Source of the DNA: Sulfitobacter sp. THAF37
Lineage (GTDB): Bacteria > Pseudomonadota > Alphaproteobacteria > Rhodobacterales > Rhodobacteraceae
Reading direction: 5' to 3'
NCBI RefSeq assembly: GCF_009363555.1
Contig: NZ_CP045372.1
Coordinates: forward strand, 2,553,501 to 2,617,500
DNA: 64,000 nucleotides
Below, piece after piece: positions 1 through 64,000 of the stretch. Both the position numbers and the translations under genes were made by a program. Each line of letters opens with the position of its first letter. The first letter of the stretch is position 1. Under the pieces are notes generated by a model, which was not told the origin of the DNA, made no database searches, and saw nothing but the letters and a program-made list of their open reading frames with translations.

Positions 1-1112
1 GCCGGGTCGCCGACCAGCGGTTCCAGCAGGTCGGGCACCAGCGCGGGCGCCTGCGGCACGCCGCGGCCCTCCAGCAGGGCGGCGCCCAGGTCCAGCCGCT
101 GGGCCGGTGTGGCGCTGCCCGGGGCCTCCAGCACGGCGAGTTCGGCTGTGCTCAGGATGCGGCTGCGGGCCAGCGGGGCGGATCGCGCCTCAAGCGCCAG
201 CGCCGTGACCAGCGCCTGCGGTTCGTCCTGGTAGAGTTCGGGTTCCACGACGATGCCGGTGGGGGGCACATCGGCCTCCACCGTGATTTCGCCCCCCGTG
301 GCGATGAAATCCTCCACCCGCGCCATCAGGTCGGCGATGAAGTTCCGCTCGACCGCCGTGACATTGCGCTGACCATTGTCGGACATGGCCTGTGTCAGCT
401 CTTCGGTTCCGATGGCCTTGATCGTGGCCGGATCGCGGAAGTTCGGCGGCAGCAGGGTCGAGATTTTGGCCCAGCCACCCTGGTCCTTGAGGCTGACCAG
501 CGCGCGCGTCACGCGGATCGCGGGGTCGCCCGCCCCATGGCGGCCCATGCGCGGCAGGATCATGCCGCTGGCCGTGGCGTCCAGCGCGGCGATGCCGTTT
601 GCGACCAGGCTCAGATCGGCAGAGGTTTCGCCCGTCGCGTACGTATAGGCGACACTCAGCTTGGCCTGGTCGAGGTCCAGCGCGTTGATCCCGGCGCCGC
701 GCAACGCCATCGCCACGTCGCGGGGCACGCAGGCGCTGCTGACGCGCGCGCCGACGAGGTTCAGCACCGCCTCAGAGGCGACGGAAAAGGGCTTGCTCAG
801 ATCGGTCTGCAGCACCGCCCGGTCGACCGAAACGACGCATTGGCGGGCCTGATCGTAAGGCAACTGGGGGCGCGCCACCACGCCCGAAATCGACACCGTG
901 CCGCGCATGATGTCGGTGGACAGGTGCTGGTATTCCAGCTCCATCTGCGTGCGCAGGGCGGCGATGGCCGTATTGGCAAAGAAGGTACCGATGCGATTCA
1001 GCCCGAAATAGTCGAGAAAGCCGGGTTCGGGATCGACCTGCTGCGCGGCAAGCGGGGTGGCGAGAGCGGCGGCCAGAACGGCGGCACGGGACAGGCGGAA
1101 AATCGGCGGCAT
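1..1112 (-). CDS. Exported hypothetical protein (3' end outside window)
   Basis: The reading frame stays open from the start codon at 1112 to the left edge, so about 370 residues are visible and the C-terminus is missing. The N-terminus (MPPIFRLSRAAVLAAAL, then TPLAAQQ) is a typical signal peptide with cleavage expected after A-A-Q or nearby, so the protein should be periplasmic or outer-membrane facing. A purine-rich GAAAGGATCC sits just upstream of the ATG. The last visible residues (around 335-370) contain a segment LGAALLEGRGVPQAP that resembles a Sel1-like/TPR repeat, but only one such segment is visible. I do not recognise the family. The miniature element A1 lies 56 bp upstream of the start and may therefore sit in, or have displaced, its promoter region. 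Confidence 0.75.
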   Translation of the reverse strand, partial: MPPIFRLSRAAVLAAALATPLAAQQVDPEPGFLDYFGLNRIGTFFANTAIAALRTQMELEYQHLSTDIMRGTVSISGVVARPQLPYDQARQCVVSVDRAVLQTDLSKPFSVASEAVLNLVGARVSSACVPRDVAMALRGAGINALDLDQAKLSVAYTYATGETSADLSLVANGIAALDATASGMILPRMGRHGAGDPAIRVTRALVSLKDQGGWAKISTLLPPNFRDPATIKAIGTEELTQAMSDNGQRNVTAVERNFIADLMARVEDFIATGGEITVEADVPPTGIVVEPELYQDEPQALVTALALEARSAPLARSRILSTAELAVLEAPGSATPAQRLDLGAALLEGRGVPQAPALVPDLLEPLVGDP

Positions 1113-1167
1113 CGGGGATCCTTTCTTTACGTCCTTCCGGAACGGGGAAAGGACCCGTCGATCTTAG

Positions 1168-1514
1168 GCTCTGGAGCCATTAATTCTATATACTCAGCGG
1201 CGATTTCACAAAATTTCAATGGTTTGGGGCGTGCGGCCAATCCCCTCTCGGGACATTGCTGCGCAATGCCCTGCCGGGCAGTGGTAGGTTCTATTTGCAA
1301 GCGACCCAAGACGTTGAAATGAAGTGAAATCGCCGCCCGTCGCTCCGAAGGAGCGCCGAGTCATGCTGGCACGCCTTCGGCGTGACGGGTTTGACGGATT
1401 TTCCCGCAGCTTGCGGCGCATCTGTTTGAAATAGAACCACTATTCCAGCACAGATGCTTCTTGTCTGCGGGAAAATCTGTCAAACTGAGCATATAGAGTT
1501 AATGGATCCAGAGC
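1168..1514. mobile_element. Palindromic miniature element, family A, copy 1 (MITE-like)
   Basis: A 347-bp non-coding element bounded by 30-bp terminal inverted repeats (1168-1197 and 1485-1514, 27 of 30 matching; they begin GCTCTGGA). Flanks are TTAG (1164-1167) and CTTG (1515-1518), compatible with a decayed YTAR/CTAG target. Inside are two large stems: 1197-1209 pairs perfectly with 1324-1336 (13 bp, extended by ATTTCAA/TTGAAAT), and 1389-1409 pairs with 1465-1485 (20 of 21). Small hairpins with CCGAAGG and CTTCGG loops lie between them. A second copy of identical length is at 14715-15061 in inverse orientation. No transposase is present; short frames inside are by-products of the palindromes. 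This fills most of the gap between pgk and the exported protein gene. Confidence 0.85.
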
Positions 1515-1557
1515 CTTGACGGGGTCCGGCAAAACGCAAGGTAGGGAATACGTGACC

Positions 1558-2748
<1,191 letters not shown>

Positions 2749-2877
2749 GCCGTCCCTCCGGTTTGCGATCTGCTGGCCGTCTTTTGCCACATCGGGCGCG
2801 GGGGTCAATGCATCTGCTTGGCAATCCGGGCAATCGACCTTAGGTATCGCCCAACCCATTTTGCGAAGGAGACCCGC

Positions 2878-3384
2878 ATGGCCGAAATCAAAGACCCCGA
2901 GAACACGATCCTGATGGAGCTGAAAGGCGGCACTGTGACCATCCAGCTGTTGCCCGACGTCGCACCCAAGCATGTCGAGCGGATGAAAGAGCTGGCGCGC
3001 GCCGGAAAATACGACAACGTGGCATTTCACCGGGTGATCGAGGGTTTCATGGCCCAGACCGGCGATGTGGAGCACGGCAATATGGAAGACGGCTTCAACC
3101 TGCGGATGGCAGGCACCGGCGGGTCCGACCTGGGCAATGTGCCGGCGGAATTCTCCAAGGTGCCGCATGCGCGCGGATCGCTGGGCGCGGCACGGTCGGC
3201 CAATCCCGACAGCGCCAACAGCCAGTTCTTCATCAACTTCAAGGACAACGATTTCCTGAACGGCCAGTACACCGTCTACGGTCAGGTCATCAGCGGCATG
3301 GAGCACGTGGATGCCATCACGCGGGGCGAGCCGCCTGCCGAACCCGACCGTATGATCAGCGTCAAGGTGGCGGCCGATGCGTAA
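2878..3384 (+). CDS. ppiB: Cytoplasmic cyclophilin-type peptidyl-prolyl isomerase
   Basis: A 168-residue single-domain cyclophilin that isomerises X-Pro peptide bonds. The catalytic core is visible: [14 protein letters not shown] (about 50-63, with the active Arg), and [10 protein letters not shown] (about 114-123). There is no signal peptide, so it acts in the cytoplasm. The start ATG at 2878 follows GAAGGAGAC. It diverges from pgk across 129 bp and overlaps the start of the following exported cyclophilin gene by 8 bp, so the two are translated from one message. Confidence 0.95.
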
Positions 3385-3928
3385 GTTCCTGATCGCAACC
3401 GCTGCCATCCTCACGGCCGGTGCCGCAGGCGCGACCGGCCTTGAGATCGAGGTCGAAGGCGAAGCCAACGGCACCGTGACCATCGACCTGCTGGAAGACG
3501 TGGCACCCCAGCACGTGGAGCGGATCACCACGCTGGCAGAGCAGGGGGCCTATGACGGCGTCGTGTTCCACCGCGTGATCGACGGCTTCATGGCGCAGAC
3601 CGGCGATGTGCAGTTCGGCAAGGAAGGCGGCGACCTGTCCCGCGCGGGCATGGGCGGCTCCGACATGGCCGATGTCCCGGCGGAGTTCTCCGACCTTCCC
3701 TTTGACAAGGGTGTCGTGGGCATGGCCCGGTCGCAGAACCCGGATTCCGCCAACAGCCAGTTCTTCATCATGTTCGACGAAGGGCATTTCCTGAACGGTC
3801 AGTACACCGTGGTCGGTCGCGTGACCGGCGGGCAGGACGTGGTCGACGCGATCAAGCGCGGCACCGGCGGCAACGGCGCGGTCGAAGGCACGCCGGACGT
3901 GATGCGCAAGGTCACTGTCACCGAGTGA
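3377..3928 (+). CDS. Exported cyclophilin-type peptidyl-prolyl isomerase
   Basis: A 183-residue cyclophilin with the same core as its upstream neighbour ([14 protein letters not shown] and [10 protein letters not shown]) but with an N-terminal signal peptide ([18 protein letters not shown]), so it should fold proteins in the periplasm. The two genes look like an old duplication that split into cytoplasmic and exported forms; they overlap by 8 bp. There is no lipobox cysteine. The gene ends 27 bp before a strong rho-independent terminator at 3955-3980. Confidence 0.94.
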
Positions 3929-3954
3929 TCGCGCTCCAGGTGGACAGACGGAAT

Positions 3955-3980
3955 GGGCGGCCCTGCGGGGCCGCCCTTTT
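3955..3980 (+). terminator. Rho-independent terminator of the cyclophilin operon
   Basis: Perfect 9-bp stem GGGCGGCCC/GGGCCGCCC (3955-3963 and 3968-3976), four-base loop TGCG, then TTTT. It lies 27 bp after the stop codon of the exported cyclophilin. Confidence 0.9.
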
Positions 3981-4176
3981 CAATTGGTGGTGCAGGATGC
4001 AGCTGCAAGCCGCCCAGGGCCACCATGCGCAGCATCACGGGCGTTCGGACAGATCTGAGGAAACCGGTCCCGCAGACCGTCAGCTCTGCGGGGCCAAGCG
4101 CGCGTTGCATTGGTTGCGCGAATGCCCGGCTTGGTGTCTACCGATGGATGAACTGTCGGGATTGAAGAGAGATGGC

Positions 4177-4632
4177 ATGAAGACCGTGACACTGGAGCAT
4201 GAATACGCGGCGACGGCACAGGAGGTCTGGGCGCTGGCGACGGACCTCGATGCGCTGAAGGAGATCATGGAAGGTGTCGTCGAATTCGAGGGCATGCCAG
4301 GCGACCGTGTATATCAAGGGCAGAAGATCAACGTCCTTGTGTCCTTGTTCGGCAAACTGCCGGCGCAACCCTACTATATGGAAGTCCTGGAATGTGACGA
4401 CGATGCGATGATCCTGAGGTCTTTGGAACAGGGCGCGGGCGTCAGATCATGGCGCCATACATTGTCGGTAGAGCCGCGGGGCACGGGATGTCTGCTGCGC
4501 GATGTCATCGAGATCGACGCAGGTTGGATGACCTGGGCCTTCGCGCTCTGGGCACGGTATCTCTATCGCAAGCGCCATGAACCACGGGTCCGGATTCTTG
4601 CCGCCCGTCGGGAAGGCATCTCTGCAGGTTGA
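4177..4632 (+). CDS. SRPBCC (START-like) family protein
   Basis: A 151-residue protein whose opening (KTVTLEHEYAATAQEVWALATD) is the first beta strand and helix of SRPBCC/polyketide-cyclase-like folds, small hydrophobic-ligand binding domains. The specific ligand cannot be read from sequence. The C-terminus carries an aromatic and basic stretch (WMTWAFALWARYLYRKRHEPR) that matches the long last helix of the fold. I chose the ATG at 4177, preceded by GAAGAGAG; an in-frame ATG 33 bp upstream (4144) is possible. It stands alone between two terminators. Confidence 0.75.
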   Translation: MKTVTLEHEYAATAQEVWALATDLDALKEIMEGVVEFEGMPGDRVYQGQKINVLVSLFGKLPAQPYYMEVLECDDDAMILRSLEQGAGVRSWRHTLSVEPRGTGCLLRDVIEIDAGWMTWAFALWARYLYRKRHEPRVRILAARREGISAG

Positions 4633-4764
4633 GAGCCGCGCCCGCCCGTCGTGCGAAAGGGGTGTCAGAAGCTATCAGGCAGGTTTCTCGCGGCGCGATC
4701 GGGGGGGTGTGGGCACCGGCGGCTTCGTCCCGCACCGCCGGGACCACATCACCCCCGCAAAGCA

Positions 4765-4795
4765 AAAGGGCGCCGCAAACCCTGCGACGCCCTTT
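4765..4795. terminator. Bidirectional terminator between SRPBCC and bactofilin genes
   Basis: Interrupted dyad with AAAGGGCG (4765-4772) pairing CGCCCTTT (4788-4795) and an inner CGCA/TGCG pair. It has A-rich and T-rich ends and sits between convergent genes, so it can stop transcription from both sides. Confidence 0.75.
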
Positions 4796-4815
4796 GAAAA
4801 CTGACTGCCGATGCC

Positions 4816-5325
4816 TCAGGAGGCGGGGTTCGGCTTCTGGGTCGGTGCGTTCTTGGCGCCGGGGTTCAGCGGATCGTCCTGACGCTGGACGGAGCCTTCG
4901 AAATGCGCGCCTGACTCGATCGCGATGGTCTTGTGGATGATGTCGCCCTCGACCCGCGCGGTGGAGGTCAGGCGGACCTTCAGGCCACGCACGCGGCCCA
5001 CGATGCGCCCGTTGATCACCACGTCGTCGGCCACCACTTCGCCCTTGATCGTCGCCGTCTCGCCGATGGTCAGCAGGTGCGCGCGGATGTCGCCCTCGAC
5101 AGTGCCTTCGACGTTGATGTCGCCGGTCGTCTTCATGTTGCCGGTCACATGCAGATCGGCCGACAGGACCGAGGCGGGCGGCTTGGCCTTGGGCGCCGAT
5201 GCCTTGAACTCGCTGGGCTTGGGCTGGGACGATGTGGACTGCGCCGGGGCCTGGGGGGTCGCCGGGCGTTGGCTTTCTGCGTCCTTGTTCGGGGCGGGAT
5301 CGTTGATTTTGCTCTTAGAAAACAT
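4816..5325 (-). CDS. Bactofilin (polymer-forming cytoskeletal protein)
   Basis: A 169-residue protein with a disordered, Pro/Gln/Ser-rich N-terminus (about 1-50), a central beta-helix repeat region typical of bactofilins (about 53-150; spaced turns such as VEGTVEGDI, IKGEVVADD, INGRIVGRV, VEGDI) and a short disordered tail. Bactofilins form stable filaments without nucleotide and scaffold cell-wall enzymes. The start codon lies inside the end of the upstream M23 peptidase gene (11-bp overlap), an arrangement common in bacteria and consistent with the bactofilin positioning that peptidase. Confidence 0.93.
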   Translation of the reverse strand: MFSKSKINDPAPNKDAESQRPATPQAPAQSTSSQPKPSEFKASAPKAKPPASVLSADLHVTGNMKTTGDINVEGTVEGDIRAHLLTIGETATIKGEVVADDVVINGRIVGRVRGLKVRLTSTARVEGDIIHKTIAIESGAHFEGSVQRQDDPLNPGAKNAPTQKPNPAS

Positions 5326-6643
5326 CGTTTGCAGCCTTGATATAGATCATGGGGTTTACAGCTTTGCCGCCGACACGGACTTCGTAATGGAGATGAACGC
5401 CGGTGACACGTCCGGATGCTCCCATATCACCAATATGCTGCCCGCGCGAGACCCTTTGTCCGACCTTCACGCGAATGCGCGACTGGTGGGCATAGCGCGT
5501 TTCGATCCCGAATTCATGCTGGATCTTGACCAGGCGGCCATAGCCTGACTGCCAGCCCGCGTGCGTGACCACACCGTCCGCCGTGGCATAAAGCGGCGTG
5601 CCGATCCCGGCGGCGAAATCAACGCCCGAATGCATCCGCCGCCCGCCCGTCTTGGGGTCGCGGCGATAGCCGAACTGGCTGGTAAAGCGGAACGCGGATT
5701 TCACCGGATTGGCGAAGGGCGCCTTTTGCGCGGCGATCCGGTAGAGGTTCAGCCGGTCCATCTGGTTCAGCAGGCGGTTGGCGCGCAGCGTGTCGGGGGA
5801 AGGCTCCTCTCCGCGGGTGGTAAAGGACAGCGGTGTCATCGGGCCGCCCTGGCCGGAATAGCCGCGCTTGACGGTGGCCAGGATGCTGTCGGTCGACATG
5901 CCCGCGCTGCGGAACATCTTGTCCAGGGGGGCGACGGAAACGGTCATCGCCTCTTCGAGCTGGCGGAAGATGGCGTCGTTCTGATCCTTCATCAGGGCGA
6001 TCTGCTGGGCCATTTCGTCGGCCTGCAACAGCGCGTCCTGGGCATCAACGATCACCTGGTCGCGTTCCTTGGCGGTTTCCGCCAGCGCCTCGGCCAGGAA
6101 TTCGATCGGTGCGTTGGACGCGGCGGTCTGCACGGCGCCGGCACCGCCCTCGGCAATGGACCCCTGCAGCGCGGCCAGCTGATTGCGGGCGGCCTGCCGG
6201 TCCTTCATCGTGTCGCGCAGCGTGGTCTGGATCACGTCGATTCCAGTTTCCAATTCACGGCGGCGGGTTTCGGATTCCAGCAGTTCGGACTGCATCGTGG
6301 AAATCTGCTTGAGCGCGGCGTTGAACCGTTCCTGAGCCGCCAGCGCCTCTTCGGCGCGGCTGTCGCGCTGTGCGGACAGGTCGTTGAGCCGGGCCTGGTA
6401 GGTGCGCTGGTCACGCTTGGCCTGTTCGCGGAAATTGCCCGACCCGATGCTGTCCATGAGAATGACGGCGGTGGCGACGATGGCCCAGGCGACGAGGGTG
6501 GCGCATCCGGCGAAGGCGATGATCTGGGTGCCGGGTCGCAGACGGATAAAGCGGGTATCGTTGTCGGATTTCAGAAAAACACGGCGTTCGGGAAAGTACT
6601 TCTCCAGCAACGCGTGGGTCTTGATGGCAAGCGTAGAGCGCAA
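5315..6643 (-). CDS. M23 family metallopeptidase (murein hydrolase-like), membrane-anchored
   Basis: Single-pass membrane protein with an N-terminal transmembrane helix (TQIIAFAGCATLVAWAIVATAVIL), a long coiled coil rich in Gln/Glu/Arg, then a C-terminal LytM/M23 domain with zinc motifs HSGVDFA and HLHYEVR (HxH). It probably cleaves, or activates cleavage of, peptidoglycan cross-links in the periplasm. I favour the TTG start at 6643, which has AAAAGGA at the right distance and gives a 442-residue protein; an ATG at 6688 gives 15 more residues but has no clear ribosome site. It is translationally coupled to the bactofilin gene. Confidence 0.9.
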   Translation of the reverse strand: MRSTLAIKTHALLEKYFPERRVFLKSDNDTRFIRLRPGTQIIAFAGCATLVAWAIVATAVILMDSIGSGNFREQAKRDQRTYQARLNDLSAQRDSRAEEALAAQERFNAALKQISTMQSELLESETRRRELETGIDVIQTTLRDTMKDRQAARNQLAALQGSIAEGGAGAVQTAASNAPIEFLAEALAETAKERDQVIVDAQDALLQADEMAQQIALMKDQNDAIFRQLEEAMTVSVAPLDKMFRSAGMSTDSILATVKRGYSGQGGPMTPLSFTTRGEEPSPDTLRANRLLNQMDRLNLYRIAAQKAPFANPVKSAFRFTSQFGYRRDPKTGGRRMHSGVDFAAGIGTPLYATADGVVTHAGWQSGYGRLVKIQHEFGIETRYAHQSRIRVKVGQRVSRGQHIGDMGASGRVTGVHLHYEVRVGGKAVNPMIYIKAANDVF

Positions 6644-6838
6644 GTTGTATTCCTTTTTCCGTCCCCAAACGGGCGCGAAAATCGCCATACGCGCCCGAAT
6701 TCAGATTTTCTTAGCCACCATGTGTCGTCGGGGCAACCCTGTTGGTCGCTCCTGCGGCGGCTTTCCCCCCGTTTGCGGCAAACTGGCAAAAATCCGCCGA
6801 TACCAAGAACTTGACGATTTCTGTTCAGGTTGCGGCCT

Positions 6839-7648
6839 TCAGCCGGTCTCGGTGAGGGGCCAGTAGAAATCCGGCGGGATGCCCGCCTCGGCGCGTTTTT
6901 CCTCGTTGAAGGGCGGCTTCAGATGGCCGTGGAAATAGGTCCGGACGAGGGTGTGAAACCGCTCTTTGGGATCCTCGTCGAAGCGCCCGCACAGGAAATG
7001 GAACCACTTCGATCCATAGGCCACGTGGGCGACTTCCTCGGCATAGATGGTTTCCAGCGCGGCCACGGCGCTGTCGGCCTTCGCCTTGCGGAAGATGTCG
7101 ATCATGCCCGGCGTCACATCCAGTCCGCGCGCCTCAAGCACCATGGGCACAACCGCCAGTCGCCCCATCAGGTCGTCCACCGTATCCTCGGCGGCGCGCC
7201 ACATCCCCGCATGGGCGGGCAGCGCGCCGTAGTGACTGCCCAGTTCCTCAAGACAATCGCACATCAGATTGAAATGCTTCGATTCCTCATCCGCGGCCTT
7301 GACCCAGTCGTCGTAAAAGCCCATCGGCAGCCGGGTGTCGGTGAACCGCGCGACGATGTCCCAGTGCAGGTCCACCGCGTTCAGCTCGATATGCGCCACC
7401 GCGTGCAGCAGCGCGATGCGCCCCTCGGGCGTGCCGGGTCGGCGGCGCGGCACGTCGCGCGGGCTGAGCAGTTCGGGTGCCGCGGGCCGGGCGGGATGCA
7501 GCGGCGGATCGGCATGGCCGATGTCGGGGCTCTTGCCCGCCGCACGCGCGCCCTGCCATTCGGCGGCGTAGCGACGCGACAGCGCGGTCTTTTCCCGTCC
7601 GTCCGCGCAGCGCAGCACGGCCTCGGCCATCTGTGCCAGCGCGATCAC
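6839..7648 (-). CDS. DUF455 family ferritin-like protein
   Basis: A 269-residue protein of the DUF455 family, which adopts a ferritin-like four-helix fold. The candidate di-metal ligands are visible: AHIELNAVDLH, ADEESKHFN and YAEEVAHVAYG, each giving Glu/His on a helix. The reaction is not established. Translation starts at a GTG (7648) that overlaps the TGA of the upstream peroxiredoxin as GTGA, so the two are coupled; this pairing hints at an oxidative or iron-related role, but that is inference. Confidence 0.88.
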   Translation of the reverse strand: MIALAQMAEAVLRCADGREKTALSRRYAAEWQGARAAGKSPDIGHADPPLHPARPAAPELLSPRDVPRRRPGTPEGRIALLHAVAHIELNAVDLHWDIVARFTDTRLPMGFYDDWVKAADEESKHFNLMCDCLEELGSHYGALPAHAGMWRAAEDTVDDLMGRLAVVPMVLEARGLDVTPGMIDIFRKAKADSAVAALETIYAEEVAHVAYGSKWFHFLCGRFDEDPKERFHTLVRTYFHGHLKPPFNEEKRAEAGIPPDFYWPLTETG

Positions 7649-8106
7649 AGTGCGCGCACCGCCTCAAGCACCGCATCCACATGACCCGGCACCTTTACCT
7701 TGCGCCAGACCTGCGCGATCTTGCCGTCGGCGTCGATCAGGAAGGTGCTGCGCTCGATCCCCATGGATTTCTTGCCGTACATGTTCTTTTCGACCCAGAC
7801 GCCGTAGGCCTCTGTCACCTCGCCCTGCGCGTCCGACAGCAGCGGCACGGTCAGCTCGTGCTTGGCCACGAACTTGTCATGCTTGGCCATCGTGTCGCGC
7901 GAGATGCCGTAGACCTGCGCGCCCGCGTCTTCGAAATCGGACAGGCTGGCGGAAAAGCCGATGCTTTCCTTGGTGCACCCCGGCGTGTCGTCGCGGGGGT
8001 AGAAGAACAGCACCACCGGGCTGCCCCGGAGGGCTGACAGGGTGACGTCGCCGCCGCCGGTGACGGGCAGGGTAAAGTCTGGTGCGGGCTCGGAAATCTC
8101 GGGCAT
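7645..8106 (-). CDS. bcp: PrxQ/BCP-type peroxiredoxin, lacking the usual resolving cysteine
   Basis: A 153-residue thioredoxin-fold peroxidase that reduces peroxides in the cytoplasm. The peroxidatic cysteine is Cys44 in DDTPGCTKE. Many PrxQ proteins have the resolving cysteine five residues later; here that position is Ile49, and no other Cys is seen, so this is a one-cysteine form that must be recycled by an external thiol. The ATG at 8106 diverges from the AsmA-like gene, with 95 bp between them. Confidence 0.93.
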   Translation of the reverse strand: MPEISEPAPDFTLPVTGGGDVTLSALRGSPVVLFFYPRDDTPGCTKESIGFSASLSDFEDAGAQVYGISRDTMAKHDKFVAKHELTVPLLSDAQGEVTEAYGVWVEKNMYGKKSMGIERSTFLIDADGKIAQVWRKVKVPGHVDAVLEAVRAL

Positions 8107-8201
8107 GGATCACGTCTCTTTCACTTGGATGCGGGTGGTCGGCCTGTCATACTAGGCCAATTGCCGCGCGTGCCAAGAGGGCCCGCCGAATTGGGACGAC
8201 G

Positions 8202-11200
8202 ATGACCGAACCAGCCACACCGCGCCCCAGGCGCAAGGTCCACCAGCACGCGGCGCGCTTCGGCCTGTGGTCGGTGCTGTTGCTGACGCTGGCCGCGGGC
8301 GCGCTGGTCGGCGCGCTGTGGCTGTCGATGGGTCAGCCCCTGCGCGCACCGGGCTGGCTGCAGGACCGGATCGAGGCGCGCATCGCCCGCGAACTGCCGG
8401 AGGTCCGGGTCAGCCTGGGCGAGGCGGAACTGGTGGTCGAGGAAGGCTGGTTCCCGCGCGTGCGCCTGCGCAACGTCGTGATCGGCACGCCCGACGGGGC
8501 CGAGATCCTGCGGCTGACGGAATTCAAGACCGGCTTTGCGCTGCGCCCGCTGCTGGACGGAATCGTGCAGCCGCAGTCGATCTCGATCTCGGGGGTTGTG
8601 GTCACTCTGCGGCGTGATGCGCAGGGGCGCGTGGCACTCAGCGCGGGGTTGGGGCCTGCCAGCTTCAGCCGCGAGGCCGCGACCCTGCCGCAGCTGATCG
8701 CCCAGCTTGACGGGGTGCTGCAGCGCCCCGCGCTGGAGGCGTTGACCGAGGCGGAGCTGCGCGCGGTCACTCTGCAGTTCGACGACCTGCGCGCGGGGCG
8801 CAGCTGGACGATCGACGGGGGTCGGCTGCTGGTGTCGCGCGAGGACGGGATGCTGCGGCTGACGGCGGATCTCGCCTTGCTCAGCGGCGGGTCGGGGGCG
8901 GCGACGCTGTCGGCCAACTACGCCAGCCGCATCGGGCAGACCGCCGCCGAATTCGGCGTCAGCTTCGAAGAGGTCCCGGCAGAGGACATCGCCACGCAGG
9001 GTCCGGCCTTTGCCTGGCTGGGGGTCCTGCGCGCGCCGATATCCGGCGCAGTGCGCAGCGGGCTGAACGAAGCGGGCCGGTTCGTCCCGCTGAACGCGAC
9101 GCTGCAGATCGGGGCAGGGGTGGTGCAGCCCAACCCGCAGACCCGCCCGATCCCCTTTGAAGGCGCGCGCAGCTATTTCAGTTACGACCCGGCAGAGGCG
9201 CTGCTGCGGTTTGCCGACGTGCGCCTGCGCAGCAAATGGGTCAGCGCGGAAAGTTCGGGCAGTGCCACGCTGGGGCTGACGCCCGAGGGCAAGCTGGGCG
9301 ATCTGGTGGGGCAGTTCACCATCAGGGACCTGCGCGCCAACCCGGATGACATCTATGACGCACCCGTGGGTCTGGCCGAGACGGACGTCGACTTTCGCCT
9401 GCGGCTGAACCCCTTCCGGCTGCAACTGGGGCGGATGCAGATCAACGACCGGGGCCGCACGCTGCTGCTGGACGGAAACCTGTCGGCACGCCCCGACGGC
9501 TGGCGGGTGGCGCTGGACGGGCGGATGGACGGTCTGTCGCCCGACCGGCTGCTCGAACTCTGGCCCGAGGGGGTCAAGACCAAGACCCGCGACTGGCTGG
9601 TCGAGAACATCCGCGCGGCCGAGGTCAGCAACCTCGACCTGGCGTTTCGGCTGGCGCCGGACAAGGCGCCGCAGACCTACCTCGCCTTCGACTATGACAA
9701 GGCGGAGGTGCGGTTTCTCAGGACCATGCCGCCGATGACCGGGGGCAGGGGGCATTTCAGCCTGCTGGACAACCGGCTGGTGGTGGCCGTGGACGCGGCG
9801 ACGGTGGCGGCGGACGCGGGCGGCGCGGTGCGCATCGGCAACTCCGCTTTCATCATCCCCGATGTCAGCGTGCGCGACGGCCCCCCTGCGGTCATCCGGC
9901 TGAACACCGACTCGACCGTCACGGCGGCGCTGTCGCTGCTGAACCGCGCCCCGCTGAGCGTGATGGACAAGGCGAACCTGCCGGTGGACCTTGCAGGGGG
10001 ACGCGCGTCGCTCAATGGGCAGATCGCCCTGCCGCTCAAGAAGGGAACGCAGGATCAGGTCGTCTTTGACGTCACCGGCACCCTGCGGGACCTCGACAGC
10101 GAGTTGCTGATCCGGGACCGCGTGCTGCGCGCGCCCGAACTGGACCTGACGGTGGACAACGACCGCGTGATCCTGACCGGCGCGGGCACGCTGGATGGTG
10201 TCGGATTTGACGGCAGTTTCGTGCAACCCATCGGGCCGGGGGCCGGGGCCAGCGGCGTGCGGGCGGACATCACGCTGGACCGGCCCGCACTCGATACCTT
10301 TGGCATCGCCCTGCCGCCGGGGACCGTGGCGGGCGAGACCCGCGCGCGGCTGGAGGTCGATCTGCCCAAAGGGCGCGCGCCGCAGTTCGACCTGCAATCC
10401 GACCTTGCCGGGCTGCGCCTGTCGGTGCCGCAACTGGGCTGGGCCAAGGCGGCGGGCACCACCGGCAGCTTGCAGGTCAGCGGTCAACTGGGCGCCACCC
10501 CGTCGGTTGACCGGCTGGCGCTGTCGGCGGCGGGGCTGACGGCCGAAGGGGCGGTCAGCCTGCGCGAAGGCGGCGCGCTGGAGCGGGTCCGGTTCGACAC
10601 GCTGCGCGCCGGGGGCTGGCTGGATGCGGCGGTGGATGTGGTCGGGCAGGGGCCGGGCAACCCGGTGCAACTGGTGATCCGGGGCGGCGTGCTGGACCTG
10701 CGCAGCGCGGAACTGGGCGGCGGCGCAGATGGCGGTGGCCAGGGCGGCGGCGGCAGGGCACCGCCGATGCAGGTACAACTGGACCGGCTGCAGATCACCG
10801 ACACCATCGCGCTGACCGATATGCGGGGGAACTTTGCCACCGCCGGGGGGCTGGACGGGTCGTTTCAGGCGCGGCTGAACGGGCAGACCCCGGTTCAGGG
10901 CCGGGTCCTGCCCCAGAACGGGCGGTCCGCGGTGCGGATCGTGTCGGCGGACGCGGGCGGTGTGCTGCACTCTGCCGGGTTGCTGCGGCAGGTGGTCGGC
11001 GGGCAGCTGTCGCTGACGCTGCTGCCGGTGGGCAGCGGCGGGGCCTTCGATGGCGCGCTCGACGTGACAGACGTGCGGATCAAGGACGCGCCGGGCATCG
11101 CGGCCCTGCTCAACGCCGTGTCGGTCGTGGGGCTGATCAACGAACTGAATGGCGACGGTATCTATTTCGACGAGGTGGAGGGAAAGTTCCGGCTGACCCC

Positions 11201-11591
11201 GAACCGCCTGACCCTGACCGAAGCCAGCGCCGTGGGCGCGTCCATGGGCCTGTCGATGGACGGGATCTATGCGCTCGACAGCGGCACGATCGACATGCAG
11301 GGCGTCATCACGCCGGTCTACCTGCTGAACGGCATCGGGTCGGTCCTGACCCGCAAGGGCGAGGGGCTGATCGGGTTCAACTACACCTTGAAAGGCCCCG
11401 CACGACAGCCCAGCGTCGGGGTCAATCCGCTGTCGGCGCTGACGCCCGGCATGTTCCGCGACATCTTTCGCAGACCGCCGCCCAAGGTACCGCCTGCGCC
11501 GGATGCCCCTTCCGCGCCGCAGCCCGCCCCTGCGCCTGCGCCCGCGCCTGCGCCGCAGAATCCCATTGTCCGGAGCACACCCGGACGCTAA
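8202..11591 (+). CDS. AsmA-like / DUF3971 (YhdP-type) membrane-anchored protein
   Basis: A 1129-residue protein with a single N-terminal transmembrane helix (about 20-45) followed by a very long periplasmic part and an AsmA-type C-terminal domain (about 950-1080; SVGLINELNGDGIYFDEVEGKF). YhdP/TamB/AsmA-type proteins form long beta-grooves and are linked to moving lipids between the inner and outer membranes. The tail is a low-complexity Pro-Ala run (about 1105-1122). The ATG at 8202 is the best start: the helix follows it directly. Just 9 bp separate it from queA. Confidence 0.88.
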   Translation: MTEPATPRPRRKVHQHAARFGLWSVLLLTLAAGALVGALWLSMGQPLRAPGWLQDRIEARIARELPEVRVSLGEAELVVEEGWFPRVRLRNVVIGTPDGAEILRLTEFKTGFALRPLLDGIVQPQSISISGVVVTLRRDAQGRVALSAGLGPASFSREAATLPQLIAQLDGVLQRPALEALTEAELRAVTLQFDDLRAGRSWTIDGGRLLVSREDGMLRLTADLALLSGGSGAATLSANYASRIGQTAAEFGVSFEEVPAEDIATQGPAFAWLGVLRAPISGAVRSGLNEAGRFVPLNATLQIGAGVVQPNPQTRPIPFEGARSYFSYDPAEALLRFADVRLRSKWVSAESSGSATLGLTPEGKLGDLVGQFTIRDLRANPDDIYDAPVGLAETDVDFRLRLNPFRLQLGRMQINDRGRTLLLDGNLSARPDGWRVALDGRMDGLSPDRLLELWPEGVKTKTRDWLVENIRAAEVSNLDLAFRLAPDKAPQTYLAFDYDKAEVRFLRTMPPMTGGRGHFSLLDNRLVVAVDAATVAADAGGAVRIGNSAFIIPDVSVRDGPPAVIRLNTDSTVTAALSLLNRAPLSVMDKANLPVDLAGGRASLNGQIALPLKKGTQDQVVFDVTGTLRDLDSELLIRDRVLRAPELDLTVDNDRVILTGAGTLDGVGFDGSFVQPIGPGAGASGVRADITLDRPALDTFGIALPPGTVAGETRARLEVDLPKGRAPQFDLQSDLAGLRLSVPQLGWAKAAGTTGSLQVSGQLGATPSVDRLALSAAGLTAEGAVSLREGGALERVRFDTLRAGGWLDAAVDVVGQGPGNPVQLVIRGGVLDLRSAELGGGADGGGQGGGGRAPPMQVQLDRLQITDTIALTDMRGNFATAGGLDGSFQARLNGQTPVQGRVLPQNGRSAVRIVSADAGGVLHSAGLLRQVVGGQLSLTLLPVGSGGAFDGALDVTDVRIKDAPGIAALLNAVSVVGLINELNGDGIYFDEVEGKFRLTPNRLTLTEASAVGASMGLSMDGIYALDSGTIDMQGVITPVYLLNGIGSVLTRKGEGLIGFNYTLKGPARQPSVGVNPLSALTPGMFRDIFRRPPPKVPPAPDAPSAPQPAPAPAPAPAPQNPIVRSTPGR

Positions 11592-11600
11592 AGCGCGGCC

Positions 11601-12662
11601 ATGAAACTGTCCGATTTCGATTTCGACCTGCCCGAAGAACTGATCGCGACGCGGCCCGCCGTGCCGCGCTCGTCCGCGCGGCTGCTGGTGGCCGACGGCG
11701 CGGCACTGCATGACGGGCGGGTGACGGACCTGACCGACTGGCTGCGGCCGGGCGACCGGCTGGTCCTGAACGACACGCGGGTGATCCCCGCGCGGCTGAC
11801 CGGCACGCGCAGCCGCCAGTCCGCGCAGGGCGAGGTCTCCGCCCGGATCGAGGTCACATTGCTGGAGCCGCGCGCCGACGGCACCTGGGCCGCGCTGATC
11901 AAACCCCTGCGCAAGCTGAAGCAGGGCGAGCGCGTCGTCTTCAGCGCCGACCTCAGCGCAACGCTCGAAGCGGTGGCGGAGGGGCAGGGCCACCTGCGCT
12001 TCAACTGTAGCGGAGCGGATTTCGACGCGGCGCTGAACGCGGCGGGCGCGATGCCGCTGCCGCCCTACATCGCCGCGAAACGCCCCGCCGATGCCCGTGA
12101 CAAGACGGATTACCAGACCGTCTGGGCCCGCCATGCCGGGGCGGTCGCGGCACCGACGGCGTCGCTGCATTTCGACGCGCCGCTGCTGGCCGCGCTTGAG
12201 GCGAAGGGCGTGACATTCTCGCATGTGACGCTGCACGTGGGCGCGGGGACCTTCCTGCCGGTCAAGGTGGACGACATCACCCAGCACAGGATGCACGCGG
12301 AATGGGGCAAGGTAAGCCAGGGCGCCGCCGCCGAGATCGCGGCGACACGGGCGGCGGGCGGTCGGGTGATCCCGGTGGGCACCACCGCGCTGCGCCTGAT
12401 CGAAACCGCGGCGCGGGACGGCGATATCGCAGCCTGGGAAGGCGACACGGACATCTTCATCACGCCGGGATTCCGGTTCAACGTGACCGATGCGCTGATG
12501 ACGAACTTTCACCTGCCGCGCTCGACGCTCATGATGCTGGTCTCGGCGCTGATGGGCCGTCAGGCGATCCGGGATATTTATGCCCACGCAATCGACGGAA
12601 AATACAGGTTTTTTTCCTACGGCGACGCGTCCCTGCTGATCCCCAAATACGAAAAAAGTTGA
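11601..12662 (+). CDS. queA: tRNA preQ1(34) S-adenosylmethionine ribosyltransferase-isomerase
   Basis: A 353-residue enzyme that transfers and isomerises the ribose of SAM onto preQ1 in tRNA anticodons to give epoxyqueuosine, the penultimate step of queuosine synthesis. Family hallmarks include the start [43 protein letters not shown] and [16 protein letters not shown]. It is 9 bp after the AsmA-like gene and probably shares its transcript; no other queuosine genes are in this window. Confidence 0.97.
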
Positions 12663-12740
12663 TCGAATGTCGTCTAACGGGGTGACGTCGCAGCCCAAGA
12701 GGTTCAGGGATGGACAGGGCTACGGAATGGATTCGCGACG

Positions 12741-14000
12741 ATGATACAGGTTCTTTCAAGCGCATGGGCGCTCCTTCTGGGCATGTGCCTTCTGATGGTC
12801 GGCAACGGCATGCAGGGGACCCTTCTGGGTATTCGGGGCGCGCTCGAAGGGTTCTCGACCTTCGAGATGTCGATCGTCATGTCGGCGTATTTCGTGGGGT
12901 TCCTGGGGGGCTCGCGGTTGGCGCCGCACATGATCCGCCGGGTGGGGCATGTGCGTGTGTTCGCGGCGCTTGCCTCGCTGATCTCGGCGGTGATGATCCT
13001 GTACCCGACCTTTCCGGCGGTGCCGCTCTGGGCGATCGGGCGGGTGCTGATCGGCTTTTGCTTTTCCGCGGTCTATGTCACGGCGGAAAGCTGGCTGAAC
13101 AACGCCGCCGACAATTCCAACCGGGGGCAGGCGCTGTCGCTCTACATGATCGTGCAGACCCTCGGCGTCGTGGTGGCACAGGCGCTGCTGCTGGCGGCGG
13201 ACCCGTCGGGCTATGTACTGTTCGTGATCCCATCGGTGCTGGTGAGCGTGGCGGTCACGCCGATCCTGCTGACGATCAGCCCGACACCGGCCTTTGACAC
13301 CACCAAGCCGATGAGCCTGCGCGAACTGCTGGGCTATTCGCCACTGGGCTGCATCGGCATGTTCCTGCTGGGCGGCGTCTTCTCGGCGCAGTTCGGCATG
13401 GCGCCGGTCTATGGCGCCGAAGCCGGGCTGAGCGTGGCGCAGATCTCGACCTTCGTGGCGACCTTTTTTGTCGGCGCGGTCGTGCTGCAATATCCGATCG
13501 GCTGGGTGTCGGACCGGATGGACCGGCGCGCGCTGGTGGTCATCGTGTCGGCCATCGGGGCGGCGGGGTCCGTCCTGGGGATGACGCTGGGGGGCGTGTT
13601 CTGGCTGTTGCTGGTCTCTGCCTTCATCGTGGGGGGCATGTCGAACCCGCTGTATTCGCTGCTGATCGCCCACACCAACGACTTTCTGCAGCACGAGGAC
13701 ATGGCGGCCGCGTCGGGCGGGCTGATCTTCATCAACGGGCTGGGGGCGATCCTGGGGCCTGTGATCACCGGTTGGATGATGGGCACGGCACTCGGGCCGG
13801 GCGGGTTCTACCTGTTCACCACGATCCTGTTTGCGATCCTGGCCGCCTATGCCGCCTACCGTGCCACCCGCCGCCCCGCCGTGCCGGTGGACGAGACCGG
13901 CAGCTACGTGGCGATCTATCCCACGGCCACATCCGTGGCGGTGGAATATGCGCAGGAATATGCCATCGAAAGCGAGCAGGACGGCGAAAATGCACGCTGA
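12741..14000 (+). CDS. MFS transporter (YcaD-like)
   Basis: A 419-residue integral inner-membrane protein with about 12 hydrophobic segments and the conserved loop pattern after helix 2 (GSRLAPHMIRRVGHVRVF) and the mid-protein repeat GWVSDRMDRR. It most resembles the YcaD branch of the major facilitator superfamily; the substrate is unknown. The C-terminal 45 residues are a soluble acidic tail. No strong ribosome site precedes the ATG. Confidence 0.88.
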   Translation: MIQVLSSAWALLLGMCLLMVGNGMQGTLLGIRGALEGFSTFEMSIVMSAYFVGFLGGSRLAPHMIRRVGHVRVFAALASLISAVMILYPTFPAVPLWAIGRVLIGFCFSAVYVTAESWLNNAADNSNRGQALSLYMIVQTLGVVVAQALLLAADPSGYVLFVIPSVLVSVAVTPILLTISPTPAFDTTKPMSLRELLGYSPLGCIGMFLLGGVFSAQFGMAPVYGAEAGLSVAQISTFVATFFVGAVVLQYPIGWVSDRMDRRALVVIVSAIGAAGSVLGMTLGGVFWLLLVSAFIVGGMSNPLYSLLIAHTNDFLQHEDMAAASGGLIFINGLGAILGPVITGWMMGTALGPGGFYLFTTILFAILAAYAAYRATRRPAVPVDETGSYVAIYPTATSVAVEYAQEYAIESEQDGENAR

Positions 14001-14120
14001 AGACCGCAAACGTGTCGCAAATGATACAATTCGTGTGTCGCCGCTCTTGTTAGGATGGTCCTAAGGTGACAATTGCCTGTCCACAGGCAAAGACGGTGTG
14101 ACGACTGAGGAGTGTGATCC

Positions 14121-14708
14121 ATGCAAGGCCCCGAGCAGATACTGGCATTCTGGCTGGACGAGGTTGGCCCCCAGGGCTGGTACGAGGCCAGCGACACCCT
14201 GGATGACACCATCCGCGAGCGGTTTCTGGAAACCTGGGAGGCCGCCTGCGAGGGACGGTTTTCGCTTTGGCTGACCTATCCGTCGGGGGCGCTGGCCTAT
14301 ATCACGCTGATGGACCAGTTTCCGCGCAACATGTTCCGGGGCCGGGGCAAGGCCTTTGCCAGCGACCGCGCGGCGCTTGCCGCGGCCAAGTCCGCGATCG
14401 AGCGGGGATGGGATCTGAAGATCGACGAACCGGCGCGGCAGTTCTTCTATCTGCCGCTGATGCATTCCGAAAACCTGTGCGATCAGGAACGCTGCGTGCG
14501 GCTGATGTGCGAAAGGATGCCGAAGGCCGGTGAAAGCAACCTACTGCATGCCCGCGCCCACCGCGAGGTCATCCGCCGCTTTGGCCGGTTCCCCTACCGC
14601 AACGAGGCGCTGTCGCGGTGCGACACCTCGGGCGAAAAAGCCTATGTCGAGGGGGGCGGCTATGGCCAGACGCTGCGCGAATTGCAGGCGGAAACCGCCG
14701 TCGCCTGA
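14121..14708 (+). CDS. DUF924 family protein
   Basis: A 195-residue soluble protein of the DUF924 family (TPR-like helical). Conserved stretches are LAFWLDEVGP near the start, TLMDQFPRNMFRG (about 63-75) and FFYLPLMHSENL (about 109-120). Biochemical role unknown. The ATG at 14121 follows a good GAGGAG site. The stop codon lies 3 bp before the CTAG that marks the boundary of element A2. Confidence 0.87.
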   Translation: MQGPEQILAFWLDEVGPQGWYEASDTLDDTIRERFLETWEAACEGRFSLWLTYPSGALAYITLMDQFPRNMFRGRGKAFASDRAALAAAKSAIERGWDLKIDEPARQFFYLPLMHSENLCDQERCVRLMCERMPKAGESNLLHARAHREVIRRFGRFPYRNEALSRCDTSGEKAYVEGGGYGQTLRELQAETAVA

Positions 14709-14714
14709 GCCTAG

Positions 14715-15061
14715 GCTCTGGACCCATTAATTCTATACGCTCAGTTTGACAGATTTTTTCGCAGACAAGAAGCATCTGCGCTGGAATAGTGGTTCTATTT
14801 CAAACAGATGCGCCGCAGGCTGCGGGAAAATCCGTCAAACCCGTCACGCCGAAGGCGTGCCAGCATGAATCGGCGCTCCTTTGGAGCGACGGGCGGCGAT
14901 TTCACTTCATTTCAATGTCTTGGGTCGCTTGCAAATAGAACCTACCACTGCCCGGCAGTGCATTGCGCAGCAATGTCCCGAGAGGGGATTGGCTGCACGC
15001 CCCAAACCATTGAAATTTCGCGAAATCGCCGCTGAGCATATAGAGTTAATGGGTCCAGAGC
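14715..15061. mobile_element. Palindromic miniature element, family A, copy 2 (MITE-like)
   Basis: A 347-bp element, the reverse complement of the copy at 1168-1514 and exactly the same length. Its 30-bp terminal repeats match at 28 of 30 positions, and it is flanked on both sides by CTAG (14711-14714 and 15062-15065), a 4-bp target duplication like the YTAR duplications made by IS5-family transposases. It retains both internal stems, including a GTTTGAC arm near the left end pairing with GTCAAAC at about 14834-14840. It has no transposase, so it would need one in trans. It occupies most of the gap between the DUF924 gene and lpdA. Confidence 0.88.
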
Positions 15062-15093
15062 CTAGGTCGCTGTCGCGGTTGTGACGGACAGGA

Positions 15094-15117
15094 AAGTGGT
15101 TTAACGGTAAACCACTT
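15094..15117. promoter_or_regulatory. Perfect 10-bp-arm palindrome upstream of lpdA
   Basis: AAGTGGTTTA (15094-15103), ACGG, TAAACCACTT (15108-15117), with an outer GTGAC/GTCAC pair (from 15081 and ending at 15128). It lies 28 bp before the lpdA start codon, so it could be an operator for a dimeric repressor (the TGGTTTA..TAAACCA core is GntR-like) or a 5'-UTR hairpin. Which one is not shown by sequence. Confidence 0.6.
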
Positions 15118-15145
15118 CTGACTGTCACATGCGAGGACCCCTGGA

Positions 15146-16555
15146 ATGGCTGCGAAAACCTATGATCTGATCGTGATCGGTGCGGGGCCGGGCGGCTATG
15201 TCGCGGCCATCCGTGGCGCGCAACTGGGCCTCTCCGTCGCCATTGTGGAGCGTGAGCACCTGGGCGGCATCTGTCTGAACTGGGGCTGCATCCCGACCAA
15301 GGCGCTGCTGCGGTCCTCGGAGGTGTTTCACCTGATGCACCGGGCCAAGGAATTCGGGCTCAAGGCCGAGGGCGTGGATTTCGACCTCGACGCGGTGGTC
15401 AAACGGTCGCGCAAGGTGGCGGGGCAGCTGACCAGCGGCATCGGGCACCTGATGAAGAAGAACAAGATCACCGTGGTCATGGGCGAGGCGACGCTGCCCG
15501 CGAAGGGCAAGGTCAGCGTCAAGACCGACAAGGGGACCGAAGACCTGACCGCGAAGAACATCGTGCTGGCCACCGGCGCCCGGGCGCGCGAACTGCCGGG
15601 GCTGGAAGCGGACGGCGATCTGGTCTGGACCTACAAGCACGCGTTGCAGCCCAAGCGGATGCCGAAAAAGCTGCTGGTCATCGGATCGGGCGCCATCGGC
15701 ATCGAATTCGCCAGCTTCTACAACACGCTGGGCGCGGACACGACCGTGGTCGAGGTGATGGACCGCGTGTTGCCGGTGGAGGACGCGGAGATTTCCGCCT
15801 TTGCCAAGAAGGCCTTCGAGAAACAGGGCATGAAGATCATGCAGAAGGCGATGGTCAAGCAGCTGGACCGCGATGCGAAAGCCAAGGGTGGGGGCAAGGT
15901 CACGGCCCATATCGAGGCGGGCGGCAAGGTCGAGAAGCACGAGTTCGACACCGTGATCTCGGCTGTGGGGATCGTCGGCAATGTCGAGAACCTGGGTCTG
16001 GAGGACCTGGGCGTGAAGATCGACCGCACCCATGTCATCACCGATGAATATTGTCGCACCGGGGTCGAGGGGCTGTATGCCATCGGCGACATCGCGGGCG
16101 CGCCCTGGCTGGCGCACAAGGCCAGCCACGAAGGCGTGATGGTGGCCGAGCTGATCGCGGGCGGGCATCCGCACCCGGTGAAGCCCGAGAGCATCGCGGG
16201 ATGTACCTATTGCCATCCGCAGGTCGCCTCCGTCGGCTATACCGAGGCGAAGGCCAAGGAGTTGGGATATGAGGTGAAGGTGGGGCGTTTCCCCTTCATC
16301 GGCAACGGCAAGGCGATTGCCCTGGGCGAGGAAGGCGGCATGATCAAGACCGTCTTCGACGCCAAGACAGGCGAGCTTCTGGGGGCGCATATGGTGGGCG
16401 CGGAAGTGACCGAGCTGATCCAGGGCTACGTGGTGGGCCGTCAGCTGGAGACCACAGAGGAAGATCTGATGAACACCGTCTTCCCGCATCCGACGCTGAG
16501 CGAGATGATGCATGAAAGCGTGCTCGACGCCTATGGGCGCGTGATCCACATGTGA
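15146..16555 (+). CDS. lpdA: Dihydrolipoyl dehydrogenase (E3)
   Basis: A 469-residue flavoprotein that reoxidises dihydrolipoamide with NAD+ in 2-oxoacid dehydrogenase complexes. Visible are the FAD motif GAGPGG (12-17), the redox pair Cys43/Cys48 in GGICLNWGCIP, the NAD motif IGSGAIGIEF, the second FAD motif YAIGDIAGAPWLAH and the C-terminal catalytic HPHPTLSE-like segment (FPHPTLSEMMHE). The start ATG follows GAGGACCCC. Genes for E1/E2 are not adjacent, so the complex it serves cannot be fixed from context; it may be the last gene of a pdh operon displaced by element A2, or separately transcribed. Confidence 0.96.
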   Translation: MAAKTYDLIVIGAGPGGYVAAIRGAQLGLSVAIVEREHLGGICLNWGCIPTKALLRSSEVFHLMHRAKEFGLKAEGVDFDLDAVVKRSRKVAGQLTSGIGHLMKKNKITVVMGEATLPAKGKVSVKTDKGTEDLTAKNIVLATGARARELPGLEADGDLVWTYKHALQPKRMPKKLLVIGSGAIGIEFASFYNTLGADTTVVEVMDRVLPVEDAEISAFAKKAFEKQGMKIMQKAMVKQLDRDAKAKGGGKVTAHIEAGGKVEKHEFDTVISAVGIVGNVENLGLEDLGVKIDRTHVITDEYCRTGVEGLYAIGDIAGAPWLAHKASHEGVMVAELIAGGHPHPVKPESIAGCTYCHPQVASVGYTEAKAKELGYEVKVGRFPFIGNGKAIALGEEGGMIKTVFDAKTGELLGAHMVGAEVTELIQGYVVGRQLETTEEDLMNTVFPHPTLSEMMHESVLDAYGRVIHM

Positions 16556-16676
16556 TTGACCGGGGCGGCGGACGCGCCTTTGGCGCGACGCTACTCTACG
16601 GGCGCCTGTTGCGGGCCTGAGCCCATGAGGGCGGGGGCGGCGCGGTCTTGGCGGTGTCCTATCCTGCTGAGAAGGT

Positions 16677-16701
16677 GTTCAGGGCGCATTGCGTCCTGAA
16701 C
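16677..16701 (+). terminator. Hairpin downstream of lpdA
   Basis: An 11-bp stem (GTTCAGGGCGC / GCGTCCTGAAC, one G-T pair) with an ATT loop, 122 bp after lpdA. It lacks a clear T-run (followed by GACCTTTGC), so it is a terminator candidate only. Confidence 0.5.
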
Positions 16702-16829
16702 GACCTTTGCTCAGGGTATTGCCCGTGTCAGCCGCGTCAAGGACAGGCCGCTGCGCGGGGCCTTCGGCCTCCTTGACCCGGCAGCCACGCGCGCTGGACG
16801 GCATCCGCAGCCGGTGGCATAAGGCAATC

Positions 16830-17390
16830 ATGGTAAGTCTCAATCGTGTCGTCATGCAGCCGGCCAGCCGCCGGATGATCAATGCGCTGGGTCCGGCGGA
16901 TCTGCATTGCGCAGAGATATCGGGCAAATGGGGCACGCGTTTCGCGTTCAAGTCCTACAGCCAGTTCCGCTATCCCGACTATGACGTCTGCGGCGACCCG
17001 TTCACCGACGCGCAGGGCAATCCGCTGAGGTTCGATCTGATCCTTGCCAATCAGGTCTGGGAACATCTGGACCGGCCCTATGCGGCGACGCGCAATGTCC
17101 ACGCCATGCTGCGCCCGGGCGGGTATTTCTGGGTTGCGGTGCCGTTCTTCGTGCCGCTGCATGCGGCGCCGCAGGACAATTCCCGCTGGAGCGCCCGGGG
17201 TCTGAAGAACCTGCTGATCGAGGGGGGCTTTGACGAAGACGCCATTCATGCGGAGCAATGGGGCAATCGCCACGTGGCGCGGCGCAACCTGGAGGATACC
17301 TGGCCGCCGGTCTATGATGCCGAGACCGACGACATCAGGAACGACCCGAACATGCCGGTCTGTTCCTGGGCGCTGGCCCAGAAGGTCTGA
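16830..17390 (+). CDS. Class I SAM-dependent methyltransferase
   Basis: A 186-residue protein with a compact methyltransferase core: AEISGKWG near residues 29-36 in the SAM motif I position, FDLILANQVWEHLDRPYAATRNVHAMLRPGG split across motifs II-III (about 70-98; LILANQVWEH and MLRPGGYFW), and a late FF segment. The substrate is unknown. I chose the ATG at 16830, preceded by AAGG; longer in-frame starts exist but the region upstream looks non-coding. Ten bases separate it from the MFS gene. Confidence 0.78.
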   Translation: MVSLNRVVMQPASRRMINALGPADLHCAEISGKWGTRFAFKSYSQFRYPDYDVCGDPFTDAQGNPLRFDLILANQVWEHLDRPYAATRNVHAMLRPGGYFWVAVPFFVPLHAAPQDNSRWSARGLKNLLIEGGFDEDAIHAEQWGNRHVARRNLEDTWPPVYDAETDDIRNDPNMPVCSWALAQKV

Positions 17391-17399
17391 AGGCGCAGG

Positions 17400-18560
17400 A
17401 TGCCGACGCGGCAGACCTCCTTTGCGCTGGTGCTGGCGCTCTGGGCCGCCGGGCTGGGGGCGGCGGCGCAATATGGCAAGGTTTCGGTGATCTTCGACAT
17501 GTTGCCGTCGGTCTACCCGGGCGCGGGCGCGACGCTGGGTTTCGCCGTGTCGCTGGTGGGCTTTGTCGGCATCCTGCTGGGGGTCGTGGCGGGGCTGGTG
17601 GTGGCGCGCGTGCGGTACCGGCGCGCGCTGCTGGCGGCGCTCTGGCTGGGGGCGGTAATGTCGCTGGTACAGGCGCTGCTGCCGCCGCTGCCGCTGTTAC
17701 TGGTCACGCGGGTGGTCGAGGGGGCCTCGCATCTGGCGATCGTCGTGGCGGCGCCGACGCTGATCGCACAGCTGAGCGCAGACAGGGACCGCGGGTTTAC
17801 CCTGACGCTATGGGGCACCTTCTTTGGCGTGGCGTTTGCCGTGATGGCGGTCGCAGGCCGACCACTGGCGCTGAGCTATGGGGTCCCGGCGGTCTTTGCC
17901 GCCCATGGGGCGTATATGGCGATCTGTGCGCTGTATCTGTCGTCGCGGCTGCGCAGCCTTCCTGACGAGGGGCCGCTGCCCGCGCTGTCGGTCGGGCGGC
18001 TGCTGCGGGACCATGTGGCGATCTACCGCTCGCCGCGGCAATCGGCGGCGGGTCTGGGGTGGCTGTTCTATACCTTCAGCTTCGTGTCGATCCTGACTGT
18101 CCTGCCGCCCTATCTGACCCCCGCCGCGCGGGGCTGGATCATGGGGGCGATGCCGCTGGTCAGCATCGCGGTGTCGATGACGTTCGGCGTTGTCTTGCTG
18201 CGCCGGATCTCTGCGGTCCGGGTGGTCGAGGCGGGCTTCGCCGGGTCGCTGGCGGCGGCGCTGTGGCTCTGGCTCAGTCCCGGCGCACCGCTGGCCTGTC
18301 TGGCGCTGGCGGCGGCAATGGGGCTGATCCAGGGGGCGAGCTTTGCCGCCGTGGCGCAGCTGAACGACAGCGCCGCCGCCCGGGCGCGGGCCAACGGGGC
18401 GATGGCGCAGATGGGCAATCTGGGCAACACCATCGGCACCCCGGTGATGGCCGCCGGGCTGCTCTGGCTGGGCTATGCCGCCCTGCCGGTGCTGGCCGGG
18501 GGCGCGTTCGCGGCGGGACTGCTGGTCCATCTGTGGCTGGGCCAGCGCCGCGCCGCCTGA
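17400..18560 (+). CDS. MFS transporter
   Basis: A 386-residue polytopic membrane protein with about 12 predicted helices, many Ala/Gly/Leu-rich, and a charged loop between the two halves ([14 protein letters not shown]). It belongs to the major facilitator superfamily; the substrate cannot be assigned. It follows the methyltransferase by 9 bp and has an AAGGCGCAGG ribosome site. It ends 2 bp before the SOS box of uvrA. Confidence 0.85.
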
Positions 18561-18562
18561 AT

Positions 18563-18577
18563 GTTCGCTATTGGTTC
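18563..18577 (+). promoter_or_regulatory. LexA/SOS box of uvrA
   Basis: GTTC-GCTATTG-GTTC, an exact match to the alphaproteobacterial LexA site GTTC-N7-GTTC, 63 bp before the uvrA start and just upstream of the -35 element. Confidence 0.9.
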
Positions 18578-18588
18578 TTTATTTGCCA

Positions 18589-18617
18589 TTGGAGAATCCG
18601 GTGCAGGCGCCTATATC
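18589..18617 (+). promoter_or_regulatory. Candidate sigma-70 promoter of uvrA
   Basis: TTGGAG (18589-18594), 17-bp spacer, TATATC (18612-18617). It lies between the SOS box and the start codon at 18641, placing transcription start about 15-17 bp before the ATG. Confidence 0.65.
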
Positions 18618-18640
18618 GCTTGTGGGAAACGGGGTGCTGT

Positions 18641-21517
18641 ATGGCTGAGCTGAAGAACATCGAAGTGCGCGGCGCGCGCGAACACAATCTCAAGAACATC
18701 GACGTGGACATTCCGCGCGATCAGCTGGTGGTCATCACCGGGCTGTCCGGGTCGGGCAAGTCCAGCCTGGCCTTCGACACGATCTATGCCGAGGGGCAGC
18801 GCCGCTACGTGGAATCCCTGTCCGCCTACGCGCGCCAGTTCCTCGACATGATGCAAAAGCCGGATGTGGACCACATCAGCGGCCTCTCGCCCGCGATCAG
18901 CATCGAACAGAAGACGACGTCGAAGAACCCGCGCTCGACCGTGGGCACCGTGACCGAGATCTACGACTACATGCGCCTGCTGTTCGCCCGCGTCGGCACG
19001 CCCTATTCCCCCGCCACCGGCAAGCCCATCGAGGCGCAGCAGGTGCAGGACATGGTGGACCGCATCATGACGATGGAGGAGGGGACCCGCGCCTATCTGC
19101 TGGCCCCGATCATCCGCGACCGCAAGGGAGAATACCGCAAGGAATTCGCCGAGCTGCGCAAGCAGGGCTTCCAGCGGGTCAAGGTGGACGGGGCGTTCTA
19201 CGAGCTGGACGCGCCGCCGACGCTGGACAAGAAGTTCCGCCATGACATCGACGTGGTGGTGGACCGGATCGTGGTCCGCGAGGGGCTGGAGACGCGGCTG
19301 GCCGACAGCCTGCGCACCGCGCTGGATCTGGCCGATGGCATCGCGGTGCTGGAAACCGCCCCGTCCGAAGGCGAGCCCGAGCGGCACACATTCTCCGAGA
19401 AATTCGCTTGCCCGGTCAGCGGTTTCACCATCCCCGAGATCGAGCCGCGGCTGTTTTCCTTCAACGCGCCGTTCGGGGCCTGCCCGGATTGCGACGGGCT
19501 GGGGGTGGAGCTGTTCTTTGACGAACGCCTCATCGTGCCGGACCAGAACCTCAAGATCTACGACGGGGCGCTGGCGCCCTGGCGCAAGGGCAAGAGCCCG
19601 TATTTCAAGCAGACCATCGAGGCGATCGCGAAGCATTACCAGTTTGACCAGCAGACCCGCTGGAAGGATCTGCCCGACAAGGTGCAGCAGGTGTTTCTCT
19701 ACGGGTCCGGCAAGGAAGAGATCAAGTTCCGCTACGACGAGGGCGGGCGCGTCTACGAGGTCAGCCGCGTGTTCGAAGGGGTGATCCCCAATATGGAGCG
19801 ACGCTACCGCGAAACGGACAGCAGCTGGATCCGCGAGGAATTCGAACGCTACCAGAACAACCGGCCCTGCGGCACCTGCAACGGCTACCGTCTGCGGGCA
19901 GAGGCGCTGGCGGTCAAGATCGGCACGCCGGACGATCTGCGGCACGCGGGCCAGGTGGTGCAGATGTCGATCCGCGAAGCCTTCGACTGGTGCAACACGG
20001 TCCCCGATGCGCTGACCCCGCAGAAGAACGAGATCGCCCGCGCCATCCTCAAGGAAATCCGCGAACGGCTTGGCTTCCTGAACAACGTCGGCCTTGAATA
20101 CCTGACGCTCGCCCGGTCAAGCGGGACACTGTCCGGCGGGGAAAGCCAGCGTATCCGCCTGGCGTCGCAGATCGGGTCCGGGCTGACCGGGGTGCTCTAC
20201 GTGCTAGACGAGCCCTCCATCGGTCTGCACCAGCGCGACAACGACCGGCTGCTGGGCACGCTGAAGAACCTGCGCGACCAGGGCAATACCGTGATCGTGG
20301 TTGAACACGACGAAGAAGCGATCCGCGAGGCGGATTATGTCTTTGATATCGGACCCGGCGCGGGGGTGCACGGCGGTCAGGTGGTCAGCCACGGCACACC
20401 GGACCAGATTGCCGCCGACACGAATTCCGTCACCGGCCAATACCTGACAGGCACCCGCGAAATCGCCGTGCCCGCCACCCGGCGCAAAGGCAAGAAAAAG
20501 TCGGTCAAGGTCGTCAAGGCGACCGGCAACAACCTGCAGAATGTCACCGTCGATTTTCCGCTGGGCAAGTTCGTCTGCGTGACCGGCGTGTCAGGCGGCG
20601 GCAAATCCACACTGACCATCGAAACCCTGTTCAAGACCGCGTCGATGAACCTCAATGGCGCGCGGCAGACCCCGGCCCCCTGCGAGACCATCAAGGGGCT
20701 TGAACACCTCGACAAGGTCATCGACATCGACCAGCGCCCCATCGGGCGCACGCCGCGCTCGAACCCGGCGACCTACACCGGCGCCTTCACCCCGATCCGC
20801 GACTGGTTCGCGGGCCTGCCCGAAGCCAAGGCGCGCGGCTACAAGCCGGGCCGGTTCAGCTTCAACGTCAAAGGGGGGCGCTGCGAGGCCTGCCAGGGCG
20901 ACGGGGTGATCAAGATCGAGATGCACTTCCTGCCGGACGTCTACGTCGAATGCGAAACCTGCAAGGGCGCGCGCTATAACCGCGAGACGCTGGAAATCAG
21001 GTTCAAGGGCAAGAGCATCGCGGATGTCCTCGACATGACGGTAGAGGACGCGCAGGACTTCTTCGCCGCCGTCCCGTCCATCCGCGAAAAGATGGATGCG
21101 CTGATGCGCGTGGGCCTTGGCTATATCAAGGTCGGCCAGCAGGCGACGACGCTTTCGGGCGGCGAGGCGCAGCGCGTGAAGCTGTCCAAGGAACTCAGCA
21201 AACGCTCAACCGGACGCACGCTCTATATCCTGGACGAACCGACCACGGGTCTGCATTTCGAAGACGTGCGCAAGCTGCTCGAAGTGCTGCATGAACTGGT
21301 GGATCAGGGCAATTCAGTCGTGGTGATCGAACATAATCTCGACGTGGTGAAAACCGCCGATCACATCATCGACATCGGCCCCGAAGGCGGCGATGGCGGG
21401 GGCCGTGTGGTGGCCACCGGGACCCCCGAAGAGGTGTCCGAGGTCACGGAAAGCTATACCGGCCAATACCTCAAACCGATGCTGACCAAGGCCCGGGCCA
21501 AGGTCGCGGCAGAGTAG
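18641..21517 (+). CDS. uvrA: Excinuclease ABC subunit UvrA
   Basis: A 958-residue tandem ABC ATPase that finds bulky DNA lesions for nucleotide excision repair and loads UvrB. Both ATPase modules are complete: Walker A GLSGSGKS (34-41), first signature [12 protein letters not shown], second Walker A GVSGGGKS (about 649), second signature [12 protein letters not shown]. Zinc-finger cysteine pairs are present (CPDCDG / CGTCNG region and CEACQG..CETCKG). A single SOS box and promoter directly upstream show DNA-damage control. The true start is the ATG at 18641, not an upstream in-frame extension overlapping the MFS gene. Confidence 0.98.
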
Positions 21518-21552
21518 GTCGCGCCCGCCCCGGCCTTCGCGCCCATCCCTAG

Positions 21553-21610
21553 TTTCATTGTTCAAGAAATACACCACGGGGGTCCGGGGGTGTGAAACCC
21601 CCGGTCCGCC
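21553..21610. repeat. Hairpin repeat at a convergent gene end (copy 1)
   Basis: Begins TTTCATTGTTCAAGAAATAC and contains the stem CCGGGGGT (21584-21591) / ACCCCCGG (21597-21604). A related copy is at 48820-48870. Both lie just 3' of leftward genes, here between convergent uvrA and the CxPPGLAK protein gene. It may act as a terminator or be a dispersed palindromic repeat. Confidence 0.65.
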
Positions 21611-21636
21611 CGTTATTCAAATGCTACCGGCCCGGA

Positions 21637-22695
21637 TCAGAGCGCCGCGCGCGCGATCCGGATCAGTTGCAACGTCTCGTACTGGCTGTCACTCAAGCGG
21701 ATCACCTGGCCGTTCAGCACCGCGTAATTCACATCCGGGGCCGGGGAGGGCAGCCGATAAAGACGGCTCAGTTCCGATTGTGTCAACGCCGCGGTGGGGG
21801 CGACGTTCACGCCGCTGTCGATGTCGACCACCTGGGCCAGCTCGTTGATCAGCAGCAGACCGTTGTAGTCGTCCTGCTCCAGAAGCACCGGCATCCCGTC
21901 GATCAGCGCATACCGCTGTCCATTCGGCGCGGGGTCGAGACCGAAAAGCCCTGCGATCTGCGCTGATTGCAACAGCAGGTTCTCGGTCGGGGTCGGGTAT
22001 CTTTGCAGGTAATCGTCGCGCTGGCGAAGCCAGAGGCGGTCGTATTCCGCGTCATCATAGCTCAGCCACTGGTCCTGGGTCACACCCTGTTTCGCCAGAC
22101 CCGGCGGCACGCAGGCCGGGGTCTTCTTGGCCAGGCCCGGCGGACAGTTGCGATAGGTGATCAGCTCTTCGACGGGCGTATCCGCCACCACCAGCTGCGG
22201 CCCGGCCAAGGCCAGCGCGGTCGCGCCGAGAATTTTCAGCACGTCGCGGTCGGCAGGGGCAGTCACGCGCAGCACCTCCTCCGCACGACGATCCCAGTCC
22301 TCACCGCGCACCTTGCGATTCTCTGCCTTTTGGGCCTTTTTCGCCTGTCCGGGCGCGTCGTTCTTGGCCTGCGTCGGACGATTTTTGTCGGCCTTTCCAG
22401 CCTTCTCCGGCTTGCCCTTTGCCTTTTTCGGCTTGGCCTCCTTCTTGGGGCCCTTGCCGCTGCGGGGCGACGCCTGCTTGGCCTTCTTGGGGCCACCATT
22501 GCCTTTCGCGGCTTTGGGACCCTTGCCGTTGCCATTTCCCTTGCCCTGGGTCAGCCAGACCTGCGCGCTGCCGTCACCCGCCGCCAGTGCGGCGCTGGAT
22601 GTCGATGCGCCAGCAGGCAGTGTCACAGCAGGTGCCGCAAAACCGGATGATGCCATGCCCGCGCTCAGAAGGGTGGCGATTACGATATGTTTCAT
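21637..22695 (-). CDS. Exported Lys/Gly-rich protein with two CxPPGLAK motifs
   Basis: A 352-residue protein of unknown function. It has a signal peptide (cleavage likely after GFA, residue about 20), then a highly basic low-complexity region (about 50-125) made of GK, PKKAK and KKA runs, then a folded domain. At about 182-201 it has two adjacent motifs, CPPGLAKK and CVPPGLAK, each with one cysteine, which recur in exported proteobacterial proteins. The C-terminal half has two similar segments, RYALIDGMPVLLEQDDYNGLLLI and NYAVLNGQVIRLSDSQYETLQLI, each ending a repeat of roughly 75 residues, suggesting an internal duplication. It lies 82 bp beyond mmsB on the same strand. Confidence 0.8.
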   Translation of the reverse strand: MKHIVIATLLSAGMASSGFAAPAVTLPAGASTSSAALAAGDGSAQVWLTQGKGNGNGKGPKAAKGNGGPKKAKQASPRSGKGPKKEAKPKKAKGKPEKAGKADKNRPTQAKNDAPGQAKKAQKAENRKVRGEDWDRRAEEVLRVTAPADRDVLKILGATALALAGPQLVVADTPVEELITYRNCPPGLAKKTPACVPPGLAKQGVTQDQWLSYDDAEYDRLWLRQRDDYLQRYPTPTENLLLQSAQIAGLFGLDPAPNGQRYALIDGMPVLLEQDDYNGLLLINELAQVVDIDSGVNVAPTAALTQSELSRLYRLPSPAPDVNYAVLNGQVIRLSDSQYETLQLIRIARAAL

Positions 22696-22777
22696 TTTCT
22701 TCCCTCATAAGTCTCTGCGCGGAACACGCGTCATCGTGGACCAATGATTGAAGTGGAAAGAGGTTCCGCCGTCGCGA

Positions 22778-23662
22778 TCAGGCACCGCGTCCGCGCGCGG
22801 CCAGGCGCGGCAGCATCGCGGAAAAATCCTTGCCCTTACCATCCTCTTCCTCGACGAACGCCTTGTAAAGTTCCAGTGCGCGCGCCCCCATCGGCGTGTC
22901 CGCATCCACCAGCTCTGCCGCCTGCTGCGACAGTCCAAGGTCCTTGAGCATCAGTTCGGCGGCGAAACCCGGTTTGTACCCGTTGTCGGCGGGAGATGTC
23001 GGCCCGACCCCGGGCGCGGGGCAATAGGCGTTCATCGACCAGGAATACCCCGAAGAGGTGCTGACCACGTCAAACATGCGCTGCCGGTCCAGCCCCAGCT
23101 TGTCCGCAAGGGCGAAGGCCTCGCAGGTGGCGATCATGGTCGCGCCCAGGATCATGTTGTTGCAGATCTTGGCGGATTGGCCCGCGCCGGCCTCACCGCA
23201 GTGCACGGCCTTTTGCCCCATGATGTCGAACAGGGGGGCGGCGGCGGCAAAGGCCGCTTCGGACCCGCCTGCCATAAAGGTCAGGGTGCCGGCCTCCGCC
23301 CCGCCGACACCGCCTGAAACCGGCGCATCCACCGAAAGAAGCCCTGATTTTTCAGCAGCTTCCGAGGTGTTCCTGGCGCTTTCCACGTCAACTGTCGAAC
23401 AGTCGATGAAAACCGCGCCTTCGCGCATGTGACCGATCGCCTCTGCCGCGACCTGGCGCAGGATCGACCCGTTCGGCAGCATGGTGATGACCACGTCCGC
23501 CCCGGTGACGGCCTCGGCGATGGTCTGCGCCACCTCCACACCGTCGGCGGTGGTGCCCGCCACGTCGAAACCGCGCACCTTGTGCCCGGCCTTGGCCAGG
23601 TTGACTGCCATCGGTGCCCCCATGTTGCCGAGACCGATGAAACCGATGTTGAGCGAGGCCAT
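22778..23662 (-). CDS. mmsB: 3-hydroxyisobutyrate dehydrogenase
   Basis: A 294-residue NAD-dependent enzyme oxidising 3-hydroxyisobutyrate to methylmalonate semialdehyde in valine degradation. It has the N-terminal Rossmann motif GFIGLGNMGAPMA (about 7-19), the substrate motif DAPVSGGVGGAEAGTL (about 112-127) and catalytic Lys in GQSAKICNNM (about 165-170). It is last in the leftward valine cluster and follows the hydrolase gene by 11 bp. Confidence 0.96.
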   Translation of the reverse strand: MASLNIGFIGLGNMGAPMAVNLAKAGHKVRGFDVAGTTADGVEVAQTIAEAVTGADVVITMLPNGSILRQVAAEAIGHMREGAVFIDCSTVDVESARNTSEAAEKSGLLSVDAPVSGGVGGAEAGTLTFMAGGSEAAFAAAAPLFDIMGQKAVHCGEAGAGQSAKICNNMILGATMIATCEAFALADKLGLDRQRMFDVVSTSSGYSWSMNAYCPAPGVGPTSPADNGYKPGFAAELMLKDLGLSQQAAELVDADTPMGARALELYKAFVEEEDGKGKDFSAMLPRLAARGRGA

Positions 23663-23673
23663 GATGTATCCTT

Positions 23674-24699
23674 TCAGAGTTTTACTGCATCTGCACCCAG
23701 GGGATGCAGCATGTCGGAGATTGCCGCCGGTGGCACCTGACCGCTGGCATGTTGCCAGCGCGGGTTCCGGTCCTTGTCGATGATCGCGGCGCGTATCCCT
23801 TCCAGAAAGTCGCCCTGCGCCATCGCGCGGTAGGTGAACCTGTATTCGAGATCCAGCGCCGCCGCCATCGTCGGCCCCGCATCGCGCAGGCGGCGGACGA
23901 TCTCGATGCAGCAGGCCGCGGACAGGGGAGAGACGCGGGAGATTTTCTTGAGCGCATCCTTTGCAAATTCGCTGTCATCAGTTTGCAAACTGCTCAGAAC
24001 CGCACCCAGGTCTTCGCCTGCAAAGAGCCGGTCAACCGCGTCGATCTGGTCGCGTAGGGGGCCGGATGGCGGTGTTTGCCCTGATATTTCAGACACATCA
24101 CCCGAACTTTCCAATTTTGCAATCAATGCGGGCCATTGATCCTCCGGCACATAGGTATCTGCAAACCCTGCAAATATCGCGTCGTCCGGCTCCATCCGCG
24201 TCCCGGTCGTGCCCAGGTATTCGCCCAGCCTGCCGGGGGCGCGGGCCAGGATCAACGTCCCCCCCACGTCCGGCACCAGCCCGATGCCGCATTCCGGCAT
24301 GGCGACCTGGCTGCTGTCACCCACGATCCGGTGCGACCCGTGACAGCCGATCCCGACCCCGCCGCCCATGGTGAACCCCTGCAGCAAGGAAACGATGGGC
24401 TTGGCGTAGCTGAACATCTTGTTGTTGAGCCGGTATTCATCGGCCCAGAACCGGCGGCCGTAGGCGTAGTCACCCTTTGTGCCGGTCTCGTACAGCTCGG
24501 CGATATCGCCGCCCGAACAGAAGGCGCGGTCTCCTTCGGCGTCGATGATCACCAGGGCCACGGCATCCTGCGTCGCCCAGTCGTCCAGCGCGGCTTCGAT
24601 GGCGAGGCACATGTCATAGGTCATGGCGTTCAGCGCCTTGGGACGGGTCAGGGTGATGCGCCCCGCGCGCCCGGTGATGCGGATGTCGATGTCACTCAT
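23674..24699 (-). CDS. 3-hydroxyisobutyryl-CoA hydrolase (crotonase family)
   Basis: A 341-residue crotonase-fold protein. Oxyanion-hole segments FCSGGDI (about 60-66) and GGGVGIGCHG are present, with MPECGIGLVPDVGG (about 137-150) supplying the Glu and Asp typical of the HIBCH branch. The length also fits HIBCH rather than simple enoyl-CoA hydratase (about 260 residues). Placement between isobutyryl-CoA dehydrogenase and mmsB supports hydrolysis of 3-hydroxyisobutyryl-CoA. The ATG at 24699 is chosen because it lies 8 bp after the dehydrogenase stop; a longer in-frame form would overlap that gene. Confidence 0.9.
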   Translation of the reverse strand: MSDIDIRITGRAGRITLTRPKALNAMTYDMCLAIEAALDDWATQDAVALVIIDAEGDRAFCSGGDIAELYETGTKGDYAYGRRFWADEYRLNNKMFSYAKPIVSLLQGFTMGGGVGIGCHGSHRIVGDSSQVAMPECGIGLVPDVGGTLILARAPGRLGEYLGTTGTRMEPDDAIFAGFADTYVPEDQWPALIAKLESSGDVSEISGQTPPSGPLRDQIDAVDRLFAGEDLGAVLSSLQTDDSEFAKDALKKISRVSPLSAACCIEIVRRLRDAGPTMAAALDLEYRFTYRAMAQGDFLEGIRAAIIDKDRNPRWQHASGQVPPAAISDMLHPLGADAVKL

Positions 24700-24707
24700 G
24701 GCGGCCC

Positions 24708-25850
24708 TCAGCGGTTCTTGAGCATGTCGCGGGCGACGATCACGCGCATGATTTCGTTGGTGCCTTCGAGGATCTGATGTACGCGCAGATCGCGCACCAG
24801 TTTCTCGATCCCGTAGTCGGCAAGATACCCGTAACCGCCGTGCAGTTGCAGGCACTGATCGACCACTTTGCTGCCGGTCTCGGTCAAGAATTTCTTGGCC
24901 ATGGCGCAGAACTTGGTCGCATCCGGCGCCTTGGTGTCCAGCTTCCAGGCGGCCTGCCGCAGGAAAACCCGCGCCGCCTGAAGCTCGATCTCCATGTCGG
25001 CCAGACGAAACTGAAGCCCCTGGAACTGGTCGATGCTCTGCCCGAAAGCACGCCGTTCGCCCATGTAGTCGAGCGTCTTGGTCAGCGCCGTCTGCGCAGC
25101 GCCCAGCGAACAGGCGGCGATGTTCAACCGTCCGCCATCCAGCCCGATCATCGCATATTTGAAACCGTCACCCTCATTTCCCACAAGATTGGCAGAGGAA
25201 ACATCGCAATTGTCGAACTGAACCTGCGCCGTGGGTTGGCTGCGCCAGCCCATCTTGTCCTCCAGCCCGCCAAAGCTGAGGCCCTTTGTCCCGTCCTCGA
25301 CCAGCAGCGTCGACACGCCCGCCGCCCCATCGTCCGAGGTGCGCGCCATCACCACATAGGCGTCGGAATACCCCCCGCCCGAGATGAAAGCCTTGGTTCC
25401 GTTCAGCCGGTAGCCTGCGTTGGTGCGCTCGGCGCGGGTCTTGAGGGCCGCGGCGTCCGAACCGGCGCCGGGTTCGGTCAGGCAGTAGCTGAGCACCGTC
25501 TTCATCGCGACCACATCGGGCAGCACCCGGCCTTTCAGCGCGTCGCTGCCGAAGGCGTCGATCATCCGGGCGCACATGTTGTGGATCGACAGGAACGCCG
25601 CGACCGACGGGCAGGCCATCGACAGCGCCTCGAACACCAGTGTCGCGTCCAGCCGAGCAAGGCCCGCGCCGCCCGCGTCCTCCGATACGTAAAGCCCGCC
25701 AAAGCCCAGCTCGCCGACCTGCAGCCACAGATCCTTGGGGATCGTGCCTTGCTTTTCCCAGGTATGGGCGTGGGGCGCAATCTGCTCCTGCCCGAAATCG
25801 CGGGCCATGTCGAAAATGGCGGTCTGTTCCTCGTTCAGTCCGAATTCCAT
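24708..25850 (-). CDS. Isobutyryl-CoA dehydrogenase (acyl-CoA dehydrogenase)
   Basis: A 380-residue FAD enzyme of the acyl-CoA dehydrogenase family, with CLTEPGAGSD (about 125-134) and the C-terminal ILEGTNEIMR, whose Glu362 is at the position of the catalytic base. The family is broad, so isobutyryl-CoA as substrate is inferred from the neighbours: 3-hydroxyisobutyryl-CoA hydrolase, mmsB and mmsA. A TTGAAC-N4-GTTTAA dyad lies 29 bp upstream of the ATG and is a candidate operator. Confidence 0.92.
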   Translation of the reverse strand: MEFGLNEEQTAIFDMARDFGQEQIAPHAHTWEKQGTIPKDLWLQVGELGFGGLYVSEDAGGAGLARLDATLVFEALSMACPSVAAFLSIHNMCARMIDAFGSDALKGRVLPDVVAMKTVLSYCLTEPGAGSDAAALKTRAERTNAGYRLNGTKAFISGGGYSDAYVVMARTSDDGAAGVSTLLVEDGTKGLSFGGLEDKMGWRSQPTAQVQFDNCDVSSANLVGNEGDGFKYAMIGLDGGRLNIAACSLGAAQTALTKTLDYMGERRAFGQSIDQFQGLQFRLADMEIELQAARVFLRQAAWKLDTKAPDATKFCAMAKKFLTETGSKVVDQCLQLHGGYGYLADYGIEKLVRDLRVHQILEGTNEIMRVIVARDMLKNR

Positions 25851-25878
25851 TGTGCCAGGCCTCCTCCGCCCGCAGTTA

Positions 25879-25894
25879 TTGAACGTATGTTTAA
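25879..25894. promoter_or_regulatory. TTGAAC-N4-GTTTAA dyad upstream of isobutyryl-CoA dehydrogenase
   Basis: TTGAAC (25879-25884), GTAT, GTTTAA (25889-25894). It lies in the 87-bp gap before the acyl-CoA dehydrogenase start. Dyads of this kind are bound by TetR-family regulators of acyl-CoA catabolism in other proteobacteria; the binding protein is not in the window. Confidence 0.5.
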
Positions 25895-25937
25895 TTTCCT
25901 TCTTTGAGCCTGCAATGCAAGCAGGGATTTCAGGCGG

Positions 25938-27047
25938 TCACAGGTCGGCATGGAATTCCTCGATCAGGTGGCGCACCACGGCGGCACCGCCTGTGCCATC
26001 GGGGGCCGCGTCATGTACCGCGCGCTGGCGCTGCGCGCTGGTGCCCTCCGTCGCCAGGTCGCGCAGGCGCACGATCTCGTCAAGCGTGCCAAGTGCCTCG
26101 GCATCCTCGGCCAGCAGGGCAATCAACTCGTCCATCAGCTCGGCGAAGGGCCGGATGCGGCGCTCGCCAAAGTCGATCAGACCTTCGGTCACGCCGTAAC
26201 GCTGCGCGCGCCAGCGGTTTTCGGAGATCAGGAAACGGTCGTATTCGCGCCAGGTCAGATTGCGGTCGCGCAGGCGCATCAGCATCCTGACCAGCGCCTG
26301 CGTCAACCCGGCGAGGGCGATGGAATCCGCCAGCCGGGGCTGTACATCGCAGATCCGTGCCTCCAGCGTGGGATAGCGGTCGGAGGGGCGCAGGTCCCAC
26401 CAGATCTTGGTCGTGTCCTCGATCAGACCGAGGTCGATCAGCGTGCCGGTGGTGCGTTCGTATTCGCCCCAACTGGCGAAACGGGGCGGCAGGCCGGTGC
26501 GCGGCAGGTTGTCGAAGACCGACAGCCGGTAGGAGGCGAGCCCGGTGTCATCCCCCTTCCAGTAGGGCGAGGAGGTCGACAGCGCCAGCAGATGCGGCAG
26601 GAAATACGAAAGCTGCGGCATCAGATCCATGCGCAGGCGTTTCTCCTCGACGCCCACATGCACATGCATCCCGCAGATCAGCATCCTACGGGCCACCGCC
26701 TCCATCTCGCGCTGCAAGGCGTCGTAGCGGTCCTTTTCGGTGAAATCCTGGTTCTTCCAGTCCGAAAACGGGTGGCAGGACACGGCAATGGGGGCGAGGT
26801 TGTGTTGTTTCGCATGCCGCGAGATGCAGCTGCGTAGCCGGGACAGGTCGTCGCGCGCTTCGGCCACGGTTTCGCAGACCTTGGTGCCGACCTCGATCTG
26901 GCATTGCAGGAACTCGGGGCTGACCTGTTCCTGCAATTCCTCCCGACAGGCCTGCATCAGCGCATCCGGCGCCGCGGCAAGCGCAAGGCTGTCGCGGTCG
27001 ACGAGCAGATATTCCTCTTCGATCCCGATGGTAAAGCTGGACTGCAT
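25938..27047 (-). CDS. YbdK-type carboxylate-amine ligase (glutamate-cysteine ligase-like)
   Basis: A 369-residue protein of the GCS2/YbdK family with an ATP-grasp-like glutamine-synthetase fold. The opening [12 protein letters not shown] (about 6-17) supplies the metal-binding Glu run; [10 protein letters not shown] is the second hallmark. Such enzymes ligate glutamate or another carboxylate to an amine; the natural substrate is often unknown. It is oddly placed within the valine-degradation cluster, between mmsA and the acyl-CoA dehydrogenase. The ATG at 27047 has GGGAGATG in front of it. Confidence 0.88.
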
Positions 27048-27178
27048 GGCATCTCCCTGCCGCGCGGGGATGGACCGGCGGTGCGTCACAACCTAGCGCG
27101 GGACCGGACGCGCATCCAGTCGGATGCGCTGCGCCGACGGGACGCGGCGCCCGACCCCCGCAGGTATGCCGGGCCAGG

Positions 27179-27221
27179 AAAAGCAGGGCCGGGCGCGACC
27201 GGCAAAGCCTGCGCCCGGCCC
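27179..27221 (-). terminator. Terminator of mmsA
   Basis: On the minus strand, an 11-bp stem (27211-27221 with 27186-27196, GGGCCGGGCGC/GCGCCCGGCCC) followed by TGCTTTTCC, starting 8 bp after the mmsA stop. It separates mmsA from the downstream YbdK gene. Confidence 0.75.
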
Positions 27222-27228
27222 GAACCGG

Positions 27229-28728
27229 TCATTCCATCGGGCGGAAGTTGAATTCGCCACCTTCCTTGATCCCGCTCGGCCAGCGCGCGGTCACGGTCTT
27301 GGTCCGGGTGTAGAACTTGAACGCGTCCGGCCCGTGCTGGTTCAGGTCGCCAAAGACGGATTTCTTCCAGCCGCCGAAGGTGTGGTAGGCCAGCGGCACC
27401 GGGATCGGCACGTTGACGCCCACCATGCCGATGTTGATCCGGTTGGCGAAATCGCGGGCCGCGTCGCCGTCACGGGTAAAGATCGCGGTGCCGTTGCCGT
27501 ATTCGTGGTCCATCGCGAGGCTCAGCGCCTCTTCATAGTCCTTTGCCCGGACGCAGGTCAGCACGGGGCCAAAGATTTCCTGGGTGTAGATGTCCATATC
27601 CTTGGTTGCGCGGTCAAAGAGGTGCGGGCCGACGAAATAGCCATCCTCGTAGCCCTGCAGTTTGAAATCGCGTCCGTCGACAACCAGTTCCGCGCCCTGG
27701 TCGATGCCGGTCTGCACCAGCCGTTCGATGTTGGCCTTGGCAGCGGCGGTGACAACGGGGCCATAGTCCACGTCCTTGCCGGCGGTGTAGGGGCCGACTT
27801 TCAGCTTTTCGATGCGCGGCACCAGCTTTTCGATCAGCCGGTCGGCGGTTTCCTCGCCCACGGGCACGGCGACCGAGATCGCCATGCAGCGTTCGCCCGC
27901 CGCGCCGTAGCCTGCGCCCACCAGCGCATCGGCGGCCTGATCCATGTCCGCGTCGGGCATGATGATCATGTGGTTCTTGGCCCCGCCAAAGCACTGCACC
28001 CGCTTGCCGTTGGCGCAGCCCGTGGCATAGATGTATTCCGCGATCGGGGTCGATCCGACAAAGCCGACGGACTGGATCACGTCATGGTGCAGGATCGCGT
28101 CCACTGCTTCCTTGTCGCCGTTGACGACCTGCAGGATGCCCTTGGGCAGGCCCGCTTCTTCCATCAGTTCGGCCAGCATCAGCGGCACGGAGGGGTCGCG
28201 TTCGGAAGGTTTCAGGATAAAGGCGTTGCCGCAGGCGATGGCGGGCGCGAACATCCACATCGGGATCATGGCGGGGAAGTTGAAGGGCGTGATGCCCGCC
28301 GTCACACCCAGCGCCTGACGCATGGAGTACATGTCGATGCCGGGGCCCGCGCTGTCGGTGTATTCACCTTTCAGCAGTTGCGGCGCGCCGATGCAGTATT
28401 CGACCACCTCCAGCCCGCGCTGCACGTCGCCGGCAGCATCGGGCAGGGTCTTGCCATGCTCGCGGGACAGTGCCTCGGCCAGCTTGTCCATGTCGCGGTT
28501 CAGCAGATCGACGAATTTCATCAGCACCCGCGCACGGCGCTGCGGATTGGTGGCGGCCCATGCGGGCTGGGCGGCGCTGGCGTATTCGACGGCCTTGTTC
28601 ATCTCGTCCCCGTTGGCCAGCGGGACCTTGGCCTGAACCTCGCCGGTGGCCGGGTTCATCACGTCGGCAAAACGGCCGGAGGTGCCTTTGACGTGGGCAC
28701 CGTTGAGGTAGTGGGTCAATTCTTGCAT
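27229..28728 (-). CDS. mmsA: Methylmalonate-semialdehyde dehydrogenase (CoA-acylating)
   Basis: A 499-residue aldehyde dehydrogenase superfamily member that converts methylmalonate semialdehyde to propionyl-CoA at the end of valine breakdown. MmsA-type features include ITPFNFPAMIPMWMF (about 145-159), GSTPIAEYIY, GGAKNHMIIMPDAD and the catalytic Cys in AAGERCMAIS (about 284). The ATG at 28728 follows GGGAGACCC. The gene diverges from a LysR regulator across 116 bp containing nested dyads, and ends at its own terminator. Confidence 0.97.
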   Translation of the reverse strand: MQELTHYLNGAHVKGTSGRFADVMNPATGEVQAKVPLANGDEMNKAVEYASAAQPAWAATNPQRRARVLMKFVDLLNRDMDKLAEALSREHGKTLPDAAGDVQRGLEVVEYCIGAPQLLKGEYTDSAGPGIDMYSMRQALGVTAGITPFNFPAMIPMWMFAPAIACGNAFILKPSERDPSVPLMLAELMEEAGLPKGILQVVNGDKEAVDAILHHDVIQSVGFVGSTPIAEYIYATGCANGKRVQCFGGAKNHMIIMPDADMDQAADALVGAGYGAAGERCMAISVAVPVGEETADRLIEKLVPRIEKLKVGPYTAGKDVDYGPVVTAAAKANIERLVQTGIDQGAELVVDGRDFKLQGYEDGYFVGPHLFDRATKDMDIYTQEIFGPVLTCVRAKDYEEALSLAMDHEYGNGTAIFTRDGDAARDFANRINIGMVGVNVPIPVPLAYHTFGGWKKSVFGDLNQHGPDAFKFYTRTKTVTARWPSGIKEGGEFNFRPME

Positions 28729-28762
28729 ATCGGGTCTCCCTTGGGTTTGCGGCAGATTAGTC

Positions 28763-28818
28763 TTGCAAAAAGGCATGAGAAAGAGGCAAGTTCTCAAAAT
28801 GGCTTTGCATTTTTGCAA
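28763..28818. promoter_or_regulatory. Nested dyads in the mmsA / LysR intergenic region
   Basis: Outer arms TTGCAAAAA (28763-28771) and TTTTTGCAA (28810-28818); inner arms TGAGAA (28776-28781) and TTCTCA (28791-28796) with a 9-bp spacer. The inner pair has LysR-site proportions. It is the likely control site for the divergent mmsA and LysR genes. Confidence 0.6.
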
Positions 28819-28844
28819 TATGAGCGGGGCCGGGGTCTGACGCT

Positions 28845-29738
28845 TTGGAAAACTGGGACGACATGCGCCTGTTCCTCGCGGTGGCGCGCGAAAGCAGCCT
28901 GTCCGGCGCGGGCAAGGTGCTGCGGCTGGATCCCGCCACGCTGGGCCGCCGCGTCGCGCGGTTGGAAAAGGCGCTGGAGGTGGTGCTGTTCGTGAAATCT
29001 CCTCAGGGTTACGCGCTGACAGAGGCGGGCGCGCAGCTGATGGAACGGGCGGCGGCGGTGGAACAGGCGGTGCGGATGGCCTCTGCCGGGGTGGCGGGGC
29101 CAAGCGACCGGATGACCGGCCAGATCCGCATCGGCGCGCCGGACGGGGCCGCGAATTTCCTGCTGCCGCAGGTCTGCGCGGCGCTGGGGCGCGATCATCC
29201 CGAACTCGACATCCAGATCGTGGCCCTGCCGCGGGTGTTCAACCTGTCCCGGCGCGAGGCCGACATGGCGATCGGCGTTTCGGCCCCCACGGCGGGGCGG
29301 CTGATCGTGCAGAAGGTCAGCGATTACCACCTGCATCTGGCGGCCTCGGCGGATTATCTGGCCGCCCACGGCAGGCCGCAATCGGTCGCGGACCTGAAGG
29401 ATCTGCGCATCGTGGGCTATATCCCCGACATGATCTTTGACCGCGAGCTTGACTATCTGGCGGATCTTGGGCTGTCCCGCGTGGCGCTGGCCTCGAATTC
29501 GGTGTCCGTTCAGCTTCAGATGGTCGCGCGGGGCGGGGGAATCGGCGTGGTGCATGACTTCGTGCTGCCCTTCGCACCCGAAGTCGAGCGGATACTGACC
29601 GACGCGGTGAGCCTGAAGCGGTCGTTCTACCTGATCCGACATGCAGACGACAAGTCCAACCGCAGGTTGAGCCGCTTTGCCGATCTGTTTGGCGCGGCGA
29701 TCCGCGCGGAACTGAGCCGTCTGGAGGCAAAAGCTTGA
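28845..29738 (+). CDS. LysR family transcriptional regulator
   Basis: A 297-residue regulator with an N-terminal winged helix-turn-helix (about 1-60: FLAVARESSLSGAGKVL, LGRRVARLEKAL) and a C-terminal substrate-binding-like domain (about 90-290). The start is a TTG at 28845 giving MENWDDMRLF; an ATG six codons later (28863) is possible but would trim the family's usual N-terminus. Divergence from mmsA suggests it controls valine or propionyl-CoA metabolism; the effector is unknown. Confidence 0.88.
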   Translation: MENWDDMRLFLAVARESSLSGAGKVLRLDPATLGRRVARLEKALEVVLFVKSPQGYALTEAGAQLMERAAAVEQAVRMASAGVAGPSDRMTGQIRIGAPDGAANFLLPQVCAALGRDHPELDIQIVALPRVFNLSRREADMAIGVSAPTAGRLIVQKVSDYHLHLAASADYLAAHGRPQSVADLKDLRIVGYIPDMIFDRELDYLADLGLSRVALASNSVSVQLQMVARGGGIGVVHDFVLPFAPEVERILTDAVSLKRSFYLIRHADDKSNRRLSRFADLFGAAIRAELSRLEAKA

Positions 29739-29798
29739 CAGGTCAGCACATTACGGCAACGCTTGACCCAAGGATATGCATCTACAAGGAGGATGGTC

Positions 29799-30233
29799 AT
29801 GCTGGTGTCGCAAATTCTCAAGTCGAAGTCGGACGATGCGGTGGTGACGTCGGCGCCGACGATGCGGATATCGGAGGCCGCCCGGATGCTGTCGGACAAG
29901 CGGATCGGCACGCTGGTCATCTCGAAGGACGGCAAGACACCGGACGGCATCCTGTCCGAGCGCGACATCGTGCGCGAACTGGGCCGCCAGGGGGCGGGCT
30001 GTCTCGACATGACGGTGGACAAGCTGATGACCACCAAGCTCGTGACCTGCAGCCGGGACGACAGGGCCGACGAGATCCTGCAGAAGATGACCGATGGCCG
30101 CTTTCGCCACATGCCGGTGATCGAGGACGGCGCGCTGGTCGGGCTGATCTCGCTCGGTGACGTGGTCAAGGCGCGGCTGACCGAACTGGCGATGGAAAAG
30201 AATGCCCTGGAAGGCATGATCATGGGCCATTAG
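29799..30233 (+). CDS. CBS-domain pair protein
   Basis: A 144-residue stand-alone pair of CBS domains (first about 10-66, second about 73-133), which usually bind adenosine nucleotides such as AMP or ATP and regulate partner proteins. Motifs GTLVISKDGKTPDGILSERDIV and HMPVIEDGALVGLISLGDVV are classic. I chose the ATG at 29799 since AAGGAGG sits 7 bp upstream; an ATG at 29793 is too close to that site. No partner is obvious next to it. Confidence 0.9.
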   Translation: MLVSQILKSKSDDAVVTSAPTMRISEAARMLSDKRIGTLVISKDGKTPDGILSERDIVRELGRQGAGCLDMTVDKLMTTKLVTCSRDDRADEILQKMTDGRFRHMPVIEDGALVGLISLGDVVKARLTELAMEKNALEGMIMGH

Positions 30234-30346
30234 GGCCGCGAGCCCGGGCTGCGGATTACCCTGCGACGCGGGGCGCATTAGTGCTTGCGCCCGTGATGCG
30301 CACATGATTGCTTGCCCGCGACAAAAGACCAGACACAGGACAGCCC

Positions 30347-30838
30347 ATGCGCATCGGCCTTTATCCCGGCACCTTCGACCCCATCACCCTGGGGCATATC
30401 GACATCATCCGCCGGGCCTCAAGGCTGGTGGACAAGCTGGTGATCGGCGTCGCCATCAACCGCGACAAGGGGCCGCTGTTCGACCTGGACGAACGGGTTG
30501 CGATGATCGAGGATGAATGCGCCCGGCTGACCCGCGAAACCGGGGTCGAGGTGGTGGTCCATCCTTTCGAGAACCTGCTGATCAACTGCGCCCGCGACGT
30601 CGGCGCGCAGATCATCGTGCGCGGCCTGCGCGCGGTTGCGGATTTCGAATACGAATACCAGATGGTCGGCATGAACCGGCAGCTGGACGACAGCATCGAA
30701 ACGGTCTTCCTCATGGCCGAGGCGCAGCATCAGGCCATCGCCAGCAAGCTGGTCAAGGAAATCGCCCGCCTGGAAGGGGACGTGAGCAAGTTCGTCACCC
30801 CCCGCGTCAACGCCAAGCTGCTGGAGCGGTTCGGCTGA
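30347..30838 (+). CDS. coaD: Phosphopantetheine adenylyltransferase
   Basis: A 163-residue nucleotidyltransferase making dephospho-CoA from 4'-phosphopantetheine and ATP, the fourth step of coenzyme A synthesis. GTFDPITLGHIDII (about 8-21) holds the TxGH catalytic motif; RGLRAVADFEYE and IASKLVKEIA (ISSTxVKE type) complete the active site. Normal length. Its end is 2 bp from the convergent GAPDH gene, so there is no room for a terminator between them. Confidence 0.97.
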   Translation: MRIGLYPGTFDPITLGHIDIIRRASRLVDKLVIGVAINRDKGPLFDLDERVAMIEDECARLTRETGVEVVVHPFENLLINCARDVGAQIIVRGLRAVADFEYEYQMVGMNRQLDDSIETVFLMAEAQHQAIASKLVKEIARLEGDVSKFVTPRVNAKLLERFG

Positions 30839-30840
30839 GC

Positions 30841-31845
30841 CTACATGCGGCTGGCGATCACGCCCGCCGTGTCGAGCATCCGGTTGGAAAACGCCCATTC
30901 GTTGTCGTACCACGCCAGCACCCGCAGCAGGGTGCCGTCCTGCACGCGCGTCTGATCGGTGGCAAAGACCGCCGAATGCGGGTTGCCGCGAAAATCGCTT
31001 GAAACCAGCTTGCGGTCGGTCACGCCGACCACCCCCTTCAGCGGCCCCTCTGCCGCCGCGGCGCGAAAGGCGTCGTTCACGTCCTCGGCGGTGGCGGGCC
31101 GGTCCAGCGTCACCACCAGATCGCAACAGGACACGTCGGGTGTGGGCACCCGGATCGCATGGCTGGTGATGTGTCCGGCAAGCTCCGGCAACACCAGATC
31201 CAGCGTGCGCGAGGCGCTGGTGGAGGTCGGCACCATCGACAGCGCCCCGGCGCGCGCGCGGTAGAGGTCTTCATGCGCGGCATCCGTCAGGCTCTGGGAA
31301 TTGGTGTAGCAATGCACGGTGGTCATCATGCCGCGCTGGATGCCGAAGGCGCGGTGCAGGACATCCACCACCGGCACCAGACAATTGGTGGTGCAGGACC
31401 CGTTGGACACGACCCGGTCCGCCGTCGTCAAGCTGTCGTGGTTGATGCCGTAGACCACCGTCTTGGCCTCACCCTTGGCCGGGCCCGAGATCAGGACACG
31501 CCCCGCGCCGTTGCGCAGATGCGCCTCGGCGTGGACGGGGTCGGTCATGTGCCCGGTGCATTCCAGCGCGATGTCCACATCCTGCCAGTTCAGCCGTTCC
31601 GGCCGGGGTTCGGCAGTCACCCGGATCGGGCCGCGGCCCACGTCCATCGTGCCGTCCCCCAGTGTCACGGTGCCGGGATAGGTGCCATGCACGGAATCGA
31701 ATTCGAACAGATGCGCGGCTGTTTCCAGCGGCGCGAGATCGTTGATCGCCACCACCTCTATGTCGCCGGGCGCACGCGCCATCAACGCCCGCAGCACCGA
31801 GCGGCCGATGCGTCCGAACCCGTTGATCCCCAGCCTGATGGTCAT
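30841..31845 (-). CDS. gap: Glyceraldehyde-3-phosphate dehydrogenase, divergent type
   Basis: A 334-residue type I GAPDH that makes 1,3-bisphosphoglycerate with NAD(P)+. The Rossmann GFGRIGR (9-15), catalytic Cys151 (NGSCTTNC) and a TVHCYT histidine segment are present. It deviates from the consensus: SNGSC instead of SNASC, and at the inorganic-phosphate site PTSTSAS with Ser210 where Gly is normally found. It may therefore be a second, specialised GAPDH of the cell. The gene stands alone, convergent to coaD. Confidence 0.9.
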   Translation of the reverse strand: MTIRLGINGFGRIGRSVLRALMARAPGDIEVVAINDLAPLETAAHLFEFDSVHGTYPGTVTLGDGTMDVGRGPIRVTAEPRPERLNWQDVDIALECTGHMTDPVHAEAHLRNGAGRVLISGPAKGEAKTVVYGINHDSLTTADRVVSNGSCTTNCLVPVVDVLHRAFGIQRGMMTTVHCYTNSQSLTDAAHEDLYRARAGALSMVPTSTSASRTLDLVLPELAGHITSHAIRVPTPDVSCCDLVVTLDRPATAEDVNDAFRAAAAEGPLKGVVGVTDRKLVSSDFRGNPHSAVFATDQTRVQDGTLLRVLAWYDNEWAFSNRMLDTAGVIASRM

Positions 31846-31858
31846 TGCGGCACCTTTT

Positions 31859-31884
31859 GATCAAATTGCGACGGCCAATTGATC
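31859..31884. promoter_or_regulatory. Dyad immediately upstream of the GAPDH gene
   Basis: GATCAAATTG (31859-31868), 7 bp, CAATTGATC (31876-31884); one unpaired base. It ends 14 bp from the ATG next to the AAAAGG ribosome site, so it could be an operator or a 5'-UTR hairpin. Confidence 0.45.
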
Positions 31885-31959
31885 GCGCCGCGCCGGGGCC
31901 GAGTCAACCGGGCTGGCGACAGAATCAAGTACCGATACAATTCCGTGCCCGGACAGGAC

Positions 31960-32460
31960 CTAGCTGGTGCAGGGGGCGATCGGGATCACCGCGACCGCCT
32001 GATCCGAAAACGGCATGTCCAGCGTCGTCTCACCCATCACCAGTGTGACCATCGCGCCCTCGATCTCGCTGCCTGCGATGGTCTCGGGGCGGCCTGTACC
32101 GCTGTCGTCCACATCCAGCGAAAAGCTGACCGCGCCGCCGGAGGGCAGTCCGGCCAGGTTCAGCGTCAGCACCGTGTCTCCGTCAGACAGGTCCGGCAGG
32201 CCCAGCAGCGCGCCACGGCCCTCGATCACCTCGAACGGCTGGTGGACGTCCACGCCCGCGCCGCCCGGTGTCGTGTCGAACAGCAGACCGGCGGGGGCGG
32301 CGCCGATGTCCAGCGTCAGCGTCGCCTCGGCCAGCGGACAGGTGCCGTCGTTGGTCAGCACAAAGCGGTCCTCGGGCGCGCCTTCGATGAAGCGCAGGCT
32401 GAGGTCGGCCTGGGCGCTGCCAGCCCAAAGCAGCAGAAGGCAGGTTGCGGTACGGATCAT
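31960..32460 (-). CDS. Small exported beta-rich hypothetical protein
   Basis: A 166-residue protein with a signal peptide (MIRTATCLLLLWAGSAQA) and a mature part of alternating beta strands, beginning LSLRFIEGAPEDRFVLTNDG. Two cysteines in the mature part (Cys near residue 41 and one in the last three residues) could form a disulphide. Similar Rhodobacterales proteins are often labelled aggregation factor core, but no function is shown. It lies on the opposite side of a gap from gap (114 bp) and next to the aspartoacylase-like gene (55 bp). Confidence 0.72.
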   Translation of the reverse strand: MIRTATCLLLLWAGSAQADLSLRFIEGAPEDRFVLTNDGTCPLAEATLTLDIGAAPAGLLFDTTPGGAGVDVHQPFEVIEGRGALLGLPDLSDGDTVLTLNLAGLPSGGAVSFSLDVDDSGTGRPETIAGSEIEGAMVTLVMGETTLDMPFSDQAVAVIPIAPCTS

Positions 32461-32515
32461 CCGGCGGCTCCTTTTCGGTCAGCGCGACAGGTAGCGCGCG
32501 CAGGGGCCATAGCAA

Positions 32516-33558
32516 TCAGATGATTTCGTCTTCGTCGAACAGCGGGTCGCTTTCCAGCTGGGTGGCCAGATTGTCCACCGTGGCCTCCGCCGCGCGGGGG
32601 CTCAGCTGAGCAAGGTGGAACACCGCGTCGCCCTCGTTCACCACGGGCAAAATCGCGCGGCCGATCAGGATGCCTGCCTCGGGCGCGATCAGATCCGTCT
32701 CCACCGCGCCGAAAGGGTCGGAGACGGTGGCCAGCACATCGCCTTCTTCCACGGTTTCGCCTTCGGCGCGGAAGGTCCGCAAGAGCCCGCCCGCCGGGGC
32801 CCGAAGCCAATGGGACGAGGTGCACAGATAGGGGGCGACCCGTGCATTTGCGATGCCCTTGGCGGGCAGCATGTCATGGCCGCGCAGCACCCGCAGGATG
32901 CCCGCGACACCGGCGCGCACCGCCATCTCGTCAAACCGCAGCCCTTCGCCCGCCTCGTAGAGCAGGATCGGCACGCCATGTTTGCCCGCCACCGCCCGCA
33001 GGGACCCGTCGCGCAGCCCCGAGGTCAGCACCACGGGTGCGCCGAAATCCAGCGCCATCTTCTGAGTGACCTTGTCCGAGGGCGACACCCGCACCTGCGG
33101 CAGGTTGGTGCGGTGGATTGCGGCGGAATGCAGGTCGATCCCGAAGTCGCAACGCAGGACCACCTCCTGCAGGAAGATATGCGCCAGCCGCGCGCCCAGC
33201 GACCCCGAGGGATGACCCGGAAAACAGCGGTTCAGGTCGCGCCGGTCGGGCAGGTAGCGCGAGCGGCTGAGAAACCCGAAGGAGTTGACCACCGGGATCA
33301 CCAGCAGCGTGCCCCGCAGGGATCTGAGCTGCGGCGCGCGCAGCAGGCGGCGCACGATCTCGACGCCGATCACCTCGTCGCCGTGCACGGCGGCGCTGAC
33401 GAACATGGTGGGGCCGGGGCGCTTGCCGTGGTGGACTTCGACCGACAGGTGAACAGGCGTGTGATCGGGCAGGATGGAGACCGGAAGGTCGACGTTCAGG
33501 CTGGTGCCGGGGGCGACGGACTGCCCGGCGATCTCGAACGGCGCGCGTCTGGCGCTCA

Positions 33559-33559
<1 letters not shown>
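32516..33559 (-). CDS. Succinylglutamate desuccinylase / aspartoacylase family hydrolase
   Basis: A 347-residue zinc-dependent carboxypeptidase-like protein. The zinc site starts with His59-Gly-Asp-Glu62 (AAVHGDEVIG) and continues at DLHSAAIHR; DRRDLNRCFPG carries the substrate-binding Arg/Asn. Its C-terminal extension (about 255-345) looks like a barrel-sandwich/biotinyl-like fold (GETVEEGDVLATVSDPFG). The substrate is an N-acyl amino acid or similar amide, not identified. Its ATG overlaps the trpE stop by 1 bp (TGATG), so the two are coupled. Confidence 0.88.
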
Positions 33560-35070
<1,511 letters not shown>

Positions 35071-35082
35071 ATGCGCCGCCGA

Positions 35083-36924
35083 TCAGGGAAAGTTGACATG
35101 GACGGCCTGAAGCGCCCGCTGATCGACCTGCGGTCCGGCGCGGCGCACCACATCGTCGGCGAAGACGGCGTAAAGGTCCTGCGACAGGTTCTGATCCAGC
35201 TGTTCGGAGAGCTGACCGCGCAGGGCCGCGGTTTCGTCGTCCGCCTCGGGGTCCGCGATGTCATCAAGGCGGACGATGAACACCTGACCGTCACCGGGCA
35301 GCACGCTCACATCGCCCGGTGTCATGTCGAACACCGTTTCCATGAAGTTTTCCGGCGTTCCTTCGATAAAGGCGCGGCGGGTCTGGTTCTGTGCGACCGT
35401 GGCGTCCAGCCCCGCTTCTTCGAACGACGCATCGTCGCCCAGTGACTGCGCCAGATCGTTGGCCTGTGCGCTCAACTCCTCAACCGTTTGCTGTGCCTCC
35501 CAAGCGGCGCGCACGTCGTCGCGGGCCTGCTCGAAAGGTTCGGGGCGCTCTTCCAGCTGCTCGTCCAGCCGCAGGGCAAAGACGCCGCCGTCTTCCAGCT
35601 GTTCGATCCGGGGGAAGTCCGACGCCGTGACATCGGCCGCCGCGTCGCGAAAGCCTGTGTAGGCGGCGATGCCCTCGCTGCTTTCGGGGGTCCAGTCGAT
35701 GGTCCCGAGGGTCAGCTTGGTCTCTTCGGCCATCTGTTCGAGCGACGCGCCCCCCGCGAGCCGGTCGTCAAGTTCCTGGGCACGGGCCTCGACCGCGCGG
35801 GCGGCACGGCTTGCGGCCAGTTCGGCTTCCAGCGCGGGGCGCGCATCGTCAAAGCTGGTGTTCTGCGCCGGCAGCACGCCGTTCACCCGGAACAGGGCGG
35901 GCCCCAGAGAGCTGGGCAGGGGGCCGACCACATCGCCCACCTCGGCACCAAAGACCGCTTCGCCTGCGGCGTCCAGTTCCAGCCGGGACAAATCGCCCAT
36001 GTCGATATCGGCCAGGTCAAGCCCGCGTTCCTGCACCAGCGCGTTGAAGGTGGTGCCATCGACCTCAAGCGCGGCGGCGGCGCGGTCGGCGGCGTCCTGA
36101 TCGGCAAAGACCAGGCGTTCGACCAGACGCCGCTCGGGCTGCTGGAATTCCGCGGCGCGATCGTCATAGGCGCGGCGCAGTTCGTCTTCGGGCACTTCGA
36201 CCTCGTCCAGCATGTCTTCGGGCGACAGCCAGACATATGTGATCTTCTTGGTCAGGGGCAGCATGAAGGCGTCCTGATTCTCAGCGTAGTACGCCTGCAA
36301 CTGCGCCTCGGTCGGCTCTGCCACCGGTTCGGCCAGATCGTCGCTGTCCAGCACGCTCCAGGTAAAGCTGCGTTCCTGCGCGATGAAGGTCATCAGCGTC
36401 TCGGCATAGGTGTCGGGCATGACGACACCGCTGGTGACTGCCCGCTGCAACAGGGTGCGCGCCGCCTCCTCGCGCAGGGAGGTTTCGAAGTCCGCCTCGG
36501 ACAGGCCGCCCTGCTGCAGGGCAAAGCGATAGGCCTCGCGGTCGAAGGTGCCATCGACGCCCTGGAAGGCGGGAATGTCCAGAATGTCCTCGCGCAGGGC
36601 TTCGTCGCCGATGGACAGGCCCAGCTGGGATGTCTCGTGATCCAGCGCGCGGTTGCGCACGAGGCGCTGAAGCACCGCACGGTCCAGCCCGATCTCCTGC
36701 GCGCGGGCAAAGGGCAGGCTTTCCCCGGTCTGCTGTTCGATGGCGCGGATCTCGTTCTGCAGCTGGCGGGCGTAGGCATCCACCGGGATCGACTTGTCCC
36801 CGACCGTGCCGATGGACCGCAGGTTGCCGGACAGGTTGACCGCCCCGAAGCCGCCCAGCCCGAGGATCAGAAGACCCATCAGAATCCACATTGCGGTTTT
36901 AGAAATGCTCGACCCTTTGGCCAT
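35083..36924 (-). CDS. ppiD: PpiD-type periplasmic folding factor (SurA-like N-terminal domain)
   Basis: A 613-residue protein anchored by one N-terminal helix (about 12-32: WILMGLLILGLGGFGAV) with a periplasmic SurA/PpiD-like chaperone domain (about 38-170), a degenerate parvulin region (about 240-360) and a further helical C-terminus rich in Asp/Glu. PpiD works with the Sec translocon on newly exported proteins. It lies directly before trpE (12 bp). Confidence 0.9.
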   Translation of the reverse strand: MAKGSSISKTAMWILMGLLILGLGGFGAVNLSGNLRSIGTVGDKSIPVDAYARQLQNEIRAIEQQTGESLPFARAQEIGLDRAVLQRLVRNRALDHETSQLGLSIGDEALREDILDIPAFQGVDGTFDREAYRFALQQGGLSEADFETSLREEAARTLLQRAVTSGVVMPDTYAETLMTFIAQERSFTWSVLDSDDLAEPVAEPTEAQLQAYYAENQDAFMLPLTKKITYVWLSPEDMLDEVEVPEDELRRAYDDRAAEFQQPERRLVERLVFADQDAADRAAAALEVDGTTFNALVQERGLDLADIDMGDLSRLELDAAGEAVFGAEVGDVVGPLPSSLGPALFRVNGVLPAQNTSFDDARPALEAELAASRAARAVEARAQELDDRLAGGASLEQMAEETKLTLGTIDWTPESSEGIAAYTGFRDAAADVTASDFPRIEQLEDGGVFALRLDEQLEERPEPFEQARDDVRAAWEAQQTVEELSAQANDLAQSLGDDASFEEAGLDATVAQNQTRRAFIEGTPENFMETVFDMTPGDVSVLPGDGQVFIVRLDDIADPEADDETAALRGQLSEQLDQNLSQDLYAVFADDVVRRAGPQVDQRALQAVHVNFP

Positions 36925-37009
36925 GTGTCATCACCCTTTTTCGCTTTCGCAACTGTCTATGCGTCCCGCCCGCGCGGGGCAAGCAGCTATACGGTTTCGG
37001 GCATACCGA

Positions 37010-38188
37010 TCAGCCCTGTGGCAGGTCCGCCAGCCGGTCAAAGAGACGACCGATGCCTGTCGCGTCGAGATTGGCAAAGGCGAGGCGCAGCTGCCGCTCT
37101 CCGGTGGCATCGCCCTCGGGGCAGAACATGGTGCCGGGCAGGCAGAGAATGCCCGCGCTGCGCACCAGCTCCGGCGCCAGGGTCGCGGCGCTTTGGTCAA
37201 AGGGATGGCGCATGTAGGCGAAGTACCCCCCGAGGCCCAGCAGCTTCCAGCCAAGCGGCTCCAGCCGGGGCATGTTGGCGGAAATCGCGGCGCGGCGGGC
37301 CAGGATCTCGTCCCGCTCTCCGGCCAGCCACTGGCCGAGGTTGCGCATCCCCCAGAGCGCCGCGTGCTGGCCCAGCTGCGCGGGGCAGATCGCCACGGTG
37401 TCGAGGAACTTCTCCGCCTCCGCCAGGCGTCTGTCGGAGGTGATCATCGCGCCCACGCGGTGGCCGGTCAGACGGTACGCCTTGGAAAAGGAATAGAGGT
37501 GGATCAGCGTATCGGCCCAGTCCGGGTCCTGAAACAGGGCATGGGGCGGGCCGCTGCGGCTGTCGAAATCGCGGTAGGTCTCGTCCAGGATCAGCGCGAT
37601 GCCGTGCCGCCGGGCAAGGTCGAAGAAGGCCTGCACCAGATCGGCGGGGTATTCGACGCCGCCGGGATTGTTCGGCGTGACCAGTGCGATGGCGCGGGTG
37701 CGCGGGGTGATCAGCGCCGCCGCCCGGTCGGGATCGGGCAGCAGGTCCGCTTCCGTAACCAGCGGGATCGCGGCGACGCCCGACATGTCGAGCCACATTT
37801 TATGATTGAAATACCAAGGCGTTGGCAGGATGACTTCATCCCCTTCGGCACAGAGCGTGGCGATGGCGGCGGCAAAGGCCTGATTGCAGCCCGACGTGAT
37901 GCAGACCTGCGCGGGATTGACCGCGCCGCCGTAATGCCGCGCGGTATTGGCGGCCAGTTCCGCGCGCAGATCCGGCAGGCCCAGCACGGGGCCGTAGAGA
38001 TGCGCCTCGTCGTTTTGCAGGGCGACATCGGCCATCGCCTGTCGCAGCGCCTGCGGCGGCGGGTCCACGGGGGCGGCCTGGCTGACGTTGATCAGCGGAC
38101 GGTCGGGGGCAAAGCGCACCCCGTCAAGCCAGCGCCGGGCCTCCATCACGGGCGGGGCAAAGGTGGTCGCGGTGCGGGGCAGCGGCAT
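37010..38188 (-). CDS. PLP-dependent aminotransferase class I/II
   Basis: A 392-residue fold-type I aminotransferase. ITSGCNQAFAAAI (about 89-101) and TPNNPGGVEYP hold the cofactor pocket; YSFSKAYRLTGHRVG carries the Schiff-base lysine; GYFAYMRHPF and RLAFAN near the end bind the substrate carboxylate. The precise amino donor is not clear. The start is uncertain: ATG at 38188 has AAAAGGA at the right distance, a GTG at 38206 would add six residues. Confidence 0.88.
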   Translation of the reverse strand: MPLPRTATTFAPPVMEARRWLDGVRFAPDRPLINVSQAAPVDPPPQALRQAMADVALQNDEAHLYGPVLGLPDLRAELAANTARHYGGAVNPAQVCITSGCNQAFAAAIATLCAEGDEVILPTPWYFNHKMWLDMSGVAAIPLVTEADLLPDPDRAAALITPRTRAIALVTPNNPGGVEYPADLVQAFFDLARRHGIALILDETYRDFDSRSGPPHALFQDPDWADTLIHLYSFSKAYRLTGHRVGAMITSDRRLAEAEKFLDTVAICPAQLGQHAALWGMRNLGQWLAGERDEILARRAAISANMPRLEPLGWKLLGLGGYFAYMRHPFDQSAATLAPELVRSAGILCLPGTMFCPEGDATGERQLRLAFANLDATGIGRLFDRLADLPQG

Positions 38189-38272
38189 CGGCATGTCCTT
38201 TTGCACCGGCGGACGTGGGGGGTGCCCCTCACGTTCCCCGGCGGTCTTTACGGTCAGGGGATGGGCAAGGGG

Positions 38273-38791
38273 TCAGTCCCGGCCCCGGTAGGGTTCGACA
38301 TATTGCAGCGCCATGTCCCAGGGAAAGAAGATCCAGGTGTCCTGGCTGACCTCGGTGATGAAGGTATCGACCTGCGGGCGGCCCTTGGGCTTGGCGTAGA
38401 CGGTGGCGAAATGCGCCTTGGGGTACATCCTGCGCACGACTTCCAGTGTCTTGCCGCTGTCCACCAGGTCGTCGATGATCAGGATGCCGGTGCCGTCGCC
38501 CATCAGCGCGGCATCGGGGGATTTCAGCACCTGCGCGTCCGACTGGTCCTGATGGTCGTAGGATTTGACCGAGATCGTGTCGACCGTCCGGATGTCCAGC
38601 TCGCGCGCCGCGATCATCGCGGGGGCCATGCCGCCACGGGTGATCGCAACCACCGCGCGCCAGCCGCCATTGTCGGGGCCCATGCCGTCCAGCCGCCAGG
38701 CCAGCGCACGGCTGTCGCGGTGGATCTGGTCCCACGAGATGTGAAAGCCTTTTTCATGGGGCAGGCGGTTGGCGTCGCGTTTGTCGGACAT
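38273..38791 (-). CDS. gpt: Xanthine-guanine phosphoribosyltransferase
   Basis: A 172-residue purine salvage enzyme that joins xanthine or guanine to PRPP. The PRPP-binding motif [13 protein letters not shown] (about 103-115) is intact, and the size and overall sequence fit Gpt. It is 4 bp from the LysE-type gene, so both are probably in one transcript. Confidence 0.94.
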
Positions 38792-38795
38792 GGCG

Positions 38796-39401
38796 TTACC
38801 TTTCGATCAGCAGCCGGACGCCGAAGGCCCCCAGCAGCAGGGCGGCGATGCGGTCGAAGACCGGTTTCAGACGCAGATAGCCCTGCCGCGCAACCGGGGT
38901 GCTGAGCAAGGTGGCAAAAAGACTGTAGAACAGGATTTCCAGCGTCACATGGTTGAACACGACAAAGGCGATTTCGCCCGTGGTCATGCCCTTGGGAAAG
39001 ACCACGAGGATCAGGGCGGCGGCAAAGAGCATTGATTTGGGGTTGCCAAGGTTCACCAGCGCACCGGCCAGAAGGTGGCGGCCGGCCGGTCGGGGCAGTG
39101 CATCGCCGGGGGGCGTGCGGGCATGGCGCCAGGTCTGCACCGCGATCCAGATCAGATAGAGCGCGCCTGCCACCTTCAGCGTGACATAGGCCCAGGGGGC
39201 AAGTGCCAGCAGCCTGTCGAGCCCCAGAAAGGCCGAGGCGGTCCAGCAGCCCGCCGCCAGTGCCAGCCCCAGACCGCTGAGCAGCCCCGCGACGCGGCCC
39301 GCGCTGACAGTCGTCCTGATGACAAAGATCATGGCGGCACCGGGGCTCGCCAGGGCGGCCAGCAGCAGCAGGTTGAACGCGGCGAGGCTTTCCAGGCTCA
39401 T
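38796..39401 (-). CDS. LysE/RhtB family amino-acid exporter
   Basis: A 201-residue six-helix inner-membrane protein with the family N-terminus ([31 protein letters not shown]) and [17 protein letters not shown] in the middle. Members export amino acids or derivatives; the substrate is not predictable. It sits between fabI (9 bp) and gpt (4 bp) in a leftward run. Confidence 0.88.
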
Positions 39402-39410
39402 CGGCTCAGG

Positions 39411-40217
39411 TCATTCCTTGGCCATGTCGGGCGCGTCCACCGCCTTCATGCCCACCACGTGATAGCCCGCGTCCACATGCAGGTTCTCGCCCGTGGTGCC
39501 TGAGCCTAGGTCGCTGAGCAGGAACAGCGCCGCGCGGCCCACGTCGCCGATGGTCACGTTGCGGCGCAGGGGCGAGTTGTATTCGTTCCATTTCATGATG
39601 TAGCGGAAATCGCCGATGCCGGAGGCCGCCAGCGTCTTGATCGGACCCGCCGAGATCGCGTTGACGCGGATGCCGTCCTTGCCCAGATCCTCGGCCAGGT
39701 ATTGCACCGATGCCTCGAGCGCGGCCTTGGCCACGCCCATGACGTTATAATGCGGCATGACCTTTTCCGCGCCATAATAGGTGAGCGTGAGGGCGCTGGC
39801 CCCCGGGCCCATCATCTTTTCGGCGCGCTGCATGATGGCGGTGAAGGAATAGACCGAAATGTCCATCGACATGGCAAAGTTTGCGCGGCTGGTATCCACA
39901 TAGCGACCGCGAAGTTCGCTTTTGTCCGAAAAACCAATGGCATGCACGACGAAGTCAATGTTTTCCCAGTGGTCTTTCAACCCGTCGAACAGCGCGTCGA
40001 TGCTGGCTTCGTCGCTCACGTCGCAGGGCAGGACGATGTCGCTGCCCAGTTGCGCGGCCAGGGGGCCGACCCGCTTCTTCAGCGCCTCGCCCTGATAGGA
40101 AAAGGCAAGTTCCGCGCCGGCATCGGCCAGGGTCTGGGCAATGCCCCATGCGATGGACTTGTCGTTCGCGAGGCCCATGATCAAGCCACGCTTGCCCTGC
40201 ATCAAAGTGTTTTCCAT
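39411..40217 (-). CDS. fabI: Enoyl-[acyl-carrier-protein] reductase (NADH)
   Basis: A 268-residue short-chain dehydrogenase that reduces trans-2-enoyl-ACP in fatty acid synthesis. FabI signatures are MGLANDKSIAWGIA (about 14-27), the NAD/substrate segment VVHAIGFSDKSELRGRYVDTSRANF broken across residues 88-115, and the Tyr-x6-Lys catalytic pair in TYYGAEKVMPHYNVMG (about 145-160). It is the first gene of the leftward fabI-lysE-gpt run, with the divergent pdxH gene 210 bp away. Confidence 0.96.
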   Translation of the reverse strand: MENTLMQGKRGLIMGLANDKSIAWGIAQTLADAGAELAFSYQGEALKKRVGPLAAQLGSDIVLPCDVSDEASIDALFDGLKDHWENIDFVVHAIGFSDKSELRGRYVDTSRANFAMSMDISVYSFTAIMQRAEKMMGPGASALTLTYYGAEKVMPHYNVMGVAKAALEASVQYLAEDLGKDGIRVNAISAGPIKTLAASGIGDFRYIMKWNEYNSPLRRNVTIGDVGRAALFLLSDLGSGTTGENLHVDAGYHVVGMKAVDAPDMAKE

Positions 40218-40427
40218 GGGCGCCGACCCTTTGCCTGTTGCTTTGACGACAACCTCTAGGACATTGCGGCGGTCCCATCAAGATGCCAGCCATTCGGATC
40301 CCGGCGGCAAACCACCGGTATGGCTGTACAAAAATCCGTCAAACGCCTTGTTGCATTATGTCGATTGATATACCGCTTGTGCGTTGGGCACGTTTTGCGG
40401 CGTGCATTCAGGAATTTGGAACGCCAG

Positions 40428-41033
40428 ATGGAAGAACGCACCGGTATCTTTGCGGGACCGGACCCGTTTGAAATCGCCCGTCGCTGGCTTGCGGAGGCCG
40501 AAGACACCGAGCCGAACGATCCGAACGCCGTCGCATTGGCCACCGTGGATGAGACGGGGCTGCCCAATGTGCGCATGGTACTGCTGAAAGAGATCGAGGC
40601 GCACGCCTTTGTCTTTTACACCAATTACGAGAGCGCCAAGGCGATCGAGCTGGAGGGGGCGGGCAAGGCCGCCTTTGTGCTGCACTCCAAGACCCTTCGT
40701 CGGCAGATCCGGGTGCGCGGCACCATCACGCGGGAGGACGGCCCCCAGGCCGACGCCTATTACAAGAGCCGCTCGTTGGGCAGCAGGCTGGGGGCATGGG
40801 CGTCCAGGCAGTCCCGCCCGCTCAAGAGCCGTGCGGCCCTCGTGGCGGAGGTGGCCCGCGTGACCGCCCAGAAGGGCACCAACCCCGACCGGCCGCCCTT
40901 CTGGGGCGGCTACCGGATCACCCCGTCCGAGATCGAGTTCTGGGCGGACGGGGAATTCCGGCTTCACAACCGTTTCAGATGGCGACGGGCAGACCCGGCG
41001 GAAAGCTGGGAAATCGTCCGTCTCAACCCTTGA
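40428..41033 (+). CDS. pdxH: Pyridoxamine/pyridoxine 5'-phosphate oxidase
   Basis: A 201-residue FMN enzyme oxidising PNP or PMP to PLP. Recognisable segments are [16 protein letters not shown] (about 40-55), [40 protein letters not shown] and [10 protein letters not shown] at the end. The ATG at 40428 follows AGGAATTTGG; an upstream in-frame extension of 36 codons is not supported by family length. Confidence 0.95.
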
Positions 41034-41113
41034 GTACCCACACCTTGTTTCATGTGATACGTTAGCCAGATTATCAGCCCGCCCGGGGCGAAAGCGACCG
41101 ACAGAGGACAGAC

Positions 41114-41689
41114 GTGCAGGACCATCGCGACACTCCCCCCGAACAGGGCATCGAAACGCCCGAAGGGACGCCGGTTTCCGGTGTTGTGAAATGGTTCGAT
41201 CCGGCCAAGGGGTTCGGCTTTGTCGTGGCCGATACCGGCGGGCCGGACATCCTGTTGCATGTCAACGTGCTGCGCAACTTCGGGCAAAGCTCGGTGGCCG
41301 ACGGGGCGCGGGTAGAGGTGCTGGCCCACCGCACCGAACGCGGCGTGCAGGCGACGCAGGTGCGGGCAATTCACCCACCCGAGAACGCCCAGTCCGCGGC
41401 GCTGCCAGACATCATCAGGCGCGACCGGGAGGAGGTCGCGGCGGCGCCGCTGTTGCCGGCGCGGGTCAAGTGGTTCGACAAATCCAAGGGGTTCGGCTTT
41501 GCCAATGTGTTCGGCAAGCCGGAGGATGTGTTCCTGCATATCGAGGTGTTGCGGCAGTCGGGTCTGTCCGATCTGCAACCCGGCGAGGCGCTGGCGATGC
41601 GGGTGATTGATGGTACACGCGGCAAGATGGCCGCAGAGGTGCAGGCATGGGAAACAGTATTGACGCCCCGCGACGAAGACCGGGACTGA
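41114..41689 (+). CDS. Tandem cold-shock-domain protein
   Basis: A 191-residue protein with two cold-shock domains, about 20-85 (GVVKWFDPAKGFGFVV, DILLHVNVLR) and about 115-180 (ARVKWFDKSKGFGFAN, DVFLHIEVLR). Both contain RNP1- and RNP2-like nucleic-acid binding motifs, linked by a charged spacer. Double-CSD proteins of this kind are typical of alphaproteobacteria and act as RNA/DNA chaperones. The start is GTG at 41114, with GAGGAC in front. The final 43 bp overlap the start of the DUF192 gene. Confidence 0.93.
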   Translation: MQDHRDTPPEQGIETPEGTPVSGVVKWFDPAKGFGFVVADTGGPDILLHVNVLRNFGQSSVADGARVEVLAHRTERGVQATQVRAIHPPENAQSAALPDIIRRDREEVAAAPLLPARVKWFDKSKGFGFANVFGKPEDVFLHIEVLRQSGLSDLQPGEALAMRVIDGTRGKMAAEVQAWETVLTPRDEDRD

Positions 41690-42150
41690 TCGCCGCCACG
41701 CTGGCGGCGCTGGCGCTGAGTGCGGTCGGGGCATGGGCCGAAAGCGCCTGCCGCGAGGACACCGTGATGCTGCGGGGCGACTGGGGCAGCGTGCGTTTCA
41801 ACGTGGAAATCGCGGACGAGCCGCAGGAACAGGCGCGGGGCCTCATGGGGCGCGAAGCGATGCCGGTCTCTTCGGGCATGCTGTTCGTGTATCCCGCGCC
41901 ACGGCGCGCCAGCTTCTGGATGCGCAACACGCTGATCCCGCTCGACATGCTGTTCGTGGACGCCAGCGGTACCGTGACGCACATTCACCACGAGGCCGTG
42001 CCGCTGGACGAAACCTCCATCTTCGGCGGCGACAACGTCCTTGCCGTGCTTGAGATCAACGGCGGGCTGGCACGCCGGCTGGGCATCACCGAAGGGACCC
42101 GGCTGCGCCATCCGGCGTTTTCGCCCGATGAAGCGGCCTGGCCTTGCTAG
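41647..42150 (+). CDS. Exported DUF192 family protein
   Basis: A 167-residue protein with an N-terminal signal peptide (helix about 13-30, GLIAATLAALALSAVGAWA) and a DUF192 domain (about 42-155; EQARGLMGRE, MLFVYPAPRRASFWMRNTLIPLDMLF). The reaction is unknown; homologues are often exported. It overlaps the cold-shock gene by 43 bp, strong coupling. Its TAG stop (42148-42150) is part of the CTAG target of element B, so the C-terminal residues (EAAWPC) may reflect the insertion. Confidence 0.88.
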   Translation: MGNSIDAPRRRPGLIAATLAALALSAVGAWAESACREDTVMLRGDWGSVRFNVEIADEPQEQARGLMGREAMPVSSGMLFVYPAPRRASFWMRNTLIPLDMLFVDASGTVTHIHHEAVPLDETSIFGGDNVLAVLEINGGLARRLGITEGTRLRHPAFSPDEAAWPC

Positions 42151-42515
42151 GTCGTATTGACTTTCATTTTCGCCCACCCGTTTCAGTCCAAAATTGCTCA
42201 ATTCCAGGCAAGAGCGCGCAGGAATAGCCAGCTATTTCAAGCTCTCTTTGCGCGCCCCGCCTTGAAATTGAAGCGCCAATACCCTGCGCGCTACGCGCTC
42301 TCGGGACATTGGCGACGTGATTTATTTTTAAAGTAAAGGCGGGACGCTGTAACGCGGAAATGGGCAATTTTGGCGAAACCCCTTCGGGGCGCGGCGGATT
42401 TTGCCTCTGTCCTCCCGGATGTTCGCTTCCAATGATCACATTGCTGCGCTCACATCAGGGCGCCAGCGGCAAAATCCGTCTCGCGCGGGTGGGCGACAAT
42501 GAATGTCAACACGAC
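42151..42515. mobile_element. Palindromic miniature element, family B (MITE-like)
   Basis: A 365-bp non-coding element with 30-bp terminal inverted repeats (27 of 30 matching, starting GTCGT[A/G]TTGAC) and CTAG on both sides (42147-42150 and 42516-42519). Sequence is unlike family A, yet the plan is the same: a first long stem with a CCAAAATTGC arm near 42188 pairing GCAATTTTGG near 42364, a CCCCTTCGGGG hairpin, and a second stem with GCGGATTTTGCC pairing GGCAAAATCCG. No protein-coding capacity. It lies between the DUF192 gene and tRNA-Pro. Confidence 0.8.
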
Positions 42516-42573
42516 CTAGGGCGCGCAATCTAGCTCTTTTCTTTCACGGACACAGCGACTAAAGAGGCCCGGT

Positions 42574-42650
42574 CGGAGCGTGGCGCAGCCTGGTAGCGCA
42601 CCTGTTTTGGGTACAGGGGGTCGGAGGTTCGAATCCTCTCGCTCCGACCA
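42574..42650 (+). tRNA. tRNA-Pro (anticodon TGG)
   Basis: A 77-nt cloverleaf with encoded CCA: acceptor CGGAGCG/CGCTCCG, D arm GCGC-AGCCTGGTA-GCGC, anticodon stem CCTGT/ACAGG with loop TTTGGGT (TGG at 42608-42610), T arm GGAGG-TTCGAAT-CCTCT, discriminator A. It reads CCA and, by wobble, other proline codons. Confidence 0.97.
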
Positions 42651-42829
42651 CTTCACCACTTGTCGATCGTTAGGGCATTTGTTCTTTCGGGGCACGAAAT
42701 GCCCTTTGGGTGCCGCTGCCCCCTGGCTCGGTTTGCCCGCCGCTAGAGGGCAAACTCTTTATCTGCACCTGCCGCGCGGGTGCGCCGCTTCATGAAAATC
42801 TGAAGGTCAACTTCGAGCCCGTAGCGCGC

Positions 42830-43300
42830 CTACAAGTCGACAGCTTCTCGCTGCATGAAGCAGTGGATCCCGGAACGACTGATCTCTTTGAAGCCATACC
42901 GCCGGTAGAGCGAGCCTACCGGGTTCCAGTGCAAGTACTCCAACCTAACAGGTAACTGCAGGCTGTCGGCCACTGCGAGACAGTGCGCGAGAATAGTCGA
43001 ACCAGCTCCCTGGCCTTGATGCTCTGGGAACAAATAGAACTCTCCGAGACGCACGTGATCCGACTGCCGCTGAAGCGATAGCGTTCCAAGCCTCTGCTCC
43101 GAGCGCCTTATCTCGAAAAATGGCTTCTCGCTGTAATGACGCTCATGCAGGTCCCGTTGGAATGCTTCATCCCAAGGCCAGCGTTTGATTATGTGCGGTC
43201 CCATGGCCGCTCGTTTAGCTTCGAAAGCAAAGGCAATATCGCCGGGATGGGTGCCAAGCCGAGGGAATTTCATATCAGGAGGAAGGTCGGGCAATTTCAT
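42830..43300 (-). CDS. GNAT family N-acetyltransferase
   Basis: A 156-residue acetyltransferase with the acetyl-CoA motif A in FYLFPEHQGQGAGSTIL (about 89-105) and the motif B end WNPVGSLYRRYGFKE (about 125-139). The acceptor is unknown. Base composition is visibly lower in GC than in neighbouring genes, and it lies just after tRNA-Pro in a poorly coding stretch, which suggests horizontal acquisition. Confidence in the family is high; in function, nil. Confidence 0.85.
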   Translation of the reverse strand: MKLPDLPPDMKFPRLGTHPGDIAFAFEAKRAAMGPHIIKRWPWDEAFQRDLHERHYSEKPFFEIRRSEQRLGTLSLQRQSDHVRLGEFYLFPEHQGQGAGSTILAHCLAVADSLQLPVRLEYLHWNPVGSLYRRYGFKEISRSGIHCFMQREAVDL

Positions 43301-43669
43301 GCCACGAACCTTCTCAGGTCATGGCTGTGTCTGCAATGTCCGCATAGCTGCCCCCTCGGGCTGCGGCACCCCGGACAGGATTCGTGTTGAGTACGGGCGA
43401 ACGGGACAAACCCTGTGCCGCTCTGCAACCACATCTGAATCGCCTCCATCCGCAGGCTGCACGCGCAGCGGGCGGAATCGCCCCGGTCGCGGTGTCGCGT
43501 GATCCCTACATCTGGTGTCCAGATCTGAATGCCCGCCCAGATGCGGTGCGAAATTGCCACTGATTCTGCGTCGTGGATCAGATCAACGTGACAGTTCTGC
43601 AAAACCGCCCGAATTTTTTGCACCCGGTCTGCGGGGCCTCGATTGCAGGTGACTTTCACACAGGCAGCC

Positions 43670-43678
43670 TGTGGATAA
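43670..43678 (-). promoter_or_regulatory. Perfect DnaA box upstream of nrdJ
   Basis: TGTGGATAA on the plus strand, TTATCCACA on the minus, an exact DnaA consensus nonamer. It lies 451 bp before nrdJ within a CACAGGC/GCCTGTG dyad. Confidence 0.6.
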
Positions 43679-43883
43679 GTTCAGCCAAAGGGTGAGCGTA
43701 CAGGCCTAAACCCACCCAACCATTTGCAGTTTGACGGCCTGGGCGGGCTCTCCCTCGAAACAGGGGGGCTGGGGATATTAACCTTGTGAATCGCGGCTCG
43801 CCTGCGGACCCAAACAAACTGGATTTGGTCAACGAAAATCTTTGGCGAAATTTCAAAAAAGTCCGTTGACCCCAGACCCCTCA

Positions 43884-43930
43884 ATACGTCAGGTTGTGCA
43901 GGCCGACGATGACGCCACAAGATGTAGTGG
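43884..43930. promoter_or_regulatory. NrdR-type box (with a weak partner) upstream of nrdJ
   Basis: CCACAAGATGTAGTGG (43915-43930) matches the ACACwATATATwGTGT pattern of NrdR sites. A weaker partner (43884-43899) begins exactly 31 bp upstream, the usual spacing of paired NrdR boxes. NrdR would repress nrdJ when ATP/dATP pools are high. The site is about 200 bp before the ATG. Confidence 0.65.
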
Positions 43931-44128
43931 TAAACGCTTCAAAGGCGCATCAGGGCAGATGACAGGCACCAAGACGGATTAACGGTCGATGCTGCAAGAC
44001 TGCCGGGGGCGGATACCTCCCGGCGCTTGGTCAATCTGCGCCCTGATCGACGGCACACGGGGTGGGGACGGTCTGCAATGACGGGCGGTTTTCCGAATTT
44101 TGTAAACGCTGGAATGAGGCAGTAAGAA

Positions 44129-47100
44129 ATGAAGATTGAACGTCAGTTTACGACCGCAGGCAAAGATGCATACGCGGGGCTGGATTTCATCACCACGGTA
44201 TCCGAGATCCGCAATCCCGACGGCTCCACCGTGTTCAAGCTCGACAATGTCGAGGTGCCCTCCAGCTGGAGCCAGGTCGCAAGCGACGTCATCGCGCAGA
44301 AATATTTCCGCAAGGCCGGCGTTCCCTCTGAACTGAAAAAGGTCAAGGAAAAGGGCGTGCCCGAGTTCCTGTGGCGCTCGGTCCCCGCCGAAGGGGCCGA
44401 AATGGGCGGCGAGACCTCGTCCAAGCAGGTGTTTGACCGCCTTGCCGGGGCCTGGGCCTATTGGGGCTGGAAGGGTGGCTATTTCACCACCGAGGAAGAC
44501 GCCCGCGCCTATTTTGACGAGATGCGCCACATGCTGGCCAGCCAGCGCGCCGCGCCGAACTCGCCCCAGTGGTTCAACACCGGCCTGCACTGGGCCTATG
44601 GCATCGACGGTCCCGCGCAGGGCCACTACTATGTCGATTACAAGACCGGCAAACTGACCCGGTCCAAGTCTTCCTACGAACACCCGCAGCCGCACGCCTG
44701 CTTCATCCAGTCCGTTCAGGACGACCTGGTGGGCGATGGCGGCATCATGGACCTGTGGGTCCGCGAGGCGCGGCTTTTCAAATACGGCTCGGGAACGGGC
44801 ACCAACTTCTCCTCGCTGCGTGCGGCGGGTGAGAAACTGTCGGGCGGTGGCAAGTCGTCCGGCTTGATGGGCTTTCTCAAGATCGGCGACCGTGCAGCCG
44901 GCGCCATCAAGTCGGGCGGCACCACGCGCCGCGCGGCCAAGATGGTGATCGTCGATGCCGACCATCCCGACATCGAGGAATTCATCAACTGGAAGGTGCT
45001 CGAAGAGCAGAAGGTCGCGTCCATCGTCGCCGGCTCCAAGATGCACGAAGAGAAGCTGAACCTTCTGTTCAAGGCGATCAAGGAATGGGACGGGGCAGTG
45101 GCGGATGCCTATGACCCGGCCAAGAACGACGCGCTGAAACAGGCGATCCGCGAAGCCAAGAAGGTCGCGATCCCCGAGACCTACGTGAAGCGCGTGCTGG
45201 ACTATGCCAAGCAGGGCCACACCAGCATCGAATTCCCGACCTATGACACCGACTGGGACTCCGAGGCCTACAACTCCGTTTCCGGCCAGAACTCCAACAA
45301 CTCGATCCGCGTGACCAACGCCTTCCTGACCGCTGTCGAAAAGGACGCGGACTGGGAACTGACCGACCGCACGACCGGCAAGGTGGCCAAGACCATCCGC
45401 GCCCGCGACCTCTGGGCGCAGGTCGGCCATGCCGCCTGGGCCTGTGCCGATCCGGGCATCCAGTACCACGACACCGTCAACGACTGGCACACATGCCCCG
45501 AAGACGGCGCGATCCGCGGCTCGAACCCCTGCTCGGAATACATGTTCCTGGACGATACCGCCTGCAACCTGGCGTCGATGAACCTGCTCACCTTCCTTGA
45601 GGACGGCGTGTTCAACGTCGAGGACTACATGCACGCCGCGCGTCTTTGGACCGTGACGCTGGAAATCTCGGTGATGATGGCGCAGTTCCCGTCCAAGGAG
45701 ATCGCGCAGCGGTCCTATGACTTCCGCACCCTGGGTCTGGGCTATGCGAACATCGGCGGTCTGCTGATGAACATGGGCTATTCCTACGACAGCGACGAGG
45801 GCCGCAGCCTCTGCGGGGCGCTGACAGCGATCATGACCGGCGTGTCCTACGCCACCTCCGCGGAAATGGCGGGCGAGCTGGGGACCTTTCCCGGATACGA
45901 CAAGAACAGCAGCCACATGCTGCGCGTCATCCGCAACCACCGCAACGCGGCCCACGGCAACGACACCGGCTACGAACTGCTGTCGGTCAAGCCCGTCCCG
46001 CTCGACCACGCGAATTGCCCTCAGCCCGGCCTGATCGACGTGGCGATGTCCACCTGGGACGAGGCGTTGACCCTGGGCGAGCAGCACGGCTACCGCAACG
46101 CGCAGGTCTCGGTCATTGCGCCCACCGGCACCATCGGCCTGGTGATGGACTGCGACACCACCGGCATCGAGCCCGACTTTGCCCTGGTGAAGTTCAAGAA
46201 GCTGGCCGGCGGCGGCTACTTCAAGATCATCAACCAAAGCGTTCCGGCGGCACTGGAAAAGCTCGGTTACGGCTCCGCCCAGATCGAGGAAATCGTGTCC
46301 TACGCCGTGGGCCATGGCACCATCGGCAACGCACCGGGGATCAACCACACCTCGCTGGCGGGCCACGGTTTCGGCCCCAATGAGCTGGCCAAGGTGGACG
46401 CGGCGTTGGCCTCGGCCTTCGACATCCGCTTTGTCTTCAACCAGTGGACCCTGGGCGAGGCGTTCTGCAAGAATGTGCTGGGCATCCCGGCGGACAAGCT
46501 GAACGACCCGACCTTCGACCTGCTGAAGTCCCTTGGGTTCTCCCGCAAGGACATCGAGGCGGCCAACGACCACGTCTGCGGCACGATGACCCTGGAAGGC
46601 GCGCCGCACCTCAAGCCGGAGCATTACGGCATCTTCGACTGCGCCAACCCCTGCGGCAAGAAGGGCAAGCGGTTCCTCAGCGTGAACAGCCACATCTACA
46701 TGATGGCGGCGGCACAAAGCTTCATCTCGGGCGCGATTTCCAAGACGATCAACATGCCCAACGACGCCACCATCGAGGACTGCCAGCAGGCCTATGAACT
46801 GTCCTGGAGCCTCGGCATCAAGGCGAATGCGCTTTACCGCGACGGCTCCAAGCTCAGCCAGCCGCTGGCGGCGGCCCTGGTGGAGGACGACGACGAGGCG
46901 GCAGAGGTGCTGGAAAGCGGCTCCATGCAGGAAAAGGCGACCGTGCTGGCCGAAAAGATCGTCGAAAAGGTGATCGTCAAGGAAATCGTCAAGTCGCACC
47001 GCGAAAAGATGCCCCAGCGCCGCAAGGGCTATACCCAGAAGGCCAACGTGGGCGGGCACAAGGTCTACCTGCGCACCGGCGAATACGGCGACGGCAAGCT

Positions 47101-47779
47101 GGGCGAGATTTTCATCGACATGCACAAGGAAGGCGCGGGCTTCCGCGCGATGATGAACAACTTCGCCATCGCGGTCTCCGTCGGGCTTCAGTACGGCGTG
47201 CCACTGGAGGAATTCGTCGATGCCTTCACCTTCACCAAGTTCGAACCGGCGGGCATGGTCCAGGGCAACGACAGCATCAAGAACGCGACCTCGATTCTCG
47301 ACTATATCTTCCGCGAACTGGCGGTCAGCTACCTGGACCGGACCGATCTCGCGCATGTGAAGCCCGAAGGTGCCACATTCGACGATCTGGGTCGGGGCGA
47401 CGAGGAAGAAGGCGTGGCGAATGTCTCGGAGCTTTCTGAAACTGCCGCGACCAAGAGCCTCGAAGTGCTGCGCCAGATCAGCTCCACCGGCTATCTGCGC
47501 AACCGCCTGCCGCAGGAACTGGTGGTACTGCAGGGCGGCCAGCGCGAGATGGCAGCCGCCGTCGCCGCCGCCACGCCCCAGGTCGACGGCAGCGCCGCCG
47601 TCGCCATGGCCGCCAGCACCGCTGCCGCCAGCGCGCCGACCAGCCTCGATGCGCGCACCAAGGCCAAGATGCAGGGCTACGAGGGCGAGGCCTGCGGCGA
47701 ATGCGGGAACTACACGCTGGTCCGCAACGGGACCTGCATGAAGTGCAATACATGTGGTGGCACCAGTGGCTGCAGCTAA
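44129..47779 (+). CDS. nrdJ: Class II (adenosylcobalamin-dependent) ribonucleotide reductase
   Basis: A 1216-residue enzyme reducing ribonucleotides to deoxyribonucleotides with a B12-derived thiyl radical, independent of oxygen. The catalytic barrel has the active-site [10 protein letters not shown] (about 470), PTGTIG (about 668) and a late CGxKGKR segment; the C-terminal region has a long Ala-rich spacer and a zinc-ribbon-like end ([17 protein letters not shown]), normally used for shuttling electrons from thioredoxin. The long form is typical of alphaproteobacteria. Regulation by NrdR is suggested by upstream boxes. A B12-synthesis gene, cobK, lies 12 kb away but not in an operon. Confidence 0.97.
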
Positions 47780-47792
47780 GGGAAACGGAAAG

Positions 47793-48074
47793 ATGCCAGA
47801 AGAAAAACGTGAATTCGAAAACGCCAGGATCACCATGGGCGCCAGGACGACCGAGCCGATGACGGTCACGGTGACCGTCACAACGACACCGGAAAAGCGT
47901 TCCGGATCGGGCGAGGCGGTGCTGCCCCAGGACGTTTTCGACGAGATCGAAGCGGTCGAAGGGGCAGGGTCGGTCGAAGCACCGCAAGGCACGTTCTCGA
48001 TTATGGTGCGCAAGGCCTTCAAGGACACGCGCAGGGTCGAGTTCGTCACCTCCGGTCCGGTGCCCGACGCCTGA
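47793..48074 (+). CDS. Small acidic protein downstream of nrdJ
   Basis: A 93-residue protein of unknown function with no signal peptide or membrane helix. It is rich in Thr, Val and acidic residues (e.g. TVTVTVTTTPEKRSGSGEA). The ATG at 47793 follows GGAAACGGAAAG, 13 bp after the nrdJ stop, so it is in the nrdJ transcript. After it, the 128-bp hairpin array begins 121 bp downstream. Confidence 0.68.
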   Translation: MPEEKREFENARITMGARTTEPMTVTVTVTTTPEKRSGSGEAVLPQDVFDEIEAVEGAGSVEAPQGTFSIMVRKAFKDTRRVEFVTSGPVPDA

Positions 48075-48195
48075 ACCCGGCCTTCCCGACAGCGGCCATG
48101 CGGCGGCTGTCGGCGCAGACACGGAGCGCGTGCGCGTGCTCTGGACGACGTTCAGGCCGCAGGCAAACAAACATCGAGCGGTTAACAAATTGAGC

Positions 48196-48775
48196 CTGAA
48201 CGGCGAAACTAAAGGGGCACTTCGGTGCTCCTTTTTTTCTGTTCAGAAGGATGCGGGCTGACTCCGGCCTTTTCAAAGAAAAGGCCTCTGTCAGGGGAGA
48301 TCGCGTTTGAAGGGCAAACGCAATCGGAACGGCGAAACTAGAGGAGAGCTTCGGCTCTCCTTTTTTCTGTTCAGAAGGATGCGGGCTGACTCCGGCCTTT
48401 TGAAGGAAAAGGCCTCTGTCAGGGGAGATCGCGTTTGAAGGGCAAACGCAATCGGAACGGCGAAACTAAAGGGGCACTTCGGTGCTCCTTTTTTCTGTTC
48501 AGAAGGATGCGGGCTGACTCCGGCCTTTTGAAGGAAAAGGCCTCTGTCAGGGGAGATTGCGTTTTCAAGGCAAACGCAATCTGAACGGCGAAACTAAAGG
48601 GGCACTTCGGCTCTCCTTTTTTCTGTTCAGAAGGATGCGGGCTGACTCCGGCCTTTTGAAGGAAAAGGCCTCTGTCAGGGGAGATTGCGTTTTCAAGGCA
48701 AACGCAATCGGAACGGCGAAACTAGAGGAGAGCTTCGGCTCTCCATTTTTCTGTTCAGGCGGCTGCGGGCTGCCT
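48196..48775 (+). repeat. Tandem array of a 128-bp three-hairpin unit (4 full units plus an end hairpin)
   Basis: Five copies of a terminator-like hairpin are spaced exactly 128 bp apart (GTTCAG at 48241, 48369, 48497, 48625, 48753); the first unit has one extra T. Each unit has (1) an outer stem CTGAAC or GGAAC with GTTCAG, around GGGGCAC-TTCG-GTGCTCC or GGAGAGC-TTCG-GCTCTCC, then T5-T7; (2) CTGAC/GTCAG around GGCCTTTT/AAAAGGCC (48258-48294 in the first); (3) GCGTTTG/CAAACGC between GAT and ATC (48299-48325). No frame is kept between units because 128 is not a multiple of three. It could be tandem small RNAs (hairpins 2 and 3 ending at the next terminator), a terminator cluster, or a REP-like array; none is proven. 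Confidence 0.85.
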
Positions 48776-48819
48776 TTGTCCAACGCCTCACCGACATCCC
48801 GACATGCGCGCGCCCCCGG

Positions 48820-48870
48820 CTTCATTGTTCCGAAAATAACACCGGGGGTCCGGGGGCTGGCCCCCGGTCC
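48820..48870. repeat. Hairpin repeat at a convergent gene end (copy 2)
   Basis: TTCATTGTTCCGAAAATAAC followed by stem CCGGGGGC (48850-48857) / GCCCCCGG (48860-48867). Related to 21553-21610 and likewise immediately beyond the stop of a leftward gene, here the ECF sigma gene (stop at 48875). Confidence 0.65.
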
Positions 48871-48874
48871 GCGC

Positions 48875-49372
48875 TCACAGCAACTCCGTCACCGACCCCT
48901 CAAGCGCCATCTGCTGCCGCAGGCTCGCCCGGGCGCGCGCCAGCCGCGACATGACCGTACCCTGCGGCACCCGCAGCTTTGCCGCCAACACCTGAGGGCT
49001 TGTGTCGCCCGCCACGATCATTTCCATGCAGGCGCGCTGGTCGCGGGGCAGCCGCGCGATGGCGGCGCGCAGCTCCGCGCAGGCCAGCCGGGCCGGGCCT
49101 AGCGGCGCCGTCACCACCATGTCTTCGGTCAGTTCCTCGGTCCGGCGCGCGCCGCGCCAGCGGTACCGTGCGAGGTTGTGCAGCATGATCATCGCATAGC
49201 GGTCCGGCGCGTCGATCCGGGTGTCCTCCGCCAGCAGTTGCCACATCTTCAGCGCCACCTCCTGGGCCAGGTCCTCGGCCTCCTCGGCCGAGCGGGTCAG
49301 CCTGCGGGCACGGGCACGCAGGCGGGGCAACAGGGGGGAAAGCGCGCAGGGCGTCGCGGCTGTTTCTGTCAT
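48875..49372 (-). CDS. ECF-type RNA polymerase sigma factor
   Basis: A 165-residue sigma-70 family ECF protein. Region 2 is about 14-72 (SAEEAEDLAQEVALKMWQLL, YAMIMLHNLARYRWR) and region 4 about 96-158 (LPRDQRACMEMIVAGDTSPQVLAAKLRVPQGTVMSRLARARASL), the latter with the helix-turn-helix that binds the -35. The ATG at 49372 overlaps by ATGA the stop of a short open frame (see findings), so it may be translated with an upstream small peptide. No anti-sigma gene is visible. It diverges from an EF-hand protein gene. Confidence 0.9.
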   Translation of the reverse strand: MTETAATPCALSPLLPRLRARARRLTRSAEEAEDLAQEVALKMWQLLAEDTRIDAPDRYAMIMLHNLARYRWRGARRTEELTEDMVVTAPLGPARLACAELRAAIARLPRDQRACMEMIVAGDTSPQVLAAKLRVPQGTVMSRLARARASLRQQMALEGSVTELL

Positions 49373-49613
49373 CGGAATGCCTCATCTCGTTTTTTCCGCA
49401 GCATGCCCGCGCCCGCGGCAACAACCAATGCGGGTGTTTCCGCCGAGCCGCCGAACCACGGCTTTTTGGGCGGCGGCTTGCCCATGCGGCGGCGCCCGAT
49501 CGGCAGGGCTTCGCGCGTGGACGGACCGGCATGAACGCAAACCGCCCCTGCTGCATCTATCCCATCGAAGGCAGCAAGACCTTCGAACACAAACCGAAAA
49601 AAGGAAGTATCCC

Positions 49614-49871
49614 ATGACCAAGACAACCAAGTTCACCTTCGCCGCCCTGACCGCGCTGTGCATGCCCGCCTACGCGATGGCAACCGGCGTGGCCGAAATG
49701 GACACGAACGGCGACGGCCTGCTCAGCGTGACGGAAGTGCAGGCGGTCTACCCTGACATCACGGCAGAGCAGTTTTCGGCGATGGATCTGAACGCCGACG
49801 GCGCGCTGGACAAGGCAGAGCTTGTGTCCGCTCAGGAAGCCGGAATGATGCCCGCCAGCGAAGAGGGCTGA
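49614..49871 (+). CDS. Exported EF-hand protein
   Basis: An 85-residue protein with a signal peptide (MTKTTKFTFAALTALCMPAYAMA) and two calcium-binding EF-hand loops, DTNGDGLLSVTE (about 30-41) and DLNADGALDKAE (about 58-69). Both have the Asp-x-Asn-x-Asp-Gly spacing with acidic final residues, so calcium binding in the periplasm is expected. Its start has AAAGGAAG. It diverges from the ECF sigma gene with 241 bp between them and is a candidate target. Confidence 0.9.
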   Translation: MTKTTKFTFAALTALCMPAYAMATGVAEMDTNGDGLLSVTEVQAVYPDITAEQFSAMDLNADGALDKAELVSAQEAGMMPASEEG

Positions 49872-49926
49872 CGCCCACCCGAACAGGGGCATCCGGGGCG
49901 CGGCAGACCAAGGACCCCCATGCCCC

Positions 49927-49961
49927 GCAAGCCCGGTGCCGCGGCACCGGGCTTGCCGTTT
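49927..49961 (+). terminator. Terminator downstream of the EF-hand gene
   Basis: A perfect 14-bp stem, GCAAGCCCGGTGCC (49927-49940) with GGCACCGGGCTTGC (49943-49956), followed by CGTTT. Confidence 0.8.
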
Positions 49962-50390
49962 CCGCGCAGGGCGCGTCAGGCGGGCAGATGTTTCCTGACC
50001 CGCCGCCTCAGCGCCGCATCCGGCTCACCGTCTGCCCGGTGCCGAGGCAAGGCCCAGGCCCGCCAACACCTTTGGCACATCACCTTTGACCTGCGTTCGG
50101 CTGCAACCTCATCGAGGGCAGGACCTGCCGCTGCCGGCGCGTCCGGTCCCTTTGCGCCCGGGCCAAGCGTCTGCGACCCAGGCGGCGGCAGCAATTTTAT
50201 TGCGCGTTCAAAAGGTTCCCGGCATTTCTTGCCCTGCGCTGAAATTGGCCGACTGCAATCGCCCGGTTGCGCAGGTTCCGGCTCATCGCGACGGCGTGAG
50301 CAGACATCCGGCAACAAATGTCTATGTAGCGGGTTCATTCAACAGCCGCGTCTCGCGGGTGAAGAAAAGAGAAGTGCCAAGGAGCAGAAC
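49962..50390. other. 429-bp intergenic stretch before the outer-membrane protein gene
   Basis: I see no gene. It holds a small hairpin GCAAT-TTT-ATTGC (50191-50203) and, at the 3' end, the presumed promoter and leader of the outer-membrane protein gene (AAGGAG site at about 50379). A long in-frame extension of that gene into this stretch is not credible as coding. Confidence 0.6.
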
Positions 50391-50990
50391 ATGAAAAAGT
50401 TTACAAAGATCAGCGCAATGACACTGGCGGCAACGGCGGCCATGGGCAGCGCGGCCTACGCAGGCAACCTGGCTGAGCCGGTTGTGGAGGAACCCGTCTA
50501 TGCACCGGCCCCCGCACCGGTTGCCGTGTCCGACGACTGGACCGGCTTCTACACCGGTCTGCAGCTGGGCTATGCGGATGTCGACGGCCCCGGCGTGCTG
50601 GACGGCGACAACGGAACCTACGGTTTCCACGCCGGCTACGACTATGACTTCGGCGATTACGTGATCGGCGGCGAAGTGGACTACGACAAGACCGATGTCG
50701 ATCTGAACGGCGGCGCCGCGAATGTCGATTCGGTGGCACGCCTGAAGCTCAAGGGCGGCTATGACCTGGGCAACACGCTGATCTACGCGACAGCGGGTGC
50801 GGCACGCGCGGACACGTCCGTGGGTGACGAAACCGGTCCCTTTGCCGGTGTCGGTGCGACCTACAAGATCACCGACAGCTACACCGTCGGTGCCGAACTG
50901 CTGCACCACAAGTTCGATGACCTTGGCGGTGTCGCAGGCGCGGACGCGGATGCAACCACCTTCACGGTGCGCGGTTCGCTGCGCTTCTGA
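50391..50990 (+). CDS. Outer-membrane beta-barrel protein (OmpA-like transmembrane/porin-like)
   Basis: A 199-residue protein with a signal peptide (MKKFTKISAMTLAATAAMGSAAYA) and a short Pro-Ala linker (about 31-46), then an eight-strand-like barrel with alternating residues (WTGFYTGLQLGYADV, YGFHAGYDYDFGDYVIGGEVDY). It ends in a C-terminal Phe (RGSLRF), the usual barrel assembly signal for the Bam machinery. Role in adhesion or envelope stability is inference. A strong terminator follows. Confidence 0.9.
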   Translation: MKKFTKISAMTLAATAAMGSAAYAGNLAEPVVEEPVYAPAPAPVAVSDDWTGFYTGLQLGYADVDGPGVLDGDNGTYGFHAGYDYDFGDYVIGGEVDYDKTDVDLNGGAANVDSVARLKLKGGYDLGNTLIYATAGAARADTSVGDETGPFAGVGATYKITDSYTVGAELLHHKFDDLGGVAGADADATTFTVRGSLRF

Positions 50991-51003
50991 TTGGTGAACG
51001 CCT

Positions 51004-51040
51004 AAAAAAAGGGCCGGGGTGGTATCACCCCGGCCTTTTT
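51004..51040. terminator. Terminator of the outer-membrane protein gene
   Basis: Stem GGCCGGGGTG (51012-51021) / CACCCCGGCC (51026-51035), GTAT loop, T5, and an A7 run in front, so it also works for the leftward aminotransferase gene that ends at 51072. Confidence 0.9.
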
Positions 51041-51071
51041 CGTGGGCGACGATCTGGTGTTCGCCTTGGCC

Positions 51072-52250
51072 TCAGGCCGCCTTGGCCCGATCCCGTGCGA
51101 AAGCGCAGAGCGTCTGCAGCGCCTCGGCAAAGCGGGTGTCGTCCACCGTCATTGCAACCCGCAGATGTCCGGCGGCGGCGGCGCCAAAGCTCTCGCCCGG
51201 CATCACCGCGATGTGATGCGTCTCAAGCAGCGCGTCGGCAAAGGCTTCGCCGCTCAACCCGGTGCTGCGCACATCCAGCATCAGGTACATCGCACCGTCC
51301 GATGGCACCAGCGTCACCGCATTCTGTCCGGCCAGGATATCATGCGCCAGCGCGCGGCGGCGGCGGAAGGGTTCGCCGATTTCGGCTTCGAAGGCCTCCC
51401 CCTGATCAAGCGCAAAGACGGCAGCATCCTGGATGAACCCCGGCACGCCGTAGGTGGTGTGCGTCGCGAGGTTGGTCAGGTGCTCGATCATCTCGACCGG
51501 GCCGACGATCCAGCCGCAGCGCGAGCCTGTCATGGCGTGGGATTTCGACATGGAGCCGATCACCAGCGTCCGCTCCGCCATGCCCGGCAGCGCGCGGGGG
51601 CTGATGTGTTCGCCCGCCCAGACCTGCGTGTCATAGACCTCGTCCGAGATCAGCCACAGGCCATGCGCTGTGCAGACCTGCGCGATCCCCTCCAGCGTTT
51701 CGCGGGTATAGACCACGCCGGTGGGGTTGTTGGGCGAATTGATCAGCAGGGATTTCGCCCCGTCTGCCACTGCCGCGATGTCCGCGGCGCGGGGCTGGAA
51801 CCCCGCGTCGGGGCGCGCGGCCACCGCCAGCGGTTCGGCCCCGGCACCCCGGATCGTGCCGGGGTAGGTGGCATAATAGGGGTCGATGAAAAGCGCGGTA
51901 TCGCCCGCGTCGCAACAGGCCACGTGGGTCGCGTAAAGCCCCGCCTGACCGCCCGGTGTTACCATCACGTTCTCGCGCGTTGTCGGCACGCCCGTCCGCC
52001 GCGTGACCCGGGCGGCGACGCGGTCGCGCAACGACGCGGTGCCCGGGACGGCGGCATAGCCGGTATGCCCCTCCATCGCCGCGCGGTGCATGTCCTGAAG
52101 GATCGGGGCCGCGGTGCGGATGTCGTGTTCGCCGATGGTCAGTTCTGTCACCGGCGTGCCCTCCGCGATCATCCGGCGCGCCTTGGAAAAAACGCCCCAG
52201 CCGTCCGATCCTCCACCCAGGATGTGGCTGATGCGATGTGATGCCTGCAT
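51072..52250 (-). CDS. PLP-dependent aminotransferase class I/II
   Basis: A 392-residue fold-type I aminotransferase. Visible are VTPGGQAGLYATH (about 97-109), INSPNNPTGVVY (about 172-183), DEVYD, and the PLP lysine in SMSKSHAMTGSRCGW. It ends in a substrate carboxylate Arg (HLRVAM). Substrate unknown. The ATG at 52250 follows GGAGACATCC; an upstream in-frame extension of 35 codons lacks a ribosome site. It shares a bidirectional terminator with the convergent outer-membrane protein gene. Confidence 0.87.
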   Translation of the reverse strand: MQASHRISHILGGGSDGWGVFSKARRMIAEGTPVTELTIGEHDIRTAAPILQDMHRAAMEGHTGYAAVPGTASLRDRVAARVTRRTGVPTTRENVMVTPGGQAGLYATHVACCDAGDTALFIDPYYATYPGTIRGAGAEPLAVAARPDAGFQPRAADIAAVADGAKSLLINSPNNPTGVVYTRETLEGIAQVCTAHGLWLISDEVYDTQVWAGEHISPRALPGMAERTLVIGSMSKSHAMTGSRCGWIVGPVEMIEHLTNLATHTTYGVPGFIQDAAVFALDQGEAFEAEIGEPFRRRRALAHDILAGQNAVTLVPSDGAMYLMLDVRSTGLSGEAFADALLETHHIAVMPGESFGAAAAGHLRVAMTVDDTRFAEALQTLCAFARDRAKAA

Positions 52251-52522
52251 GGGATGTCTCCTTTGATTGTCGCGCACCTTGTGTCCCATTGCGCGCGCCC
52301 GGACGCGTTCAATGGCGCGGGCAGGGGCGCAGAGCCGGAGGGGTTTGTCAATCAATCAGCCTTGACCTGGGACCCGCTTGGGCGTACCCCATCGCCATGA
52401 CCACGATGACCTGCACCACGCGCATCATTATTACCTGCTGAGAATTCTCGCGGGCGTGCTCATGTCGTTTTCATTCTGAACCAGATGTGGCATCCCGCGC
52501 CAGACCTGGCCGAGGACGACCA

Positions 52523-53908
52523 ATGACCACCATCAGACTGTACAACACCAAGACCCGCAAGCGCGAGGAATTCGTCCCGATTTCCGCCGATGACGTGCGG
52601 ATGTATGTCTGCGGCCCCACGGTCTATGACCGCGCGCACATCGGCAACGCCCGCCCCGTGATCGTGTTTGATCTGCTCTACCGGCTGCTGCGGTACGTCT
52701 ACGGCCCGGCGCATGTCAGCTACGTGCGCAATTTCACGGATGTGGACGACAAGATCAACGCGCGGGCAGCAGAAAGCGGGCGGCCGATCGGGGATATCAC
52801 TTCCGAAACGACGCGCTGGTTTCTGGACGACATGGCGGCGGTGGGCGCGCTGGAGCCATCGCTGAAGGGCGAAGCGCACGACCGCGCCATGCCCCGCGCC
52901 ACCGCCTATATCGGCGAGATGATCGCGATGATCGAGGATCTGATCGCGCGTGATCATGCCTATGCCGCCGAAGGCCACGTGCTGTTCCGGGTCCGGTCCT
53001 ATGACGCCTACGGCGCGCTGTCGGGCCGGTCGGTGGACGACATGATCGCCGGGGCACGGGTCGAAGTCGCGCCCTACAAGGAAGACCCGCTCGACTTCGT
53101 CCTGTGGAAGCCTTCGGATGCGGACACGCCGGGCTGGGACAGCCCCTGGGGCCGGGGCCGCCCCGGCTGGCACATCGAATGCTCCGCCATGGCCGATGCC
53201 CTGCTGGGCGATACCTTCGACATCCACGGCGGCGGCAACGACCTGACCTTTCCGCACCATGAAAACGAGATTGCCCAGTCGACCTGCGCGGGCCACGGCT
53301 TTGCCAATGTCTGGATGCACAACGAGATGTTGCAGGTCGAGGGGCGCAAGATGTCCAAGTCGCTGGGCAACTTCTTTACCCTGCATGATCTGCTTGAGCA
53401 GGGCGTGCCGGGCGAGGTGATCCGCTTTGTCTTTCTGTCCACGCACTACCGCAAGCCGATGGACTGGACCGACAAGAAGCGCGAGGAGGCCGAGCGCGTG
53501 CTGCGCAAATGGTACACCCAGGTCGCCGGCGCACAGACCAGCCAACCGCCGCAGGAGGCGGTCGATCTGCTGGCCGACGATCTGAACACCCACGGGGTGC
53601 TGACCCTGTGCCACCGGCTGTCTGGCGACAACGACATCGAGGGGCTGCGCGGCACCCTGACGCTGCTGGGCCTGCTGGCGGGCCAGATCCCCGACTGGGC
53701 GGTGGAACAGGCGTTCGACCTGACCGATGTTGAAGCCTTCCTCAGCGATGCGCGGGTGACTGCGATGGAAACCAAGGATTTCGCCGAGGTGGACCGGATC
53801 AAGAAGGCGCTGACCGATCTGGGGATCGAAGTGCAGATGGGCAAGGACGGGGTCAAGCTGAAGGCGCCGCCGGGCTTTGACGGCACAGGTCTGGACGGTG
53901 TGCTGTGA
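52523..53908 (+). CDS. cysS: Cysteinyl-tRNA synthetase
   Basis: A 461-residue class I aminoacyl-tRNA synthetase. It has Cys30 for zinc binding ([10 protein letters not shown]), the HIGN motif at 39-42, the HIECSAM segment, [10 protein letters not shown] with two His, and KMSKS (about 274-278). It is the first gene of a rightward overlapping run; its TGA overlaps the GTG start of cimA (GTGA). Confidence 0.97.
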
Positions 53909-55542
53909 GCGCGCCCGCCGGGAAGGACCGTCTCTATATCTACGATACCACCCTGCGCGACGGGCAGCAGACGCAGGATGTGCAGTTCTCGACGGATGAG
54001 AAACAGCAGATCGCCCGTGCGCTGGACGCGCTGGGGGTGGATTACATCGAAGGGGGCTGGCCCGGTGCGAACCCCACCGACAACGCCTTTTTCGATGCGG
54101 CACCCAAGACACGGGCCAGGATGACCGCCTTTGGCATGACCAAGCGGCTGGGCATCTCGGCGCAGAACGACGATGTGCTGGCGGCGGTGATGAACGCGGG
54201 AACGGCCAGCGTCTGTCTGGTGGGCAAGAGCCATGAATTCCACGTCACCCGCGCGCTTGGCATCACGCTGGACGAAAACCTGACGCTGCTGCGCGACAGC
54301 GTGGCCCACCTGGTGGCTTCGGGCCGCGAGGCGCTGTTTGACGCCGAACACTTCTTCGACGGGTACAAGGCAAACCCGGACTATGCCCTGTCCTGCCTGC
54401 GCACCGTGCTGGACGCCGGGGCGCGCTGGATCGTGCTGTGCGATACCAATGGCGGCACCCTGCCGGTAGAGGTGGGCCGGATCACCGCCGAGGTGATCGC
54501 GGCGGGCATCCCCGGCGACCGTCTGGGCATTCACACCCATGACGACACCGACAACGCGGTGGCCTGCACCCTGGCCGCCGTGGACGCGGGCGCGCGCCAG
54601 ATCCAGGGCACGCTGAACGGGCTGGGCGAACGCTGCGGCAACGCCAACCTGACGGCGCTGATCCCGATCCTGATGCTCAAGGAACCCTATGCCAGCCGGT
54701 ACGAGACCGGCATCACCCCTGCGGCGCTCAAGACGCTCACACGCACCAGCCGGATGCTGGACGAGATCCTCAACCGCGTGCCGCAGAAACAGGCCGCCTT
54801 TGTCGGGGCGTCGGCCTTTGCGCACAAGGCGGGGCTGCATGCCAGCGCGATCCTGAAGGACCCCAGCACCTACGAACACATCGAACCGGCGACCGTGGGC
54901 AACAGCCGCATCATCCCGATGTCGAACCAGGCGGGCCAGTCCAACCTGCGCCGCCGTCTGGCGGAGGCGGGGCTGAACGTGGCCAAGGGCGATCCGGCGC
55001 TTGCGCGGATCCTCGAAGAGGTCAAGGCGCGCGAGGCGCTGGGATATGCCTATGACACGGCGCAGGCCAGTTTCGAACTGCTGGCGCGCGACGCACTGGG
55101 CCAGATGCCGGACCTTTTCGAAGTCAAACGCTACCGTGTCACGGTCGAACGGCGCAAGAACAAGTACAACAGGATGGTCTCTGTCTCTGAGGCCGTTGTG
55201 GTGATCAAGGTCGATGGCGAAAAACGCCTGTCGGTCAGCGAATCGATGGACGAGGACGGCAACGACCGCGGCCCGGTCAATGCGCTGTCCAAGGCGCTGG
55301 CCAAGGATCTGGGGCAATATTCGGCGCTGATCGAAGACATGCGCCTGATCGACTTCAAGGTGCGCATCACCCAGGGCGGCACCGAGGCCGTGACCCGCGT
55401 GATCATCGACAGCGAGGACGGGCAGGGCAACCGCTGGTCCACCGTGGGGGTCAGCGCCAACATCGTTGACGCCAGTTTCGAGGCGCTGCTGGACGCGATC
55501 CGCTGGAAGCTTATCCGTGACCTGAAAGACCAGCAGGCATGA
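53905..55542 (+). CDS. cimA: (R)-citramalate synthase
   Basis: A 545-residue HMGL-like enzyme condensing pyruvate with acetyl-CoA to citramalate, giving a threonine-independent route to isoleucine. It has the TIM-barrel start [13 protein letters not shown] (13-25), the [11 protein letters not shown] metal motif (about 212-222), [12 protein letters not shown], and a long C-terminal regulatory domain (about 410-540) as in the CimA/LeuA class. The length fits CimA rather than 2-isopropylmalate synthase. The start is GTG overlapping cysS, and the stop overlaps the hydrolase start as ATGA. Confidence 0.93.
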
Positions 55543-56519
55543 TCTTTACGGTCCTCAAATTCGTCGCGATTTCGGTTGCGATCACCGGCGCGATTGCCCT
55601 GATCCTGATCGCGTCCCAGCGGCCCGGTCCGCGCGGCGGGGCGGCGGGACTTGATTTCAGCGGGCCGCTGTCGGCGGCAGGCGCGGCTGCGCAGCCGCAG
55701 GAAACACTCCCCCTGCGCGACGGGTTCGAGATGCAGCTCCGGTCCTACGACAGCGGGCGCGAGGGCGCGCCCTTGCTGGTGCTGGTCCACGGGTCGGGCT
55801 GGCACGGGTTGCAGTTCGACCGCCTTGCACGCCGATTGTCGGCGCGGGCGGACGTGCTGGTGCCCGATCTGCGCGGGCACGGGGCGGAACCGGGCAGGCG
55901 GGGCGATCTGGACTATATCGGACAGTTCGAGGATGACCTGGCCGATCTCATCGCGGCGCGCCGAAGGCCGGGACAGAAGATCGTTCTGGGCGGCCATTCC
56001 TCTGGCGGGGGGCTTGTGGTGCGCTTTGCCGGGGGCCCGCATGGCCAGATGCTCGACGGGGCGGTGCTGCTGGCGCCGTTCCTGAAACACGATGCCCCGC
56101 CCACGCGGCCTAACTCCGGCGGCTGGGCGCAGCCGCTGACCCGGCGGCTGATCGGGTTGAGCATGCTGAACGCGGCGGGCATTTCGGCGCTGAACCATCT
56201 TGCCGTGATTCAGTTCAACATCCCGCAGGAGGTGCTGGACGGACCGCTGGGCCGTACAGCGACAACCGCCTATTCCTACCGGCTGAATACATCCTACGCG
56301 CCGCGCGGCGATTACCTGGCCGACGTAAAGGCGCTTCCGCCGTTCCTGCTGGTGGCGGGCACGGCGGACGAAGCCTTTGACGCCGCCGCCTACCAACCCA
56401 CGATGGAGACGGCGACGGACAGGGGCCGCTACCTGCTGGTCCCCGATATTGGCCATCTGGATATCGTCGACGCCCCGGAAACCGCCGCCGCCATAGAGGA
56501 CTTTCTCGATGCACTCTGA
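55539..56519 (+). CDS. Membrane-anchored alpha/beta hydrolase
   Basis: A 326-residue alpha/beta hydrolase with an N-terminal helix (about 5-26, acting as an anchor or signal). The nucleophile elbow is GHSSGGG, preceded by HGSGWHGLQF as oxyanion-hole region; the likely acid and His are near TADEAFD and DIGHLD. The substrate is unknown. It overlaps cimA by 4 bp and the methyltransferase by 11 bp, so it is co-translated in the run. Confidence 0.86.
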   Translation: MIFTVLKFVAISVAITGAIALILIASQRPGPRGGAAGLDFSGPLSAAGAAAQPQETLPLRDGFEMQLRSYDSGREGAPLLVLVHGSGWHGLQFDRLARRLSARADVLVPDLRGHGAEPGRRGDLDYIGQFEDDLADLIAARRRPGQKIVLGGHSSGGGLVVRFAGGPHGQMLDGAVLLAPFLKHDAPPTRPNSGGWAQPLTRRLIGLSMLNAAGISALNHLAVIQFNIPQEVLDGPLGRTATTAYSYRLNTSYAPRGDYLADVKALPPFLLVAGTADEAFDAAAYQPTMETATDRGRYLLVPDIGHLDIVDAPETAAAIEDFLDAL

Positions 56520-57255
56520 CGACATGACCGCGTTTTTCCAGCTGCACCGCGACCTGCCGCGCGAAGGGCCGGGCGAGGCGGCGGATGTCGCCTGGGCCGC
56601 CGCGCGGGCCGATCTGCCGCCGAACGCCCGGATGGCGGATGTGGCCTGTGGCCCCGGCGGCGACATCGCCGCCCTGCTAAAGGCCGCGCCGGACGGGCAT
56701 GTGACCGCGCTGGACAAGACCGCGCATTTCGTGGACGCGGCCCGTGCGCGCTGGCAGGACGATCCGCGCGTGACGCTGCTGCGCGCCGATATGGCCGCGA
56801 TCCACAACGACTATGATTTCATCTGGTGCGCGGGCGCGGTCTATTTCATCGGTGTGACAGAGGCGCTGACCGCCTGGCGCAAGGCGATACGCCCCGGCGG
56901 AATGGTCGCCTTTTCCGAGGCCTGCTGGTTCACCGAAACACCCACGGCCAGGGCAGAGGCGTTGTGGCGGCAGCACCCCGCGATGACCGATGCCGATGGC
57001 ATCGCCGCCCGGGTTGCGGCGGCGGGCTACGAGACGGTGGCGATCCGCAGGTTGTCGAACGCCGCCTGGGAAGGCTACTTCGGGCCCATCGAGGCGCGCA
57101 TCGCGGCCCTGCGCCCCAATGCCGACGCGGCCCTTGCCGCGGTGCTGGACGAGGCGGAGGAAGAGGCCGCCTGCTGGCGCGCGCACAGTGACGAATTCGG
57201 CTATCTTCTCAGCCTCGTGCGGCCATTGGCCAAACCGGCGCCCGCGGGCCGCTGA
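56509..57255 (+). CDS. Class I SAM-dependent methyltransferase
   Basis: A 248-residue methyltransferase. Motif I is ADVACGPGGDIAALL (about 44-58), the acidic ribose-binding residue follows in TALDKTAHFVDAARARW, and DFIWCAGAVYFIG with IRPGGMVAFSEACW are motifs III and IV. Acceptor not known. Overlap of 11 bp with the hydrolase and 1 bp with the next gene (TGATG). Confidence 0.88.
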   Translation: MHSDDMTAFFQLHRDLPREGPGEAADVAWAAARADLPPNARMADVACGPGGDIAALLKAAPDGHVTALDKTAHFVDAARARWQDDPRVTLLRADMAAIHNDYDFIWCAGAVYFIGVTEALTAWRKAIRPGGMVAFSEACWFTETPTARAEALWRQHPAMTDADGIAARVAAAGYETVAIRRLSNAAWEGYFGPIEARIAALRPNADAALAAVLDEAEEEAACWRAHSDEFGYLLSLVRPLAKPAPAGR

Positions 57256-58031
57256 TGGGCTTTGGCGATGATCTGAACGCCAGCGCGGCGCTGGTCGAAC
57301 GGGGCGACCCGCCGCGGTTCCGCGCGGCGATGGCCGCACCCGTGGCGGCGCGGCGCGTGCTGTTCCCGCTTTATGCCTTCAACATCGAAGTCGCCCGCGC
57401 GCCCTGGGTCACGCAGGAAAGCATGATTGCCGAGATGCGCCTGCAATGGTGGCGCGACGTCTGTGAAGAGATCGCCCAGGGCGGGCCGGTGCGGCGTCAC
57501 GAGGTCGCCACCCCGCTGGCCGAGGCGATCACGGCTGACGACGCGCGCCTTCTGGACGAACTCGTCGCGGCGCGGCGCTGGGACATCTACCGCGATCCTT
57601 TCGAGGACGCAGCGCATTTCGCGCGCTACATGGACCAGACCTCGGGCAATCTGACCTGGGTTGCGGCCCGCAGGCTGGGGCAGGCGGATGAAGCCGTGGT
57701 GCGCGATGCGGCGTATGGCGCGGGCATCGCCGCATGGCTGCGCGCCATCCCCGAGCTGGAGACGGCGGGCCGGGTGCCGCTGCTGGACGGCACCACCGAA
57801 GGGGTCAGGGCGCTTGCCCGCGGCGCGCAGGAGAGATTGGCTCGGGCGCGGGCCAACCGTGGTGCCGTGTCGAAACCGGCCCGCGCGGCCCTGTGGCATG
57901 TGGGGCAGGCGGATGCGATCCTCAGGGCCGCCACCGCCGATCCCGCCGCCGTGGCCGACGCCAGACTGCCCGACCCCGAACCGCGCGATCAGCGGCGTCT
58001 GGCGTGGCGGGCGCTGACCGGACGCTGGTAG
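57255..58031 (+). CDS. Squalene/phytoene synthase family protein, probably not a prenyltransferase
   Basis: A 258-residue all-helical protein of the squalene/phytoene synthase superfamily (LFPLYAFNIEVARAP, MRLQWWRDVCEEIA, ARYMDQTSGNLTWVAARRLG). The first Asp region is degenerate and no second DxxxD aspartate motif is visible, as in the NDUFAF6-like branch that assists respiratory complex I assembly rather than making prenyl lipids. That branch assignment is inference. It is the last gene of the overlapping run from cysS. Confidence 0.78.
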   Translation: MGFGDDLNASAALVERGDPPRFRAAMAAPVAARRVLFPLYAFNIEVARAPWVTQESMIAEMRLQWWRDVCEEIAQGGPVRRHEVATPLAEAITADDARLLDELVAARRWDIYRDPFEDAAHFARYMDQTSGNLTWVAARRLGQADEAVVRDAAYGAGIAAWLRAIPELETAGRVPLLDGTTEGVRALARGAQERLARARANRGAVSKPARAALWHVGQADAILRAATADPAAVADARLPDPEPRDQRRLAWRALTGRW

Positions 58032-58123
58032 AACGGGACGCTGGTAGGCGGCCTGTCTGTTTCTGCCATGTCCGGCACCGCGCGCCACCGCGTGCGACGG
58101 CCCGCAAGGCACCGGTGTCCGCT

Positions 58124-59395
58124 TCAGGCGGTCGCCTGGGTTCCGCGCCGTATCACCAGCCAGGTCAGCGATCCGCCCGCAAGGACAAGGAACGGGATCA
58201 TCGCCCAGTTCACCGCCGCCCAGCCCTCGGCAGGCGAGCCGCCCGAGCAATTCATCAACCCGCCCGACGCCAGCGAGGCCATGGTGACGCCGCCAAAGAC
58301 GATCAGATCGTTCAGCCCCTGCATCCGCCCCCGTTCGTGCGGGGCATGCGCCCCGGCCAGCATGGTCGTGGCCCCGATGAAGCCAAAGTTCCAGCCCAGC
58401 CCCAGCAGGACCAGCGCGATATAGAAGTTCTCCAGCGCCACGCCCTGCAGCGCCACCACGCCCGCAATCCCCAGGATGAGGATACCCAGCCCCATGATCC
58501 GCTCTACCCCGAAGCGCCCGATCAGATGCCCGGTGAAAAAGGACGGCGCGAACATCGCCAGCACATGGCCGGTGACCACATTCGACGCGATGTCGAGGAA
58601 GGACTTGAGCCGCTCCGTCTCGGTCATGCCGGCGGTGGCCCCCGGTCCCAGCAGGTCGCCGCTCAACCCGCAGCCGACCACGGCCAGCGGGGTCGAGGTC
58701 ATCACCAGGTTCATCAGCGCATAGGACACCGTGGCACAGATCACGGCGACGGCGATGCGGGGGGTGCGGATCAGGTCCAACCGGCTGCGCCCGCGCGGGG
58801 CATCCTGGGCCGGTACCGGCGGTTTCGGGATGTCGATAAAGAGGAAAAGCAGGCTGCCCACCACGTTGACGCCGATAGCCGCCACATAGGTCCCGAGGAA
58901 GGGGATCACATAGGCATCCGCGGTCCATTTCACGATCTGGGGTCCGATGACGGCCGAGATCAGCCCGCCCGCCATGACATATGAGATGGCCCTGGGCCGA
59001 AAGTCGTCCGATGCCGTATCGGCGGCGGCGAAACGGTAAAAACCCTGCGCGGACATGTAGATGCCGGTCAGCAGCGACCCGACCAGGAAGATCGGAAAGG
59101 AGGCCACGTAAAGCCCGTAGGCCCCCACCGCGCCCCCCAGCGCCCCGCCCGCGGTGCCCAGAAAGAACCCCGCGCGCCGCCCAAAGCGTTGCATGATGGC
59201 CGAAACCGGTGTCGCCGACAGCATCGACCCCAGCACGATCATCGAGATCGGCAGCGTGGCAAAGCAGACGTTGCTGGCCAGCGACTGCCCGGCAAGCCCG
59301 CCCACCACGAAAAGCATCGGCATCTGAGCGCCCAGAAGCGCCTGCGCCAGCACAAGAATGGTTACATTGCGTTTCGCGCGGCTGTCGTCGATCAT
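58124..59395 (-). CDS. MFS transporter
   Basis: A 423-residue polytopic membrane protein with 12 predicted helices and MFS loop patterns (MQRFGRRAGFFLGTAGG after helix 2; IGRFGVERIMGLGI in the second half). Substrate unknown. The ATG at 59395 with GGACGAG in front is chosen over an in-frame ATG 54 bp upstream. Convergent with the preceding run and divergent from cobK. Confidence 0.88.
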   Translation of the reverse strand: MIDDSRAKRNVTILVLAQALLGAQMPMLFVVGGLAGQSLASNVCFATLPISMIVLGSMLSATPVSAIMQRFGRRAGFFLGTAGGALGGAVGAYGLYVASFPIFLVGSLLTGIYMSAQGFYRFAAADTASDDFRPRAISYVMAGGLISAVIGPQIVKWTADAYVIPFLGTYVAAIGVNVVGSLLFLFIDIPKPPVPAQDAPRGRSRLDLIRTPRIAVAVICATVSYALMNLVMTSTPLAVVGCGLSGDLLGPGATAGMTETERLKSFLDIASNVVTGHVLAMFAPSFFTGHLIGRFGVERIMGLGILILGIAGVVALQGVALENFYIALVLLGLGWNFGFIGATTMLAGAHAPHERGRMQGLNDLIVFGGVTMASLASGGLMNCSGGSPAEGWAAVNWAMIPFLVLAGGSLTWLVIRRGTQATA

Positions 59396-59497
59396 GCTGC
59401 TCGTCCTTTGGTTGAGGCAAGGCGTACTCCCGGCGGAGACGGGGGGCAAGCCCCGGCGGCCCCTTGCTCATGCGTGATGGCTGGCTAATGTCGGCCC

Positions 59498-60226
59498 ATG
59501 ACACTCAGAATCCTCCTTCTCGCGGGCAGCGCCGAGGCGCGCCGGGTCGCCGAGGCCCTGCGCGACAGGGGCGTGACGGTACAGGCCCTGGTGTCAGAGC
59601 CGCCGCGCGGGCCAGATCCGATGCCGGTGCCCTGCCGCCTGACGACATTCGACGATCCGGCGCGGCTGGCGGCAGAGATGGCACAGGTCGACGCCGTGAT
59701 CGACGCGAGCCACGGATTCGACGGCCTTATGAGCCGCACGGGCCATGCCGCCGCGCAGATCGCCGGACGGCCCTTTGTCAGCCTGTCGCGCCCGGGCTGG
59801 GACCTGGAAGCCGCGAATTGGCGAGAGGTGCCGGATGTGGCCGCTGCCCTGCCGCTGATCGGGCAGGGGGCGCGGGTGTTCTCTGCCACCGGCTGGGACA
59901 GTCTGGCGCAATACGCGGCCTTTCCCGGCGCACGGCTGCTGTTGCGCCAGACGACGCGGCACGACCGGAGGCCGCCCTATGATTTCGTCGAGGCGGTGTT
60001 CGGGACCCCGCCCTTCGACGCCGCGCAGGAAGAGGCGCTGTTCCGCGAACTGGCTGTCGATATGCTGATCTGCCGCAACCTGGGCGGCCGGCCGAGCCGC
60101 CCCAAGCTGGACGCGGCCCTGGCGCTGAACCTGCCGGTGATCCTGATCGCCAGACCGCCGCTGCCTGACGGCGCGCAGGTGCTGACGCAGGTGGATGCGG
60201 TGCTGGACTGGGCCGCGTCCCTGTGA
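59498..60226 (+). CDS. cobK: Precorrin-6A reductase
   Basis: A 242-residue CobK/CbiJ family NADPH-dependent reductase of the corrin ring in cobalamin synthesis. It begins with the nucleotide-binding RILLLAGSAEARRVAEAL and includes VDAVIDASHGFDGLMSRTG and ICRNLGGRPSRPKLDAA. No other cob genes are nearby, so it is an isolated member, yet cobalamin is needed by NrdJ in this window. Its TGA overlaps the glycosylase GTG (GTGA). Confidence 0.92.
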   Translation: MTLRILLLAGSAEARRVAEALRDRGVTVQALVSEPPRGPDPMPVPCRLTTFDDPARLAAEMAQVDAVIDASHGFDGLMSRTGHAAAQIAGRPFVSLSRPGWDLEAANWREVPDVAAALPLIGQGARVFSATGWDSLAQYAAFPGARLLLRQTTRHDRRPPYDFVEAVFGTPPFDAAQEEALFRELAVDMLICRNLGGRPSRPKLDAALALNLPVILIARPPLPDGAQVLTQVDAVLDWAASL

Positions 60227-60858
60227 GCGGGCCGGGCCGCATCATCCGGACGGCCGCGGACCTGGCCGAAGGGGCCGAATGGCTGGCCGCGCGCGAGCCG
60301 CGATTCGCGCCGGTTCTGGCCTCTGTCGGCCCGCTGCCGCTGCGGCTGAAGCAGCCCGGATTTGCCGCGCTGATGGAGATCATCGTCAGCCAGCAGGTCA
60401 GCGTCGCCTCTGCCGATGCGATCCGTGCGCGGCTGCACGCGGCGGGACTGCGCGATGCGGCCGCCATCCGGGCGGTCGACGAAGCGGCACTCTGCGCCGC
60501 TGGTCTCAGCCGACCGAAGGCACGTTATGTCGCGGCGCTGGCACAGGCGGACATCGACTTTGACGCATTGACCGCGATGCCGGACGCCGAGGCGGAGGCG
60601 GTGCTGCGCGCGCAAAAGGGCATCGGCCCCTGGACGGCGCAGATCTACGTGATGTTCGCGCTTGGCCGGGCCGATGGTTTCGCGCCCGGCGACCTGGCCC
60701 AGCAGGAAGCGGCGCGGGCGCTGTTCGATCTGCCCGCGCGTCCGACGGCGGACGCATTGGCCGTGCTGGCGCAAGACTGGTCGCCCTGGCGGTCGGTTGC
60801 GGCCCGCGCGCTATTTGCCTACTACCGACAGCTGAAGAACAGGGAAGGGTTGGGATGA
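60223..60858 (+). CDS. alkA: DNA-3-methyladenine glycosylase II (AlkA-type)
   Basis: A 211-residue HhH-GPD base-excision glycosylase. It contains IIVSQQVSVASADAI, LSRPKARYVAALA, the hairpin KGIGPWTAQIYVMF (about 130-143) and the catalytic Asp in GFAPGDLAQQEA. It removes alkylated purines in the cytoplasm. It lacks the N-terminal extra domain of E. coli AlkA, so it is the short form. Overlaps cobK and the next gene by 4 bp each (GTGA/ATGA). Confidence 0.9.
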   Translation: MSGPGRIIRTAADLAEGAEWLAAREPRFAPVLASVGPLPLRLKQPGFAALMEIIVSQQVSVASADAIRARLHAAGLRDAAAIRAVDEAALCAAGLSRPKARYVAALAQADIDFDALTAMPDAEAEAVLRAQKGIGPWTAQIYVMFALGRADGFAPGDLAQQEAARALFDLPARPTADALAVLAQDWSPWRSVAARALFAYYRQLKNREGLG

Positions 60859-61520
60859 CACGAGTATTGAACGCAGAACGCCGCGCGCCGGCATCGGGGG
60901 ACACGCGATCGGTTGTCGTCTTTCTGCATGGCTACGGGGCCAATGGTGCGGACCTTTTGGGGCTGGCCGATCCCTTGAGCGAACACCTGCCCGACACCTT
61001 GTTCGTCGCCCCCGACGCGCCGGAGACGGTGCCGGGCATGCCGACAGGGTACCAGTGGTTCCCGATCCCCTGGCTCGACGGGTCGTCCGAAGAGGAATCC
61101 GAGCGCGGGATGAGGCAGGCGGTGGCCGACCTCAACGCCTTTCTGGATGCGCTGATGGTGGACGAAGACGTGCTGCCCGAACAGGTTGTGCTCTTTGGTT
61201 TTTCGCAGGGCACGATGATGGCCTTGCATGTGGCGCCGCGCCGCGAGGACGAAGTGGCGGGGGTTGTCGCGTTTTCCGGGCGGCTGCTGTCCCCCGACCT
61301 GCTGAAAGACGAGGCGGTGGTCCGTCCGCCGGTGCTGCTGGTGCATGGCGACGCCGACGATGTGGTGCCGCCGCAATCGCTGCCGCAGGCCGCCGAGGCG
61401 CTGCAGGAGGCGGGATGGCAGGACGTCTATGCCCATGTGATGAAAGGCACCGGCCACGGCATCGCGCCTGACGGGCTGAGCGTGGCGCTGGCCTTCATGC
61501 GCGACAAGCTGGGGCTTTGA
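60855..61520 (+). CDS. Phospholipase/carboxylesterase-type alpha/beta hydrolase
   Basis: A 221-residue esterase of the carboxylesterase/phospholipase family (alpha/beta fold). It has FLHGYGANGADLL (about 24-36), the nucleophile GFSQGTMMAL (about 115-124), LLVHGDADDVVPP with the catalytic Asp and GTGHGIAPDGL with the His. The physiological ester is unknown. It is the last gene of the cobK-alkA run. Confidence 0.88.
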   Translation: MTRVLNAERRAPASGDTRSVVVFLHGYGANGADLLGLADPLSEHLPDTLFVAPDAPETVPGMPTGYQWFPIPWLDGSSEEESERGMRQAVADLNAFLDALMVDEDVLPEQVVLFGFSQGTMMALHVAPRREDEVAGVVAFSGRLLSPDLLKDEAVVRPPVLLVHGDADDVVPPQSLPQAAEALQEAGWQDVYAHVMKGTGHGIAPDGLSVALAFMRDKLGL

Positions 61521-61645
61521 AACGGTTATAAAACTGTCACCTTTCCGGTCTACTGCTGTCCGCGACATCTTGTGCCACGCTTGGGCTTGCCAGAGCGAAA
61601 CCACGAGATATAGTCAGATTAAACGGGCAGGGGACGATACCGGAC

Positions 61646-62230
61646 ATGGACGGCGATTTCAGGACCGAATTCACCAGGCAGCCGGCGGGGCTGAAACACA
61701 GGCCCGCGCTGGTATTGAATGCCGATTACCGACCGCTCAGTTACTATCCGCTGTCGCTTTGGCCCTGGCAGGAGGCGATCAAGGCGAAGTGGCTGGACCG
61801 GGTCGATATCGTTGCCGAATACGACGAAGTGGTCCGAAGCCCCTCGACCGAGATCAGGATCCCCTCGGTGGTCGTTCTGAAAGATTACGTAAAACCTCAA
61901 AAGCGCGTGGCCTTCACGCGCTTTAATTTATTTCTGAGGGATGAATTCCGCTGCCAGTACTGCGGCGCGCGGGGGGATCTGACATTCGACCATGTGGTGC
62001 CGCGCGCCAGTGGCGGGGTGACGTCCTGGCAGAACGTGGTGGCGGCCTGTTCGCCCTGCAACCTGCGCAAGGGATCGAAGGCGCTGCATCAGACGGGGCT
62101 GTCCCTGCGCAAGCCGCCGCGCCAGCCGGGCGCGGAGGAGCTGCGCAATATGGGCCGGAAGTTTCCGCCGGGCCATCTGCACGAGAGCTGGATGGATTTC
62201 CTGTACTGGGACGCGGAACTGGAAGCGTGA
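61646..62230 (+). CDS. HNH endonuclease family protein
   Basis: A 194-residue protein with a C-terminal HNH nuclease domain (about 104-150): zinc ligands CQYCG and CSPCN, and FDHVVPRASGGVTSWQNVV with the catalytic His and Asn. The N-terminal half (ALVLNADYRPLSYYPLSLWPWQEAI) is typical of a widespread chromosomal HNH family of uncertain role in DNA processing. It has no neighbours of a restriction or phage type. Confidence 0.9.
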   Translation: MDGDFRTEFTRQPAGLKHRPALVLNADYRPLSYYPLSLWPWQEAIKAKWLDRVDIVAEYDEVVRSPSTEIRIPSVVVLKDYVKPQKRVAFTRFNLFLRDEFRCQYCGARGDLTFDHVVPRASGGVTSWQNVVAACSPCNLRKGSKALHQTGLSLRKPPRQPGAEELRNMGRKFPPGHLHESWMDFLYWDAELEA

Positions 62231-62467
62231 TCCGAAGGCGCGCGCTGCGCGCGCATGCGATTATTGATTTTGCGCTGCGGGTCTCACCGTCCCCGGGGAA
62301 CGGCGCCGTCCTTGATTGATCCCCGTGCTGGCAGGCGGCCGCCGTCGCGGCAAGTAAAATAGCCGTATCCCCGCAAGCGGGGCCCCGCGTCGATTTTGCT
62401 TGCCCCGCCGTCCTCCGCATGCCCTTCGGTGCTCAAGCAAGGGCGGCTCCGGACCCGGGAGAGGCGG

Positions 62468-63250
62468 TCAGAAATCCAGATCGACCCAGACGGGCACGTG
62501 ATCGGAGGGTTTTTCGCGACCGCGCACGTCCCGGTCGATCTGGCAGTCGCGCAGCCAGTCGGCGCAGGCCGGAGAGAGCAGGAAATGGTCGATTCGGATG
62601 CCGTTGTTGCGGTTCCACGCGCCCGCCTGGTAGTCCCAGAAGCTGTAGTGTCCGGGCCCTTGGGTGCGGGCGCGGAAGGCGTCCGTCAGGCCGAGGTTCA
62701 GCAGGCGGCGGAATTTTTCGCGCGACGCGGGGCGGAACAGCGCGTCGTCGCGCCAGCTTTCGGGTTTTGCGGCATCTTCGGCCTGCGGGATGATGTTGTA
62801 ATCTCCCGCCATCAGGAACGGCGTTTCCGCGGCCAGCAGGCTTTCGGCGCGGGCGCGCAGCCGGTCCATCCACGCTAGCTTGTAGTCGAACTTGGGCCCC
62901 GGCGCCGGGTTTCCGTTCGGCAGGTAGAGCCCGCAGATGCGCAGCGCCGCGTGATCGCCCATGACGGTCGCCTCGATATAGCGGGACTGGTCGTCGTCAT
63001 CGTCGCCGGGCAGGCCGCGGGTCACGTCCTCCAGCGGGTGTTTCGACAGGATCGCCACGCCGTTGAAGGATTTCTGGCCGTGGGTTTCCACGTTGTAACC
63101 GCGATCCTCGAAGAGGTCGCGCGGGAAGGCGTCGTCGACCGACTTGATCTCTTGCAGCAGCACCACGTCGGGCTGCGCCTCGTCCAGCCAGGCGGGCAGC
63201 GCCTCGGCCCGTGCCTTGATGCCGTTGATGTTGAAGGTGGCTATCTTCAT
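62468..63250 (-). CDS. xth: Exodeoxyribonuclease III
   Basis: A 260-residue AP endonuclease/exonuclease of the endonuclease-exonuclease-phosphatase fold. It has MKIATFNINGIKAR with Asn7, catalytic Glu34 (LLQEIK), GDYNIIP (about 148-154) and the final DHVPVWVDL with the catalytic His. It repairs abasic sites. It is leftward, after erpA with a 67-bp gap. Confidence 0.96.
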   Translation of the reverse strand: MKIATFNINGIKARAEALPAWLDEAQPDVVLLQEIKSVDDAFPRDLFEDRGYNVETHGQKSFNGVAILSKHPLEDVTRGLPGDDDDDQSRYIEATVMGDHAALRICGLYLPNGNPAPGPKFDYKLAWMDRLRARAESLLAAETPFLMAGDYNIIPQAEDAAKPESWRDDALFRPASREKFRRLLNLGLTDAFRARTQGPGHYSFWDYQAGAWNRNNGIRIDHFLLSPACADWLRDCQIDRDVRGREKPSDHVPVWVDLDF

Positions 63251-63317
63251 CCGCGCGCTCCCTGCAGGCTGTCCCTGCTATCGCCGATCCGGCGCGAGGG
63301 GGCAAGGGGCAGGGGGA

Positions 63318-63641
63318 TCACATGGAAAAGGAGGTGCCGCAGCCGCAGGCCGAGGTGGCGTTGGGGTTCTCAATCGTGAAACGCGCGCCGATCAGTTCTT
63401 CGGAAAAGTCGATGACCGCGTTGGCGAGGAAGGGCAGCGATACGCTGTCCACCACGACCTTCTGCCCGGACCCTTCCAGCACCAGATCGTCCTCCGTCGG
63501 TTCGTCGAGCGCGATGTCGTATTGGAACCCCGAGCATCCGCCCCCTTCGACGGCGACGCGCAGCGCCTTGCCCTGATCGCCTGCGCCGATCTCGGCCAGG
63601 CGTTCGAAAGCGCGGGAGGTGACTTTGGGCGGCATGTTCAT
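63318..63641 (-). CDS. erpA: Iron-sulfur cluster insertion protein (A-type, ErpA-like)
   Basis: A 107-residue A-type Fe-S carrier with the three conserved cysteines, Cys36 (GGGCSGF), Cys99 and Cys101 (SACGCGTSF). It delivers clusters to target apo-proteins. The pattern erpA facing a dGTPase gene with xth behind it is common in alphaproteobacteria. Confidence 0.94.
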   Translation of the reverse strand: MNMPPKVTSRAFERLAEIGAGDQGKALRVAVEGGGCSGFQYDIALDEPTEDDLVLEGSGQKVVVDSVSLPFLANAVIDFSEELIGARFTIENPNATSACGCGTSFSM

Positions 63642-63735
63642 GGCACATCTCCGATCAGGGCGTTTCAGGGCCGGTTTCCATCCCCGGTCAGCTTCAATAT
63701 AGAAGTCCGCAGGACAGGCTACAAGGACCGGCCAG

Positions 63736-64000
63736 ATGCACGCGCCCTATGCCTCTGATCCGTCGTGCGCCCGGGGACGGCGCGTGCCGGAGGAGGAAAG
63801 CACCTTTCGCTCCTGCTATCAGCGGGACCGGGACAGGATCATCCATGCCAGCGCCTTTCGCAGGCTCAAGCACAAGACGCAGGTTTTCGTGGAACACGAG
63901 GGCGATTATTATCGCACCCGGCTGACCCATTCCATCGAAGTGGCGCAGGTGGCGCGCACGATCGCCGGGGCGCTGGGGCTGAACGGCGAGCTGACCGAGG
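63736..64000 (+). CDS. dgt: Deoxyguanosinetriphosphate triphosphohydrolase-like protein (5' part only)
   Basis: The frame runs off the right edge; 88 residues are visible. It shows the dGTPase N-terminus [26 protein letters not shown] broken over about 26-53, and [14 protein letters not shown] (about 65-78), which holds the first His of the HD metal site. It probably hydrolyses dNTPs to deoxynucleosides and triphosphate. The ATG at 63736 follows AAGGAC. It diverges from erpA. Confidence 0.9.

Follow-up and report, generated by a model that had tools for sequence, protein, structure and literature searches.

The chromosome of Sulfitobacter sp. THAF37 (Rhodobacteraceae) carries, between the ribonucleotide reductase gene nrdJ and a gene for an ECF-type sigma factor, a run of closely similar hairpins that recurs every 128 bp, and this arrangement raises the question of whether we are looking at tandem small-RNA (sRNA) genes, at a cluster of transcription terminators, or at a repeat of the DNA itself. 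A first-pass annotation had suggested that the locus may be an undescribed sRNA array or a terminator cluster. In what follows, the window is the whole stretch of 64,000 nucleotides that was analysed (contig NZ_CP045372.1, positions 2,553,501 to 2,617,500), to which all coordinates refer, and handles such as G108 and L121 are our own for genomes and loci.

The nrdJ locus and its tandem array

The locus is made up of the following features.

44129–47779, + strand: nrdJ, vitamin B12-dependent (class II) ribonucleotide reductase, 1216 aa (NCBIfam, Pfam)
47754–48074, + strand: open reading frame of 106 aa that separates nrdJ from the leader RNA and overlaps nrdJ at its first GTG
48086–48113, + strand: hairpin without a U-tail, directly 5′ of leader RNA A
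48118–48240, + strand: leader RNA A (A), conserved RNA of the nrdJ 3′ untranslated region (UTR), about 120 nt (alignment, consensus fold, matches of model R1, nrdJ linkage, G-U test)
48198–48256, + strand: X0, the 3′ portion of A that recurs in the array, with the core GAACGGCGAAACTA, the terminator and a tail of about 20 nt
48257–48326, + strand: E1, 70-bp double-hairpin element (H2 48258–48294, H3 48299–48325)
48245–48372, + strand: array unit 1, the X0 tail, E1 and most of X1; terminator stem 48340–48363
48373–48500, + strand: array unit 2; H2 48386–48422, H3 48427–48453, terminator stem 48468–48491
48501–48628, + strand: array unit 3; H2 48514–48550, H3 48555–48581, chimeric weak terminator 48594–48625
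48629–48756, + strand: array unit 4; H2 48642–48678, H3 48683–48709, terminator stem 48727–48744, T-run broken by an A
48757–48775, + strand: what may be the decayed beginning of a fifth E (CTGCGGGCTG; judged by eye, weak)
48875–49372, − strand: ECF-type sigma factor gene, convergent with the array (Pfam PF04542, PF08281)

NCBIfam and Pfam confirm both of the neighbours between which the array had been placed, NrdJ reaching 2217 bits against NF005736 (cut-off 1737) and containing the Pfam domains PF02867, PF08471 and PF12637. At E 0.001 neither Pfam nor NCBIfam assigns the 106-aa reading frame to a family, and A lies 331 bp from nrdJ in this genome. Judged by eye, hairpins occupy the same place 5′ of A in several relatives, and sigma-gene-like sequence is found 3′ of the array in some relatives and is absent in others. 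Just 3′ of the array, positions 48807–48870 form a GC-rich palindrome with CCGGGGGTCCGGGGGC that resembles nine other places of the same genome (E ≤ 0.001), one of them in the window at about 21529–21609; this is a REP-like repeat, unrelated to the array.

TRF reports one array at 48198–48772 (period 128, 4.5 copies, 93% matches, score 952), the runner-up among its ten rows for the window scoring 67, and the tandem array recorded at first sight is therefore real, with four full units (48245–48756) behind a first terminator. These units are pairwise identical at 117–122 of 128 positions, their length is not divisible by 3, the GTTCAG motif lies at exactly the positions that had been read (48241, 48369, 48497, 48625 and 48753; a sixth copy, at 48150, is part of A), and the two further stems claimed for each unit are present as H2 (48258–48294, +128n) and H3 (48299–48325, +128n). 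Unit 48245–48372, folded on either strand, did better than all 200 shuffles on both strands. A terminator scan of 47700–49500 returned six sites, five of which fall on the + strand where they were expected, compared with 2.6 (sd 1.7) in shuffled sequence; a promoter scan of the same interval, which covers the sigma-70-like type only, found none on either strand.

The description of five recurring terminators at exact 128-bp spacing nevertheless has to be amended: the spacing holds for GTTCAG, but the first terminator stands outside the units and is the 3′ end of A, and the five sites, although found, are unequal, one being chimeric with a weak stem and one having an interrupted T-run. Each unit is composed of the 70-bp double-hairpin element E and of X, a 58-nt copy of the 3′ end of A. 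X0 itself measures 59 nt, and the core repeat GAACGGCGAAACTA is spaced by 129 between its first and second copies, because of one extra T, and by 128 thereafter. The window array holds two terminator alleles, and the terminator of unit 3 takes its 5′ arm from one of them and its 3′ arm from the other; its fold of −6.1 kcal/mol is matched by 37 of 200 shuffles, the terminator scan nonetheless listing a 5-pair stem at 48599–48614. The last terminator, that of unit 4, has kept its stem intact, with an A interrupting the T-run. At the Tateyamaria locus L096 the terminators of A and of the unit are identical through the T-run, as is expected of exchange between copies. This terminator comparison covered 8 of 12 loci, L095, L098, L011 and L105 having been viewed by eye only; also by eye, the arrays of L095, L104 and L119 end in a partial E that is clearer than that of the window.

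A conserved 3′-UTR element of nrdJ

Leader RNA A consists of hairpin 1 (48122–48142), then P2 (48149–48157 with 48194–48202), which encloses an inner CCGC/GCGG stem and an A-rich loop, then the conserved linker GGCGAAACU, and finally the terminator. A DNA search with 48115–48245 gave matches in 69 of 149 family genomes, and the alignment of A was assembled from 27 of the 30 loci of this search and 11 of the 13 loci of another, giving 38 copies; the omissions are three loci missed by the extraction pattern, one duplicate place and one divergent locus. RNAalifold finds compensatory changes in 16 of the 30 pairs of this alignment. Scanned with fast filters, the covariance model R1 detects A in 133 of 198 family genomes, a count that is in part a matter of construction, since 27 of the 38 rows from which R1 was built come from the family scan; there is one match per genome except in G197, which has a second, weak one. 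NrdJ itself (E 1e-100 or better) is encoded in 192 of the same 198 genomes, so that at least 59 nrdJ-bearing genomes of the family are without an R1 match. In a class-wide sample, likewise scanned with fast filters, seven of 190 genomes match: three are family members (at least 117.8 bits), and four, counted over all 190, lie outside the family and match weakly (28.5–34.5 bits).

The association with nrdJ is close. R1 produced 134 rows, 117 with a NrdJ row among the matches listed and 17 with none, and 115 of the 117 testable matches lie downstream of nrdJ on its strand, the other two lying elsewhere. Among these listed matches, the distance from nrdJ to A in the 115 ranges from −5 to 686 bp with a median of 97, and it is no more than 14 bp in 27, which leaves little space for a promoter outside the gene; as the model starts about 12–16 nt 5′ of hairpin 1, A begins shortly after the stop codon in those genomes. 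By its position behind nrdJ on the same strand, A is a conserved 3′-UTR element of this gene.

Which strand is under selection can be read from the mismatches that a helix tolerates: one selected as RNA accepts G-U and not A-C, and on the complementary strand the reverse holds. Hairpin 1 and P2/P3 of A together contain 82 G-U cells and no A-C cell, the 82 being spread over 15 pairs with 35 from a single column, and its terminator contains 18 G-U against 3 A-C. This pattern argues that A works as RNA on the strand of nrdJ. The nrdJ transcript most likely has A as its 3′ end, and A probably persists as a 3′-UTR-derived RNA, the features of which it displays: a place in the 3′ UTR of one gene, on the same strand, with conservation and compensatory change of the sense-strand kind.

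The structured RNA is apparently undescribed. Rfam 15 recognizes only a tRNA at gathering score in the whole window, and a permissive scan of 48050–48900 returns nine matches at E values up to 10, all of them well short of the gathering score of their family, the best being TarB with 22.5 bits where 80 are called for; at the A-bearing loci L142, L176, L179, L181 and L182, A has no match at Rfam gathering score either. In the open literature on nrdJ and on sRNAs of Rhodobacteraceae and Sulfitobacter, as represented by titles and the beginnings of abstracts and exclusive of subscription journals and supplements, no entry describes A or the array, and an RNA-seq table somewhere may list A unnamed. 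StsR was considered as an identity for A. With SorX, UdsB-D, UdsH and other 3′-UTR sRNAs of Rhodobacter sphaeroides, A shares its 3′-UTR place, where it begins near the stop codon in many genomes, and its intrinsic terminator; these RNAs differ from A by their host gene. According to PMC8625941, several R. sphaeroides RNAs persist as 3′-UTR-derived RNAs, and nrdJ has no occurrence in its main text.

The array unit and its double-hairpin element

The units are likewise conserved in their pairing. In the alignment of 16 unit rows, 18 of 30 pairs are compensated in at least one row and the core GGCGAAAC is kept in every row; H2 retains CUGAC/GUCAG, the internal loop UCC/UCU and GGAG, and its inner seven pairs vary with compensation. 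For E alone (15 rows), 89.6% of cells are paired and covariation is 0.432, compared with 0.155 in shuffled alignments, none of 500 shuffles being as high and slid structures attaining at most 0.174, in a test that favours the structure by drawing it from the same 15 rows. A UCC:GGA pseudoknot within E was also considered, both sides of which are invariant or nearly so. The strand test, which had been so one-sided for A, gives 1 G-U against 6 A-C cells in unit H2 and 4 against 2 in H3, few changes among related sequences, and in a wider alignment of E it gives 2 against 8 for H2 and 1 against 7 for H3. H2 and H3 are thus devoid of a sense-strand sign and would, if anything, lean to the opposite strand. 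The unit terminators, at 14 G-U against 7 A-C, have a mild sense-strand bias, which suggests that some are probably selected as RNA.

The distribution of the units is narrow. A second covariance model, R2, was built from most of the unit-bearing genomes, G442 and G467 not among them, and at 86 bits or more it recognizes a total of 14 full units in the genus, four in the window, spread at 1–4 copies each over 9 of the 62 genomes and leaving 53 without one in a scan with fast filters. In the family sample, full units occur in three of 394 genomes, namely our own, G487, whose sequence agrees with the Tateyamaria locus L105, and G467, so that the full unit is distributed over Sulfitobacter, Tateyamaria and one further genus. 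Weaker R2 matches (at most 44.3 bits in the genus and 46.8 bits in the family sample) coincide in many cases with A, and matches of any strength are found in 28 of 62 genus genomes and 103 of 394 family-sample genomes. A search over named loci produced 12 loci, with matches in Nitriliruptoraceae, Planctomycetia, Chloroflexi, Croceicoccus, Actinobacteria and Gemmataceae taken as chance; six of the named loci (four from Sulfitobacter, two from Tateyamaria) show nrdJ, then A, then one or two units. At L121 (G436), A is followed by a decayed E without a following X, possibly an intermediate or a decay product. At L176, L179, L181, L182 and L249, an H2-type hairpin (GACTCCGCAG..CGCTCTGTC or close to it) sits between nrdJ and A and not 3′ of A.

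Relatives of E occur at other genes, without the core. R2, untrained on them, matched two ssrA loci, in G108 (46.8 bits) and G198 (34.9 bits), where Rfam alpha_tmRNA scores 293.8 and 297.2 bits, respectively. In G108, E lies behind ssrA, and behind E the ssrA end recurs without mismatch over 49 bp; the corresponding copy in G198 measures 25 bp with two mismatches, and in G467 a 22-bp end of a coding sequence is repeated behind H2. The infC gene of G108 (L239, G108:C1:1271600-1272300; Pfam IF3_C 85.1 bits) has its 3′ end present three times around two double-hairpin elements, with a period of 151 bp and a repeated block of 91 bp. This element is diverged, reaching only 21.3 bits (E 9e-4) with a third model, R3, a score that chance alone could produce when 394 genomes are scanned. 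R3 matches 27 of these 394 genomes at E 0.01 or better, and its strong matches (at least 60 bits) fall at the nrdJ arrays and at the two ssrA loci, nearly all of which were used to build it. Flank duplication is clear in 4 of 17 distinct H2 places, the four just described, and absent or marginal in the other 13, the test having been confined to places with a clear H2, with 20 shuffles each and nine less convincing R3 places set aside. As a control, 400 kb of G108 without these loci contain no direct repeat of at least 20 bp with a gap of at least 20 within 400 bp, with a script that does find the window array, and a loose H2 pattern applied to 30 ssrA loci from other genomes matched eight, none of them recognizable by eye as the hairpin. 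The tmRNA 3′ end of L232 (G203, ssrA) is tandemly duplicated without E, and at L221 the duplicate of the ssrA end is matched only loosely. From L232 and the unduplicated H2 places it follows that gene ends are duplicated without E and that E occurs without duplication; the cases in which both come together are striking but few.

An exact pattern for H2 variants occurs in seven of 198 family genomes with one match each, and its reversed control gives nine matches; the pattern is at chance level and proves no dispersal. Four of the seven matches (G209, G238, G064 and G246) fold as an H2 hairpin and the other three do not. Judged by eye, relatives of E seem to be oriented either way with respect to their neighbours. 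L174, L241 and L184, which by eye appear to be the same intergenic site in three genera, have H2+H3-like hairpins, the third more diverged, and E may possibly have been inherited vertically there over some distance. At L151:2431-2512, near ssrA, lies a chrB-a RNA (Rfam RF03078, 65.7 bits).

Comparison with known systems and competing interpretations

Two known kinds of element invite comparison with the array. The sRNAs of CcsR and of the CIN1 locus have a CUCCUCCC-type loop motif and are cut by RNase E from one precursor. The absence of this motif, recorded in the first-pass annotation, is upheld: CCTCCTCCC, CTCCTCCC and CCTCC do not occur on the + strand of 48111–48790, nor does GGAGG occur in that interval. 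In R. sphaeroides the 3′ UTR of ccaF1 carries CcsR1-4, four sRNAs homologous to one another, and the array is like them in that homologous, structured units stand in tandem within the 3′ UTR of an alphaproteobacterial protein gene, with a 3′ terminator (PMC10253847, PMC8625941). According to PMC10253847, in which a CUCCUCCC-type motif has no occurrence, theirs is an association with a short DUF1127 gene, whereas here NrdJ and a family-less reading frame lie upstream; the present array further differs by a terminator copy in each unit and by hairpins without sense-strand bias. With neither loop motif nor upstream DUF1127 gene, membership of the units in CcsR is rejected.

REP/BIME and RIME elements are short, paired intergenic hairpins at unrelated sites. 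E resembles them in all of these respects, its homologous palindromes being strong at nrdJ and ssrA and weaker by model score at infC and other intergenic sites. It differs in its very low copy number, in being a pair of hairpins whose internal loop UCC/UCU is conserved, and in that some copies stand between copies of the flanking gene end. Dispersal of the unit to hundreds of unrelated intergenic sites, which had been named as an outcome that would refute the sRNA reading, is not what the genome shows: its five matches to the unit all fall inside the array, a single site, and the hairpin pair recurs at a few unrelated loci in other genera.

Taken together, these observations incline us, with some reserve, to the view that a nrdJ-A transcript forms the RNA of this locus and that the E-X array is an expanding DNA repeat, providing back-up terminators at most and not separate sRNA genes. 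The nrdJ transcript, assuming co-transcription, would end at the intrinsic terminator of A; in this lineage E would at some point have come to lie behind that terminator, after which E together with X, the last 58 nt of A, would have been copied in tandem, and unequal recombination would alter the copy number (1–4) and mix the copies. An RNA polymerase leaving nrdJ-A would meet up to five successive terminators, the uneven quality of which is why we credit the array with a back-up function at most, and read-through would yield longer A-E-X RNAs. Conservation of the core GGCGAAAC in 16 of 16 units is unexpected under neutral decay and counts against seeing the array as an expanding repeat, as does the mild G-U bias of the unit terminators.

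That conserved core is among the observations that would suit tandem homologous sRNAs processed from one precursor (H2, H3, core and terminator) and raising the dose of one regulator in the manner of CcsR1-4, as would the strong conserved folding with 18 of 30 pairs compensated, the RNA-like behaviour of A itself and the analogous 3′-UTR series behind ccaF1 (PMC10253847). We nevertheless regard such sRNAs as improbable, because H2 shows 1 G-U against 6 A-C where A shows 82 against none, one terminator stem in the window is broken, the relatives of E at unrelated genes such as ssrA and infC are without the core, 47700–49500 has no sigma-70-like promoter, and full units are present in just 9 of 62 genus genomes. 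Of the original proposals, the undescribed sRNA array accordingly finds no support; an undescribed RNA does seem to be present, as the leader upstream of the array and not as its units; and the name of terminator cluster is correct but incomplete, since it misses both A and E. A rather better, if still doubtful, case can be made for an array selected as back-up termination of nrdJ that shields the convergent ECF sigma gene from read-through: the T-runs face that gene, five terminator-like sites lie on the + strand, and the unit terminators carry their mild G-U bias, but one stem is broken and one T-run interrupted, 53 of 62 genus genomes have no full unit (fast filters), and the downstream gene varies among relatives by eye.

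Two further readings concern E itself and seem to us very unlikely, the first of them the more so. If E were transcribed and acted from the opposite strand, where its internal loop is purine-rich (AGA/GGA), then A-C on the + strand would be G-U on the − strand and the 6 against 1 of H2 would be accounted for; the numbers are small, however, H3 disagrees, neither strand has a sigma-70-like site, and the relatives of E seem, by eye, to stand in both orientations to their neighbours. Alternatively, X-E-X could be the scars of a site-specific recombinase that uses gene 3′ ends, with the flank copies as attachment repeats. The 3′ ends of ssrA are classical integration sites, the ssrA end is duplicated without E in L232, and the copies leave the upstream gene whole, but the duplications vary in length from 22 to 91 bp, little but the 65–70 bp or so of E separates the copies, and E is homologous across different genes, unlike scars. 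There is, in addition to the expanding-repeat reading that we prefer, an unlikely extension of it, in which E would be mobile: the double hairpin would settle behind the 3′ end of a gene and bring along a 20–90-bp copy of the gene end that precedes it. Were this true, the host gene would always keep its own end, each round would add one E-X unit, and a single undescribed generator of tandem 3′-end copies, at work alongside the new family-wide nrdJ 3′-UTR RNA, would account for the nrdJ array and for the ssrA and infC loci.

Whatever the origin of E, the array shows a terminator that has been multiplied along with a palindromic element, and the lesson for annotation is that conserved tandem hairpins need a strand test before they are read as sRNA genes. 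For the family, which is large and mainly marine, the significance lies with A, which is tied to the B12-dependent ribonucleotide reductase and is thereby a candidate through which DNA-precursor supply could be coupled to other functions at the RNA level.
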